Below are positions 1-64,000 of a stretch of 64,000 nucleotides of DNA, piece after piece. Both the position numbers and the translations under genes were made by a program. The notes beneath the pieces were generated by a model, which was not told the DNA's origin, ran no database searches, and saw only the letters and a list, made by a program, of their open reading frames with translations. Source of the stretch: Astropecten irregularis (taxonomy: Eukaryota > Echinodermata > Asteroidea > Paxillosida > Astropectinidae); assembly GCA_963971285.1 (NCBI GenBank), contig OZ020260.1:5304798-5368797 (forward strand), in the 5' to 3' direction. Every line of letters begins with the position of its first letter. Position 1 is the stretch's first letter.

Positions 1-838
1 AAAGATTGAGTCATTTCATTAGTCAAGTTTAATCAAGTGGTCCATATAAGCTGATAAACAGCCACTTGAAGGTACATCTGAAGAAAGGCTCCAACTCCGC
101 CATGCATCTCAAGCCCTTCATTTCATTTGACACAAAATGGCGGTAGCAAAATCCCAAGCCTATAGGCTATAGGCCTTATTCATGATGCATCCATCTTGTC
201 ACCTTCCTTGTACACCCTTTGGAAAAGATAACACCAATTCTAAAAAGAAAACAGGTACCAGACTACTTTGAATCCAAGCCTCAGTTTGATAGCACTGCTT
301 CGAATGTAGGATGGACGTAGCATGAATAAGGCATAGCTTTAAGCCTCATTTTGTAAGAAGCCCCCAGATTCTCCTGTCTGGTTCTGGTCTGGTACCCAGA
401 CACATCTGCATGAAAAACACACACTTATTTCAGTCAAATGCCCCCACCCCCCTGCCAGCTGGAATTATTCAGCACATATAAACCATTATGTATGAATTCA
501 CTAATAGGTGCATATAGCTTGCTAGCCAAACCCATCCATCATAGGCAGATTGGAAAACATGTAGTGGGCAAAACTTGAATCGCTCCGGGCACAATCTGCA
601 TCATGCTTGCTATCTCACTACACTCAATCATCGGGGTAGACTTTAATAGTTAACACCGAGGACATACTGTATGCACATCATAATGAATTTCATGCATAAC
701 TCAATCGTAGACCCGTATATTTATAATGTCAAGCAAATACCCCTTCTGGATATGTTGGTTTTAATTTGCATTAAAGGCACAAGTCATGAATAAAGTATCA
801 TCTAGATGCACAGAAATAACTACTTCTATATCAGGAAG
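1..838. other. Non-coding stretch with fragment of foldback family F
   Basis: No supported gene. Positions 84-180 match part of the F foldback family seen complete at 54943-55182: a run of 'ctcaagcccttcatttcatt', then 'acaaaatggcggtagc', then 'tcccaagcct'. Positions 325-355 carry the 'ttaagcctcattttg' end of the same family. The rest is AT-rich and matches nothing else I can see in the window. Confidence 0.5.
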
Positions 839-1047
839 ACATTAGGCATGATTTAGCCAATATGTGCCTGCTTGGTCACCATGAACATATCCCCTCCAGG
901 CCACTCTTTTCAACATGACAGTCCTTAGCTCCTACTACTACTACTATGTTGATAAGACATTAGGCATGATTTAGCCAATGCCTGCTCAGTCACCATGAAC
1001 ATATCCCCTCCAGGCCACTCTTTCCAACATGACAGTCCTTAGCTCCA
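839..1047. repeat. Tandem duplication, about 118-bp unit, two copies
   Basis: The unit starting 'attaggcatgatttagccaa' at 841 recurs at 959 and both copies run to 'gacagtccttagctcc'. The copies differ by a few substitutions and by a CTA microsatellite plus short spacer in the first copy. This is a simple local duplication with no coding potential. Confidence 0.8.
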
Positions 1048-1213
1048 CGATACTGTCTAAGCCAGTGTCCCTCTTCAGCATGCTAATGTAGCTCGTTTGC
1101 TTTCTAACACGTTTTCTTGTTCCTTAGTGTGGTTCCCAAAGCATTACTGTGCTTGCTAGTACTTCTGGATGACAAGTTATAATTTAAACTTGTTGTTATA
1201 AACATTGACCCGA

Positions 1214-1505
1214 GATATATTTATTTATTTCTGGTAATGACACCAATGATTCCTCAAAAGCGCCCTAGGCACTGTAGGGGTTCTAACTGTGTCGAAAGCC
1301 TGATGAAACCTTTTATGGAAAGATGATGAGAAGAAGATACAGTTTTAGAGGTGGGTACAAAAAAACCAGAGTAATATTCTGGGTAAAACCCGCAAAATCA
1401 AGTAGGGACTAAAAACCCAATCCACTTGTGGACCGAGCCGGACTTGAACTCGGTCCGCCAGAGCTGAAAGGCGAGGAAAGAACTGCTACGCCAACCTGAC
1501 ACCCC
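1214..1505 (-). repeat. tRNA-derived SINE, family 3, copy 1
   Basis: Read on the minus strand, a tRNA-like head (A-box-like 'tggcgtagcagttct', B-box-like 'gagttcaagtcc') is followed by a body and the 3' end 'ttggtgtcattaccagaaat', then an AT-rich (ATAAAT) tail at 1214-1230. A second copy at 40988-41242 aligns along its length, including the 'ccacttgtggaccgagccgg' segment. Pol III promoter boxes plus a simple tail indicate a SINE rather than a working tRNA gene. Confidence 0.65.
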
Positions 1506-1507
1506 AG

Positions 1508-1575
1508 TTACTAGAGTTAGGAGGGCCTGACAGTTTTGATCCTTTAGAACAGGATCTTTCTCAAAGGCCAAATCA
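1508..1575 (-). repeat. Family X fragment (hammerhead-like stem family)
   Basis: Minus-strand copy of a repeat whose consensus is 'gcctttgagaaagatcctgc' followed by 'taggatcgaaacgtcaggcc'. This copy is degraded in the loop and in GAAAC. See the better copies at 37858, 42480, 49281, 53779 and 62969. Confidence 0.5.
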
Positions 1576-1702
1576 TAATCTGAAAGACTAGACTTTGCAT
1601 GGTTGACAAATATTAGTTATTGGTATCGGCCACCCAGAGAATATTTTGATTTTATAGGCCCCAAAACTTGAAATCAGTCCCAATTTGCTATTTGGTCCAA
1701 AA

Positions 1703-1975
1703 ATAAAAATTTGAGCTCAATCGGACATCTGAATCCGAGAAAATAATGAAAACCAGACTCAATTTTTCGTAAAAAACAAAGAATGGTTTTGATCTTACCC
1801 CAAGATCAAAACTGTTTTCAGTCTTTATTTGACTACTGGATAAATACACCATTTCAGACAGGAATATTTTAACGGTAGGTTTCAACCAGCACCATCTTCT
1901 TACCCTGAAAGTTATACGTAAATCTGTGAACATTTCTGTTTGCCTATGTTACTACCAATCCTGTACTGTACCTTT
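1703..1975 (+). mobile_element. T2-like MITE, subfamily b, 5'-truncated
   Basis: Matches the subfamily b elements at 7122, 38103 and 47243 from 'tttgagctcaatcggacatc' to the terminus 'cctgtactgtaccttta'. It includes the conserved central dyad (GATCTT...AAGATC) and the shared right half ('ctggataaatacaccatttc'). The left end with TTAAAGGTATAAT is missing. Confidence 0.7.
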
Positions 1976-2831
1976 AAAAATTTCCCAAAACCCCGAAGTC
2001 AAGAAACCACAGCATAGTATAGTGTAATCAGAACATGGCATCTCTTCTTGAGCCGACAAGCGAGTCGAGTCGCTGTTGACATTTTACCCACGTAATAAAA
2101 AACCAGGGTATTGGGTGAAAACACTCGAGTCTCCAATATTGTGTTCCCTCCCCCTCCCGTACCTCCCTCTCCTTTCTCCTTCTATCTCCCCTTCACCAAA
2201 TGTTGTTGTTGCGGAGATTGGTAAGCTCAGGTTGTCAGTGGGTGTACCGGTATGAGAGCTGGTCAGGAGGTCTGTCAGCGTTCTACATATCCGGTCTCTC
2301 CGGCGACTTCGAGGCTCAAGAGAATAATAACGTGAAACCCTTGATTTTTGGAATATGTATTGTATTGGCCTTTGGAATCGGCTCTGTCTCTCTGAGTTTG
2401 CCTTGCTAAGAATTAAGGCTAAGTCCATATTATTGGCTAGGGCTCTGTAGTATTGGCTAAACTATGGCTTCAGTTTTATATGCACATGTCTACGGTAGCC
2501 ATTACAGCATTATGTGTATATTTTTGAATATTAGCGGTAGCCAAGTAATTCAGAAATGGCCAAGTGGATTACTTAGCGATGGACGTCTTGTTTACTGCAA
2601 TACTTATGTTGTCAGATCATGTGTTGAACAACATTGTACAATAAGCTTTATTTTGTGCAATACACATATTCATACATTACAGATCTTGTTGAAATTAGGC
2701 TTGCCCTTCACCAACGAATATTAGCACTATATACACACTGAGTATTACTCAGTGCTTTTGAGTGCACATGAACAAACAGTCATGCGCTGTCGCATGTGAG
2801 ATTCGAACCCACATTCGATTTTCACTTTATG
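1976..2831. other. Non-coding stretch, nothing recognised
   Basis: Short open frames occur on both strands but none has codon bias, splice context or a recognisable domain. A C/T-rich run lies near 2143-2200. I see no repeat family with another copy here. Confidence 0.4.
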
Positions 2832-3092
2832 TATACATTGGAATACCACTATAACAAAAAGTGCCATACCAAACATTTGGGTATACCAAACATCATCCTT
2901 GGCTCCCAATTTGTGTGTACAATGTATAGGCATGCTATACATTTTCATTTCTGAAAATGTTCATGTCATCATGATGAATAAATGAAATGAATGAATGAAT
3001 GAATGAACATTATTCACTATAACAAATGATCACTATAACAGACAATATCTGTGCATCCTGGCATGTTCGTTATATAGTGGCGTTCCACTGTA
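2832..3092. mobile_element. Tc1/mariner-pogo-like MITE, copy 1
   Basis: The right end 'gtggcgttccactgta' and left end 'tacattggaataccac' form imperfect terminal inverted repeats of the TACAGTGGAACGCCACTATAAC type, bounded by TA. The interior 'catcatccttggctcccaat' is shared with copies at 25871 and 30125. A (TGAA)n microsatellite has expanded inside. The family assignment rests on terminal sequence and TA flanks, not on a transposase. Confidence 0.6.
2978..3007. repeat. (TGAA)n microsatellite
   Basis: Repeated TGAA/GAAT tetranucleotides lie within the pogo-like element and are absent from its other copies, so the expansion arose after insertion. Confidence 0.85.
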
Positions 3093-3520
3093 TCATACAG
3101 GACAGTACGCTGACCCCAAATGGTGGCTTGCTTTGACAAGTACACGTGCCCCCGTTGAGTCTACCCAACCAGCCAATGCAGTGCACTTGACCCATCATTG
3201 ACAGGTGGGTCGATTCCACTCAATACAGCATTTATTGCTCCAAGGGTTATTATTGGTCTTCCTCCCACCCCCACCCCTTGCCCCTCTGATATTTGGGTTT
3301 CTTTTGGAGAGCCCTTCCTTCCCTGTAAGGATCCGGTGGAAAGTTATCCGGCCTCTTAGGGATTCAAATCCAAGCACTGGGGGTAGAGATCGATTTGGAT
3401 GGCATCTCTGCTTCAGGGGGTGCCTGACTGTTTGAGCCTCCCCTTGCTAGGTTCAAAAGGTCTTGAATTAGAACCCCACCATTAAGCCTCATCTTTAATT
3501 GAGCTTTGATAGGCAAGCTT

Positions 3521-3934
3521 GGCCAATTTCATCGAGCTGTTAAGCACAAACAAAAATTGCTTAGCACATTTCACGGATCTTCCTCCTCCTCCTCCCACTC
3601 TAACCTGCCAGAAGGACACTGGACCACACTTCAACGGGAGGTCAGTGTCAGTGGTCAGGCTGAAATAAGGGCAGCTACTGGTCAAGCTGAGGAATTCATT
3701 GCCAAGCACATAAAAAATTGCTAAGCACATAAGAAAATTGCTAAGAATAAAATGTCTTGCTCAATAAACACAAACCACCATTGAGAATTCCATTTGATAT
3801 TCATGGTCAGCCTATCACAAATGATACACAATACATGGAAATTTGGTTGTTATTAATCCTGTTTTTTTTTTATGGAGACAGGAATTTCATAGTTAACAAT
3901 TTTTTGTGCAAAAAAGGGCCGTGAAATTGGTGCC
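3521..3934 (+). mobile_element. H1 hairpin MITE, interrupted copy
   Basis: The left end 'ggccaatttcatcgagctgt', followed by TTAAGCACA/ATTGCTTAGCAC arms, and the degraded right end 'gaaattgg' match H1 elements at 11098, 42804 and 62991. The left arm is interrupted at about 3574-3690 by an unrelated repeat. The 'gcttagcacat' segment is then repeated several times near 3700-3745. Confidence 0.65.
3574..3690 (-). repeat. Insert related to 10340-10480 (inverted copy)
   Basis: This stretch ('ctaacctgccagaaggacac', 'tggtcaggctgaaataaggg', 'ctggtcaagctgag') is the reverse complement, with mismatches, of about 10357-10480. It interrupts the H1 element, so it inserted later or was captured with it. 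Family unknown. Confidence 0.55.
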
Positions 3935-5205
3935 ATGAAATTAAATATGAACAAACTATGTCTAGTTTCTGGGAAACCTGAAAAATTAATGATTTGAATG
4001 AATGCAATAATTAATATTTGAACAAATTTAGGTAATTATTTTTCCCTTTGAATAAATGTTGTGCCTGAATGAGCTCAGTGTGTACTACAGCACAGCAACA
4101 CAGATGTTGGGGTGCTTTGTGCGCCGTTCGTTCGTTAGCAATCAACTTGTCATTTTTCCCTCGACGATTAGCCCTCTTCATGCATTTTTTTTTTGCCAAT
4201 TCATTTTGTCGCGGACGCTCCGCTCCACTCCGATGATAAATTGATTCAATTAAGCTTGGATTTTCCCACAAGTCGTGAGCTTGCCCGGACAAAATATTGC
4301 ACACAATAAAAAAAAAACACCATGATCACATAACCGTCACAGAAATACTAAATTAATACCGTGGGACAATTGATAAAAAAAAAAAATAAAAAAAAAAATA
4401 ATAATAATAGTTTTGCCGTGACAGTTTGCTGAAGATAATTCTTATATCCCATGTGTCATTAGACTTCTCTTGGGGGAGATTCAGGACTGTCCAATTAATC
4501 ATGTCTATTCTATTAATACACACCTATGCACAAATTGGCAAAGTTTTAATGGACGGTGCAGCTTTATTGCTATATGAATTTGAAATTGACGACGTCGTCT
4601 TTGAAACTGTTCGTTGTAACTTCTTCTTCTTTTATTTATCTTTCGTAAGTTAGCTATTTAAGCCCCCTGGTGGCGAGCAAAGCTACTTTCAACAACCACC
4701 ATGAGCAAACTCAATTATTTTATTCAAATTGCCGGCATAAAGTGTATGCACTGACTAATCTTGCTGAGTGCTTTGCCCTTTCTTAAAAAACAGCACCAAA
4801 AATAACTCCTCTTTTGAAGTAAGACGTTTGAAAACGCCAGCATTACAAGTGGATTTTCAATCCTTTTTGGCTTCGGTGTCCTTGTGCAAAAGGCTGTTTA
4901 TAACTTCACAGGGTTTAGACTCAATGCATAATATGCATTTCAATGTACAGGGAGTACGGGTTATTCAAAATGCTGACTATTCTGGTGCCTAGTTTCAAGG
5001 ATTCTTCTTTTTTTCTTGGCAAAGTTCTAAAGATAAGACTCGTGATCAGCCAGATTTGTGCCGGCATTCGTGGTAGGATATATGCAGGATCTAGAGGAAT
5101 AACATTCATGCAGGAAGCTGGATGCTAAAAGTCCATGACCATTGTCTGCTCAACCCACTTTATACATCCTGTGTCAAACGCATAGCATTTGAATCATATT
5201 GTTAA
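3935..5205. other. Non-coding stretch, nothing recognised
   Basis: AT-rich DNA with poly-A/AAT runs near 4374-4412. Short open frames here lack any recognisable domain. No copy of the window's repeat families was identified. Confidence 0.4.
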
Positions 5206-5300
5206 AATCTACGTAGGGTGAAACGTTTTGATATATGAAAGTCGATGTTAGGGAAATTTAGTCATAAGCACCTTTTAAGAGAACATTTATATATACAATA
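5206..5300. repeat. Short repeat shared with 9876-9985
   Basis: 'ctacgtagggtgaaacgtttt' through 'tgttagggaaat' and 'ttttaagagaacattt' resembles 9876-9985, where the order is 'cgttaaggggaaatgttttg', 'cgttaggga', 'ttttaaagaaacattt'. Two copies suggest an old short foldback family (arms GTTAGGG...CCCTAAC in the second copy). Confidence 0.35.
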
Positions 5301-5837
5301 CTGTATATCATTTTGGAAGAGTAGAGCTATTAAGTTGTTTTTTATTTCCTTTATAGGTATTGTACCGTATACAGATGATGCTTACCCTTTTTTCCTACCC
5401 GTGATTTTTGTGGGGGGAGGGGGGGCACAGAATTTGTGCCACCTCCCCCCCATAGCTATGCCTAACCTTCCTCCAGTGCCCCAACCCATCCCAACCAACT
5501 CCTTTCTCTCAATTTCCATCACATTCGCAGAAAATGATTTATGAAAATGTATGCATCTATCAGTGGCTAATGTAGCTTGACTATACTAGGCCTATATTAC
5601 ACTGTGTGTATGTACTGGTTTGTATCATCATCATCAATATGGTAAATACGCATTTCTGCTGGGGATGCCTAAAAGCTTTTCAACACTCTTGTTTGGCCTT
5701 GCCCTTGAAGGATAATTGTATCAACCGAAGCCTTTAGGCAATGCATGGTATTTACACTCATGGATTTCCCAATTACTGAGTATGTACATCTGAACAGCAA
5801 TGGACTCAGGCCTATACCCTCTATATTTGACAGTACA
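5301..5837. other. Non-coding stretch, nothing recognised
   Basis: G- and C-runs near 5410-5455 and an otherwise ordinary AT-rich sequence. No gene or known repeat is supported. Confidence 0.4.
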
Positions 5838-6223
5838 AAATTTGCTTAAAGGTAGTATCATACTGCTAAGTACAAAATTTGCTTAAAGGTAGTATCATAC
5901 TGCTCAGCACAAAATTTGCTTAATTTAAAGGTAGTATCATACTGCTAAGCACGAAATTTTCTTAAAGGTAGTATCATACTGCTAAGTACAAAATTTGCTT
6001 AAAGGTAGTATCATACTGCTCAGCACAAAATTTGCTTAATTTAAAGGTAGTATCATACTGCTAAGTACAAAATTTGCTTAAAGGTAGTATCATACTGCTA
6101 AGCACGAAATTTGCTTAAAGGTAGTATCATACTGCTAAGCACATGATTTGCTGAAGGTAGTATCATACTGCTAAGCACATGATTTGCTGAAGGTAGTATC
6201 ATACTGCTAAGCACAAAATTTGC
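5838..6223 (+). repeat. Tandem array of about 37-bp units made from two MITE ends
   Basis: About ten head-to-tail units follow the pattern 'aaaggtagtatcatactgct' then 'aagcacaaaatttgctt'. The first part is the T2a terminus including its TTAA junction. The second part is the arm of an H1 element. Variants (aagtac, cagcac followed by a TAATTT extension, aagcac with gaaat) recur in the same order over units 1-3 and 4-7, giving a higher-order repeat of roughly 115 bp. The array runs directly into a T2a element. Confidence 0.9.
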
Positions 6224-6584
6224 AAAGGTAGCATCATACTTTGGTAAGATACCCAAACAGAAATGTTCACAGATTTACGTATAATTTACAGGATATGAAG
6301 ATGGTGCTGGTAGAAACCTACCGTAAAAAACATTCCGCCTGAAATGCTGTATTTATCCAGAAATTAGTAAAACAACGACCGAAAATCTTTTTGATCTTTT
6401 AAAAGATCAAAAATAAAAGAGAACAGACTTAAGAAATACTGTGGCAGTTTTCACGATTTTCTCAAAAAGTGGGCACCGTATGGGACTGAAATTTTCACAG
6501 ATGACTGTGACTGTATCTTCCTTGATATTTTTGCCCATGAATCTATACCTCTTTGACAAAAACCAAAGTATGATACTACCTTTA
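6224..6584 (-). mobile_element. T2-like MITE, subfamily a, copy 1
   Basis: Terminal repeats 'aaaggtagcatcatacttt' and the inverted 'aaagtatgatactaccttt' bound a 361-bp element. The centre has a perfect 26-bp palindrome at 6388-6413 (TTTTTGATCTTTT and its complement). The TTAAAGG ends recall the T2 family of Kolobok-type MITEs described in Xenopus. No coding capacity. Confidence 0.8.
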
Positions 6585-6618
6585 AAGGTAGTATCATACT
6601 GCTAAGCACAAAATTTGC

Positions 6619-6952
6619 AAAGGTAGCAATAGCATCATACTTTGGTAGCATACCCAAACTGAATCACAGATTCACCTATAACTTACAGGTTATAAAGATG
6701 TTGATGGTAGAAACATACTGTTCAAATTGTTCTGCATGAAATGCCGCATTTATCCAGAAAAGAGTTAAATTAAAACAATGACCAAAATTATTTTTGATCT
6801 TTTAAAGATGTGGCTGTTTTTCAGTGTTTTCTCAAAAAGTGGGCACCGTATGGGACTGAAATGTTCACAGATGACTGTGACTGTATCGTGTGTTATTTAT
6901 GCCAATGAATCTGTATTTCTTTGACAAAAACCAAAGTATGATATTACCCTTA
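6619..6952 (-). mobile_element. T2-like MITE, subfamily a, copy 2 (tandem with copy 1)
   Basis: Same orientation and structure as the element ending at 6584, separated from it by one satellite-type unit ('actgctaagcacaaaatttg'). The left end carries a small insertion ('agcaat'). The central dyad is partly deleted. Confidence 0.75.
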
Positions 6953-7509
6953 AGCATGAAAAGTCTTCCTTGATCAAACAGGATTGCCGACCACATTTTC
7001 ATGTGATGTTTTATACTGCTTTTGACTTGTATTTGGCCATTGTTTGTTGAGCATAAGTGCATAACATGCACAAGGAGTTTGGGCTGGTATACTGATTTTA
7101 TGTACCAGGGTTTTTTGGTACTTAAAGGTATAATACATGATTGGTAAAGGTCACAGAACAGCACTCACACTTTTGTCTAATCCAGTAATGTACATTAAAT
7201 AATAAACCTTTGAAAAATTTGAGCTCAATCGGACATCCGAGTCATGAGAAAATAGCGAAAACTGGAGTCAGTGAAGAATGTTTTTTCTTACCCTGTGATC
7301 AAAACTGTTGACGGTCTTTGTTTTACTTATTTCTGGATAAATACAGCATTTCAGACAGAAATATTTTAATGGTATGTTACTACCAGCACCATCTTTATAT
7401 CCTGAAAGTTATAAATTAATTTGTGAACATTTCTGTTTGGGTATGTTACCACTCCTGTACTGTACCTTTAAGCAAATTTTGCTGCTTAAGAAGCTCTATG
7501 AAATTGGCC
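6953..7509 (-). mobile_element. H1-variant hairpin MITE split by a T2b element
   Basis: The body 'aaaagtcttccttgatcaaa' to 'gtaccagggttttttggtac' and the right end 'gctgcttaagaagctctatg' plus 'aaattggcc' match the variant at 49041-49276. The host is interrupted at TTAA by the T2b element at 7122-7471. Its left end lies in, or was replaced by, the satellite and T2a copies upstream. Confidence 0.6.
7122..7471 (+). mobile_element. T2-like MITE, subfamily b, complete, nested
   Basis: Flanked by TTAA at 7122-7125 and 7468-7471. The ends are 'aggtataatacatgattgg' and 'cctgtactgtacct'. The interior includes the dyad GATCACAGGGTAAG (diverged) and the shared right half 'ctggataaatacagcatttc'. It interrupts an H1-variant element, giving a clear insertion order. 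Confidence 0.8.
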
Positions 7510-8041
7510 GGATCTAATAAATATTGATGTATTAGTTTCTTGAGGCATCAATGGTGATTTTAGTAGCGATTCATCGGGCCTTTAGACGAGTTCCAACTAT
7601 ACAAGTTTGTAAATTGCTTTGAGTGCCAACTGTTTCTCCCATTTCATAAATTTTCAAGTATTAACGAATAAACATGTTCAGTATACATGTATGTACTTGA
7701 TTTTTCAAGTATTAACGAATATACATGTACAGCTTTTTTGTACGTACTTGAGTATAAACTTGAATGTTATTACAATTTCTATACATATCTAATTTAATAC
7801 TTAGTCTATCTGAAGGATATAGTAATTATAACCATACGCCACCGGCATTCCTAAATTTATGCATCTTGATAACCAGGAATGCATTAATGCCGTAAATCTG
7901 CTAATTTTGTATTTGAAATGGTTTATCTTTAATTTTATCAAATCTTTATATTCAGTTCCATTGTTTTTCCAAGCATAATAATATTTATTTGATGTCATGA
8001 AATTCCATGACAACTACAAAATAAAAGATCATCTACAAGAT
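7510..8041. other. Non-coding stretch, nothing recognised
   Basis: AT-rich sequence with a short local duplication of 'ttcaagtattaacgaata' near 7652 and 7703. No supported gene. Confidence 0.4.
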
Positions 8042-8232
8042 GGGCCCAATTTCATGGAATCTGTTTATACCGTAAGCAAACATTCTTCACTTATGATAGC
8101 AGACTTTTTTTGCTTACAGTTAGCATATTTCATGAGACAGTTTTCTTTCTCGTTACGCTAAGCAATGACTTTCTTCAGAATGCAACCGATTAAGCATCGT
8201 GAGTCTTGCTTACAGATTCCATGAAATAGCTT
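8042..8232. mobile_element. H2 hairpin MITE (GTAAGC-arm type), copy 1
   Basis: Starts 'gggcccaatttcatggaatc' and ends 'gattccatgaaat'. Both ends carry 'gtaagca'/'tgcttac' arms. The outer termini match the H superfamily (GGGCCRATTTCA) while the stem differs from H1, H3, H4 and H5. A second H2-type element is at 29678-29997. Confidence 0.65.
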
Positions 8233-8317
8233 GTATACTTGTAGCAGTTCTCATATGCACAAAAAGTGGCCATAACGGATTCCATGAAATTCTTTATGTG
8301 TTTCATATTTTTTGTTC

Positions 8318-8500
8318 AAGGATGCAAAAAACCAAGAAATAAGCAAGCAAAGAAAGAAAGAAGCAAACAAACAAATTAACAAATGCCCCAACAAACAAAC
8401 AACAAACAAACAAACAAGAAAATAACAAATTAATAAACAAAACAGCAGACAGATAGCTATACATACAGCCCAACAAACAAGCAAACAAGAAAATGATGTT
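8318..8500. repeat. A/C/G-rich low-complexity tract (AAAC, AAAG)
   Basis: Long run of 'aaacaaac' and 'gaaagaaag' motifs. The open frames on its complementary strand (Cys/Leu/Phe-rich) are by-products of this composition. Confidence 0.8.
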
Positions 8501-8617
8501 TTTAATTTTGAAAACTTTTGATTTGTAGTTTTTTACCTATGTTGTCCGAATCAATTCCAAGTCCAATTCCAGTATCCCCTACGACAGGGTTCTGTACTTT
8601 GATGATAGAATCAAGTT

Positions 8618-8742
8618 GTCTCCTGATGAGGACTATAGTAGGCTAGTCGAAATGTTGAGACCTTAATTGCGAGAAGTGCGAACGAAATAGAAGCGCGAAA
8701 GTACGAGCGATTCTTACATGGTGTTTCCGCAAACCGATCCAC
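8618..8742 (+). mobile_element. Hammerhead-core short element, copy 1
   Basis: CTGATGAG at 8623-8630 is followed by the stem GACTA (8631-8635) / TAGTC (8644-8648) and GAAA (8649-8652), the order found in hammerhead ribozyme cores. A conserved tail follows, ending 'gtgtttccgcaaaccgatcc' and 'ac'. The copy at 26143-26262 aligns end to end. Hammerhead activity is an inference; no full three-stem fold was verified. Confidence 0.6.
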
Positions 8743-9775
8743 TTAGAACCAAGTTGGTCGATGTTTTCACATCTGTTTAAGATTCTGATTCAAGAGGTCT
8801 ACAGTCTTTTCTCTCTCAAAAATCCTGCAGTATACCAGAGGGAGGGCTTTGGCCGGTGGTTCTTGCAGGGTTTTACCGAGAAATTGCCATTGCCTTTACG
8901 AGGATTAACCTCTCGTGTGTGGGTTGGAGGGGATAGTGTAGTATACAGAGAGTTCATCACCCTATCTGGCTTCCCTATTCAGACCTCGTCCCTTTTCAGT
9001 TCCGGCTTGCGATCAGGGCTCTCATCACGTGCAGCATTAATCAGTATAGAACCTACCCCTTGGGATATTAAACAACCTCCCCTGCCAGTTCTATATTGCA
9101 TCTCAGGCCGTCAAAATCACCTGCTATTGTACCTTGTTTTCCAATTTGTGATTGTAACAACCCTACCCTTAACAAAATGTTATACAATGATAGTAAAAAC
9201 GTTGGCATCCCTCTGCGCCCATCACAATGCAATAGCATTGATCATCGCCCACTGGTTATTTGGACTCGATCAATTCCTTTCTTTCTTGTTTTCGTTTTTT
9301 TACGTTTTCGAATTTAAATTCTTTTTTCAAAAAGCAAGTCTTGCACTTTTTTAAGGTGGATCGGGCTGTCCTCGCGCGTGACATTTTCCTCTAAATGTCA
9401 TCCCGAACCCCCAGTGAGCCCAGAGGCCCTGATTACGGTATATCGGTTTTCTGCTGGGTTCTCGTGTTTTTTTTTTTTTTGCATTTTCACTTCCTCTTCT
9501 CCGGAAATAGGATACCTGAGTACCCATCTTATCAGAGAGATGCAGTGGGTATTCTCCTCTTTTTTTCCTTTTCCCCCCCCCCCTCGGCCCTGTGGGCAAT
9601 TTTCTGGGTAGCGTGCTTTGCAAAGGGGTATAGGGTGTTTTCTACATCTCATTATTTGTGTGCAATTTTCCAGCGTGGAACGGACGGACTACACCGAGCA
9701 AGTTATCTGTGATAGAATTATGAATAATTTGCTGGATGTGGATTCAAGTTCTGATGACATGTTAAGTATAACTCA
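8743..9775. other. Non-coding stretch with open but unsupported frames
   Basis: A 197-codon open frame (8761-9354, +) and overlapping frames at 9351-9712 exist but show no recognisable domain or splice-site logic. Poly-T (9468-9480) and C-runs (9574-9584) make them low complexity at the C-terminal side. I do not call a gene. Confidence 0.4.
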
Positions 9776-9860
9776 GTATATCTTGATGTATTCGTAGATA
9801 TAGATAAAATATATCTAGATAGATAGATATCTATAGATTTTGATATAGATTGTATATTGA
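9776..9860. repeat. (GATA)n / ATCT-rich microsatellite
   Basis: Repeated 'gata' and 'tatcta' motifs with short palindromes, for example 'agatagatagatatctatag'. Confidence 0.8.
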
Positions 9861-9875
9861 ATGATATCTATAATC

Positions 9876-9985
9876 TACGTTAAGGGGAAATGTTTTGCTA
9901 TAAAAGTTGTCGTTAGGGAGAAATTGTAAGTTAAAGTGAAATTTGTGTTTTTCCCTAACGTAACTTTTTAAAGAAACATTTGTAT
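9876..9985. repeat. Short foldback related to 5206-5300
   Basis: 'cgttaaggggaaatgttttg' pairs loosely with 'aaagaaacatttg' and 'gttagggagaaa' with 'tttttccctaac', giving imperfect inverted arms about 100 bp apart end to end. Confidence 0.4.
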
Positions 9986-10339
9986 TCTTGTCCATTTGTT
10001 TATATAAGATAGAGAATGCTCCAAGTAAGATAAGAAATTTCAGGTTGATTGGTTTGAAGGATTTAAAAAAAAGTAAAGTTTGCGCATGAACCTATGGGGG
10101 GCTATGGGAATTTTGCCTTAATGTATCATCTAGCAGAATATATTATATGTATCTATGTATAGATATAACTATACATGTACATGAATTATGTAGTTGATAT
10201 AGAAAATAATTAGAATACTATGTAGGTGAAATAGAAAAGAATCAGAAAAAAGAGAGAAATATTTAGGGTTTGTGCACTTTGTGGGTCGAATGGGAAACCA
10301 TGCTTCAAAACTGTTTTAATCCCCTGGTGTCCGTGATCC
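9986..10339. other. Non-coding stretch, nothing recognised
   Basis: AT-rich DNA with 'atagatat'-type motifs; no supported feature. Confidence 0.4.
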
Positions 10340-10480
10340 CCTCTGTTGGCTTCTTCAGCTTGACCAGTAGCTGCCCTTCAGCCTGACCAATGACACTGAC
10401 CTCCCCTTGATGTGTGGTCCAGTGTCCTTAATTCTGGCAGGTTAGAGTGGGAGGAAGAGGAGGAGGAAGATCCTTGAAAT
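10340..10480 (+). repeat. Repeat related to 3574-3690 (inverted copy)
   Basis: 'agcttgaccagtagctgccc', 'ttcagcctgacca', 'gtggtccagtgtcc' and 'ggcaggttagagtgggagga' match the complement of 3574-3690. It begins with a CTTCTTCAG segment. Family unknown. Confidence 0.55.
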
Positions 10481-10758
10481 GTGACCTCCTCCATCTGTGG
10501 CAGGTTCTCAGAAAAGGTGTCTTGAGAGGGACTCTCCAGTCTCCAGAGACTGACAAGCTCAGGCCTGCTGAGGTTGGTTTGGGAGTCTTCCTTGTAGAGT
10601 GTCGTGATTCTTCCCGGACTTTTGACCTCAAATCAGTGACCATATAGGCCTACTTGATATCAACAATCAACTTGATAGGTAGAGAAGCCTTACTGTGATA
10701 TGGAAGTCTTACAGTTTTGTATCAGTTTCTTAGGTTGCATTGCTGCGAGTATCGATAA

Positions 10759-10945
10759 AGTGATCCTTGGGATATGCATGGTTTCATGGCTTCTGACTGC
10801 CAAACTAAGAAATATTAGGGACACCGCCAACGTAGGGCTGGGTAGCTCAGGTGGTGGAGCGCCTGTATGGTATTCAGGAGGTCGCCGGTTTGAATCCCGC
10901 TCCAGTCAATTTTTCTTTGTTCAGTTTTCAATGACTTAAATTCAA
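10759..10945 (+). repeat. tRNA-derived SINE, family 1, copy 1
   Basis: The tRNA-like core 10835-10908 has A-box 'tagctcaggtggtggagc' (10843-10860) and B-box 'ggtttgaatcc' (10887-10897). A 6-bp acceptor-like stem pairs GGGCTGG with CCAGTC. The anticodon arm has a 9-nt loop, so this is not a normal tRNA. The flanking head ('gatccttgggatat') and tail ('ttcaatgactta') recur at 53286-53482 and in minus-strand copies at 25150, 27661, 28304 and 39505. Confidence 0.75.
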
Positions 10946-11097
10946 ATCAGTCAGTTTCATACCTTGTGGTTATTTGATGATCTGTGGAAATTGTAATGGA
11001 GTTTGCAATATGGTTATTCACTCGCGTGGTCAATGTCACATTTTGGACTTCTGAAACCATCTCAACTCCCCTCTAGGAGGGAATGAGCACTGAACAG

Positions 11098-11500
11098 GGG
11101 CCAATTTCATAGAGCTGCGTAGCACAAAAAATTGCTTAGCACAAAAATAGCTTGCCCAATAAAACAAACAACCATTGAAAATTCCATTTGATGTTCATGC
11201 ATGGTCAGCGAACAACATCCAAAGAACAATAGCGCTCCGCACTTCTGCTAAAAATAGCACCGGACCTCAGACAAACATTGCAACTATGCACACGAGCGTG
11301 GGTGTGCGCGAGCATGTACACTACGTGTGTGAGCCAATGTTTTTCTGACATCCGGGGATTTGTGACGTCATTAGTGCGGAGCGTTATTGCAAGTGATACG
11401 CAACACACCGAAATTTGGTTGTTAATCCTGTTTCTGCTATTAAGACAGAAATATCATGCTTAGCATATTTTTGTGCTAAGCAGCTCTATGAAATTGTCCC
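11098..11500 (+). mobile_element. H1 hairpin MITE, complete, carrying a nested element
   Basis: Termini 'gggccaatttcatagagctg' and 'cagctctatgaaattgtccc' are flanked by CAG at 11095-11097 and 11501-11503, a 3-bp target duplication. A CRE-type MITE (11229-11389) sits inside. The copy at 62991-63232 shows the uninterrupted sequence at that point. Confidence 0.8.
11229..11389 (-). mobile_element. CRE-type MITE, copy 1, nested in H1
   Basis: Ends 'aatagcgctccgcactt' and 'agtgcggagcgttatt' form the inverted repeat. TGACGTCA is at 11363-11370, next to 'ccggggatt'. The body has 'acctcagacaaacattgcaa'. Related copies are at 20426 and 56236. No coding potential. Confidence 0.75.
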
Positions 11501-11509
11501 CAGTATGCA

Positions 11510-12660
11510 GGTCTTTTCATATTGGGCAGCACAAAGGTTATTCATACAAAGCCTCTACTCTCACTGGTATTTCTATTTGCTGTCTAGGAGGGTATAAGTA
11601 CCAGTAATTAAACATTGAGGGACCCGCATGGATGGGACTGGAACCACAATCAGTGGAAATTGTGGAATTCTCCTCGAACATCTCGAGTCACAGTCACAGT
11701 CTTCAGAATGATTAACAGGTCGAAAATCATCTCTTCATTAACTTCATTCCAATCGCAGACTTGCTCGAAATTGATCCATTGCGGCAAAGCATGCTGCCCT
11801 ATTTAAAAGTCATTAGACATTTGATGGTCCTGTGCAGCGTTTTAATGGCAATTCATCTTGAGTTATGCGGGACATTTTGGCTAATTGTTGACAGATGCAT
11901 GCCAGGTCATGCCAGTTTTACGGATCTTTCCACAATTATTATTCGGAGTACACGTACATGTCTGTTACCTGTGCTGTACTTCAGAAGATTTTACTGTAGA
12001 GAGGATACAAGAAAAGTTTCGAAAGACATACACTGATGTAAAGCTTCTTTGAAGCCGTTCTGGGCGCAGTCATTTTGAATTTGAGTGCATGTCTGTAAAA
12101 CAAGAACACTTTGACTGGAATGCCTTTCGAAGAGTGTAATCTATATGCAACGCGCAAGTATGCGCGAATGGTACCGGTACCGCGTCTTTTTGACGCATGC
12201 AATCTTTGCGTGACTGAAGTGCAGAGCGTGTGTGTGCACGGCGATAAATGACACGCGCATTTACCAAAGGTGCATCAGATTTTGGGCAAATTTGGCTTCG
12301 ATAACGCACCTGTATAGAACACAACGCAGGTATGCAAATGAACCTACAAAAAACGTACAAAATTTTGGGCTTTCCATAGGTTTGTGCTCAAACATGGATG
12401 TGCCCAGTAGGCATCACTATTTTTACACGGAGCTAGCGCTCTAGTAATTTTAATATAGCTCTATGGGTGTGACACGCTAACCTCGTTTTTTTAAGACAAA
12501 CTTCACGTTGTCCTTAAAAAAAGCATAAATCATAATAATTACCATGGTTGACACCGATAGAACCTGTGACATATGATGTCACGGACCAATTGGTACATGA
12601 AATCATTAAGCCGAGCTCTCAACCGTGGAAGATTCACCCCATCATAAAGAGGCAGTGCAT
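11510..12660. other. Non-coding stretch, nothing recognised
   Basis: Short frames exist on both strands but none is supported. The sequence near 12140-12300 is CpG-richer ('gcgcaagtatgcgcgaatgg') and may be an old, diverged mobile element; I could not match it to another copy. Confidence 0.35.
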
Positions 12661-13171
12661 ATGGGTACGTTCAGACAGCGTGTTAAATTCGCTAAAACAA
12701 CCGTTTTAACCCGCTCTAAGCTCTAAAACAGTTTTATATCTAAAACAGATCGGTTTTATCCGCCACTAAAACACCAAAGTTAAAACTTCTCGGCAGGAGG
12801 AATTTAGCACCTTAATATAACCGATCGAGTTTACTGCTAAAACGCTGTCGAGACAGAATAACTTTTCGACATCCTGTTTCAGTGCAGAGAATCCTGGCAG
12901 CTGGTTACGTAACACCTGTTGTGGTGCGCTTGTTTATATTCAACACACAGATAAAATAATCTGCTCGCTTTATTTTATGACTGGAAGCCTGTACGGGGTC
13001 AAGGCACAGTGCATGACCTCTTAAAACCAAAAATAAAACCGATCTGTTTTAACTGCAAACAGTAAAACGCTGTATGGACGCAACAGAATTTTAACTTACG
13101 ACTTACCCCCAGCGATTGCCGAGTGGTTTAACTCAATTGGTTTTAAATAAAAGGCTGTCTGAACATACCCC
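12661..13171. mobile_element. 511-bp MITE with GTTCAGACAGC termini
   Basis: The left end 'tgggtacgttcagacagcg' and right end 'ggctgtctgaacatacccca' form an inverted repeat. Interior blocks 'ctaaaacagatcggttttat' and 'aaaaccgatctgttttaact' form a second, longer inverted pair, and 'aaaac'/'gtttt' motifs recur throughout. No open frame of note. I cannot name the superfamily. Confidence 0.6.
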
Positions 13172-13575
13172 ATGTCATGTTTCTGTCCTAACTAGGACAG
13201 TGCTGTGTGCTCTTCGCGGTGTCTAAGAGTCCTGCCAGCCGGACCATGCCAGTTAGGAGATTCCCATGTGGACGTGAGCCTGATATGTTTCTGTAATTCT
13301 ACTCTCAATAGCACGGAAGTTTAGAATCAATTGAATGCCACTTGTACTAGTTCCACTTCAGTTTCAGAATCATGGATTGTTTTTTTTATGGCCATCGTCA
13401 TCATCTTTTAGTTCTTGAGTTTTTGTTGTGTTGACGATTTTGTCGAAGTGAGTTACTTTGTTACTGCATCTGTTTCCCACTGGAGTGAAAATTGATACCT
13501 TTGAGGTTAGAGTTAAGAATCATCGGTGTTTGAATTTAAAACCTTCGCTCAAAAATACATACTGTAAATTTATGC
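13172..13575. other. Non-coding stretch, nothing recognised
   Basis: Ordinary AT-rich DNA; no feature found. Confidence 0.35.
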
Positions 13576-13640
13576 ATTACTGTGGAACGCTGTTATAACG
13601 AACATGGCAGGACACTTATAAATTTTGTGTTATGTAAGTC
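13576..13640 (+). mobile_element. Tc1/mariner-pogo-like terminal fragment
   Basis: 'tactgtggaacgctgttata' followed by 'acgaacatggcaggacac' matches the TACAGTGGAACGCCACTATAAC terminus of the elements at 2832 and 25871. Only one end is present. Confidence 0.5.
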
Positions 13641-13789
13641 CTTGTGAGAACGTACTCTGAGTATTTGCTGCAAATTTCGTGTGTAAAAAGTCGCACAACT
13701 TGGAAATGTCTAAATTTGCACCAGGAATGTAATTTTTTGTGAAATGTATTTTTTATGAATGGTTGAGTTGATGCTATTTTCTAAGCCAT

Positions 13790-13880
13790 ACATACAAGGC
13801 TTGTTTGTCCAAATATCTGGGCACTCCAGGTATGTGGTTACTGTGAATGTGCCGTCACGAGCACGGAGCGCTATGTTCAG
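13790..13880. mobile_element. U-subfamily MITE fragment
   Basis: 'ggcttgtttgtccaaatatc' and 'cgtcacgagcacggagcgct' match the right part of the CRE-related elements at 28701 and 49565. The left half is missing. Confidence 0.45.
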
Positions 13881-13902
13881 TCTAGCCAGATGTTTAATAA
13901 TA

Positions 13903-13992
13903 CAGGCATGCAACTTTTCCTTGGATCAACTGATTTCTTCTTTTTCCACTTCACTATTATGCCATTGAAAAGTGAAAACACCTTTGGTTTAA
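13903..13992 (+). repeat. Conserved module of about 85 bp, copy 1
   Basis: 'ggcatgcaacttttccttgg' followed by a gap and 'gccattgaaaagtgaaaaca' is shared with 19521-19612 and 55738-55828. Flanks of the three copies differ. Origin unknown. Confidence 0.6.
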
Positions 13993-13996
13993 CTTT

Positions 13997-14355
13997 TTTC
14001 CTGGCTAGCCCACCAGTCCAGGGGCCGATTTCACTAACGCTTTGCGATCATCGTAAAGCCCAAATCCATCGCTAAACAGACAATCGATCGCTACTTTGTG
14101 TAGCAATTTTCCGTTTAGCGATGGATTTGGGCTTTACGATGATCGCAAAACGTTAGTGAAATCGGACCCAGCTTTCTCCAAATTTTACTAGCACGTTTAG
14201 ATTTTTACTAGTCCATGTTGATCCATACCTTGACATGTAGGTTCTTATTTTTTTTACTAGCCCACCGGGCAACCAAGGAAGTGAATCTAGCTAGCCCAGA
14301 GTGGTTTTTGTTAGACATCGTACGCCAGGCTAGTACTATTTCAAGCCCTGTGTGT
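13997..14355. mobile_element. Diverged hAT-like element hosting an H3 hairpin
   Basis: 'ctagcccaccagtcc' on the left resumes as 'actagcccaccgggc' after the hairpin. The right end 'actatttcaagccctgtg' resembles hAT-type CAGGGCTTGAAAT termini. Repeated ACTAG motifs also appear in the element at 37149-37408. The interruption by 14022-14168 shows the hairpin is younger. Confidence 0.45.
14022..14168. mobile_element. H3 hairpin MITE, near-perfect foldback
   Basis: A 147-bp element with arms of about 56 bp: the left arm starts 'gggccgatttcactaacgc' and the right arm is its near-exact complement ending 'gttagtgaaatcggacc'. CAG flanks both sides (14019-14021 and 14169-14171). Very low divergence between arms implies recent insertion. 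Confidence 0.85.
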
Positions 14356-15079
14356 ACAAAGTATGGGATTTCCTCATTTAATTGTTGTTAAGTCCAAGTT
14401 ACATGCCTGATGATAGCAGTGTATGTTATGTTCCAGTGTATGTGGTGGACATACATGAACAACATGTACTAATTACAAATTACATTGATGTACACGTAGC
14501 TTTTCTGAGATAAGCTTCGGTTAAAAAAAAAAAGGGCTGCCCTATTTTCTTCCGATTACCTGTTACCTGACGTCCGAGTTGATCTCTTTCTGTCTCTCAG
14601 GTTTTCGTTACGTTTTAGCAAAGTGCCTTCCGATCAAATTACGTGTTACAGACTACTGTGCACACACACAAGTCACACACACCCCGCCCCTCTTGAAGAA
14701 TAAGGGGGAGGGAGGCTGTTTGTTACAATATATAGTGGCTAGGAGCAAGAGAGTCTTACCTGTACTTTCTTCTTCTTTTTTGTTGTTGGTTGTCTGAGTG
14801 TCGCTTTGCATGGCTGGCTGAGCGGATTCTCCTTGTGTCTTTGATCAATCCTTACTCTTGGTCATTTCTTCTTTACCCAGTGTAAAGAGGAAGAGAGTAA
14901 ATGTCTGGAAAGAAATTAACCCTCCACCCTCCCCCTTGCCAGAATCGGGCTTTTAGTATTTTGTTTATTTGTTTCTTTTTGAGTCATTCATACGTGAAGG
15001 GAGAAATTTTGCTGACCAACGAAATACTTCACCGGCACTCCTGTACCAATCCAACTCCATGTTGTGGATGTGTCCCAAA
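14356..15079. other. Non-coding stretch, nothing recognised
   Basis: AT-rich DNA with a CA-rich patch near 14660-14685. Short open frames only. Confidence 0.35.
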
Positions 15080-15221
15080 TGGGAGACCTTTGAGACGTGC
15101 ATGCGCACGCAATTGTGAGCATGCGTGCATAGTTGTAAGCATGCATGCATTGTTGGGAGCATGCGCGCGTTGTTGTGCGCTTGCGCTATCAAGTTGATGA
15201 CCCAGCTCCTAAGTCTCCCAT
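15080..15221. mobile_element. K foldback with expanded GCATGC loop, copy 1
   Basis: Starts 'tgggagacctttgagac' and ends 'taagtctccca'. The loop holds four diverged copies of a roughly 19-bp 'gagcatgcgtgcatagttg' unit. The terminus and the 'cacgcaattgtgagcatgc' core are shared with 31815-31912 and 41274-41345. Confidence 0.65.
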
Positions 15222-16816
15222 TGTCAACTACCTTCCTTTGTTTGCTACTTCAGAAGCCATGGAAACACCCATGCATGTTCAATGTCATTTCAAATTTTAT
15301 TACATTTGCTAACTTAGTTTGGTTTTTGACAAATTATAGGCATTTGAAGTACAATTTACAAATTGCTTGGTTTGGCTACATTTTGAGACATAATTTATAT
15401 AGGAAGAAAATGGAGTGTTTTTGTGGGAATATGGAAAATAAAAAGTGTTGATTTAAGGATGAAGTTGAAGACTTGACTTGACTTGATTTGAAGACAAACA
15501 GGCTATCAAATTGCAAAATATTATTCATATATTCCATGTGCAAAGCAGAAAACCTGCTGTTAAGGAGAAGAAGAAGAAGAAGAAGCTTCCACCAGGTACT
15601 TGATGCATACAATGATTATGTTTCTCTAAATCCAACTCTTCGGAATCTACTCCGGAAGAGAAATTTCAAATACCCTTCCCTTTAAAAAAAGAAAAAAAAG
15701 AAAGAATTGAATTTGTGGGACGTAGAAAGGTCACGTTCTCACGCAAACGGCTTATTTCCCAAATGGCCTCGTGTTTACGAGCTCATTCATCACGGGTAAA
15801 CATTGTTTCGGCAGATCTTGTTTCTCTCATTTTTTTGGTGGTTCTCAGGGCCATTTTTCAGGATTGTCATCCCGTTTGATTGATTATTTACAATGCCACT
15901 TTCATCATCCTAAAGGAAAGAGATAGATTAGCCAAATGAAAAGAAGAATAAGAAGAAGATAAATCGCAGCACAACTAATCTGCTATTACCTTGGGACAAA
16001 TGAATACCGGTTATTTTCTATTTGGGCCCCGTGAAGTGTGCGTGCGCGTGTAGAGGGTCTTCTTTTTTGTTGTTACCGAAGGACGGCCTCGTCCTGACGT
16101 CAGTCTGACGTGATTCGGTGTTTGTCTCGCGCCGCCTCATTTACCGAGCAAGCACTCCTCCCTTGCATTAGAGTTGCAGGCAGCATGACCACACACTCCA
16201 GAGCTAGCGGTTGCCTTCCCTATCCTGTCCACGTCGAGATGGTTATAGTTTGTACCAATTAAGCATCGACACTCTCTTGCTGAGTCTGCATGCTCTGCAG
16301 CAAAATTGGTAGATGAATGGCCTCTTCACATCCTTGACCATCTGCATTGCAGCAGGCTGCTTGAGGTTCAGAGCGACGTGCCGAAACTCGCACGTCGCCT
16401 CACGTGAGGGGAACAGTTTTTTTGTGGGGGAGGTTGTTCTTTAGCAGGTACTATGCTCTTGCGTTATATTTCACACTCGCGATCGAGTCAAGGTGGGACC
16501 TGCAATCAAAAAATGAAATATGACGGGCGAGGTGTGACTCGAGGAGCCTTGATACAAATGTGGAAACCGAGAATCAATTCAAACGATGTTGTAATTGTCT
16601 TGTGGATTTAATACTCCTTTGAATGTGGGCTTATGTTAATTTCTAAACTCACAGCAACTAGCTCAAAGGACAACCAAATGATAAATAGACAGAAAAACCA
16701 CTGCAGTTGGTATGAGATAAATCTTCTTTACCACTTTGAGCCATTTTACCATTCTCAAGCCACTACAGTTTTGTAACCAAAAGCTACGTACCAAACTTGA
16801 AATTACATGCATTTCG
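15222..16816. other. Non-coding stretch; CpG-richer near 16.0-16.5 kb
   Basis: 15.2-15.9 kb is AT-rich with an AAG microsatellite at about 15568. 16.03-16.43 kb is CpG-richer and contains TGACGTCA (16095-16102) and a CACGTG E-box near 16400. This could be regulatory DNA for a neighbouring gene, but no TSS element is convincing. Confidence 0.3.
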
Positions 16817-16817
16817 T

Positions 16818-16965
16818 CACCTCCTGAAGACAACCCCAAACCCTAACCCTCCTGAAGACGAACAGAGAATACTGTTCAGAACGTCGAGAGATAAAACCAT
16901 CAGTTCTTCTCAGAACCACACACTCTCACAGAAGAGATTACATGGTGTCACCGCAAACCTACCTT
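16818..16965 (+). mobile_element. Hammerhead-core short element, copy 3, degraded
   Basis: The phrase 'cctcctgaagac' occurs twice (from about 16820 and from about 16848). The second is followed by the 6-bp stem GAACAG (16860-16865) / CTGTTC (16872-16877) and AGAACGTC in place of GAAACGTC. The tail 'ttacatggtgtcaccgcaaa' matches the tails at 8728 and 26240. Confidence 0.5.
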
Positions 16966-17859
16966 ATTTCATTTCATCACCTATACTATAAAGCTACTGG
17001 CTGTCTAGATCCAAAAAGAAAAACTTCAGCGAAAAAACAACAAATTTGCCCAAGCCTAAGTGTTTTCAAGAAAGCCGAAACATTTTTGAATTTGCTTTAT
17101 TTTTTTCTTCTTCTCCTCAGTCCATTATAAAAAAAATGGAAAAAAAAAATTAAGATAAGAGTTCTTTCTTCTGTGGCCTCGACAAAAAATCCGTAGACCT
17201 AAAGTGATTTTGCCGAAATTATTATTATTATTATTATTTTTTTTTCATCTGGGGAGGTTTTGTGCACACTGTACTATAATATATGATACACTGAAGTAAT
17301 TACTAAGCCTCTAGTGCACTTCCTGCAAATTGTTTACATGTGAATGCATTCTGAACCCAGCTGTGCAGTGTTATGACAAGACTTGCGCTTCAATTCATCC
17401 CGTGCTTATATACGGAAAAAATCATACTTAATGAATATTTTTTTTAGCATCTAGCTCGTCGGCTATATAAAACTTTCTGTCGTTATGATTAAATTATTGA
17501 AATTTAATGGAAAAGCAAAACCGAAGACCAAAATTTATGATTTTGATTTATTAAAAAAAAGCACATGGGATCATACTTATCATTTAATTTAGTATTGTAT
17601 CAGTGAATGTTATTTCGAATAATCAATATTTGATATTACACTCTTATAATCATCAATATCATGTAACCGATTCTTTATCAATGGAAGTAATAGTTGTATT
17701 CAAATTGAAATTATATTCATTTAATAGAAATGAATTTATATATTCATTCCATTGATGAAAATCAATTGTCTATATTGCATTAATGAAATGATAATGGTAT
17801 TACCCTTAGAAGACAAATCAATGATTGCATTGGATGAGTAAAATCATTGATCATAGATA
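16966..17859. other. AT-rich non-coding stretch
   Basis: Poly-A/T runs, an ATT microsatellite at about 17218, and many scattered ATCAAT/ATTGAT motifs that merge into the array downstream. No gene is supported. Confidence 0.45.
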
Positions 17860-18135
17860 TTTAATTGATATGAGATCAATGAGATAATCAATAGTAGATA
17901 TTACATCGGTTATTGCATCATTGACACTGTGTAAGATCGATGAAATAATCAATAGTAGATATTGCATCGGGTATTGATTACTGCCTCATTGACACTGTGT
18001 AAGATCGATGAAATAATCAATAGTAGATATTGCATCGGTTATTGATTACTGCATCATTGACACTGTAAAAGCTCGATGAAATAATCAATAGTAGATATTA
18101 AATCGGTTATTGATTACTGCCTCATTGACACTGAA
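17860..18135. repeat. Tandem array, about 69-bp unit, four copies
   Basis: Repeating unit 'gatgaaataatcaatagtag', 'atattgcatcggttattgat', 'tactgcatcattgacactg'. Units differ by small indels. AGATCGAT and ATTGAT/ATCAAT dyads give each unit internal symmetry. Confidence 0.85.
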
Positions 18136-18279
18136 AAACCCGCTGTTTTTGTCATATTCAAGACAAAAATATACCGAATCATCATAGAAAGTGATGAAAC
18201 TGCAAACTCTGGATTGTGTGTGGGAGGATAACACACACACACACAGATAAAGTGATATTGAATTTAGAGCCTGCGGCAA

Positions 18280-18877
18280 TTGAAACGGTCATTGAGGCCG
18301 TGAGTTTGAGGAGACCGTCCTCCGCCAAGCACGTGTCGGATTGATGTGGCTGTGTCGTCCATCATTGTGTTTATCGCCCGTGAACGAAGGCTCGTCCGAG
18401 AAGAAGTAACCTCCAGATTCTCGTGTTTAATGTTTTCATTTGCGGGTTGTCTCATCGGAACACTCATAGAAAAAAAAGTCTGGATCCGAGAGGAGTGAGT
18501 TTTCCAGTATAGCGTAGCTGGATTCATCGGGATGGTGTTGTTTTGACGTGCGTGGTGGTTTTGGCGTGGATTGTGGTGAGCTCTTGTGAATGCGGAGCAC
18601 AGACGTACTTTCTGTGGTAAAAGCTGACGTTTACAGCAAGCGATTCCTACCTCCTTCCACCCTATCTTCAGTAGGCCTAATCCTCGAGCCGTGTACTGGG
18701 TTGAATTGAATATTAGTGGACTCTGCCTGTGTTATAGGGAGCATTAGAGGGGGGGGGACACACTATGTACTTCGATCATGGTCATCAACCGGTGTACGTG
18801 CGCTAGCCGGTGTCCGGCCACTCTTGTTATCAGCGCTTGTGATGCGATATGATGTCTGGACGGATTCTATGCCAATG
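18280..18877 (+). other. Candidate 5' exon, speculative
   Basis: Sequence here is richer in CpG than its surroundings and ends at a consensus donor: 'tatgccaatg' followed by GTAAGT at 18878. ATGATG begins 29 nt before the donor. If joined to the acceptor at 33054, this short frame would meet TGA at the junction, so the exon would be untranslated with a small upstream frame. The start of the exon is unknown, and there is no evidence beyond composition and donor. Confidence 0.2.
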
Positions 18878-19133
18878 GTAAGTTGACTAATGGATGACCT
18901 GTTGTGGGTTTTGGGGGGGAAGTTACGGCTGTATTGCATTACCCGCAGAGAAGATTACTTAACACATTATGCTGATGGTGAGTCTGTTGCTGCTGTTGTA
19001 TTTGCTCACCTTATTGTGTTTTAACTTTACTGTTGGCATCAGTTCAATTCTGCAGACATGCCCATTGATCCTTGTTCTTGTAAGTTGTTCTGATTGTATA
19101 TCACTGCACCATTTTCAGGAGAAATGGGTACTT

Positions 19134-19518
19134 TTTAAGTAATTTTATACTTTGGTTTTTGTAAGAAAAATGCAGATTTATGGGCAAAAATATCAGGAAA
19201 GATGCAGTAATAGTAATCTGTGAATTTCCTAGTTGCATAGGCCTCCGGTGCCCACTTTTTGAGAAAATAGTGAAAAACGGCCACAGTATTTTTGAATATT
19301 TTCACAGGATTTTTTATCTTCTGAAGATCAAAATTGTGTTTGGTCTATTGGTTTGACTCTTTTCTGGATAAATGCAGCATTTCAGGCAGAACGTTTGTTT
19401 TAAATTAAAAATTTACATTTTAAATTTTTTTTAACATTTCTACCATCACCATCTTTATACCCTGTAAGTTATAGATAAATCTGTGGAGATTTCTGATTTG
19501 GTATGCTACCAAAGTACC
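19134..19518 (+). mobile_element. T2-like MITE, subfamily a, diverged
   Basis: 'actttggtttttgtaagaaa' to 'atgctaccaaagtacct' follows the T2a plan, with 'tgcccactttttgagaaaat' and 'ctggataaatgcagcatttc' inside. The terminal TTAAAGG is eroded on both sides and an AT insertion lies near 19395-19430. Confidence 0.7.
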
Positions 19519-19520
19519 TA

Positions 19521-19612
19521 GGCATGCAACTTTTCCTTGGAAAAGCTGATTTCCTCATTTTTCTCATCACACTAATATGCAATTGAAAATAGGAAAAACA
19601 CTGACTTTTCAT
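19521..19612 (+). repeat. Conserved module of about 85 bp, copy 2
   Basis: 'ggcatgcaacttttccttgg', 'aaaagctgatttcctc', 'gcaattgaaaatagg'. Abuts the end of the T2a element directly. Confidence 0.55.
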
Positions 19613-19877
19613 GCCTGAACAAGTTTTATGGATATTATGAAATTGTCTGATCACATTACAAGACCCTTCTCAGATTAGTAAAAGACAATTTTTTCATGGG
19701 CTTTACAAACTATAAGCACCATACGGGCAGACAGAGTTCACAAAGGATATACATGTGTAAAAAGTAATGTACCATGTACACGTGTGTCTTGATGCATTGC
19801 CACAGGCCACGCACGGGCGCTCATTCAATAAAGGATAATAAATGGATTTTACTGATACCCGCAGGAAATATCATGCC

Positions 19878-20242
19878 TTAAAGGTAATATCATACTTTGG
19901 TTTTTGTCAAAGAAATACAGATTCATGGGCAAAAATATCAAAAAAGATACAGTAACAGTCATCTGTGAACATTTCAGTCCCATACGGTGCCCACTTTTTG
20001 AGAAAACAGTGAAAAACGGCCAAAGTATTTCTTAAGTCTTTTCTCTTTTATTTTTTATCTTTAGAAGATCAAAAATAATTTTGGTAGCTGGTTTCACTCT
20101 TTTCTGGATAAATACAGCATTTCATGCAGAAAGATTATAACTGTATGTTTCTACCATCACCATCTTTATATCCTGTACGTTATAGGTGAATCTGTGAACA
20201 GTTCTGTTTTGGTATGCTACCGAAGTATGATAGTACCTTTAA
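19878..20242 (+). mobile_element. T2-like MITE, subfamily a, complete
   Basis: TTAA at 19878-19881 and 20239-20242 flanks a 357-bp element beginning 'aggtaatatcatactttgg' and ending 'cgaagtatgatagtacct'. One of the two best-preserved copies; nearly the same length as 58993-59350. Confidence 0.85.
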
Positions 20243-20425
20243 AACCTGGTGGAATCAAGATCAGTGATTGGTACTGACACCGACGCAGTTTTCACCAAAT
20301 GTCTTTGGGTATTCCTATAGGTGCCATCAAGTTCAAATCTTCTTAAGCCGGCCCCAACTGTGCTAAATCTCTTAGCCAAATGCTAAGTAAAATAGTAGCT
20401 GGCTGGTCAAACCGAAGAAAAGTGC

Positions 20426-20626
20426 AATAGCGCTCCGCATTTATGACGTCACACAAGTGATTTGGCCAGCGCACTCATGTACAAAATCCCCGGATGTCAG
20501 ACAAACTTTTCATCCTTGCAGGTGCACGCCCACCATACGCTTGCATGTTTGCAATGTTTGTCTGAGATCCGGTGTGACATCACAGCATTTAGCCTGCTAT
20601 TTTTAGCACAAGTGCGGAGCGCTATT
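20426..20626 (+). mobile_element. CRE-type MITE, copy 2
   Basis: Termini 'aatagcgctccgcatt' and 'agtgcggagcgctatt'. TGACGTCA at 20444-20451, followed by 'aaaatccccggatgtcagac' and later 'tgcaatgtttgtctgagatc'. Longest of the three copies. Confidence 0.75.
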
Positions 20627-21149
20627 GAATCGGACGATGATTTGGCCACAAAATGGAATTAAGTAAAAGTCTAAGTCTTGCCTTTTTGCTCAATTTTGTT
20701 TTTATCTCTAAGTTGTACTCCGGGTCCGACCATGTAAAAGTGACTGACCTTTTCACAAGTGCTGTAAGGTTTTAACACAGCTCGGATGTGTTAAAAGTAC
20801 TTGACCTGCGTTACAAGTATAACACTACTCGTGAGATGGCTTGAGAGCTGTTGACCCGGCGTTGATAAATTGGACGTGTTTTTTGTGAGTAGTGGTTAAA
20901 AACGTCTTGAATTGCATTTTGTGCTGCATAGTGTGATCACAAGAGCATGATTGGCCAGCGATGAAATTTGGAAGAGTTGACACAGAGTGGAACGCAAATT
21001 TCGACACGTGTAAAAGGCTCTGCAGTGTGAAAAGGCATTTAGACTTGAGACCTACTGGTCAGGCTGACCAGTTGAAATGTGAAGGGGAAAATCTTAGCAC
21101 TGTACAGTGTACACACACTCGCACAGTGAGTGCATTATTGCAAAGGAAC
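20627..21149. other. Non-coding stretch, nothing recognised
   Basis: No gene supported. 'ctactggtcaggctgacca' at about 21052 faintly resembles the repeat at 3640-3690. Confidence 0.35.
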
Positions 21150-21213
21150 CAATGGTAGTATCATACTTTGGTTTTTGTCAAAGAAATGCTGATTCATGGG
21201 CAAAAATATCAAA
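21150..21213 (+). mobile_element. T2-like MITE, subfamily a, 5' fragment
   Basis: 'ggtagtatcatactttggtt' continues to 'atgggcaaaaatatcaaa', then identity to T2a stops abruptly. Confidence 0.7.
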
Positions 21214-21311
21214 CCACCATCATAAGCCATATCCGATGTAAGACTAAAGCTTATTTGGCTTAAATTTGTGTGCGTCACATTTTGTGAAAGTGGCAGCAGC
21301 CTCTTTCCATA

Positions 21312-21540
21312 GGACCTTTATGAAATGAGGCTTGAGGCTATAGCTTGGGATTTATTTTGTGTCTTAAATGAAATGAAGGGTTTCAGATACATGGCAAAGC
21401 CTGGATCCTTCATTTGGCTTTGTCACGTGTGGCTCATTTGGCTTTGTCACGTGTGGCCCAATCCCTTGTTTTCGTTTTGTGGGCTTCAAATAGTGAAATA
21501 AGTCCCAAGCCTAGCCTCAAGCTTGCCTTCATAAAGGCCC
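21312..21540. mobile_element. F foldback MITE, copy 2
   Basis: Ends 'ggacctttatgaaatgaggc' and 'gccttcataaaggccc' are flanked by ATA (21309-21311 and 21541-21543). The stem includes 'gaggcttgaggcta' and 'tagcctcaagc'. The loop side contains a perfect tandem duplication of a 24-bp unit starting 'ctcatttggctttgtcacgt'. Confidence 0.7.
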
Positions 21541-21817
21541 ATAGATAAGTCATCAAGCCCTAACCCAGCTTTTTTATGCACACTATTAATGTGTGTAGAA
21601 AATGGATGGGTCTGTCAACAGTTACGTTGATGATTTTGCATGGTATGATTTTTCTCCTAATGACAAACCTCATTGAAGATCCGAGTCCTGTGATGTAAAA
21701 AGGGGCAATTCCATTCATTTTCTAGATTTTGTTGTTTCCTTTCTTCAACATTCAAATATTAATCATACGCCCCAACTCATAAATTATGCCAAGCTTGCAT
21801 TCTCATCCTTTTATATA

Positions 21818-22184
21818 AAAGGTAGCTTCATACTTTGTGTTTTTGTCAAAGAAATGCTGATTCGTGTGCACAAATATCAAGACAGATACAGGAACAGTCA
21901 ACTGTGAATATTTTAGTCCCATACGGTGCCAACTTTTTGAGAAAACAGTAAAAAACACTCCAGTTATTTTGAAATCTATTCACAGGTGTTTGGATCTCAC
22001 TCCGAGATCAAAACTGTTTTAGATCTTTGGTTTTACTCTTGTCTGAATTTAAATAAAGCATTTCAGGCAGAACAATTTTAACAGTATGTTTCTACCATCA
22101 ACATCTTTATACCCTGTAAGTTGTAGGTAAATCTGTTTAGATTTCTGCTTTGGTATGCTAACAAAGTATGATTGTATACCTTTA
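21818..22184 (+). mobile_element. T2-like MITE, subfamily a
   Basis: 'aaaggtagcttcatactttg' to 'acaaagtatgattgtatacc' plus TTTAA. Central dyad here is GGATCTCACTCCGAGATC, differing in sequence from other copies but still symmetrical. Confidence 0.8.
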
Positions 22185-22429
22185 AGCATGTACACATGTA
22201 CTACTTTCAGATGTATGCCATGCCTTGAATACGGATCATTCCACCAGGAACGGGGGCTGAGACACCATTTGTCAAGTTGTCATCTACAAACTCGTAAACA
22301 TTATACTCTTATAATTTATACCCACACACTCGATCATTCTAATTGTCCCAGTTTTGACTTACAGCCATATCCTATACTTTGACTCCTAATTAGTTTATTT
22401 TTACGTTCAAGGTGCGGATCGATTTCATT
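22185..22429. other. Non-coding spacer
   Basis: No feature found. Confidence 0.3.
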
Positions 22430-22562
22430 GGTAATTTGATGAACAGCTGCATGTTGACACTTTTTAATTAATTATTTCAATGCAAGTGATAAACGGCTGC
22501 AAACTGCTCATCTACCAAAATATTGACTTAGAAATAACATGGATCTTTCTCAAAGGCTAAAT
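22430..22562 (-). repeat. Family X copy, minus strand
   Basis: 'tgataaacggctgcaaactg' and 'ctcatctaccaaaatattga' followed by 'atggatctttctcaaaggct' match the complement of the X element tail and head at 53779-53910, with the central stem mostly lost. Confidence 0.5.
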
Positions 22563-22845
22563 GACAAGAGGACAAGAACATGCAAGTAAAGATACACATA
22601 AATGGATGAGAGGATCAGAAAAAAGGAGACAGAGTGACCAGGGAAACAGGGAAAGCTAGCCAATAAAGCTGGGAAACCACAAAGAGAGGATGGTGTGGGC
22701 AAACATTATCAGGGGAATGGGACAATTAAATAATTTTACAATAAATGGACCTGTATACACCGATCCTATGGCACGAGTACTGTCCGCCATTACTGCAGTG
22801 TCTCCGCCTGCCTTTTGTCCGGCAACAAACAAATTTACGCTCCGC

Positions 22846-22914
22846 CGCACTCTATAATTGTAGGGTGTACGTCCCATGATTAGGGGACGTACACCCTGCA
22901 ATATAGAGTGCGGC
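22846..22914. repeat. Palindrome, about 32-bp arms
   Basis: The left arm runs 'ccgcactctataattgtagg' then 'gtgtacgtccc'; after a 7-base loop the complement 'ggggacgtacaccctgcaat' 'atagagtgcgg' follows. Two mismatches or so between arms. It lies immediately before the minisatellite. Confidence 0.8.
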
Positions 22915-22916
22915 TC

Positions 22917-23455
22917 CAGATACCCTTCCCAGCGACCCTCCCAGAGACCCTCACAGGAACCCTCCCAGAGACCCTTCAAGAGAACCTTCAAGACACCCTC
23001 CCATAGACCCTTCAGAGAAGCTTGCAGAAATCTCCACAATGACCCTCCCCAGAGGAACTTCCCAGAGACCCTCCCAGAGACCCTCCCAGAAACCCTCCCA
23101 GAGACCCTTCAAGAGAACCTTCAAGACACCCTCCCATAGACCCCCAGAGAAGCTTGAGGAAATCTCCTCAATGACCCTCCCCAGAGGAACTTCCCAGAGT
23201 CCTTCCCAGAGAGTCTCTAGAGACCCTTCAAGACACACCCTCCCAGAGACCCTTAGAGAACCTTGCAGAATGATCCCCACAGAGACCTTCCCCAGAGGAA
23301 CTTCCCAGCGACCCTCCCAGAGATCATCCCAGGAATCCTCCCAGAGACACTCCCAGAGAACCACCCAGAGACACTCCCGGAGAACCACCCAGAGTCCTTT
23401 CCAGAGTCACTCCCAGATAACCTCCCAGAGACCTTCCCAAACATCTTCCCTGAGG
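22917..23455. repeat. Minisatellite of about 12-bp CCCAGAGACCCT units with long super-period
   Basis: Variants of CCCAGAGACCCT repeat throughout. A longer block ('gacccttcaagagaaccttc', 'aagacaccctcccatagacc', 'agaagcttg', 'caatgaccctccccagagga') recurs at about 135-bp spacing. Because the unit is 12 bp, several frames on both strands stay open (PSQR-like, ETLP-like, and minus-strand GL/WE-rich). This openness is a property of the repeat and not evidence of a gene. Confidence 0.85.
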
Positions 23456-24069
23456 TGGCATACATATTCCCCTTACACATGTAATTATGATGCTACCCAT
23501 CATTCAACACTAGAGGTCTGCACATAACAGGCACGTAGTCCCCTCTCCAGGGATAGAAATATTTCCACTTAGCTGGCATACACAATCTGGTGCTTGCTTC
23601 CTCCCTCCCCAAATGACTCACGAAATGTCTTCTCTCCAGATGCAACCCTAGCCTTGCTCAAGCACACCGAGAGAGGAGGAGACAGACCACAAAATACCCT
23701 CTGAACTTTTCCCCTCAGTTGAAACATATGGTGTGCGCGAGCTTTTTGACGTACACAGAAAATGACGCAATCCCAAACTCAGTAAGCTATCACTTTTCAG
23801 CCTGTCAGACAAAGTAAATCACCACACATTTCTGACTCTCTCGGAGCCCATCATGATGTCTTGTCCATAGGGGCAGGAATCCCTTTGGGAGACTCTTTCC
23901 AGGAGGGGATTTACTTGAACATTCAACAATGTCAAGGTCGCAATACAGCATCTGTAGATTGACTCTCGTAATAAGACAGCGTAATGATTGCACGTAACAT
24001 TTTCTTTCTTTTTTTGTTAATACCATACACAATCTAAAGGATCCATTTCAAATGCAGGTTTTTTTAATT
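23456..24069. other. Non-coding stretch, nothing recognised
   Basis: No supported gene or repeat copy. Confidence 0.35.
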
Positions 24070-24435
24070 AAAAGGTACAGTACAGGATTGATAACATACC
24101 CAAACAGAAATGTGCACAGATTTTCCTAAAACTTACAGGATATGAAGATGGTGATGGTAGAAACATACCGTTAAAATCTTTCTGCCTGAAATGCTGTATT
24201 TATCCAGAATAGAGTTAAACCAATGACCAAAAACAATTTTGATCTTTGAAAGATACAAAATAACAGTGAAAAGATTTTAAAAATACCATGGCTGTTTTTC
24301 ACTGTTTTCTCAAAAAGTGGGCACCGTAAGGGACTGAAATTTTCACAGATGACTGTTACTGTATCTTCCTTGATATCTTTGCCCATGAATCTGCATTTCT
24401 TTGATAAAAACCAAAGTATGATCTACTACCTTTAA
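24070..24435 (-). mobile_element. Chimeric T2-like MITE (subfamily b end, subfamily a end)
   Basis: The left terminus 'aggtacagtacaggattg' is the subfamily b right end inverted, while the right terminus 'aaagtatgatctactacct' is subfamily a. The element lies between two TTAATTAAA stretches. The interior 'aaaaagtgggcaccgtaagg' is subfamily a. Confidence 0.75.
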
Positions 24436-24708
24436 TTAAAATCCAATTCTAATGTAAAGCCATGGTATTAGCTGCACAGGCACTGTGTACTGTTGTATTT
24501 GAAAATAAAAAGAAAGACATAATTGGGAAGCAAATATAAAAGAATAATTTCAGGTGCTAATAATCAGGAAATTAATTGCTGTTTCTCGGAAGCGCGTATC
24601 ACTGAATGACTGAATCCATTTTCTGTATTGATTTATCAATATAATTGATTGAGTGACATCACACTCAGCTGCTAATTGCAATGAATGCATTGTACAGTAT
24701 GCTGTAAT
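24436..24708. other. Non-coding spacer
   Basis: No feature found; AT-rich. Confidence 0.3.
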
Positions 24709-25043
24709 AAAGGTAGTATCATACTTTTGTAGCATGCCAAAACAGAAATCATCACAGATTCACCTATAAGTTACAGGGTATGAAGATGGTGGTGGTAGAA
24801 ACGTACTGTTAAATTTGTTCTGCCTGATATGCTGTATTTATCCAGAAAAGAGCATTTTAAAACCAAAGTCCAAAAAACTCCTGTGAATAGATTTGAAAAT
24901 ACCCTGAGCGTTTTTCACTGTTTTCTCAAAATGTGGGCACCGTATGGGACTGATGACTGTTACTGTATCTTTCTTGATATTTTTGCCCATGAATCTGCAT
25001 TTACTTAATGGCAAAAAACCCAAAGTATGAAGTTATTACCTTG
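24709..25043 (-). mobile_element. T2-like MITE, subfamily a
   Basis: 'aaaggtagtatcatactttt' to 'caaagtatgaagttattacc' plus TTGAA. It has deletions in the central dyad and in the GGGACTGAAAT block. Confidence 0.75.
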
Positions 25044-25149
25044 AAAGGTATAGTGCTGAATTGGTAAAAAGTAATAATCACTCAAAAGAAAAGGTTGTTT
25101 AGTTCCTTCTGTAGAATATTTCCCTTTTTATATAAAATTCTGTCATAAT

Positions 25150-25320
25150 CAGGAAAAATTTACCGGAGTAGTATTCAAAACTGCGACCCCCGGAATACTG
25201 TTAGTGTTACAGTGCTCAACGGAGCTATCCAGCCCTATGTTGGTGGTGTCCCTAATAGTCAATTATCTTTGTTCATTTGGCAGTCAGAAGCCATGAAACC
25301 ACTCATGTAGCATCATATCA
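25150..25320 (-). repeat. tRNA-derived SINE, family 1, degraded
   Basis: 'gagctatccagccctatgtt' and 'ggtggtgtccctaatagtca' match the minus-strand family 1 copy at 27721-27790. The B-box region is badly mutated. Confidence 0.6.
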
Positions 25321-25870
25321 AAACTAAACTCAGAAAAAACTTGTACAAACCTATGAATAACAAAAAGACGTCATTTGCTGTTTGCTTGAAGACGCAAACA
25401 CTGATTTTTGACTTTGAGAAGTTGCTGTGATATTTTGAAAAATAGATGATCAGAATTTACGGCGACCCTCTTCCAAGAAGAAATCCCAACATGATCGTGG
25501 AATGATGTGATATATACCTTTCAAACATCAACGGGTCAGCTATGCTTGTTATGCTAGGGATGTAAACATGATTGAATGGACTTGTAATGCATCTTGTTGC
25601 TCAGTAGCCCCAGACTCCCCTCACAGCAAACCCATGGGAGTGTTAAGTGACGCTCTTGGCATTACATCATGTAAAGACTTGGCCCCTGCGCAAAGTGTAC
25701 GTGATGTTGAAAACAGCATTAGAATTGTTTGATTTAATAACACGCTGGCCGAGTAACATTCATCACATTGCTTCAGATGTGTTTATTGTGTTGTAATTGG
25801 CTTTAATGTAAATAACATTAAATGCTAGGTGGGGGGATGGGACAGCCCCGCCCCCAAAAAGGTCTAGCAA
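25321..25870. other. Non-coding stretch, nothing recognised
   Basis: No feature found. Confidence 0.3.
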
Positions 25871-26354
25871 TACAGTGGAATGCCACAAACACTGCTATAG
25901 AGGTTATTCACAGACGTCATAAAATCACATGATTGGCTGTCAAGCTTTTTCTATGTTGTCCATGGTTACACGTAGGATACTGTACGTTGCGTATGCACTG
26001 AAGCATATTGTTTCGCGCGTGCAGTCATTGTGCTTGATGGCAAATGAAATTATGTGAATACCTTCTATACCGAACATTTTGCTACACCGAACATCATCCT
26101 TGGCTCCCAATTTTTTACGTGCTATGTATAGGAATGCTGAACGTCTAATGATGAGGACTAGAATAAGCTAGTCAAAACGTGAGACTTTACAAAAAGTGTT
26201 AACAAAATAGAAGTGCGAAAGTACGAACGATTCTTACATGGTGTTTCCGCAAACCGATCCACAATGCTGAACAGTGTGCACTGTAACGAACGACCACTAT
26301 AACAAACCATTTCGGTGCATCCCGGCATGTTTGTTATAGTGGCGTTCCACTGTA
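25871..26354. mobile_element. Tc1/mariner-pogo-like MITE with nested element
   Basis: Termini 'tacagtggaatgccac' and 'gtggcgttccactgta'. Shares 'catcatccttggctcccaat' and 'gtgcatcccggcatgtttgt' with copies at 2832 and 30125. The hammerhead-core element at 26143-26262 inserted into it. Confidence 0.7.
26133..26272 (+). mobile_element. Hammerhead-core short element, complete, with 10-bp target duplication
   Basis: AATGCTGAAC occurs at 26133-26142 and again at 26263-26272, bounding a 120-bp insert. The insert begins 'gtctaatgatgag', continues with stem GACTA (26156-26160) / TAGTC (26169-26173) and CAAAACGT (mutated GAAAC), and ends 'gtgtttccgcaaaccgatcc' 'ac'. Target duplications of this length fit target-primed retrotransposition. 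No coding capacity, so it must be non-autonomous or a 5'-truncated tail of a longer element such as a Penelope-like element (inference). Confidence 0.75.
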
Positions 26355-27660
26355 GAAACTATTTTATGATGATACTTGTTGTGTTGTGAGGTTTGGACAA
26401 GAACAAGATTGGAGTTTATAGACATCAAATTTAAAGCTTGTTGTCTTGCTGTGTTGGTTTACCCTCAGGCAAAGTTGAAACATGGAAAATATTGATTGGC
26501 TGACCACACCAAAACGAAACAAAATTTTGAGTAGTGTCTTTGCGTCAATTTGCTGCGTAGGATCGTGGTCATATACGTATTATGGCCACAGGGTGTTTTT
26601 AAGGCAATAGAGTGTTTTGGCCAGGGCAAGATGTGCACAAAATATATACAGGTGGGTGTCGCCGGAGTCAAGTGTTTTTCCAACTCCCCCCAGCCCTCCC
26701 TTTTGATATAAAGATACCCTCCCTGTCAGATGGGGGAGGGGAGTCTTGAGCAGATGGTGTGAAGTCTGCCCCCGGGGGTGGGGGATGTGCTTGCCTGCCC
26801 TCTCTTCTCAGATCTGATATGTACTGACAACATCCATGTGCCGATATTTGTAGATTGTAATCTTCCTCTTTGACAGGAAGTTGAGATCCGATGTACATGT
26901 TTAATACTCGTATGTTCTTCATCATCAAACCTTATCATCAAGATGGAACTGTTTGGACTTGTGGCAACCAGCAACTCCGTCCGTGTTGTATTTGTGCGGG
27001 CCACCAAGCCGATCGGAATTGAAGGCTTGCCAAAATGCCTGCAAGCCATTTTTATCCAGTTTGTTAAATATTTCAGTGATTAATAAGACAAATCAAGAAA
27101 ACTTTTGCCTTCCCAAAATGTTTGCGTTCAAATCCAACGGGCCATTTTCAGTGTCCAGTCAAAAAAAAGGAAACCAAACCGCTACAAAATATCAAGTTGC
27201 TCCTCGGTCATTTTACCATCCACTTCAAGATTCTTAAGTTGCTCCAGTCCAAAAGGAGGGCTTTGGGAAATGTATACAGGAAATGAATCTGTTTTGCCAG
27301 TGTCCAGAAACACTTGAATACTCCGGCCGGTGTCTAGTGTTCTGTCGCCCCCTGTCATATCCCTCGCCGACGACGCCACGCTTCAAGGCGGTCCCCCCTG
27401 GCTTATCTCATCTCATCTCCAGCAGCACCGTATCTTCTACTCCAGGTGGAGTTTCTCATTTGAAAATATGATGATTTAGATTTAGGGTCAGTCTGACAAA
27501 TATTTGAACGTGTAGAGAGGAAGGGGTACTTGGAGGAATGGGGTTATCAACCGCAAGTTTTATTTTGGGTGAGAAATTTGTCAATCTTCCAACTCTTTCT
27601 CCCATCGTGTGTTATTGAATGAAGATGATGACAAGGCTTATTATTTTTATTTTATATACA
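26355..27660. other. Non-coding stretch, nothing recognised
   Basis: Several open frames on the minus strand (26465-27049) lack domains or splice context. CpG is somewhat higher at 27320-27420, without a convincing promoter. Confidence 0.3.
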
Positions 27661-27795
27661 TTGAAAAGTGAACAAAGAAAAATTTACTGGAGCGGGATTC
27701 GAACCAGTGACCTCCTGAAAACCGTATAGGCGCTCTGCCAACTGAGCTATCCAGCCCTACGTTGGTGGTGTCCCTGAATAGTCAATTATCGTTGC
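27661..27795 (-). repeat. tRNA-derived SINE, family 1, well-preserved minus copy
   Basis: Complement of the family 1 core: 'ggagcgggattcgaaccagt' (B-box) and 'ctgccaactgagctatccag' (A-box), with the tail 'attgaaaagtgaacaaag' on the left. Confidence 0.75.
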
Positions 27796-28303
27796 AAAGG
27801 GAGGCCCAAGTGCCTTGTCATAAACTTTTTTATACGAGCAACTCGAAATAGAGAAAGCCATTGGAACTGTATGCTAAAAAAGAGAACATTTAGACATTTG
27901 CCTGACAGCATGTCTCTGAACACTGTTCCCTCCAGGTTATGTGAAAATTGAAAGTTGAAGGCTTTTATTTTTCATCTCCAAGATTTCCTGAAACTGATTG
28001 CCTGTAGATTGCCTCATCTGTCCCAACACCAAGACACACTAAGAAATTTATAGGATAATAAAAAAACAGCAATAAGACTCTCGGCCATGAGTTATAGGTT
28101 TCATTTGAAAGACAGCGCCTTGGGTTTTGTTTTTGTATAAATCGTGAAATATTGTATCCATTGGTGTGGAAGTTATCGTCTTTCAAGTTTGAAATTAATG
28201 AAGATATAAATAGCTCATCGGCCCAAGTTGGAAACATTTTATGGAGTGTTTTATTTTATCATGGAATATAAACCACAAAGGAAACTGACTGGATTAATTT
28301 TAA
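27796..28303. other. Non-coding stretch, nothing recognised
   Basis: No feature found. Confidence 0.3.
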
Positions 28304-28377
28304 AGTCATTGAAAAGTGAATATAAAAAAATTGACTGGAGCGGGATTCGAACCAGTGACTCGCTGCAAAACCGTAGA
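28304..28377 (-). repeat. tRNA-derived SINE, family 1, truncated
   Basis: 'agtcattgaaaagtgaa' and 'tggagcgggattcgaaccag' match family 1; the A-box half is lost beyond 'aaaccgtaga'. Confidence 0.65.
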
Positions 28378-28700
28378 AATTATGGACCTGCTAAAATGAC
28401 AATGAACCCTTCCGGCCTGTCAATCAAACTGTGCGCATTAACCAATTGAAGAATGACTTTTAATCAGGTGACCACAAAAGCCTTGGTCAAACTCGGTCAC
28501 AGCTGTATGTAACACACACACATGGGCGGGGCTTAAGAGCAAAGCCCGAACGGTCCATCCTCTATCCAAGCCAAGTGTTTTTTAACAAGTAAACCTTTTT
28601 TTTTTTAGGTTTTGGGGTCAATGGTGGGAAAGGGTGATGATGTATGCATTTGCATTGGTGTTCAAACTGTTGACTAATGACAAAAGGGACAATAGAGTCC

Positions 28701-28870
28701 ACAATAGTGGTCCGCACTCGAGCTATTTATAGAATACGCCCTTTTTATCGACAGCTATACCAGGATGTTCGGACAAATTGCACAACGTTTACATTTAAGT
28801 TGGGTATATGACGTACGGCTTGTTTGTCCGAATATCTGAATGTGATGTCACAAGCGTGCAGCCTTATTGT
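28701..28870 (+). mobile_element. U-subfamily CRE-related MITE, copy 1
   Basis: 'aatagtggtccgcactcgag' and 'ctatttatagaatacgccct' to 'acaagcgtgcagccttattg'. Aligns with 49565-49733. The CRE-like site is mutated to TGATGTCA. Confidence 0.65.
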
Positions 28871-29677
28871 TAAAAGGTCCATGTTTGGAAAGCAATGTAC
28901 AAAACCAATGGAGCTGCTGCCCCAAAGTTTACGTCCAAACAAAAGAGGAACAATATTAGGGGGTCCATGATTGCATTTGCACACCTGGTTGTGTAGTTTG
29001 GAAGCACTGATTGCTGAATGCAAACAGATAATTCATTCTTCCTACAAAATATCAAAACACTTTCGATCTCGGGCTGTGCTCCGTGGTCATATATGGGTTG
29101 ATGTGGCTGGCAGCCAAGGGCGCCCATGAATGTCACGGATCCATGCACGCGACATAAACAAAGCACGCATAAAATGACAAAGTTTCAAATGCCACGGAAA
29201 CGAAGCTGGCTACTATCCAGTCTTTTGCAAGTCTTTTTTTCAACATCGCTGTTATCTTCTTTCGTTCCTAAACATTCTCCTGGGTGGGTGGTGGGGGAGG
29301 GGGGTCAGATGTTGATTCAGCTGAAGTTAGGTTGTATTCACACACAGTGTTTGCGAACAAAAGATAACATGTGTAATTGCCTGCAGGGCATCTGTGCAAA
29401 AGTCACGAAAAACATACATCATTGGATCACCATTTTGTAGGTCACTTACATTCACACCGCCCTCTAAACAACACTGTTTGAGGATCAAGTTTCATTTCTA
29501 AGTTGTGACTGTAATATGAGCCATATTAAGTATTGGACATTTTTCTTTTGCTGTCTCTGCTACCATCATTTGGACTCGACAGCATGGTTAATTAAAGTAG
29601 GGAACCCAGGAAATGTGTGCATTCAGACAGCCAACATCCATCTCTGTTTAATAGCTCCCAGCAATGTTAGCTGCAAT
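28871..29677. other. Non-coding stretch, nothing recognised
   Basis: No feature found; a G-run lies near 29285-29302. Confidence 0.3.
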
Positions 29678-29997
29678 GGGCCCAATTTCAAGTTACGGCC
29701 TATTTTTTGTGCTTACGTGGTACTGCGTGTCAAATCTATTTCATTGAATCTGTAAGCATGACTTTCGGTGTTTAATCAGTTTAAAATCAGTTTAAAATAT
29801 CAATATTCTTCGCTAATAGCGAAGAATATTGATATTTTTGTCTGCTAACACGCTGTCGTTTGCATTGTACAGAAACCCCTTGCTTAGCATAGCGAGAGAG
29901 AAAACTCCCCTGTTAAATACGCTAACCATAAGCAAAAGTCTGCTATCGTAAGCCAAGAAAATTTTGCTTACAGTAACGGATTCCATGGAATTGAGCC
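29678..29997. mobile_element. H2 hairpin MITE, copy 2
   Basis: Starts 'gggcccaatttcaagttacg' and ends 'ggattccatggaattgagcc'. It carries 'gtaagca', 'ctatcgtaagcc' and 'tgcttacagtaac' arms related to 8042-8232. A perfect short hairpin (29795-29837) sits at its centre. Confidence 0.6.
29795..29837. repeat. Perfect hairpin, 21-bp arms, 1-nt centre
   Basis: Arm 'aaatatcaatattcttcgct' plus A, centre A at 29816, then the exact complement ending at 29837. AT-rich and capable of cruciform extrusion. Confidence 0.9.
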
Positions 29998-30000
29998 CTG

Positions 30001-30122
30001 GGGCCGATTTCACTAACGCTTTCCAAATCCATCGCTTATAAACAGAAAATTTACATAGCAATTTTCCGTTTAGCGATGGATTTAGGCTTAGCGATGATTT
30101 TAAGTGTTAGTGAAATTGGCCC
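30001..30122. mobile_element. H3 hairpin MITE, copy 2
   Basis: 'gggccgatttcactaacgct' to 'gtgttagtgaaattggccc', sharing the TTTAGCGATGGATTT arm with 14022-14168. One arm is shortened. CTG lies on the left and CAG on the right, so the flank duplication is imperfect or shared with the adjoining H2. Confidence 0.8.
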
Positions 30123-30124
30123 CA

Positions 30125-30285
30125 GGAATACCATTATACCGATCATTCGGCTAAACCGTATATCATCCTTGGCTCTTAAGTTTTGTGCGCAAAACATTGT
30201 TCTCTAAATTCGCTATAACGAACAGCTGCTATAACAGACAATATCTGTGGATCCCATCATGTTTGTTATACTGGCGTTACACTGT
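30125..30285. mobile_element. Tc1/mariner-pogo-like MITE, short copy
   Basis: 'ggaataccattatacc' to 'ctggcgttacactgta', with 'atcatccttggctc' and 'gctataacagacaatatctg' shared with copies at 2832 and 25871. Abuts the H3 element. Confidence 0.65.
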
Positions 30286-30520
30286 ACTCCTGTGAACGTA
30301 TAACAGAGTTGTGGTGCCTATAATGCTTTGAAATAAACCCAGAGCTGTATATTGTTCCTCGTTTTCATCGAGCACGTTGGTCGTCATCCAATTCATTTAA
30401 ATCTTTTTGAAATTGATTAGTATGTACCCCTGAGGTGACAAATGAAAAGGAGAAGAAGAATCAAAACAAAACAAAAACTAAACAAAACACCCAGAATTGC
30501 TCTCATAGTTCTTCGTCCTG

Positions 30521-30665
30521 GGGCCGATTTCATAAAGCTCTGCGACGTGTTGCAACTCGATTTGTGACACGTCCTAGCTGCAACGCGTCACATCTATGCG
30601 GGAGTCCATAGAGAAAGGATGCGTCTTAACTCTGCGACGCGTCGTAAGTTTTATGAAATCGGTCC
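30521..30665. mobile_element. H4 hairpin MITE (GCGACGCGT arms)
   Basis: Starts 'gggccgatttcataaagctc' and ends 'gttttatgaaatcggtcc', with arms containing CTGCGACG and complement. CTG flanks both sides (30518-30520 and 30666-30668). No other copy of this stem type in the window. Confidence 0.75.
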
Positions 30666-30669
30666 CTGG

Positions 30670-31535
30670 TCGCTTGACTCGCTTCTTCCTGTCAGCAACA
30701 CTGAGACCCTCGGGCCATTGGTCAGCGACTTCAGCCCTCTTCATTGCTCACTTATTGCATCCACATCTAGTCCTGTCGTCCAGCATCACCCTCAATTTAA
30801 CTTGTCATGGCCAGCGATTGATAGTCCGATGGCCGGCCGGGCAGTCTCGAGTCCCTGTTAAGATACCATCCATTAATATTAATAAAACTGCTTGCTGGTT
30901 CAATGGCAAAGTCTCCACTTGACGATTTTGTTTGTGTTTTTTAGGGGCTTTCACCTTTGCTATTTTTTTTATCAAGACTCTGGCTTTGATCACGGTAGTT
31001 GCTTTTGTCTGCGTCACAAGATTGGTCCACATTGATGTTAATCTTTAATTTCGGCTTTCTCATCGTTTCTTTTTTTTTTATTTTTTTTTTAGTCCCTTTG
31101 GAAGCCTGTTCAAGAGAGCATATATTATTGGATTTTGGCGGGACCACTCTTGTTTGATCATGTTTCCATAGCAACAGATGCATCTCATTTTGATCTGTAG
31201 ACCTTTCTTTTGTTTACAAACACTGACATGCTGGTTGGCAATACTTGGCATGGGTGGCCAAATGTTGCAAATCATTTCGTCTTCTTGACAGATGGCGTGA
31301 CCAAATTCAACATTTTTACAAACTTTCCATAGCTTGGTTGGCAAAAACTTGGGCTGTGACGTTGCAAAAGAAAGCTCCATACATAAGAATTGTAACTGAA
31401 TGTGCACATGTGACAGATTTTTGGTTAATTGAAGCCCAGCCAAGCCCTCCTTAGCTAAAACTTACTGAGTGTATTCAGAGATTTTCTTGATTTGTGACAA
31501 TATGTAGGCCTACCTGCTACCAGACTGAATCAGGC
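30670..31535. other. Non-coding stretch, nothing recognised
   Basis: T-runs near 31069-31091; no supported gene. Confidence 0.3.
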
Positions 31536-31538
31536 CTG

Positions 31539-31674
31539 GGGTGATATCACAAAGCCCTACAATCGATCCTAACTTGAGTTACGAAGGATAACCCATTGTA
31601 ATCTTACATAGGACTGCAATGAATTATGTCCTACGATTGATAGTAAGTTATGATGAGTTTGGTGAAATTGATCC
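31539..31674. mobile_element. H5 hairpin MITE (ACTCGAGTTACGA arms), copy 1
   Basis: 'gggtgatatcacaaagccct' to 'gtttggtgaaattgatcc' with CTG on both sides (31536-31538 and 31675-31677). Arm blocks 'acaatcgatcctaacttgag' and 'cctacgattgatagtaagtt' pair imperfectly. Relatives are at 40087, 50825 and 54238. Confidence 0.75.
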
Positions 31675-31690
31675 CTGGAAGAATAACTTT

Positions 31691-31780
31691 CTCCTGAAGA
31701 CGGCCAGAGTATACTGACCGAAACGTCAAGTTAACCAGCTCTTTTCAGAGCCACCCCATTCTCACAAAAGAGATATATAT
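31691..31780 (+). mobile_element. Hammerhead-core short element, copy 4
   Basis: CTGAAGA at 31694-31700, stem GGCCA...TGACC with one mismatch, then GAAACGTCAA. The following 'ccattctcacaaaagagat' matches the 'ctctcacagaagagat' of copy 3. Lacks the final 'ccgcaaacc' tail. Confidence 0.5.
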
Positions 31781-31814
31781 ATGTCACATGCAAATTATAC
31801 TATCCTGGAACAAT

Positions 31815-31912
31815 TTGAGACTTTTGAGAACCGGTCTTCGAGTCAACAGGGCACGCAATTGTGAGCATGCACGCGCGCTTTTGACTTGAAGACCGGTTCT
31901 CAAAAGTCTCCC
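31815..31912. mobile_element. K foldback, copy 2
   Basis: Arms 'gagacttttgagaaccggtc' and 'gaccggttctcaaaagtctc' are perfectly complementary. The loop is 'cacgcaattgtgagcatgca' 'cgcgcg'. Confidence 0.8.
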
Positions 31913-33054
31913 ATGGGCTGTTGGAGATGGGCCTCTTTTCCATTTTTTTTTTTCCGTTTTCCAACGGAAAATCAAGAAATTTTATGGGAACATTTTGAAG
32001 GGTTGGAAAGACCAAGACCAGGACAGCAAAGTATGATAGTGTCCCCTTTGAAATCCTTGGCCTCCCTAGACTAGTCTAGAGCCTGCCATCCATCGGTGGT
32101 AGTTAGTGTCTGCGGAGCTAGATCCAAAGCAGAACTTCTCAGGAATTAATCATCTGAAACTTGAGGCTTCCTGCTTATAACACTCTCGAATGTTCAGGGA
32201 GATTAAGCAAGATTCAGCATGCCATGTTCACTATCATCATCATCATCATCACCAGCACCATTGGCCATGGGGCGTGCAAGGTCATATACGGCTGATTAAA
32301 ATCCCAGACTTGAACCCTATCCGTCTGTGCAACCCATTTAGCTTCTGCAGTTAATACCACAAGCATGATGTAGCACAAGTTGTTCGCCTCTACCAGCCAT
32401 GTGAAGAAGTAAAACTGGGCATCGTTCATTAGAAAAGCCGTGATTTATGCTCAAGTATATCACTCCTCTGACAGTATATTTACAGAGATTCCTTCTCTCT
32501 GGGCCTCAGTGCATTAGAGAACTTCCATGTCGGGACCTTTACTTGTATAACAAGTCATCTCTGGCATCCTGAGCAGTTGTTATCCAAACTAATACAACTC
32601 CGACGAGTGCAGTGTTTTATCGCTGGTTATTAATAGCTGCATGTTTTTGTCATATTCTGATTGACGTCGAAGGCGTACAGGTCACAGTGATTGGGAAGAA
32701 ACTCTACAAGCAAGCAACCAATATGGACAGTCTGTATGGGAGTGCTTGTAATATGCTTCAATATTGTGGTTGATTTGTAGAGCGTCAGCTGGTGGGAGTT
32801 TCCTGTAAACTCCCCAGAGGAGTTGTGAAGCTTCTGATATAATTGTGACGTCCCTGGCTATGACGATGTTTGGTTTATAACTTGCTGGACAGACAGACAA
32901 GAGAAACCGTAGAAGGGAGGGAAGGTCAGGAATTGAAGTTACGGACTATTGTCGTGGGATTGGTTTGTAAATTAGGATGCAGTGAGCTTGGAGTTGTCTG
33001 ATGAGGTGAATACTTTGTGAATACATTTTTTGTTTTCTTCTGTTTCACTTGCAG
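31913..33054 (+). other. Intron-like sequence upstream of the coding exon
   Basis: No repeat copy was recognised apart from a (CAT)n stretch near 32232-32252. The last 30 bases are a pyrimidine-rich tract ('ttttcttctgtttcacttgc') ending AG at 33053-33054, a strong acceptor. A branch-point candidate was not resolved. Confidence 0.5.
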
Positions 33055-33903
33055 ACTCTAGGCGGCGGAGATAACCCCACTAGGACTGTGGCCCCGGCGA
33101 CATCATCATGTGCCATGGAAAATAATAACCACAGCCAGGTGGCGACGGCAAACCACGTCAGCAAGGCCCCGGTGGCGACAGCGGTAGCAGCAGCGGACCG
33201 GCCGGAGGAGGACCTCCAGATGCAGGATACGAAGCACAAGGATGCCAAAGACAAGGATGCTAAGGACTGCCTGGTGAGGAAGCTGGAGGATGCCATGGAG
33301 AAAGCCGAACGGGACAAGAGGAAAGACGAACCGGAGCCTGAGCTGGAGCCGGTGCCCGGGCCCAGGTGCACCCGGGAGAAGAGCAAGGAGGCAGAGGACG
33401 TTGTTCTGACCTGCGACCGGACGAGGAGTGGTTACTACCTGGAGGACACCCCTTACCAGGGCTTCGTCAGATCGGCTTGCTATGACGACGAAGATGAGGA
33501 TGAAGACGGCCTGCTGGGCGGCCGATCCCCCATGAAGAACAACTCCTCCAGCACCAACCACAGCCAGACCCTGCTGGACTACACGGGCAACTCCTCGCCG
33601 GGCTTCCTCCGGCACCACTACAGCTATGACCACCTGAAATCCTCCACCGCCTTCTCGGCGCCCAACTCTCCTTCCTCCAAGTACCCCCACCACCAGCGTC
33701 ACGCGGAGAAGAAGCTCCTGCACAGGGCGGAGCACTCCTCGCCGGATCTTGTGTCCTCGGCGGCGGCGGCCAACAAGGGCCGGCTGCGCAAGAGCATCTT
33801 CAAGCGATTCTCAGGAATCCCCAAGGACGATATCTCAGGGAGTCCAAGATCCGGCTCGATGCGCGAGAAGAAGAACGTCAAGAAGTCTGTTGACTCGAAG
33901 AAG
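33055..33903 (+). CDS. Coding exon of an unrecognised, mostly disordered protein
   Basis: The exon is bounded by a pyrimidine-tract acceptor (AG at 33053-33054) and donor GTAAGA at 33904. It is 849 bp with both ends at codon boundaries in the open frame. It is far richer in GC than its flanks, as expected of coding DNA. The first in-frame Met is at 33115 in a good context (GCCATGG); upstream codons stay open to the acceptor, so translation may instead enter from an earlier exon. Numbering from that Met gives 263 residues here: a charged, probably helical stretch at 31-95 with KDAKDKDAK; an acidic run at 124-131; Ser/Asn-rich 143-150; Pro/Ser/His-rich 180-215; alanines 216-219; and a basic segment at 222-232 (RLRKSIFKRF) followed by SGIPKDDISGSPRSGS, with plausible basophilic and proline-directed phosphorylation sites. 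No catalytic domain, signal peptide or membrane segment is visible. Probably the N-terminal regulatory part of a larger protein; I do not recognise the family. Confidence 0.8.
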
Positions 33904-36900
33904 GTAAGAAAAAAGCTATTGTTCATTTCAAACTAACAAGACATGGTTTCCCACATTTTGAAAAAGCAATTCTAAAATGCTAGTGTATGAAATACTGGAT
34001 TTATTAATACTAGGTTAGGGCGTGATGTTTGATGAATCCTCTTTAACTACATTGGAAATGCATATATGTGCTTCATTTCTGTAAACAAATTTACCATGGA
34101 GTAAATCGCTGTGTAAGAAATTATGACATCATCAACTATAGATTTTCATAACGAGTAATAGACAGTACAATCACCGTCTCTAACAGTATCCCAACATGGT
34201 TGAATTCCTTGAAACCTGTATACTACACAAACAACTAAACAAGGAGATAGTTGTCGCTCGTCATTAAGTTTTTCTACAATATTCATCCAAAGGCAACATA
34301 TGTTGTTTGTTTATTTTGGGACGAATGCCGTAAAAAGAAATATTCAGAATTGTCTCCAGTTTCAACAGACGGATAGAGGTAGCACTTCAAGTGTCACCGG
34401 CCTAACATAGGGAAGCCATTTTCCAACTCCTTCCACTGTCGATAAAGATGTCACCAATTTTTAATGTCGTACAAGTTTTCCTCCTATTTTCGTCCTGCCA
34501 CAATAATATCTTTGAAACAATTTTATGCTCCTCAACGACAGGTGCGTTGCAACAAATAATATAGTTTTACGGGTTCGTCATGTTTTATGGCGTGATGGAA
34601 TATGATAGATAATGAAATTATCTGTCTCATAATTCAGACGTGATGGAAAACTTTATCAAACGGTAAAATGTCATCCAAACCAAAAATAGCCTACGTCCCA
34701 CCAAAAAAAAATTTTTTTTTTTTTTTTTTAATTGAAGAAAGTTTTTTTGTTGAAGAAATGGTTTCTCCTTACTACAGCTCCTAACCGGCAAATACCAACT
34801 GTGATTTGTGTCAGTATGTGTAGGAATCAGTTTACTCTTGTCATGTTGCACGTGCAGCCGTGACAATCCATGCAAGTCGAATGCTGCCCTCTGTTGGCAG
34901 AAGTTGATAAGGTGTGCTTCATGTACACTTGTATGCGCTTAATAATAGTGTACCATCCATACATGCACAAATAGCTGCAAGGTTATAATATAATTATCAT
35001 CGAGCTTGAAAGTCACAGTGAAGTAGTAAAACTCACATTCTTTGTGTCTATTTTTATCCATGCCCTTTTTTAATGTAACTAATGTAATACAAACATAAAC
35101 TTGTATTAGTCTCTCAGCTGTTTAAAGAAAAAGTTCTTGCTATTTTCTGATATATGATTGAGGGCGCTGTTCATAAATAAGAGGGATACTGTTCTTTCAA
35201 GTACAATCGGTGCAATGAGAATCTGAGAGTTTGTCTTAGAGGGTTGTTTCGCCATAATTGAATGATCTGACTCGAGTGCCGTATGGTAAATGCACTAATT
35301 GAATTAGGAGGCAGATTTAATGAAGGAGATATCTGACTTCAGGACAAAAAAAGCTTAGAATTAGCAACTTGTTTACAATCTATTCTGACTATTGCCAGTA
35401 CACTGAGATGTTTCCTTCAAGTTACGACATCTCAACTTTGCTCATAAATATGCAAATATACTTTGGCATCATAACAAAAATGTCCACTTCACATGCCTGT
35501 AATAGTATACTTCCATAACCAATGAAGGAATAACTACTGTCAAATGTACTGTGGCGTGAGAACAAAACAGGTTTGCTGCAACTTTGAATCTTTTCAAAGT
35601 AAAAATACAATGAGTGAGATTTTTAACATTATATGGTTAACATGGCAAGCATGCTAATGAAAATGGGCCTTGCTTTAATCTCAAATGTTTTTGCGTTAAT
35701 AGTGAGGTGAACTTTAGTAAGACTAGTTCCAGTTCCCCCTTGAGTGTGCTTACATATGTTCTACATTGCACTAGGGCCCAGATAGTCATTCCTATACAGA
35801 CTTTAGTATTATCCCAGGTCATTAGCCAAATCACTACTCCCAGAACCCAGAATATCCCTTAAATAATAAACTTCAATTTGCAACAGATAAAAATATATGG
35901 AACATTTCTCCTTTGGCTTTTCGTTGGCATGAAAACATTATGTGGACGTTAGTGTGCGAGTCCACATAAGGTCTTGAGACCTGCAATATAAAAGTGAACC
36001 AGCATTGACTGCATCTTGTCCCTAGAATACCCAATCATCTCATCCCCTATGCTTCGGCCTGGACATAGAACCAACAATAACTGAAGCTAGATGAAACCTT
36101 GAACACAACAAAGATCACTTAATCATTCCTATCCATCTTATTTCTCTTTCTTCCTAGTCTTCCTAAAGTTTAAGAAGTAAAAGTAATCAACTCTATTCCA
36201 CTCTGGAAGCAGTATTTGAAGACGTGAAGAAAATTAGGTCTCCGAACATATTGTTCAGATTTTGTTACCGTGCAAGCATTGTACTCTGTTTCTCATGTTG
36301 AATAGTTGAACTGCATCCAGGCTTTAAATGCATCCTCCTAGTTTTTACAATGACAATCAACTCTGACAGTTCACGGTGTGTCCCAACTCTCATGAATATC
36401 CATTCTGTCTTCCCACTATACGAACGCTCCTTCAAGCCACCCCTCCCCTCCCCCTTATTAAGAAAAAGGGATAAAGTAACATTTCCAAAGCTCCTTTATT
36501 CATTTTCTACCCTTCCCTTTTCCCTCTCCGACCTCTCCAACCTCTTCGCCTTACACCTGATCTGTATAAAGCCGGCGCCTTGTCGTGTTAAAAGGCTCAG
36601 GTTGTCTCAACCTCGAAATTAAAAAAAAAGTCGGCCTCCCCCAAAAAAAGGTCGCTGAGTCTAGTTTTTCACGCCACGCCGGAAATGTCAGCTGTACATG
36701 TGTGTAGTACATGGCAGCCGCGGGAACCCAATGTGACAGAATTGCTCGGGTGAAAATTGGCGTTTGGTGAATGAGGCAAACTGTCATTCATGTACGTGAT
36801 CTCGGAGGTTTTAGATTAATTTTCTTCCCTTTGAACCTGTTTTTTTTTTTTTTTTGTTGAAACCAGAATTTTGTTTTATAGGTATTGTCTCTTCCTTCGG

Positions 36901-36955
36901 TACATTAATCAACCTTTTTATGCATCTAGGGGCATTTCCACAGTTTTGGGACATA
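33904..36955 (+). other. Intron-like, repeat-poor DNA downstream of the exon
   Basis: Begins with donor GTAAGA. AT-rich, with a poly-A/T run at about 34704-34729. No second exon with matching splice sites was identified by eye, and none of the MITE families is present, which contrasts with the rest of the window. Confidence 0.4.
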
Positions 36956-36959
36956 TATT

Positions 36960-37515
36960 GTTCTTGTATATTATTAAAATAAACATTCTCCGAAGAACAG
37001 AATTGAAATCGCTCCCATATGAACCAGAATCACTTTCCTGGGTTGAAATTTGCAGCAAACGTCCCTTACATAAAATACTTCTCTTTGCAACTGATTTAGT
37101 ATAACTTGAAAATTCCTCCTTTTTGAGTTAATTCCAAATATCAGTTTTCAGGGCTCGATTTTCGTAAAAAAAAGCACTGGACAGCAGGTCTAGTAATTCA
37201 AACATTTTTCTAGACCAGAACTTTTTTCACTAAACTTGTGGCATTCCTGTATATAGGAAAACCGTAAATGTATCAATTTAGGCACCATTTCAATTGTGCA
37301 AGGAAAACAAAATCACTAGACAGCCGGACTAGTGCAGTACACATGTTACTAGACTGACACTGAAATCACTAGACTCGGTCCACGGTCTAGTGAATATTTC
37401 GAGCCCTGGTTTTGTGAAAACCTTGTGGAGACCTGGGCTATACACCTCATTTTTAGAATTATACATATTCAACCTATTGTGCTTGGTCTCCATAAGGCAC
37501 CAGATATATGCATTC
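36960..37515. repeat. Old interspersed repeat Z, copy 1, interrupted by a hAT-like element
   Basis: 'acattctccgaagaacagaa', 'tgaaatcgctcccat', 'accagaatcactttcctggg' match 56945-57020. 'ttccaaatatcagtttt' and, after the insert, 'attcaacctattgtgct' and 'aaggcaccagatat' match 57765-57890. Function unknown. Confidence 0.6.
37149..37408. mobile_element. hAT-like MITE with CAGGGCTCGA ends, nested
   Basis: Termini 'cagggctcgattttcg' and 'aatatttcgagccctg' form an inverted repeat. Interior repeats ACTAGAC/GTCTAGT. Flanks share GTTTT on both sides. The paralogous locus near 57778 lacks the insert. Confidence 0.7.
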
Positions 37516-37857
37516 ACTCACCGCACACACACACAGGTGGGATGAATATAATAAAAGTAGACAGATTCTCAATGCAACCGGGAAAACATGCAAATCTTCT
37601 TGGGGAGAACTGAACAAGAACAAATGGACATATATTATGATAACAATTGGTAAAGGCAGATCTGCGTTACATTTATGAGCACCTATAAAGTGTGTAATAT
37701 GCTGCCATATGTGTGCACACAATGTGCACCCTGTAGACTTTGAGCACTATACGTGGTATATGCAGTGCCATTATTTTACAATGGCAAAATTAAATTTTGT
37801 TTCATATTTTGTTTCACAGTTTCATATTGATGACAAAAAATTGTACACTCTTTACAC

Positions 37858-37915
37858 CTTTGAGAAAGATCCTGCTAGGATGGAAACGTCAGGCCTCCTA
37901 ACTCCAAGCATAAAA
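37858..37915 (+). repeat. Family X fragment
   Basis: 'ctttgagaaagatcctgcta' then 'ggatggaaacgtcaggcctc' and 'ctaactccaagcat'. The stem GATCC/GGATC has one change after it (GGAAAC for CGAAAC). Confidence 0.65.
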
Positions 37916-38102
37916 AAAATATGATGGTTTAAAAATAAACCCATGTGCATATTCTTAAATATTCTTTGAGTGTTTGGCACTCTTGAAAATTTCTTACAAA
38001 CATATTTGGAAAAGAATGGAGCTTAAATTGCATATGTGCTTATTAAGTTTGGTTCTGAAGACTGAAAATAACGATTCACAAAGGACAAGGTTACCTGACT
38101 AA

Positions 38103-38469
38103 AAGGTATAATACACGACTGTTAAAAGTCACAGAACAGCATTCACACTTTGTCAGATACAGCATGTCCATGAAATGATGAACCTGTGAAAATTTGAGCT
38201 CAATCCGACATCTGAGTCCCAAGAAAATACTGAAAAACTGAATTTTCCTCATAAAACATAAAGAATGGTTTTCATCTTACCCCGAGATCAGAACTGTTTT
38301 CAGTGTTTGGCTCATTTCTGAATAAATACACCATATTAGGCGGAAATATTTTAATGGTATGTTTCTACCTGCACCATCTTTATACCCTGAAAGTTATACG
38401 TAAATCTCTGACCATTACTGTTTCTTTGGGTTATTGGGTATGTTTACCAATCCTGTACTGTACCTTTAA
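38103..38469 (+). mobile_element. T2-like MITE, subfamily b
   Basis: 'aaaaggtataatacacgact' to 'aatcctgtactgtaccttta'. Right TTAA at 38466-38469; the left site is mutated to CTAA. Contains 'tgagctcaatccgacatctg' and the dyad GATCTTACCCCGAGATC. Confidence 0.75.
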
Positions 38470-39337
38470 TGATTATCACAAAAGTCACTTTGAAAAGTCA
38501 GTGGAAAAGGTGCACTGTACATAGTATGGCTTATTGATAGCAAAAGTAACAATGTAAAATTTGAGTTGAATTGATCAACTGACTCTCACGCATGCTTACC
38601 TGTGAAATTTATGCTTGATTTGCACTTTTAAGCAATTTTGCTATGTAGCCTCTAGTGTAGGCGCTAACACAAACAAGAATGGCTTCTATACATGTATTAT
38701 CTGCGACTGAAATTAGCCTTGCATCTTCGGACGTCGCGGGAGACCAGACTAATTTATCCGCACGCAATTATTTACAGTGGAAGAGACTCGGGATGTTGTT
38801 TACATGCCGCAAATTTGGAGGAAGAAAAAAAAAACATTGAGCCATTCCTGCTGTGCAAAATAGGTCACATCTAAATATACACATCCCTGCTACCGATATT
38901 GAAGCAACGTGTATTATACATGTACAGCGCGATGGCACAGCTAGTCCTCGTTCGTATGATTCGAGTAAGCACCCCCCCCCCCTCCTCCCTCCATGCAAGC
39001 ATGCATGCAGCTTTATTGATCCAACGGTATAAACTTTAAGCATTGAGCCCGGGTAGTACACGGGGCGCCACGAGCATAATCGTTACGAGCGGAACCTTAT
39101 TAAATAAGAACAGAAGAACACGCTGCACTTAGGGGCTTTAACAAGTTTGTAATTCCCAAGAGCATAGAGCGCACATCATACACACACACACGCACACGAA
39201 CAAAATCCCCAAGCAAAAACAAATTGTGAACGGAAAACACATTACAAGCTGATCTTCATTGAAAATCATAAAAGACGTGTGCTTTTCGCATCAGTTTTAT
39301 CAGTTAACTTTAGAACGTGCTCTCAAATGTTAGTATT
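38470..39337. other. Non-coding stretch, nothing recognised
   Basis: C-run at about 38973-38984 and a CA-rich tract at about 39179-39197. No gene. Confidence 0.3.
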
Positions 39338-39436
39338 AAAGGTGATTTTGTAGTACTTTGTTTTTTTTGTCAAAGAAATACAGATTCATGGGCAAAAATA
39401 TCAAGGAAGATACAGTAACAGTCATCTGTGAACTTC
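39338..39436 (+). mobile_element. T2-like MITE, subfamily a, 5' fragment
   Basis: 'ttaaaggtgattttgtagta' then 'agaaatacagattcatgggc' to 'acagtcatctgtgaact', where similarity ends. Confidence 0.7.
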
Positions 39437-39504
39437 TCGTGCTTGATCATGCACAACCGTTGCAAAACAATGTGTCCGAAATTTGAAATTTGAGATTATT
39501 TTTT

Positions 39505-39665
39505 GAAGTGATTGAAAAGGAAACAAAGAAAAATTGACTGGAGTAGGATTTGAGGATTCGAACCTGCAACCCTCTGAATACCGTACCAGTGCTTTACCAA
39601 CTGAGCTATCTAGCCTAATGATGGCGGTGCCCCAAATTGTCAATTACAGTGTTTATCTTTGTTCA
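39505..39665 (-). repeat. tRNA-derived SINE, family 1, minus copy
   Basis: 'attgaaaaggaaacaaagaa' tail, B-box 'ggattcgaacctgcaac' and A-box 'ttaccaactgagctatctag' in complement. Carries a short duplication 'aggatttgaggattcgaa'. Confidence 0.7.
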
Positions 39666-39740
39666 TTAGCATCATAAACATTTAAAACAGTTTGTTGAAT
39701 GATGGAGTATTTATGGGCCTGTGGGGTCTATTTGTGAGAT

Positions 39741-40098
39741 GCTGTGGCCTAGTGGTCTGGCGTGTTGAACTCAAAGTCTTGTGGTCAATCTGCAGATTGT
39801 GGGTTCGAATCCAGCCATGTGTTAATAGTGCTTGTGTCCTTGGGCAAGATGCTTTGTCACAATATTGCTCCTCTTCACCCAGGTGTAAATGGGTACCTGC
39901 GAGGGTAGAGATGGCTTTGTGGTTTGATTAGCCTCTGTGCACTGAATACGGTAGCCAGGGCTGTATACTCCCTAGGGAGCTGAGATGGTTTCAGGAATGT
40001 AAATTATGGGCCGATGACCAGGAATAATTTGTAATGCGCAGTGGAGTATATTGATATAGTAGCTGCGCAATATGAATGTCCTATATTATTGTTATTAT
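39741..40098 (+). repeat. tRNA-derived SINE, family 2, with conserved central domain
   Basis: The head has an A-box 'tggcctagtggtctgg' (39745-39760) and B-box 'gggttcgaatcc' (39801-39812), spaced as in a long-variable-arm (Leu/Ser-type) tRNA. The central part 39838-39904 ('ccttgggcaagatgctttgt', 'cacccaggtgtaaatgggta') resembles a domain known from SINEs across many animals (Nin-DC-type, as I recall). The tail ends 'attattgttattatt'. Non-coding, LINE-dependent. Confidence 0.8.
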
Positions 40099-40176
40099 TT
40101 CACAAAGCCCTACGATCGATCGTAACTCGAGTTACGAAGGACAACCCATCGTATCCTATGCAGGGCTGCAATGCAT
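40087..40176. mobile_element. H5 hairpin MITE, half element
   Basis: 'atttcacaaagccctacgat' and 'cgatcgtaactcgagttacg' 'aaggacaacccatcgta' match the first half of 54238-54375 (inverted). Abuts the SINE tail. Confidence 0.6.
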
Positions 40177-40451
40177 CGGATTCAAGCAATGAGTATAAAC
40201 CTTCTTCTTTTGTTTGCTCGTGAGCTTCCACTCTTCACAACTGCCACTCGGTTGAGGAAAGCCATGTATAAACCTGTATGAGTATTAAACATGTAGAATG
40301 ATTGATGATTCGCATAATGCTTGGCCATATTTCACTGCCCTGGGGGTAATCAAATACATCTGAAGGACGAGGGATTCATGTTACTGATATAATATGCCTT
40401 ATCAAAGTCCCTGGTCAGATTCAATCATACACGTTCAATCTCTGTACACAT

Positions 40452-40828
40452 TTAAAGGGATAGTACATACAGAACTGGTTTTGGCGACAAAACCGTTTCT
40501 GACAGTGAAAGCACATTATGTAATCCATCATATACCTTAACTGACAAACCTGTAGATGTTTGAGGTCAACCAGCCATCTGAGTCACAAGAGAATAGTGAA
40601 AACCTGTTTACACAATTCAACGATATTATGCGTTCATAATAAAACGCTTCAAAGCGATTTATCCAATCGGAAAATAGTTTCATTTATTTCTCAACGAATA
40701 TGGCATTTCAGACAAAAACATTTCATGGGATGTTTTCTCCTATCATCACCATTATACTGTGTAAGTTTTATGTGAATCTGTGATCTTGAAGTGTATTTTG
40801 TCTTACCAATTGTAAACCATCCCTTTAA
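40452..40828 (+). mobile_element. T2-like MITE, subfamily c, complete
   Basis: TTAA at 40452-40455 and 40825-40828. Ends 'agggatagtacatacagaac' and 'tgtaaaccatccct', fitting the TTAAAGGRR terminus described for Xenopus T2 MITEs (Kolobok type). The right half 'tatggcatttcagacaaaaa' ... 'tcatcaccattatactgtgt' is homologous to subfamilies a and b. Confidence 0.8.
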
Positions 40829-40987
40829 TCTCGGTACACGTTTCTAGCCTTGACTTGCCTGGATGTTCAGTCTTGAGCATGCATGATTGAATATTTGGGT
40901 TATAAGTCAAATTATGGGAATGAGATCTTCCTCTGTGTGTCCGCGAAGGAAGGAAGATTAATGAATAGCACTAGATGGATTATGAAT

Positions 40988-41242
40988 TTTATTATTATTA
41001 TCATTCATTTCTGGTAATGACACCAAGGATTCCTCATAAGTGCCCTAGGCACTGTAGCTCGCAAGCCTGATAAAACCTTTTATGGAAAGATGATGAGAAG
41101 AAGATACAGTTTAAGAGGTGGGAGGAAAACCCCAGAGTAATATTCTGGGTAGAACCCACGGATCCACTTGTGGACCGAGCCGGACTTGAACCCGGTCCAC
41201 AGAGGTGAAAGGTGAGGAAAGAGCCGCTACACCAGTTTGGTT
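40988..41242 (-). repeat. tRNA-derived SINE, family 3, copy 2
   Basis: Same layout as 1214-1505: 'ttctggtaatgacaccaagg', 'gatgagaagaagatacagtt', 'ccacttgtggaccgagccgg'. The simple tail here is (TTA)n at 40988-41000. Confidence 0.65.
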
Positions 41243-41273
41243 TGCGACTATTTGGTCAAAGAGGAACAACCAA

Positions 41274-41345
41274 TGGGAGACTTTTGAGAATCGGTCTTTA
41301 AGTCAACAGCGCACGCGCACGCAATTGTGAGCATGCGTGCGTATG
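41274..41345. mobile_element. K foldback, half element
   Basis: 'tgggagacttttgagaatcg' and 'cacgcaattgtgagcatgcg' match 31815-31890; the second arm is missing. Confidence 0.65.
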
Positions 41346-41521
41346 TAGGATGTGTGCCTAACATGCTACATTTCAAGTGACATCATGATGATGTCATCAT
41401 TTCATTTTTTTTCATATCTTGTTAAAATATTTCACCTAAATCCCATATACACGTCTTTCCATCATAGACATTGCACGTAGGTCTTTTACACACACTATGA
41501 ACCTCAGTTTATTTGTATCTG

Positions 41522-41889
41522 TTAAAGTTAAGTACACTACAGGATTGGTAACATACCCAAACGGAAACGTTCACAGATTTACTTTTAACTTTCTGGGTAT
41601 GAAGATGGTGCTGGTAGAAACATATCTTAAAAATATATCCGCCTGAATTGGTGTATTTATCCAGAAATGAGTCAAACAAAGACCATAAACAGTTTTGATC
41701 TTGGGGTAAGATCAATCCATTCTTTATGTTTTATCAGAAAAATTTAGTCAGGTTTTTCGCTATTTACTCGTGACTCAGATGTCCGATTGAGCTTAAATGT
41801 CCCCAGGTTTATTATTTCATGCACATGTTGGAACAGACAAAGTGGGAGTGCTGTTCTGTGACCTTTACCAATCATGTATTATACCTTTA
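41522..41889 (-). mobile_element. T2-like MITE, subfamily b, minus
   Basis: 'aagtacactacaggattggt' to 'accaatcatgtattatacct' and TTTAA. Dyad 'gatcttggggtaagatc'. Confidence 0.75.
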
Positions 41890-42479
41890 AGTCCGGAAGT
41901 TTTAATTGAAACGTTGCCATGAGGTCATCAACATCAATTGTTTTGACCCACTAGACACACGTCTAATTTTATAACGAAATATGTGATTATCAATTTGTGG
42001 ACCAGTATTAAAATCCTTGGCTTGTGAAACTTGAGGCGGGTTGGTCAGAAAAAATACGGTTGACCGACCCAGCGGCCTGATCCTGAAAAACGTGTAACGC
42101 AATCCCAGTCAAAATGAATTAAAAAATTTTTTTTACAAAACTCCTCTTGGCCATTTCAGGTCAACAACTGTTAAGTGCTTTTGGTCTTCAAGAAAGAATC
42201 CAGGACAATTTGAGCTTCTTGAAGATTTTTTTATTTTTTTTGACTTCGATATACATTTCACATTTTTGGTCGGCAAATGGGTACAACTTCACAGACAGCT
42301 AAGGGTGAAATGATGAAACTCAAGACTTCCAAGGTCAGACCTGGAAAAAGCTTACGGCGCTGGTGAGCAAAATCCATTTAAATTTCATAGCAGAAAACTT
42401 GACAGTTTGACAACCTTTCTGACTGGATTACTTAATGGAATGATTGGTCAGGTCTATAAACGTGCGATCTTCAGATCAA
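41890..42479. other. Non-coding stretch, nothing recognised
   Basis: No feature found. Confidence 0.3.
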
Positions 42480-42670
42480 GTTTTTTTAGATAATCAATAC
42501 AAGTAATAAACTGCTGCAAACTGCTCATCAGCCAAAACAATGACCTGAAATTTATAAAGTACGTTTGGATCCTAGCAGGATCTTTCTCCAAGGCTAAAAA
42601 GCCTTTTTTTTGTAGCCTTTGAGAAAGAACCTGCTAGGATCGAAACATCGGGCCCTCCTACTAACTCCAA
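42480..42670. repeat. Family X, head-to-head inverted pair
   Basis: A minus copy ('taataaactgctgcaaactg' ... 'ggatcctagcaggatctttc' 'tccaaggcta') is followed by a plus copy ('agcctttgagaaagaacctg' 'ctaggatcgaaacatcgggc' 'cctcc'). The pair is centred near 42602. Confidence 0.7.
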
Positions 42671-42803
42671 GTAGTTTTATTTTCAGATTTATCGGAAAAA
42701 AACATTGTTCCCATATTTGTGAATTGATGATAGAATTTCTAGCACAAAAACCAAAATTAGCCCAGGGTGTCCGTAACTGTCTTGCACTGTGTCCATATAT
42801 ATA

Positions 42804-43027
42804 GGGCCAATTTCATGGAGCTGTTAAGCACAGAAAAAAATTGCTTAGCACAAAATGTCTTGCTGAATATAACACATACCACCCACCATTAAAAATTCCA
42901 TTTGACAATTATGGTCAGCGAACAACAGTGATACACAACACATTGAAATTTAATTGTAAACCCTGTTTTCAATTATTCAAGATGGAAATTTTATGGTTAG
43001 CTAATTTTTGTGTTAAGCAAATTGACC
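42804..43027 (+). mobile_element. H1 hairpin MITE, uninterrupted
   Basis: 'gggccaatttcatggagctg' 'ttaagcacag' to 'tttgtgttaagcaaattgac' 'cc'. Contains 'attatggtcagcgaacaaca', the region interrupted in the copy at 11098. Confidence 0.75.
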
Positions 43028-43554
43028 CATGTTTGCTGGATGCCAGTGGAGTAATATAGGCCTACGGACTGTCGTAGGATGAAACAGGGAAATAAGGTCC
43101 TCATCTTGGATAAAAAAAAACAGCAAACGGGGTGCACGGACGGCAGCATGATACCCAGACCATCCCCCTGGCTCTCTGAAGAGACTTGCCATACAATCTA
43201 CATCCAGAAAATTACCAGGGCTCCGGTCCTTATACTGACCGAAACCCGTCCAATATTTCTTTTTTCTTCTTCTTCTCTTTTTTTTGGTCAATGGCCACTC
43301 GTCGAGGCAGCTTTTTGCTCCGGGGGACTCCATTGAATTCGTCGATGAAAGAGAGGGGGGGAATGGAAATTGGCAAGCGTCTGAATAGAAGCAAACCTTC
43401 CATGAAATTGCCTTCCACAGAAAATCTAGTTTATTCCAATGAAATGGAAGGATACTTCAATACTCTACCTTCATTATTAAGATGGACCTGAATTCAAATT
43501 GGTGCACTTGCGACCATATGGAAAATACAAAATGGTGTGGGTACATATAATTTG
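43028..43554. other. Non-coding stretch with a possible hammerhead-family remnant
   Basis: At 43223-43246 'cggtccttatactgaccgaa' followed by ACCCGTC resembles the stem and GAAAC of the element at 31691. Otherwise nothing is supported; the short frames at 43186-43491 lack domains. Confidence 0.3.
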
Positions 43555-43778
43555 AAACAGAGGCTCAGGCTCCGGCTCCGGCGCTGTCGTCCATATGCTG
43601 AAAATATAAGTTTTTTTGTTTTTTTTATTGGAGCTGAGGCTCTGTTTTCTTATTCAAACCAGAGAATCTACTTCTGAACTGCTGCCAAAAGCCTCTATTT
43701 TGATACCCATTATTTTAGAATGAATTATCAAAATGAAGACGGAGCTCGGGTCTGAGCCTCTGTTTCGTAAACGCCCTT
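43555..43778. mobile_element. M family MITE, copy 1
   Basis: 'aaacagaggctcaggctccg' to 'tgagcctctgtttcgtaaac' 'gccc'. The interior 'tgctgaaaatataagttttt' and 'gagaatctacttctgaact' are shared with 62036-62258. Confidence 0.7.
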
Positions 43779-43810
43779 AGATAGACAACCCCCCCCCCCC
43801 CCATCTCCAT

Positions 43811-44074
43811 GCTATGGTCACTGGCGTAGACAGGGGGGCGGGCCAGGGCCCCCCTATTCATCCCCTAAAAAAAAAAAAAAGAAGAAGGTATGAGGGCTCC
43901 TACTCCTACCCCGCCCCCCCCCCCCCAAGACAACACCAACGAGCCTCAATGCTGGCGCGCGTATTCAGTAGGCCTAGTGCACCCAATGCGCAGGCCTGGT
44001 CAAGCCGGTATTGGCTAAAATGTACATGTTGGCCCCCCCTATTAAAAAATCCTGGCTACGCCACTGGCTATGGT
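43811..44074. mobile_element. hAT-like MITE with perfect 8-bp target duplication
   Basis: GCTATGGT at 43811-43818 and 44067-44074 bounds a 248-bp element with ends 'cactggcgtagacagg' and 'cctggctacgccactg'. G/C-runs at both subterminal regions. An 8-bp duplication is the hAT hallmark. Confidence 0.8.
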
Positions 44075-45649
44075 GTCCTAAAAAGGTCACTTGTAATGCA
44101 TGTGTACCGCTGTACGTGTGATGTGTGTCTATCACTGCGCGATGTGTATCTATCACAGCGCGAAGTGAATGTCTTTCACAGCATGAAGTGTATCCGTCAC
44201 AGCCCCTCCCCTCTTTTCCTTCCACCACCATTAAATTGTTCATTTTTCATATTTTGGAGAAGAACAATTCCCCCTATTGTCTATTGATAAAGTATAAACA
44301 CAAACCACATAATAATGCTAAGTGAGAATGCTTACAGTTGAATTTCTAATTGTCCAGTCAGTGACTTAAATACTGCCCTCTGTTGGTGTGATGAAGTTAG
44401 TAGAATTCTCTGTGTCTATTAAATAGTGATGTTGTTTTTTTCCCAGCACTAGAGCCAAGTGTGGGGGGGGGGGTTGTGCCTGTCGTTATTAAAGACGTCA
44501 GTGAGTTCCAAAGAATTGCCACGGGCTGGGTCGATAATGACAACTGTAAGGGGGGACGGTGCGACAGAAATTAAAAGTTGTACGTGATTGCTTTAAAAAA
44601 AAAAAAAACACCTATTATTGTACATGTATATATATAATGTACATGCACTCTACAGTTGACAGATAAACAATATGTTCTTTTAACTATTTTATGACTGTTC
44701 CCTGTGTGGAAAAGGAAAAACTGTCAGTAGTGTATTTTTCTTTGACTTAAAAAAAAACCAGGATTGACGTGGGACTTCTCAAGAGAATACACTTGTACTT
44801 TTTCCTTTTAAAAAAATTTTTGAATTGATGTCAAAAGTTAGTTCAAATAATTTGATATTTTCGACCCAGTATTCTTGCACTGACGTTGTTTACAGCACAG
44901 TAGTGATAGCTTTTCAATGCCTTGTTTCTTTTTTTTTTGCAAATCGTGCGGCAAAATTTGATACAACAATTTGCAGGTTCGTTCTTTTAGAATTCATAAG
45001 TGTGAGCTTGTGGTGTTTTATACAAGATATAGGTTTTGTGCAATCATCAAGCAACTTTGGCATTTTGGCATAATGCCATTTGGAGATTCGGACACAGGCA
45101 TTAACCAGACAATCAGGTGTGTCACATCAATATTTTTTTAGGGCGAAAGAGATTTTTCAATACGGCTCATTTGGTTTAGGGGAATCCAGCATCATGACAT
45201 ATTGAAATCGTACATGTCATTATTTGTTTTGAAAAATCTGCGGCTGTATTCATTTTTCAAATAATCCATCTCCAGATCCAGCTAAATTTGCCGATTCAAC
45301 GACCAACATGTCAACACATGACATAAAGTAGGAATTTAAATTTGTCATCTCATTTGGCAAGAAAGAATAGTCGTCGTGGCTCATTTAAAACGCTGTTCAA
45401 CTGAAACGAATTTAAAAAAATACTCACTATAAGTCACGTAATTGCATGTAAACATTGGTCGTGCAATCATTCTACCAGTATTCTAATGTGAAAAAAATGA
45501 ATGATACATGTTTGAATTTGCATTCATGTGTACACAGATTCTGGTGAAGAGCCAGATTTGATGTCTCTTTTGTTCTGTGCATGATTCAATTGTGCGGTAT
45601 CATAATAAGCCTTCACAATACAAGCTCGTTCATAACCGGATTGTATTCT
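44075..45649. other. Non-coding stretch, nothing recognised
   Basis: Contains a local series of 'cacagcgcgaagtg'-like repeats at 44128-44200 and mononucleotide runs. No gene supported. Confidence 0.35.
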
Positions 45650-45843
45650 TGTTCAATTTACCAGTTTTTCATAACACGTACATGTATACATGTATCCAGT
45701 TTGGTGCATAATGTAATTAAGGCAAAACCCACTTCAACCTTTTTTAGTGGTGGGGGGCAGTATCTGTCTTGTTCAATTTACCAGTTTGTTCATCCAGTTT
45801 GGTACATAATGTAATTAAGGCAAAACCCACTTCAACCTTTTTT
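45650..45843. repeat. Tandem duplication, about 100-bp unit
   Basis: 'cttgttcaatttaccagttt' ... 'ataatgtaattaaggcaaaa' 'cccacttcaaccttttt' occurs twice; the first copy has a short extra 'acacgtacatgtataca' segment. Confidence 0.8.
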
Positions 45844-45846
45844 CTT

Positions 45847-46028
45847 TTAAAGGAATGGTACAGAACTGGTTTTTGCGACAAAACCGTTGCTGACAGTGAA
45901 AGCACATTATGTAATCCATCATATTAAATTCATATTCTCCTATCATCACCATTATACTGTGTACGTTTTATGTGAATCTGTGATCCTGAAGTGTATTTTG
46001 TTTTACCAATTCTGTGCCATCCCTTTAA
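45847..46028 (+). mobile_element. T2-like MITE, subfamily c, internally deleted
   Basis: 'ttaaaggaatggtacagaac' to 'ccatccctttaa' with TTAA at both ends. Compared with 40452-40828 about 195 bp of the interior are missing, joined at 'catcatattaaattcatatt'. Confidence 0.8.
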
Positions 46029-46918
46029 GCGGGGGCAGTTTAAGGATAGATCCGTTGTCTGGCATGCTATTGGCAGATTTGGGCCGCCCGCTCGCCCGTA
46101 GTCGCCCTTCTTATATGCATCCTCGCCCAAGTGCTGGGAATTTTAATCCTGTCCTGGAAAACAAACTTAAGGGGAGGAGGAGGAGGATAAGGGGGAGGGG
46201 GAGGAATGGAATCTGCCGACATTTAGACAGCTTGGATTTGGAGAACTCTCCCCCTTCCCTTGGCCTACGGGCGGGGACGATCACACGCAGACGTGATGTG
46301 GAAAATGTCAGACTCTATCCGTTCCTGGATGATTAAGGAACGCGAGGATGGGATGCAGAGAGCTGCCGAACAAGTGGGGTGGTTTTTTTTTGGAAGGCGG
46401 GGAGGAGGAGGTTGCTTGTAGTTTAAAAAGAGGACATTGCACGGGATGTGTTTGCTCCGAACCAAATTCAATTTGTCGTGTTTGTTGATGTTTTTATGCG
46501 GCACAGTTGTCGAAGTGCACGCCACTTTTTTCTTCTTCTTCTCTTTGTGAGGGGATGATTTTCAGAGGGCACGGCCTTAATATCGTTATGTGCTTTTCTT
46601 GGCTCCTATTCTACTGATGTTTAATACTAGGTATGGATGGCTGTTACAGGGGAGGTTTTTCTTTTTCTGTGAATATGCCATATGAACAAATATATGGTGT
46701 AGATGATTTTTTTTGCTATGCCATGTTTTATCCCCTGTCAAGGGTATATATTAACCCTAACCCTCTGTAATTACCACACTAGACAAGAGCTGCTTACCAC
46801 ACACTACCAGAGTCTCCACAGTGGGACTGGATCATAAACAACACATTACCACACTGTACTGTGACTCCTCACTTTCTTGTTCATGAATCATCAAATCATA
46901 ATTATCTTAAACTATAAA
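46029..46918. other. Non-coding stretch, nothing recognised
   Basis: GC-richer near 46040-46340 with an open plus frame (through 46336) rich in Arg/Gly/Pro; no domain or clear splice structure, so not called. Confidence 0.3.
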
Positions 46919-46936
46919 GGGTGTTTACAAAACGTT

Positions 46937-46970
<34 letters not shown>

Positions 46971-47175
46971 TTGGCTTACGCTTAGGCTTAGGCTTAGGCT
47001 CTGACATCCATACTTAGAATACAGGTTGTAGTTTTTCATTGAAGCTGAAGCTCTGTTTCCTTTACAAACCACAGAATCTATTTCCGAACGGAAGCCTCTT
47101 TTTTGATACCCGTAATTTTAGAATGGATTCACGAAATGGAGCCTGAGCCTGAGCCTCTGTTTCGTAAACCCCCAT
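46919..47175. mobile_element. M family MITE, copy 2, with (GGCTCA)n expansion
   Basis: 'gggtgtttacaaaacgttgg' to 'gagcctctgtttcgtaaacc' 'ccc'. The left arm holds about five GGCTCA units shading into GGCTTA; the right arm has TGAGCC units. Confidence 0.75.
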
Positions 47176-47242
47176 AGGTATATATGATGACTTGGTCCAT
47201 CATGATGTATAAAGTTTATAGCTACATGTGGGCCTTTTCCTG

Positions 47243-47571
47243 TTAAAGGTATAATACATTAATTGACTTGTAAAGGTCACAGAACAGCACTGACACTTTG
47301 TCTAATCCAGCATGTAGGCATATACATGAAATAATAAAAACCTGTAGAAAACCTGACTCAATTTTTCTTAAAAAACATAAAGAATGGTTTTGATCTTACC
47401 CCAAGACCAAAACTGTTTTCGCTCTTTGTTTTACTCATTTCTGGATAAATACACCATTTCAGGCGGAAAAAAAAATAACAGTATGTTTCTACCACCACCA
47501 TCTTCATATCCTGAAAGTTATATGTAAATCTGTGAACATTTCTGTTTGGGTATCCTGTACTGCACCTTTAA
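47243..47571 (+). mobile_element. T2-like MITE, subfamily b
   Basis: TTAA at 47243-47246 and 47568-47571; 'aggtataatacattaattg' to 'tatcctgtactgcacct'. The block around 'gagctcaatcggacatc' is deleted. Confidence 0.75.
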
Positions 47572-49040
47572 ATAACCATGTACAGTACAGTTTTCCCCTG
47601 TATACAGATATGCCAATTTGTTCCCCATATGGTAATCTTCCTAGATCGTTCGTTCGTATTTCGTTATTATTAAAGCCAGAGACAGTGCTCAATCTTTTAG
47701 AGGTGCCAGCTATGATAAACACCTCTCCATTGTTGCGCTGCTATTCTCACGTCGTCGACACGATTTCCTCCTCCATTCCGCTCCCGCGATGGATGTTTCT
47801 GTAGAGTGTCAGATGTCACCTTGCCAGTCAGAACTGAGAGAGAGCGAACCGAGAGATAAATAAATGAGACCCGTAATAAAAATGACTGATTCCTTCGTGG
47901 CCATCAGAGATTGAAACATGAGGTCATCATATCTCTATGGTCCATCCATCTTAGGGCATCATCTCACTCCACCCCCCCTCCTTTTTTTTACCTTTGGCTA
48001 GGTATGAGTATTCGTGAAAGTTAATGAGATATCGGTTGAGGGAGCGGAGAGAGGGGGGGTGGCAATCCAAACAAGTAGTGCAATGGAGTGGTCTAGGCGT
48101 GAAAGATAAACATTTTGCCCCCGTTTTGTACTTGCGAGCAGCGATGCCCCCAATTTTTTTTTGTTAAGAAGCAGCTGTCCGACCGTCAATCACACCTCCG
48201 GTTGCCTCCACTACTTGGACTTTCATCTCATCTCGTCATCTTCTTTCCTGCGTTTTTTTTTTTTTTTTACCAAGGGAAAAGGGGCAAAGGAAGAGAGGGG
48301 GTGGCTGCTTGTCCAAGTCCCCCTTGGATTGAAAATGGTCCGGTCTATGAGTTGTCAAGAATGCTGATGGGACAGCAGCGGAAACAGGTCCAACCATTGA
48401 TACCGGGGGTGGAGGGGATCATCACAGTGCTTGCAAGAACCCCTTTTTATCACTCGGAGAGGAGGATCAGAGAAGTTATTACAGTATAGCTAGCATTATG
48501 GTGCATTTGTCGATCGCCTTTCCAGGACCCTTGTGCTAATTTGTATACTGCTTATTGGTATTTAAACTTAACCAGTCTCTGTCCTGTGTAAAATATGTTG
48601 TCCCTCCTACTGTCCTACAGTAGATTGTACCGTTTAAGATCCCTGCTCCGACCGGCCGACCGGCTAGTTTATCATTATTTGCTCACCGAGTTACGCGGAG
48701 GTATCACGGTATGTGCCCGGGCATGAGTAGGGGGGGGGGGGGGGGGGGACAAAAAACAACAACTTGAGTGGAAAGTCGCCAGGTGTCATTACCCTTTCAG
48801 CCTGATTGAAAAGACAACATTCTGTTGACTTTTATCTCGCTAATGCCCCCTCGTTTGTCTCAGGTTGTCAGCTGACAGCCAGGAAAAGACTTGCACCGGC
48901 AAGTTTTGTTCACAAGCCGCCGGCAATTCGTCTTCTTTCAGGGTTTTTTCTAGTTCATTTCTGTGGGGTTGATATACACACTGCAACAGCCACCATCTTG
49001 TGGTGGCTGATCTTAAAAAAGGAAAGGAAAGTCTCCGAGT
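47572..49040. other. Non-coding stretch, nothing recognised
   Basis: G-run at 48731-48749, poly-T at about 48251-48268. Open frames at 48115-48489 and 48806-49051 show no domain. Confidence 0.3.
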
Positions 49041-49276
49041 GGCCAATCTAGTAGAGCTGCTTAAGCACCAAAATTTGCTTAAACCTAAAAAGTCTTCCTT
49101 TGTCAAACAGGGTTACCAACCAAATTATCATGTGATGTTAACTGCTTTTGACTTTGTTTAATGAGCATAACATTCACAATGAGTTTTGGATGGCATACTG
49201 ATTTTATTTACCAAGGTTTTTGGTGCTTACACAAATTTTGGTGCTTACCAGGAGTAAGCAGCTCTATGAAATTGCC
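49041..49276 (+). mobile_element. H1-variant hairpin MITE
   Basis: 'ggccaatctagtagagctgc' 'ttaagcacc' to 'gtaagcagctctatgaaatt' 'gcc'. Body 'aaaaagtcttcctttgtcaa' matches 6953-7121. Confidence 0.7.
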
Positions 49277-49280
49277 ACAG

Positions 49281-49480
49281 ATCAATAGAAGTAATAAACT
49301 GCTGCGAACTGCTCATCAACCGGCATAATGACCTGAAATACAATGCTTGGAGTTATTTCAGAGGTCCTGACATTTCGATCCTAGCAGGATCTTCCTCAAA
49401 AGGCTATAAAATCTTTTTACTAGATCCTGCTAGGATTGAAATGTCATCAGGCCCTTCTGACCCAAGCACTCAAAATCAAC
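49281..49480. repeat. Family X, head-to-head inverted pair
   Basis: A minus copy ('aagtaataaactgctgcgaa' ... 'tttcgatcctagcaggatct') then a plus copy ('tagatcctgctaggattgaa' 'atgtcatcaggcccttctga'). Same arrangement as 42480-42670. Confidence 0.7.
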
Positions 49481-49564
49481 TCATTTCCCTAACCCCACAT
49501 GAATGTTATGCCGAGTGAAACAGCAGAATACAAGTCGAAAGTGATCAACAACACATGAAATTCC

Positions 49565-49733
49565 AATAGGGCTCTGCACTCGAGCTATTTATAGAATACA
49601 CCCTTTATATCGACAGCTATAGTTACCCGGATGTTCGGACAAACCTCACAACATTTACGTGTAAGTTAATTGGGCAACGTGCTACCTTGTCCGAACATCT
49701 GAATGTGACGTCACGAGCGCGAAGCCTTATTGA
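49565..49733 (+). mobile_element. U-subfamily CRE-related MITE, copy 2
   Basis: 'aatagggctctgcactcgag' to 'cgagcgcgaagccttattg', with TGACGTCA intact at 49706-49713. Confidence 0.7.
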
Positions 49734-49950
49734 CAATCTCGTTGTCATCAAGGAAATGCTCAATATTTATAAGGTTTTTTAAAATAAAATTAGGAACTAC
49801 AGTGTACATTAAATTGGCTCCGTATGTCATCAAAATGTCCAGTCGATCAAAAGCACTATTTCTGCCGACTTTAAATCTTCTGAACTCTTTCGAATCTTTT
49901 GACCTTACCTCAAGCTCATACCATGATCATCACTACCAAGAGAGATGAGA

Positions 49951-50297
49951 TCTTTTCACACTGTCTCCTTTTCAGTCCGTGTTGAAACTAACCCAGATCT
50001 GTCCCGGTTCAGCCTGGCAAGTTTTTGAACCCGATCCAAGAGACACAACAATCACATTATATGTTTTTGGTGAACCGGCTCATACAACACAGATCATGAT
50101 GAAAAAAAATTCAGTTTGGAACCGGGTTGATATTTTCAACCCAGTTCAACCAGGGTTGATTTTGATATGGGTTATAGACAGTCCTACCCGATTTGGCTTG
50201 GGGTTGAAACTTTTTAAGTGTAAAAAGGGTTGAAAAAAATCTTGTGTTCAATCCGGGTTCCAATCCTGAAATTTTGGATAGTCTTAGTGTGAAAAGC
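49951..50297. mobile_element. MITE with CTTTTCACACT termini
   Basis: 'tcttttcacactgtctcc' and 'tcttagtgtgaaaagcc' form the inverted ends. The interior is built of repeated AACCCGG/CCGGGTT and GGGTTGA motifs in both orientations. Superfamily not assigned. Confidence 0.55.
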
Positions 50298-50824
50298 CCT
50301 TTTGCAGCAAATTTTTTATAAAACACCAGCGAAAATTGCGTCAATCTTTTGACAATTCATTGCATTTCAATTGCATTCAGTGTTTTTGTTTGATAAATAT
50401 TACATTGAATATTCTCATGATCCCAAGTATTTCGTGTTATTTTTTTTCTTAATCCTAACTACCAATGGAATGTCTATGATGTATTTAACATACACATTGT
50501 GATAAATATTGTAAATACATGTACGAGGCCGGACGAATGTCTTGTAACGTCCTTGATGGACCGACCGAACCTGCAAACCTGTCGCCGATTCCCAACAGCC
50601 TAATACAGAGAAAATGTAGGAAGCTAATATAATGGCGTCGTCGCTCGTTGCGGGTCTCCTGATATTTCAAGATGTATTTTTATCCGAACGTGCAAAGGCC
50701 AGGTGCAGTTGTGAACTTTGTAGATGGATAAAGAGAGGGAGAAAGAAAAAAGCTGCAGCATGCTAGAAAAAAAAAAAGAGAAGAAGTGTGATGACCTAGA
50801 TCTCCACTACGATCAGTGGAACAG
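50298..50824. other. Non-coding stretch, nothing recognised
   Basis: No feature found. Confidence 0.3.
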
Positions 50825-50958
50825 GAGTCGATTTCACCAAACTCTTCGTAACTTACTATCAATCGTAGGACTTTTGATGCATCGAAGCCCCCACTATGAT
50901 GAGTTACCGTTCGTAACTCGAGTTACGATCGATCGTTAGAGTTTCGTGACATCGACCC
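50825..50958. mobile_element. H5 hairpin MITE, copy 2
   Basis: 'gagtcgatttcaccaaactc' 'ttcgtaacttactatcaatc' to 'cgagttacgatcgatcgtta' 'gagtttcgtgac'. CAG lies on the left and CGG on the right. Confidence 0.7.
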
Positions 50959-51602
50959 GGGGAAAGAAAAAAAAAACAAGAAAGCTTGGACTTTTTTTGG
51001 AGTGCAGTTTATGAAGGCAATTTCTTAAAATTATCTAGCAGGTGAACGTCCAAGCGTGGTTCATGCGTATCTAGGCCTATGTTAAGAGACATGTGGAGAC
51101 ATGCTCTCGCTCAGTCATTGCCTAAGCCCCCCCACCCCCCTCCCCCACCCCCTCCCCCTTCAGTACATATAGGGGGGGTCGGAGAATTGAGAAGGATGAA
51201 TAAATAAATAAATTCCTGCATTGGAAGCTTTAATCTGTATCTAATAACTGGGGATTTAAAAGTAAATGCTTGTTGGCATGTTGGCGGAGGGCTTGAGAGT
51301 CCGCTGGGAGCACGGGAGGATTTTGCTCTGACCCTGGCCCTGGTTTTTTAGAATCCGTTGACTTTGTATAGCTGGATAAATGAATACTGAGTGAAGGCCT
51401 ATGCAATTTATGGTGTATTTAATGTGTATGTAGTTGAGACATTCCATGTACAAACATACACCATCCCAATAATACGGCCATGATTACTAATTGCATTCTT
51501 TTCCCTTTTTCTAGTTTTGGTTTTTTCATTTGTCTATTTGATGGTTTTGTTTTTGTTTTTGCTGTTTTCGTATGTTGGCCGGTAATTATTTTATTTCTTT
51601 TG
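50959..51602. other. Non-coding stretch, nothing recognised
   Basis: C-rich tract at 51127-51160; no gene. Confidence 0.3.
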
Positions 51603-51981
51603 AAGGTAATAATTATAAGATACTTTGGTAGCGTACCAAAACACAAATCTTCACAGATTTACCTTTAACTTAAATACAGGGTATAAAGATGGTGATAGTA
51701 GAAACAAACTGTTTATATTTTCAGCCTGAAATGCTGGGGCGTGTTGGGTTTTTTTAAAGAAAATAGTACAACCAAAGACCAAAAACAGTTTTGATCTTGG
51801 GGTGAGATCAAAACTTCTTTGATATAGATTTTAAAAAACCTTGGGGGTTTTCCACTGTTTTCTCAAAAAGTGGGCACTGTATGGCACTAGGAATTTCACA
51901 GATGACTGTTGCATCTTTCTTGATATTTGTGCTCATGAATCTGCATTTCTTTGACAAAAACCAAAGTATGAAATAACCTTT
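51603..51981 (-). mobile_element. T2-like MITE, subfamily a, first of a tandem pair
   Basis: 'aaggtaataattataagata' 'ctttgg' to 'ccaaagtatgaaataacctt'. Dyad 'gatcttggggtgagatc' resembles subfamily b. Confidence 0.7.
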
Positions 51982-51983
51982 GC

Positions 51984-52357
51984 AGGTAGTATCATACTTT
52001 GATAGGAAACCAAAACAGACATGTTCTCATAATTATGTATAACTTATGGGGTACTATAAAGATAGACCTTGTACAAACATACTGTTAACGTTTTTCTGCC
52101 TGAAATGCTGTATTTTAACTGAAATGAGTATCAAAAAACAAAATACCAAAAACAGAGATCAAAACCTCACAATTACAATTACATGTACCTCACAATTTTG
52201 CGCAACAATTGCAATGTTTTTTCTCTGTTTTCTACTGTTTCCAATGATCAATTGAGCTAAAAATTTAACAGGTTTGTTTTTCTTCCATGGCAAATCAAAT
52301 TATGAACAGACTGCAGCTGTTCTATCAACTTGACCAAAATATGATAGTACCTTTAAA
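51984..52357 (-). mobile_element. T2-like MITE, subfamily a, second of a tandem pair
   Basis: 'aggtagtatcatactttgat' to 'caaaatatgatagtaccttt' and AA. More diverged in its centre ('caattgagctaaaaatttaa'). Confidence 0.65.
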
Positions 52358-53285
52358 GACCAATTAGAGGAAGATATATACAGCCCAGGCGACATAGTGT
52401 ACCAGGATAGCTGCATCTGCATTCTGAAAAAATTAAAGACGAAGATCGTCTTCTAATCCAAAACTGTAATTAATGACCTCATCACATTCTTATGCCAGCA
52501 GGAACCGTTATCAAGGAATGTTAGAGTAATATTAAAAAATGATAAGCCATATAAACACAGTGCAGTCCCGACCTTTACAATAATCCACACATATACAGTG
52601 CCATACACCTATAGTATTAAACTCCAGAAATCTGCATTCGGTATGCATGAGATATACGGCTCATGCATTAGTGCATTGAGCAGCGAGGCCTCATAAGCAT
52701 ATAATCATTGAGATGGCCATAGGAAGACCGGTGCAGTATATGCCCCGTCAAGTATAAGATTGTGCCTTGAGCTATATATAGTGAAAGCAGTTTGTACATG
52801 ACACGGGGAGGACCGAGCATTGTACTAGACGGAGGCTCCCAGCGGACACATAACCATATCTACCTGATCAGTTCATATATTGGATCCTTGAATATTACAT
52901 GTATAGTACACGTGTGTGCGCGTATACATGCGTGCGTAAAAGTGTTTGAAACTCTGGCTGGTTAATTGAGGAAACGTGGGACAACGATTTCCCAGTTTTT
53001 TGACGATTGTTTTTCTGCTGGAGAGCAAAAAGACAGGAAACAAGTAAGTTGTTGTTCTTATAGGGTTTTGAGTTTATGACCGAATATGTATCCAAATGCA
53101 AATTAGGTAACGATATGTATTCAATGAAAACATTGAATTGTTTGTGGCCTTGCCAAACACTAGGTAGCTTCTTAATCAGCATATTATTATATTTATTCTA
53201 TTCATTAAAATGTTGCGTTCTCTTTGAGTGATCCCCTACATATTGTTTTTCAGGTTGCAGCATTGCTAATGTAACATTTATCTTA
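52358..53285. other. Non-coding stretch, nothing recognised
   Basis: No feature found. Confidence 0.3.
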
Positions 53286-53482
53286 AATGATCCTTGGGAT
53301 ATAGCGGTATGTGAGTGGTTTCATGGCTTTGGACTGACAAATGAAACTAAAGATATTTGACATCACCAACATAGGGCTGGATAGCTCAGTTGGTAGAGCA
53401 CCAGTATGGTTTTCCAGAGGTCACTGGTTCGAATCCCGCTCCAGTCAATATGTTCATCTTTGTTCACCTTTCATTGACTTTC
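53286..53482 (+). repeat. tRNA-derived SINE, family 1, best-preserved plus copy
   Basis: tRNA-like part 53374-53447: A-box 'tagctcagttggtagagc', B-box 'ggttcgaatcc' (53426-53436), CCAGTC 3' stem. Head 'gatccttgggatatag' and 'ggtttcatggctttggactg'; tail 'tttgttcacctttcattgac'. Confidence 0.75.
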
Positions 53483-53778
53483 CTTGTACAGCATATACAT
53501 ACAAATTCTTACCCTAATATTAAAAAAGGAAATTCTTTTTAAGATTTATAAGTATGCTCTATCATGCTAGATTTTTACAAGCCTGGGGTTGTTTCCAAGG
53601 TTGTCAAAATCAAAATGGATGCCTTGCTTGTTATACTGCCCTCTTGTGGCCAAGTCAGACTTAACTCTCACCCCTATCCATATATTGACCATGAGAAAAG
53701 TGGTAATTTTCAATAATGAGCTTGTGATTACAAGTACAACCATAACCAATGTCTGTAAAACATTCTTTATTAATTTTT

Positions 53779-53910
53779 AGCCTTCGATAAAGATCCTGCT
53801 AGGATCGAAACATGTCAGGCCCTCCTAACGCCAAGCATTTGATATATTTCAGGTCATTATTTTGGCTGACGAGTAGTTTGCAGCAGTTTATTAATACCTG
53901 TATTGCAATT
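53779..53910 (+). repeat. Family X, best-preserved copy
   Basis: 'gccttcgataaagatcctgc' 'taggatcgaaacatgtcagg' 'ccctcctaacgccaagcatt', then 'ttcaggtcattattttggct' 'ga' and 'agtttgcagcagtttattaa'. Perfect GATCC/GGATC stem directly before GAAAC. Confidence 0.7.
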
Positions 53911-54237
53911 TGCAAATGTATTTGTTACATGTTGGTACAGCTTTAACATCATTGGTTTTGTCTTTCAACATTCAGAAACCCGCAGGCCAAATTTTCAATC
54001 AAATCTAGGTAATTTGTCAAAGCGTTGAGAAGATGCTTAGTGTTGAAATGAGATGTCTGCTGTGGACCATCTCTCAGCATTGAAAGACTGTATCCATAAG
54101 TCAATTTAATTTCTTTCCGTACATTTTTCAATTTTATGGAAATCTTGACTTCTGTTTCCACTCTTTGATTCAGTGTTGAAAAAATTCACCTTCACAAGAT
54201 ATCTGTGTCATAAAGTTGAACCTAACTAGAACACAAG

Positions 54238-54375
54238 GGGTCAATTTGACCTAACTCTTCGTAACTTACTATCAATCATAGGACTTATGATGCATTGCAG
54301 CCCTACGTGGGATAGAATGGGTTATCCTTCGTAATTCGAGTTACGACCGATTATAGGGCTTTGTGAATTTGACCC
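54238..54375. mobile_element. H5 hairpin MITE, copy 3
   Basis: 'gggtcaatttgacctaactc' 'ttcgtaacttactatcaatc' to 'attcgagttacgaccgatta' 'tagggctttgtgaatttgac'. Right flank CTG; left flank AAG. Confidence 0.7.
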
Positions 54376-54942
54376 CTGATACCTAAACAACTGTGCCCCA
54401 ACCATGCAGATGGTTATTTTGAGTTTATAATGGAAGACAAAAATTGATGCAAAGTGCAAATCGGAAGAAAATTTTTCCAGCAAAAGATGTCTTCTTATAA
54501 TTGTCAGGATATAAAGCTTGATTAATGTCGGCTAAATGAACAGCTATTAAAACTTTATCTCTCTAATTAATGCATTTATAAATGAAAATTGAGGATTGAA
54601 AATGTTTACTTTGCGACTTTATTGCTGGGGTCTACTTTATTTACAATAGGGTTGATGAGATTTGTTTGCTGCAAGATTTGCCAGTTGAATAAATGTCCGC
54701 AAAACCAAGGCCACGTTTTTATAATCCTTAGCTTCGGCTCAGCTCGGACCCTGTCTCATCAACATTTTGCAGGTCCATTTCAAAGTAGCGGTTATCATAA
54801 CAGAGGCTTACATTCAAGCTAGGCTTCCCAAGAAGATAGCCTGCTTAGAGGAAGAAAACAGAGCCCCAACTTCAGAGAAAAGCTATACGGACTTGAATTT
54901 CAGCTCTAAGATATATATATAAAGCCTGAGCCTGAAGGCTAT
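54376..54942. other. Non-coding stretch, nothing recognised
   Basis: No feature found. Confidence 0.3.
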
Positions 54943-55182
54943 GGGCCTTTGATACAAAACCAGGCTTGAGGCTAGACTTGAGACTTAATTCGCTACCGCC
55001 ATCTGAGACCCGCAAAACCAAAATGAAGGGATTGAGCGGGTTGAGCCACAGGACGAAGTCGAAAAAAAGGCTCCAGCTTTGCCATGTATCTCAAGCCCTT
55101 CATTTCATTCTAAGGACACAAAATGGTGGTAGCGAAATATAAAGTCCCAAGCCTAGCCTCAAGCCTGGTTTTGCAAAGGCTC
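54943..55182. mobile_element. F foldback MITE, complete copy
   Basis: Ends 'gggcctttgatacaaaacca' 'ggcttgaggcta' and 'tagcctcaagcctggttttg' 'caaaggctc'; TAT on both sides (54940-54942 and 55183-55185). Interior 'cgctaccgccat' and 'tggtggtagcg' extend the stem. Confidence 0.75.
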
Positions 55183-55440
55183 TATGTTTGGACTGTCTCA
55201 TTTCGGAGGTTCCACAAATTACCTCCAAGTTGTATTCCTTTCAGTATTCAAATGATAGCATTTGCTTCCAAGTTCTTCCTTATTCATTCATTTTAGTCCA
55301 TTTTTCCTGTACTTGGCAGTGCTGGTCATTGGGCCCATTAAATAGTGAACATGCGATAGTAAGTGGCCTCAGTACACCGTGATATCCTTGCATAAATAAT
55401 AAGTATATCCTGTCTTTATTGTTTTATTCATTTCTGCCGT
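55183..55440. other. Non-coding spacer
   Basis: No feature found. Confidence 0.3.
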
Positions 55441-55683
55441 GCTAGCCATCACCGGCGCACCCAGGATTTTGTCTTGGGGGGGGGGGGCTCAAAGAAAAAT
55501 TTTCTCCCACAAAACATTTTGTGACTCCCCCCCCCCTTCCTCCTCTCCCTTTCCCTCTCCCCCCCCCCTTTTTTTTTTTTTTTTTTCGTTTTTTTTTTTT
55601 TTTTTTTTCCAGGGACCCTCTTGGGGGGGGGGGGGGCTCAAGCCCCCCGAGGCCCCCCCCCCTGGGTGCGCCACTGCTAGCCA
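55441..55683. mobile_element. hAT-like MITE with perfect 8-bp target duplication, second copy type
   Basis: GCTAGCCA at 55441-55448 and 55676-55683. Ends 'tcaccggcgcacccagg' and 'cctgggtgcgccact'. The interior is almost entirely C, T and G runs, which creates open low-complexity frames on both strands. Confidence 0.8.
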
Positions 55684-55737
55684 TTGTCCTTATACAGCTG
55701 TGGCCATAGAATTGTTTTCATTACAGTGATATTTTCA

Positions 55738-55830
55738 GGCGTGCAACTTTTCCTTGGATCAGCTGATTTCTTCTCTTTTTGTTTCACTTCACTCTTATAC
55801 CATTGATAAGTAAAAAACACTGACCCATGT
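55738..55830 (+). repeat. Conserved module of about 85 bp, copy 3
   Basis: 'aggcgtgcaacttttccttg' 'gatcagctgatttcttctc' to 'ccattgataagtaaaaaaca' 'ctgac'. Confidence 0.6.
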
Positions 55831-56235
55831 ATGGTCAAGATTGGAATTTCCTTATTTTGTTTATTAATGTTTATGTTTTGTTTTTTTTCTTTATACAAAG
55901 AAATCTAAAAAAAAAAAAAAAAAAAAACCTCTCACAAATACATGTACAACACAAGGAAGAGGGTATGCATAGTAACAATAATCATACTTTTAAGAAGGAG
56001 CCTAGAAATGTGCTTGGGTTATATAAATAACCAAGGATGTGTACTTAAGGGAGACTTTCCCATAGGGTCGTGCACAAACTTTACTTACCTATTTCTAAAC
56101 ATCCTCCAAACCAATAAACTTGTAATGGACATATGTTCATATTGAGAACATTCTCTGTCTTCTAATATGTCTTTAGAAGGTAACTGGTACCTTAGGGAGA
56201 CGTCGAAAAGTCTCTCTAACTCCTGTTGTCTCCCT
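55831..56235. other. Non-coding stretch, nothing recognised
   Basis: Poly-A run at 55908-55926. No feature otherwise. Confidence 0.3.
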
Positions 56236-56397
56236 AATAGCACTCCACACTAATGACGTCACAAAATCCCCGGATGTCAGACAAACGTTGACTCACCCAC
56301 GTATAGTGTACATGCACGCGCACACCCACGCACGTGCATTGTTGCAATGTTTGTCTGAGGTCCGATGCTATTTTTAGCGCAAGTGCGGAGTGCTATT
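56236..56397 (+). mobile_element. CRE-type MITE, copy 3
   Basis: 'aatagcactccacactaatg' with TGACGTCA at 56254-56261, then 'aaaatccccggatgtcagac', ending 'agtgcggagtgctatt'. Confidence 0.75.
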
Positions 56398-56929
56398 ATA
56401 GATGCTAATGTGTCTCCCTAATACCCCATTTGTAATTATACTGTGACTATAAAACATGAAGCAGCGGACTAGGGCTGGCCTAACAAAAAATGATGGGATT
56501 GTGTCCAAGTTCCGTGCCTGTATTTTAAGTCAAGAATTGTTTAATTTGGAAAGGAAAAGGCTTGACTTTATTGTCCTTCAGTGCACGGATGGAAAGTAAG
56601 CATACATTGTATGATAGAGCTAGAAGTAACTACCCAAAGGAATTTCCAAGTCTTGTGTTTTTTGTCTCTCCCTTTTTGACAGCTGAAGTGAATTATAATC
56701 CCTTTAAAAGGTTTGGCTTCAAAGCGAAGGCTAGCTGTTTGGCCCCGGTTCAAATCTGACCTTTTATTATTGTTATCAGTCCAGAGTGACCGGTACTATA
56801 TAGATGAATCGAGCCAGAATAATCCAGCCAAGGGTTTCCGTGACTGGACAGTCATTGCAATATTGATACCCGAGGTACACAAATGTAAACAAATAGCAAA
56901 ATTTGTATCCTTGTGGAGACATGGCTTAA
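56398..56929. other. Non-coding stretch, nothing recognised
   Basis: No feature found. Confidence 0.3.
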
Positions 56930-57204
56930 TTTGTTCTTGTGTACTATTGAACACTCTCCGAAGAGCTGAATTGAAATCGCTCCCATTTGAACCAGAATCA
57001 CTTTCCTGGGTTGAAATTTCTAGCGAACATTGTAAAATACGTCTCTCTTTCATTTCATTTCATTTCATTGTATTTGATACTTTCTCAGAGGACAATAGTA
57101 TTTTGTCAATTAGCTATTAATAATGATAGACAGAGGTATAGAAAAAGTGGCAGGGTCTCCAGAAATCAAGCTTGTCGTGTAGAGACCCTTGTTATTAAGT
57201 TGCA

Positions 57205-57590
57205 ATACGGGCATTTCACAATTTAGAGGGCAGCAGGGAGAGGCCGATTTACAGGGTGCATGATGGGAAATTATCGACATAGGAGATTTTTCCCCTATAC
57301 ATGTACGTTTAACGTTATTGCTAATTCTTGGGTCGTTTTGTGCGTTTATTTCACGTGTTATCACAATGGTTTATGTTTGCGTATCTTTCGGATGCACAGC
57401 ACACACATCCAAACTGGAAAACATTGAGAAATACCTATGGATGAAAGATATACGGTGGGTTAAATGGCGAAGACGATTGAATGTATAAGGGAAAAATCTC
57501 CAATGTCGACAATTTCCCATCATGCACCGCGTAAATCGGCCTCTCCCTGCTGCCCTCTTGGTGGCGCTCTAAATTGTGAAACGCCCGTAT
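57205..57590. mobile_element. Foldback element with about 95-bp arms
   Basis: The left arm ('atacgggcatttcacaattt' ... 'gcagcagggagaggccgatt' ... 'ggagatttttccccta') is inverted at 57484-57590 ('agggaaaaatctccaatgtc' ... 'aatcggcctctccctgctgc' ... 'aaattgtgaaacgcccgtat'). An 11-bp segment (GTGGCGCTC-type) is missing from the left arm. The loop carries a small open frame (57366-57488). Confidence 0.75.
57366..57488 (+). pseudogene. 40-residue frame, possible THAP-like zinc-finger remnant
   Basis: The peptide starts MVYVCVSFGCTAHTSK and ends KDIRWVKWRRRLNV. THAP domains, used by P, Kolobok and some other transposases, begin with a C-x(2-4)-C pair and have a conserved Trp ahead of a basic stretch; both are suggested here. 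It lacks the following Cys-x2-His pair and the AVPTIF-like end, so it could only be a fragment. It lies between the arms of a foldback element, as expected for a deletion derivative of a DNA transposon. The short length makes chance resemblance quite possible. Confidence 0.25.
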
Positions 57591-57895
57591 TAATTACTTA
57601 CTTAATTACACTAACAATAAATATGAAAAATTATTACAAGGGATAGGACAGACAGGACTAACCACACACGGTTCAGTTGTAAAGGAGTAATGAATTCATT
57701 AAGTAAATACCAGAGAAGAAAGTCTGTCTTTGCGACAGATATTAAATTCTCCTTGTTGAGTTAATTCCAAATATCAGTTTCGCAAAAACCTTGTAGAGAT
57801 TCGACCTATACACCTTTAGAATTTCCCTGTGGAAACATATTCAACCTATTGTGCTCAGTCGCTCTCCACAAGGCACCAGATATGCATTCATGTGC

Positions 57896-58988
57896 GTTTA
57901 TACGTCACGTACACAAATAATGCAAATTGAAATTTAGACAGTTTTTAAATTAAGATTGGATTGGAGATCACTGAATGCATGCAGTTTGGCATTTTTCATT
58001 TTATTTTCTATTTTTTCAGAAATTAACTCATCCAGTCTGATATTTTAGCATAAGCCATTGACCAAAGGTCATTGATAGTCTCTGATCATTTCTGTTCCTC
58101 TGCTTTATAATTTAAGACCCTGTGGGCTCAAAATTTTGCCTGAGCACGACGAGTGCAGGAATGACGTGCTTGATATACGTTCTTGCATTATAAGTGGCCC
58201 GTGTCGGAGGTCATTAGTCTACCTGAGTTACAAGAGGTGACAGAATGTTAAACGTACTCGTGTGCACTTATCAGCCTACGCACGTTATTCCCCAACTCGA
58301 CCTGTGAAATCCCATTTAGCCGTGCAAATTTATGATGGTGATAGTAATACTAATAATCATATGCTAGGCCATTACTGTCTTATTACCGTCAACGGAGTGA
58401 GTGCGCGCATCGCAATTGCCGCCGCCGAAAGTGGGAAAGAAATATCCACACGCACATGCTTTGATACACCGGCGCATGCATATAATTAGCCGTGTGGCCA
58501 AATGGACGGGTCGGTTTTGGACGCATTGCGATGATGCTTGATTTGTTGGTAAAAGCGTTTCATTTGGAAGTGATGGCGGACTTGGCCTCCCAAATGAGCA
58601 AACAAGTGAAATGTTGACATGACAGCATCACTCAAATCATGGAATATTTTTTCGTTGGCGATCTTAAAACCAGAAATTATACGTCATTCAGTTTGGCAAT
58701 TTAGCTTTTCAACCCAATATGCCCCTCAGCACACTCACAACTCAACCAACGACCGGACAAATCAAATACGACAAAATGTTTGATCACACAGACGACACAA
58801 TCATCAATCATCCAAATTATTTGTGTCTTTTTAAATCCCCTCATCAATTATTTTCTCAAGGAATTAATCAAAATTATACTAAATCGCAATTAAATAGATT
58901 CTTGCGACTGGCAGAATTAAATTGCATGCTTAGAGTCTGGCCATTTTTATATGACATGTGCATTTTAATTAATTTTTTTTATTTGTGT
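57896..58988. other. Non-coding stretch, nothing recognised
   Basis: No feature found; short frames without domains. Confidence 0.3.
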
Positions 58989-59354
58989 TTAAAGGTAATA
59001 TCATACTTTGATTTTTATCAAAGAAATACAGATTCATGGGCAAAAATATCAAGATAGACACAGTAACTGTCAACTGTGAAAATGTCAGTCCTATACGGTG
59101 CCCACTTTTTGAGAAAACAGTGAAAAACGGCCACAGTATTTCTTAAGTCTTTTCTCTTTTATTCTTGATCTTTTAAAAGATCAAAAAGATTTCCGGTCAT
59201 TGTTTGACTAATTTCTGGATAAATACACCATTTCAGGCGGAAACAATTTTAACAGTATGTTTCTACCATCACCATCTTCATATCCTGTGAGTTATACCTA
59301 AATCTGTGAACATTTCTGTTTTGGTTTCTTACCAAAGTATGATACTACCTTTAA
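58989..59354 (+). mobile_element. T2-like MITE, subfamily a, complete
   Basis: TTAA at 58989-58992 and 59351-59354 flanks a 358-bp element, 'aggtaatatcatactttgat' to 'accaaagtatgatactacct'. The central palindrome 'gatcttttaaaagatc' is intact. Confidence 0.85.
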
Positions 59355-61389
59355 TCATTTTTTGTAATTTGTGTTTAAATATGTTCCATGCTTTAGCCGC
59401 CCTGTATTTATTAATGTATTTTGTCTTGGTACAGCAATAAAACTCCTGTGCGTGCACCACCATAGGCAAAACAGCAGGAGATGCTAAAGACAGTGCTATA
59501 ATTTGACGTCCTTATGCACGGATGCCCTAAAGTGCCAAAAAGAAAATGGGTGAAAAAAAAAACAGACGCTAAAGCAAAGAGTAAGTTTGTGACTGGAGTA
59601 ATATCCCACCCCGCCTTCCAATATCATACCCTAGCCCGTGAGAAAACATCGGACAGTATGATTTCAATGGCTTCGGGGACTGAAAATCCTCAATAAACGA
59701 ACCAAGTCAAAAAAGAAATGGGCGGCCGGTAAAAAAAAATTGCGGGAAAAAAAAAAAATTGTGGAGGATCTTTGGAGTGTGATCGGCCTTGTGAAAATGC
59801 GGTTGGCTGTAACTAGAGCAAAATGGGAGATTAAATCGCAGATAAAAAACATTGCCCTTTTTTTTTTTTTTTTTTTCTTCTTGGTTGTTCTTCTTGGTCC
59901 GTATCTGATTTAATTAAGAAGGAGAGCCATTGGCTTGTCCTGCAACCGTTGGAGATACGTACAGTGTTGGACAGGATGCCGGAGCACCCCCCTACGTGCT
60001 AAAAGAATATGCCTTTAGTGTCACACGTCACACAGCACTGGATCAGTCCATTAATCCTCCAGGGGGGGATGAGGACTAAAATAATCATTGATGTGGTTCT
60101 TTTTTTTTTCTTTTTTTCTCGTCTTCTTTTTCATTTTGTGGAAGTGTGAAGAAAAAAAAAGAAGAGGAAGAAAATAGTGGGGAAAAAAAGGTTGAGGGAG
60201 GGAAGGCTGATTACCTAGGCCTACGCCCACGCAGCGCCATGACCAGAAGCTATTAGGCATTATTAACCCGATTCACCAAAAAATAATGCCAGTCCCGTAT
60301 TCCCCGGCGCTGAGTTAGAGAGGATGTTTAGTAAGCACACAAGGAGCATCGGATCGGCACACACTCTCCACTGGTAAACCAGCCGTGCACAACATAACAC
60401 ACCGGCACAGACCAAGCCAGTTATACATACATAGAGTGTGATATATATATATATTATATATATATGTGCCAATAATACTTAAAGTGGGGGTCGGGATATG
60501 ATTGCCGGTATACAATTACCAACAGGAATAGGATTGGTTTAGTTGACCCGGTGCTGCTGCCGTCGTCTTCGTTTTGTTTGATCTTCATCTTTTTCGGGGG
60601 TTTGTTTCTCGGGAGTCTGTCGGAATCGTAACCGGCTTGATGACTTCACGGTGAACTGAGGGGACGGTCAAGGCATCTCGGACGTACCCTACCGACTCTT
60701 CACAGACACTCCTTCCAAGAAAAAAAAATTGTGCCATAAAACGAGAGTTGAACGGGCTGATCTTTATTGTCACAATCAATCTTTCTCCGCGCTGGATGGG
60801 GTCGTGATTAGAGGCGAAGCACCTCAAGGAACTCGTTGATTTTTTTCTTCTCTTCTGCCTCCCTACTTTGAGTCGGCTGCGTGTGTACGACGATTGTACA
60901 AAGGCCTCCGCACTGCCACAGACGAAGAGAGTGCAGTGAGAGAGTACGCCACCCACCTTTCCCTAGAGCTGCCATCGTTCCCCTGATCAATTGCCCACAC
61001 TGCTAAGAGAGTCGTCGACTCGCGATCAACGCTTTGCCCGTCCGAGGATATAGACACTTGTTTATGGAAAGGTAAGTGATCAAACCAACCCGCCCGCATT
61101 TGCTTATCTCCATCAGCCCATGAACCCCGCTGCTAAATGCTAGACACGCAACGTCAATATTTAAACAGCATGATTTCTATGGGCGCTTTTAAGAAAGTAT
61201 CCATTGCATGATTGGAGTCGATAGACAAACATTTATGGGGAGAGCCGCCCAAAAAAAAAAACCCTTTCTGGTACGCTGCCTTTGTAAATACACAGCCTAT
61301 GGCCAAGCAGCATTGCCTAATGGACCGTCATTATCCTTTTTATCTCTTCTAAAAATTATGGACTCTGGTACCTATTTAGTGTAATACAT
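59355..61389. other. Non-coding or weakly supported 5'-exon region
   Basis: 59.36-60.5 kb is AT-rich with poly-A and poly-T runs and an (AT)n at about 60440-60466. 60.5-61.07 kb is CpG-richer and ends at a consensus donor ('ttatggaaag' then GTAAGT at 61072), so it may hold a 5' exon on the plus strand. No long coding frame goes with it. Confidence 0.25.
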
Positions 61390-62010
61390 ACAGTTGGAGA
61401 CGTAGAAAAAACAAAATCACAATACGGTACAGTCATATTTGTGTATTCCTTCTTATTGGTGACGAATAAGATCACCATAATGCACATCTATACAGTAAAG
61501 AGACTTCAAAAGGTTGCCGTACTTCCTGCAAAAGCAAAATCGAGTCGTGTCCTGATCACTTTTAGACAGTTGATGACGTAGGGAAAATAAAATCACAGAA
61601 GTCATAATTGTGTATTCCTGGTCATTAGTGAGGAATAAGATCACCATAATGCACATCTATACAGTAAAGAGACTTCAAAAGGTTGCCGTACTTCCTGCAA
61701 GAGCAAAATCGAGTCATGTCCTGATTACCTTTGGACAGTTGGAGACGTAGGGAAAATAAAATCACAGAAGTCATAATTGTGTATTCCTGGTCATTAGTGA
61801 CGAATATTAAGATCACCGTAATACACATCTACAGTAAAAAGACATTACAAAGTTGCTGTACTTCCTGCAAGAGCAACATTGAGTCGTGTCCTGATTACCT
61901 TTAGACAGTTGATGACGTAGGGAAAATAAAATCACAGAAGTCATAATTGTGTATTCCTGGTCATTAGTGACGAACAAGATCACTGTGATACACTTCTCAA
62001 GCAAAGAGCG
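61390..62010. repeat. Tandem array, about 169-bp unit, roughly four copies
   Basis: 'gtattcc' anchors lie at 61443, 61612, 61781 and 61951 (spacing 169, 169, 170). The unit contains 'gggaaaataaaatcacagaa', 'aagatcaccataatgcacat' and 'gttgccgtacttcctgcaa'. The last unit is partial. Minus-strand frames across it are open because of the repeat. Confidence 0.9.
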
Positions 62011-62035
62011 TGTGCATTTTAGGAGATAAGGGGCA

Positions 62036-62258
62036 TTTTATACGAAACTCAGGCTCAGGCTCACTCAGGCTCCGGCTCTGTCATCCATGTGCTGAAAATA
62101 TAAGTTGTGGTATATTACATTGAAGCTGAAGCTCTGTTTTTCTTTTCAAACCGGAGAATCTACTTCAGACCCACAGCCAAATAGCCTCTATTTTGGTACC
62201 CGTTATTTCAGCCTGGATTCACGGAATGGAGCCCGAGCCTCCATTTTGTAAACGCCCA
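62036..62258. mobile_element. M family MITE, copy 3
   Basis: 'acgaaactcaggctcaggct' to 'gagcctccattttgtaaacg' 'ccc'. Interior shared with 43555-43778. Confidence 0.7.
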
Positions 62259-62968
62259 TAGTTGTCGTACTTCCAGCAGAAGCAACTTGAGTCGAACAAC
62301 CTTGTAATAAATCACCCAAGTGCGACATTTCGTTGTTTTTTCATAATTAAGCAATCTGACAATTTTTAGAGATAATGATTTCATCATCAAAAAAAAAGCA
62401 CGAAAAAGAAAAATCAAAATTGGCAATTCCAGGGTAACGTATTGAAGAGACCTGTTAAGTGACTTTGACCTATTCCTTGATCAATTATTCTTGAAAGACT
62501 CCAATTTGAAAAATAATGTTTTATTGGAATTAGCAAGTTCCGATATCCCATTGATTATGATTCCTTGAAATATGCAAAAAAGAGATAGCTTACGTTGCAA
62601 AAATTTCCCCAAAGCATGGAAATGCCCAAATCCATCTTCACTAGAATGCTTGTTGTTCGCCGTAAGGCAAAACAAAATTCTCTTTCCAGTTATTTCGGCG
62701 TATCCTTCGCTGTGGCAGGTGCATATTACGTACGCTTTTCAAATTGTCCGCGGGGCGAATTTGCTGCATGCGGCAAAAGCCATTTAAAAAAGATACCCCA
62801 ACAATCACGATAATCTATCATATTTTATGAATATTTAAACTGTTTCACCAGGTACCCTATTTGCAAAAGATCAAAAGATTTATACTCATGTGAATATGAA
62901 TAATTGAATAATGGAATTCAGAAATTGAAATTTTTTTAATGTGCTCGTAGATCAGTGATATTATAATT
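62259..62968. other. Non-coding stretch, nothing recognised
   Basis: No feature found. Confidence 0.3.
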
Positions 62969-63340
62969 GTAGCCTTCGATAAAGATTCTGGGGCCAATTT
63001 CATTAAACTGTTAAGCACACAAATTTGCTAAGCATGATATTTCTGTCAAAACAGGGTTAACAACCAAATGTCCATGTGTTGTGTATCACTTGCGATTGTT
63101 CTTTGGCTGTTGTTCGCCGACCATGAATATGAAATGGAATTTTCAATGGTGGTTTGTTTTATTGGGCGAGACATTTTTGTGCTAAGCAACTTTTTCGCTG
63201 AACAGTTTTATGAAATTGGCCCCTGGTAGGGTTGAAATGTATCAGGCCCTCCTAACTCCAAGCACTTTCGAAATTTCAGGTCATTATTTTGGCTGATGAG
63301 CAGTTTGCATCAGTTTATTACTTGTATTGATATTAATATA
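62969..63340 (+). repeat. Family X copy interrupted by an H1 element
   Basis: 'tagccttcgataaagattct' then the H1 insertion, resuming 'ggtagggttgaaatgtatca' 'ggccctcctaactcc' and 'ttattttggctgatgagcag'. The insertion falls inside the CCTGCTAGG loop of the stem. Confidence 0.75.
62991..63232 (-). mobile_element. H1 hairpin MITE, complete
   Basis: 242 bp, 'gggccaatttcattaaactg' to 'gttttatgaaattggccc', flanked by CTG (62988-62990 and 63233-63235). Contains the uninterrupted sequence 'tcacttgcgattgttctttg', the empty-site paralogue for the nested element at 11229. Confidence 0.85.
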
Positions 63341-64000
63341 ATCCTTTGATGTATGTGGCACCCTCCCCTCCCCTCTACCCCCCCTCCCCCTTCCGCTCCC
63401 CGCCCCCCTCACCCTACCTACACCCGTAGAGACATTTAGATGATCACTATTAAGGCCTGAAACAGTCGGGACTTGATCGAATGGATAAGTATCGCATACT
63501 TCCCCTGCTATGGGTCTCCTCACGACAAACATTAAAAAAAAAAAACGAAGAAGAAGAAAAAAAAAAAAAAAAACTAAATAAATTAATTAATTGGAAGTAA
63601 TCTTTGGAAAGGTCAGATAGTGCTGTATCTATTACTGTCCCAGTACACAGACACACCACACCACGGCACATACCCACACACACACATAGACAAACACCCC
63701 TACCGATTTGTGCCTGGCTCTCAATATTAAACCAGGCCACACAATGTGTATAGCATTCATTGATCTAGGTGCAGCAGAAAATGTCAAATTGATTATTCAA
63801 AGAGGGGAGGGGGGTAGAGAGAGGGGGAATATTTTTGAATAACCAGCCAAGGAGCTACTCTACACCTATAGCTCCCCCATTTTCTTTGGTTATTTCGCTG
63901 GAATGCACGCAGCTAGAGTGTAAGGTGTTTGTGTGAGTCATTCTTCTTTGGTGCGTTTTTTATTAGTGCTCCAAGAGGAATTTGTCCGTGGTGCGACTGA
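63341..64000. other. Low-complexity non-coding end of window
   Basis: C/T-rich tract 63361-63412, poly-A with GAAGAAG at 63534-63575, CA-rich 63645-63690. No gene. Confidence 0.4.

What the first reader, a model, noticed from the sequence alone, without database searches (positions are those of the whole stretch)
26133..26272. A 120-bp element starting with a hammerhead-like core and bounded by a perfect 10-bp target duplication
AATGCTGAAC is repeated on both sides of a 120-bp insert inside a pogo-like MITE. The insert opens with (G)TCTAATGATGAG, a GACTA/TAGTC stem and an A-rich GAAA-like segment, then a conserved tail ending CCGCAAACCGATCCAC. The duplication proves mobility as a discrete unit and its length fits retrotransposition. 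Hammerhead motifs are known in Penelope-like elements and in small non-autonomous retroelements, so this could be a very short ribozyme-bearing retroelement.
Basis: partly seen in the sequence, partly recalled or inferred. Interest (0 to 1): 0.72.

Follow-up and report, generated by a model that had tools for sequence, protein, structure and literature searches.

The report
Ribozyme-bearing stub of a Penelope retroelement
The 120-base insert is a real transposed piece with a hammerhead-ribozyme remnant at its start, but it is the end segment of a larger Penelope-like retroelement present in the same genome rather than a new independent miniature element.

Summary
26143-26262 is a 120-bp insert with a perfect 10-bp duplication; a related MITE copy shows the uninterrupted site with one target copy. 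A second window copy (8618-8742) keeps an intact minimal type-I hammerhead core; the reported copy has C3A and G12A and is probably dead. In 68 distinct copies examined (chosen as best matches), 37 end 3' at CCGATCCAC and 31 continue into one 36-nt tail; 57 show no upstream extension, 37 of them starting at the hammerhead's first base. Target-duplication-like repeats occur in 26 of 68 (4.8 expected), head-to-head inverted neighbours in 22 of 68. Longer copies carry Penelope-type frames directly upstream (RVT_1 called in L106, GIY-YIG in L103 and L104), ending inside the ribozyme as SPDED-stop. So the unit is the end segment of a Penelope-like element. Best mechanism: reverse transcription starts internally at one of two tail sites and runs to the RNA 5' end, 30 nt downstream of a TATA box, a strong-stop-like product. 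The Penelope origin is well supported; the 5'-end mechanism is inferred.

The parts
26133..26142 (+). left copy of the 10-bp target-site duplication (AATGCTGAAC)
26143..26262 (+). E1: 120-bp terminal unit of a Penelope-like element, hammerhead remnant at 5' end, short 3' end CCGATCCAC
26143..26185 (+). degenerate minimal type-I hammerhead (C3A, G12A, 1-nt deletion near the cleavage triplet); stem II GACTAG/CTAGTC intact
   Evidence: sequence; alignment with E2
26263..26272 (+). right copy of the target-site duplication
25871..26354 (.). host MITE-like repeat (16-nt terminal inverted repeats, 94% complementary) that received the insert
   Evidence: uninterrupted relative in L102
8618..8742 (+). 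E2: 125-bp copy of the same unit with intact hammerhead core; flanked by TAGAAtCAAGTT / TAGAAcCAAGTT
16823..16969 (+). E4: probably the end unit of a related subfamily (hammerhead CTGAAGA.., AGAACGTCGAG, tail TTACATGGTGTCACCGCAAACC), flanks CATTTCgTCACCT / CATTTCaTCACCT; link to E1/E2 rests on a weak tail match (nhmmer E 0.028) and the shared architecture
   Evidence: assignment inferred
31685..31803 (+). E3: probably a third such unit (hammerhead CTGAAGA..GAAACGTC plus histone-like stem-loop), flanks CCTGGAAgAAT / CCTGGAAcAAT; nhmmer match to E1/E2 not significant (E 0.42)
   Evidence: assignment inferred
53780..53894 (+). terminal-repeat fragment of a different Penelope-like family, seen beside GIY-YIG frames in fetched loci
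   Evidence: boundaries by eye

Best explanation
The 120-bp insert is a retrotransposed terminal (pLTR-end) segment of a Penelope-like element (PLE) that encodes reverse transcriptase and GIY-YIG endonuclease. The PLE RNA begins at the first base of a minimal type-I hammerhead. The PLE enzyme nicks DNA and starts copying not at the RNA 3' end but internally, at one of two sites 125 or about 161 nt from that RNA start, and copies to the RNA 5' end. The result is a 120-161 bp 'strong-stop' insert with a short target duplication, sometimes with a second, head-to-head copy made from the other DNA strand. Shown: shared ends, two 3' ends, target repeats, inverted neighbours, and PLE frames joined to the unit. 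Inferred: that the 5' end is the transcription start and that the copying run ends there. The hammerhead would cleave, if at all, as a dimer at GUU^GAGAC, 39 nt into the unit; unit 5' ends do not lie at that site, so cleavage does not define the insert. In the reported copy the ribozyme is probably dead.
For: E2 query: 40 of 1832 first-look candidates scored, 48 matches; E1 query: 40 of 635, 42 matches. Of 68 distinct copies, 31 carry the same 36-nt tail and 37 stop at CCAC, with no intermediate scores; target repeats in 26 of 68 against 4.8 expected by re-pairing flanks (score >=10: 14 against 0.57), the right copy lying at -2 to +4 nt after the short end or 34-39 nt after it in 21 of 26. 57 of 68 show no upstream extension (control: 1 of 68 scores as extended by chance), 37 of these 57 start at base 1; 22 of 68 have an inverted neighbour. 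In L047, L043 and L018 TATAAG begins 30 nt before base 1 (counted by eye). Parent: in L102-L106 a frame runs into the unit and ends as SPDED-stop; Pfam RVT_1 4e-11 in L106, GIY-YIG 25.6 bits in L104 and 23.8 in L103, cut-off 22.6. An Anolis PLE starts reverse transcription 111-118 nt from the stem II start, with the ribozyme cut at +26 (PMC11167929); in E2 the short end is +113 and the cut +27 (counted on the sequence). Over E1-E4, 79.5% of stem cells pair, reached by 4 of 500 shuffles.
Against: No copy with the 5' repeat of this family followed by the N-terminal frame was seen; the last searches for longer copies did not complete, so the RNA 5' end rests on a TATA box and coincident ends. 11 of 68 copies extend upstream to graded lengths, and a query from the upstream region found 40 scored copies of 580 candidates, so longer copies are not rare. 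Copies were chosen as best matches to the full unit, which under-represents internally truncated ones. 42 of 68 show no target repeat by my rule, and about 5 of the 26 are expected by chance. RT and EN were called by Pfam in different copies, not both in one. In one search one of five measures is ordinary (pair types, 119 of 500), and E1 is a close relative of E2. No RNA data.
Confidence: 0.68

Rival explanations
1. A genuinely non-autonomous miniature retroelement (SINE- or retrozyme-like) with its own source loci, mobilised in trans by PLE enzymes that recognise the shared tail.
For: In the examined set the unit is more often without than with upstream sequence (57 against 11 of 68); the tandem trimer L063 (period about 130) could give dimers; PLE machinery is reported to mobilise unrelated sequence between terminal repeats (PMC3846280, passages).
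Against: Most examined units lack the upstream TATA region, so they would need an outside promoter; Rfam and ARAGORN show no tRNA-type match in the unit. PLE copies bearing the same unit exist.
Confidence: 0.17
2. Ordinary 5'-truncated PLE copies, with the RT falling off or jumping template near the folded hammerhead rather than reaching an RNA end.
For: Graded upstream extensions in 11 of 68 copies; 40 upstream-bearing copies scored; graded N-terminal truncation of the frame among 150 scored matches.
Against: 37 of 57 non-extended copies start at exactly the same base; an RT that has already copied the hammerhead has no hammerhead structure left ahead of it at that base (inference).
Confidence: 0.13
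3. A retrozyme-type circular RNA intermediate: tandem units cleaved by the hammerhead, circularised, then copied once around.
For: The helix III bases ACGU are kept position by position in 62-68 of 68 copies (A35 68, C36 62, G37 66, U38 67), allowing dimeric cleavage; tandem units in L063.
Against: Inserts begin at stem I, not at the cleavage site; single units prevail in the examined set; ribozyme mutants of the Anolis PLE still insert (PMC11167929).
Confidence: 0.04

Closest known systems
Penelope-like elements with GIY-YIG endonuclease (Poseidon of Anolis, PMC11167929, main text and passages; Adineta Penelope families, PMC3846280, passages)
   Same: RT and GIY-YIG frames, minimal hammerhead in the terminal repeat (Anolis), optional 30-40 bp tail, 8-10 bp target duplications (Adineta), head-to-head inverted terminal repeats, partial tandems, TATA box in the repeat
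   Different: Here many end pieces are solo 120-161 bp inserts starting at one base, 26 of 68 with target repeats; several Adineta solo pLTRs were reported without them. The reading frame ends inside the ribozyme core (SPDED-stop), whereas in the Anolis element the frame begins at stem II
Small dimeric hammerhead variants of PLEs (Cervera and de la Pena 2014, not held; Lunse, Weinberg and Breaker 2017; both recalled, not read)
   Same: Type I, helix III reduced to a few bases
   Different: One extra nucleotide (position 13) between the core and stem II in the four window units, by my pairing; whether that is usual was not checked
Animal non-LTR retrozymes (PMC7229834, abstract, passages and Discussion)
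   Same: Short non-coding retro-copies with type-I hammerheads
   Different: Retrozymes are tandem repeats giving RNAs of about 170-400 nt and circles; these are mostly single copies with minimal hammerheads tied to a PLE frame

Membership tests
Penelope-like element (terminal segment of) | Reverse transcriptase and GIY-YIG endonuclease frames joined to the same terminal unit | tested here: met
   L106 RVT_1 43.4 bits (cut-off 29.6); L104 and L103 GIY-YIG 25.6 and 23.8 bits (cut-off 22.6); unit directly follows in each. The L106 piece scanned shows the VYRIPCSCGKVYIGETG motif by eye but GIY-YIG was not called in it
Penelope-like element (terminal segment of) | Optional 30-40 bp tail at the 3' end | tested here: met
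   36-nt tail in 31 of 68 copies, absent in 37
Penelope-like element (terminal segment of) | Short target-site duplications | tested here: met
   26 of 68 against 4.8 expected; E1 exact 10 bp
Penelope-like element (terminal segment of) | Head-to-head inverted terminal repeats | tested here: met
   inverted neighbour in 22 of 68, within 63 bp of the 5' end in 21
Penelope-like element (terminal segment of) | Same terminal repeat on both sides of the reading frame | tested here: inconclusive
   3' side seen for this family; 5' side not found, searches unanswered. For another PLE family the repeat lies before a frame in L101 and after GIY-YIG in 15 loci
Minimal type-I hammerhead ribozyme | Core CUGANGA .. 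GAA, stems I and II, NUH cleavage triplet | tested here: met
   E2 and the majority sequence of 68 copies; C3 kept in 59, G12 in 49 of 68. E1 itself fails at C3 and G12; Rfam does not call even E2
Minimal type-I hammerhead ribozyme | Self-cleavage | not testable with these tools
   needs in vitro transcription of monomer and dimer
Animal retrozyme | Tandem repeats bounded by hammerheads | tested here: not met
   In 68 copies with 0.6-1.5 kb flanks, one same-strand full trimer (L063); further same-strand pieces in L065 and L079 and second tails in L016, L017, L038; the rest single or inverted
SINE | Internal RNA polymerase III promoter | tested here: inconclusive
   No tRNA-type match in the unit by Rfam or ARAGORN; A/B boxes not scanned

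The most novel reading that the evidence does not exclude
Penelope-like elements generate a distinct class of self-limited genomic inserts, a cellular analogue of retroviral strong-stop DNA: internal initiation at the 5'-proximal tail and copying to the RNA start produces precise 125- or 161-bp ribozyme-bearing copies that seed the genome with dimer-capable hammerheads; and in this family one stretch of DNA serves as protein C-terminus (SPDED-stop), ribozyme core and RNA 5' end.
Probability: 0.5. Interest if true: 0.6.

Novelty: new variant of a known kind. Interest (0 to 1): 0.45.

Why it matters
One review (PMC7761336, passages) says many animal genomes hold thousands of minimal hammerheads, most of them dispersed in non-coding DNA, and that their role in Penelope elements is unknown. 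Here such motifs are explained as terminal products of Penelope reverse transcription with predictable ends, and the overlap of protein end, ribozyme core and likely RNA start gives a concrete, testable reason why the motif stays conserved.

Tried and rejected
Viral contigs were scanned for the tail (nothing) and for a PLE-type hammerhead (three hits L001-L003; their surroundings look like phage coding sequence, taken as chance). Prokaryote genomes gave nothing for one strict pattern. Rfam does not call the unit. Folding of the 120-nt strand is unremarkable (z -0.66 and +0.97). A permissive hammerhead scan gave 8 window hits over both strands; 20 mononucleotide shuffles, scanned on one strand only, gave 0-4 each (mean 1.7), so only E2 is taken from it. 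The PLE family found first (L085-L101) has a different hammerhead-like motif and is not the parent. Pfam on five long window frames found nothing. E3 and E4 were not searched genome-wide. The species was not identified.

Counts: the 70 rows were E2, L012-L050 and L051-L080; 2 rows (L041, L042) were dropped as duplicates of L040. An earlier count (58 rows) used a cruder de-duplication and is superseded. Of the 40 scored E1 candidates only the 30 returned as loci were used; all 40 of E2 were (one is E2 itself). L004-L011 were not counted again. A start 'at base 1' means that bases 1-5 match; a point change at base 1 counts as a later start.

Full report
Observation. The 120-bp insert and its perfect 10-bp duplication are exactly where reported, inside a MITE-like repeat with 16-nt inverted ends. 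A related repeat in L102 aligns across the joined flanks (115 columns, 82%) without insert and with one target copy, so this is an insertion.

Other copies in the window. E2 (8618-8742) aligns with E1 over its whole length (nhmmer model of the two) and has its own flanking repeat with one mismatch. E2 holds the intact pattern CTGATGAG..CGAAA, once in the window against 0.05 expected. E1 has C3 changed to A and G12 to A. E4 (16823-16969) and E3 (31685-31803) look like related units with CTGAAGA-type hammerheads and flanking repeats with one mismatch; the sequence match to E1/E2 is weak (E 0.028 and 0.42), so their assignment is inferred from architecture. In random pairs of positions a repeat as good arises in 15 of 600 (E1/E2), 21 of 600 (E4) and 68 of 600 (E3), so weight rests on the set of copies.

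Ribozyme. In the majority sequence stem I is GUCUC/GAGAC, the core CUGAUGA, stem II GACUAG/CUAGUC with one extra base before it, then GAAA-CGUU and the cleavage point before GAGAC. Helix III is reduced to ACGU, which could pair only between two molecules or two tandem copies; dimeric cleavage has been suggested for minimal PLE hammerheads (PMC7761336, passages). Over E1-E4 79.5% of stem cells pair, with double-sided changes at 4 of 11 pairs; 4 of 500 shuffles reach the paired percentage, 11 of 500 the number of such pairs, but 119 of 500 the number of pair types (four sequences only, E1 and E2 closely related, E1 out of register in stem I). Of 68 copies 59 keep C3 and 49 keep G12, with A there in 18; that change would fit CpG decay (inference). 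Rfam reports nothing for E2.

Genome. The window lies in a 475.7-Mb genome of 168 contigs; the species was not identified. For E2, 40 of 1832 first-look candidates were scored, most covering the whole unit; for E1, 40 of 635. These are not copy numbers. In the 68 distinct copies read, the 3' end is one of two: CCGATCCAC (37) or the same plus 36 nt (31). Repeats fitting a target duplication were found in 26 of 68 (re-paired flanks give 4.8); in 21 of the 26 the right copy lies -2 to +4 nt from the first end or 34-39 nt after it. At the 5' side 11 of 68 continue into shared upstream sequence for 10 to 62 nt or more (control 1 of 68); of the other 57, 37 start at base 1, 19 at bases 2-8 and one could not be placed. 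22 of 68 have an inverted copy upstream, and L063 is a tandem of three.

Parent. A query from the upstream region of L047 gave 40 scored matches of 580 candidates with the promoter part and the hammerhead start, so upstream-bearing copies are not rare. In L102, L103, L104, L105 and L106 a reading frame runs up to the unit and ends in the hammerhead as ..SPDED-stop (TCT CCT GAT GAG GAC TAG in the majority form). The frames of L103, L105 and L106 are interrupted further upstream. L106 encodes a reverse transcriptase with YVDD (RVT_1, E 4e-11), and L104 and L103 a GIY-YIG domain; no single copy was called for both. A search with the C-terminal part gave 150 scored matches of 488 candidates, the closest ones with graded N-terminal truncation and the weaker ones from other families. 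Within unit plus tail a frame opens as MVFPQTDPHTNCHHAKPQIF, reminiscent of Adineta, where the repeat holds the first 12 codons and 22 with the tail (PMC3846280, passages); whether it is the PLE's real start is not shown.

Mechanism. In the Anolis PLE (PMC11167929, main text section and passages) reverse transcription starts internally at an AC-rich stem-loop 111-118 nt from the stem II start, the ribozyme cut is at +26, both DNA strands are cut and extended, the optional tail is the stretch between two start sites, the ribozyme cleaves only with protein present, and ribozyme mutants still insert. Counted the same way E2 has its cut at +27 and its short end at +113. TATAAG begins 30 nt before base 1 of the unit in L047, L043 and L018, where a Pol II start is expected (general knowledge). 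An RNA that starts at base 1 and is copied from either internal site would give the observed 125- and 161-bp inserts, and extension of both strands could give the head-to-head neighbours. The PLE origin I regard as well supported; the strong-stop step is inferred, since no RNA ends and no copy with the 5' repeat were seen.

Known or new. Minimal hammerheads, tails, inverted repeats and short duplications are all known for PLEs. What I did not find in the papers seen is a set of solo end-pieces with one preferred 5' base, target repeats and an explanation by internal initiation. A search with five terms including Penelope-like and strong-stop showed no paper holding both among the 8 listed of 78; the other 70 were not seen. 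The library lacks most subscription papers, and the two key hammerhead papers (2014, 2017) were not read, so priority is not claimed.

Noticed in passing
31732-31778: E3 contains a histone-3'-UTR-like stem-loop (Rfam RF00032, 32.3 bits against cut-off 34, E 1.5e-7) right after its hammerhead; E4 has a similar hairpin by eye (GTTCTTCTCAGAAC). Why a PLE end should carry a histone-type hairpin is unexplained.
   Followed up: partly
L103:2578-3096, L102, L104, L105, L106: The PLE reading frame ends inside the hammerhead, so SPDED-stop and the ribozyme core share bases.
   Followed up: partly
16820-16852: E4 begins with a partial hammerhead start, then ACCCCAAACCCTAACC, resembling its own tail end, joined to a second hammerhead start: a possible tail-to-head tandem junction (by eye; 10-nt match with one mismatch).
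   Followed up: no
31817-31910: 39-nt inverted repeat with a 16-nt spacer (90% complementary), a small hairpin or MITE just downstream of E3.
   Followed up: no
L086:821-883: An E3-like hammerhead and hairpin (63 nt, 89%) lies within a larger inverted repeat beside a PLE of another family (inverted repeat by eye).
   Followed up: no
10836-10908, 53375-53447, 27684-27756: tRNA-like matches (Rfam), possibly tRNA genes or tRNA-derived repeats.
   Followed up: no
61390-62008: Tandem repeat with a period of about 170 bp (self-match).
   Followed up: no
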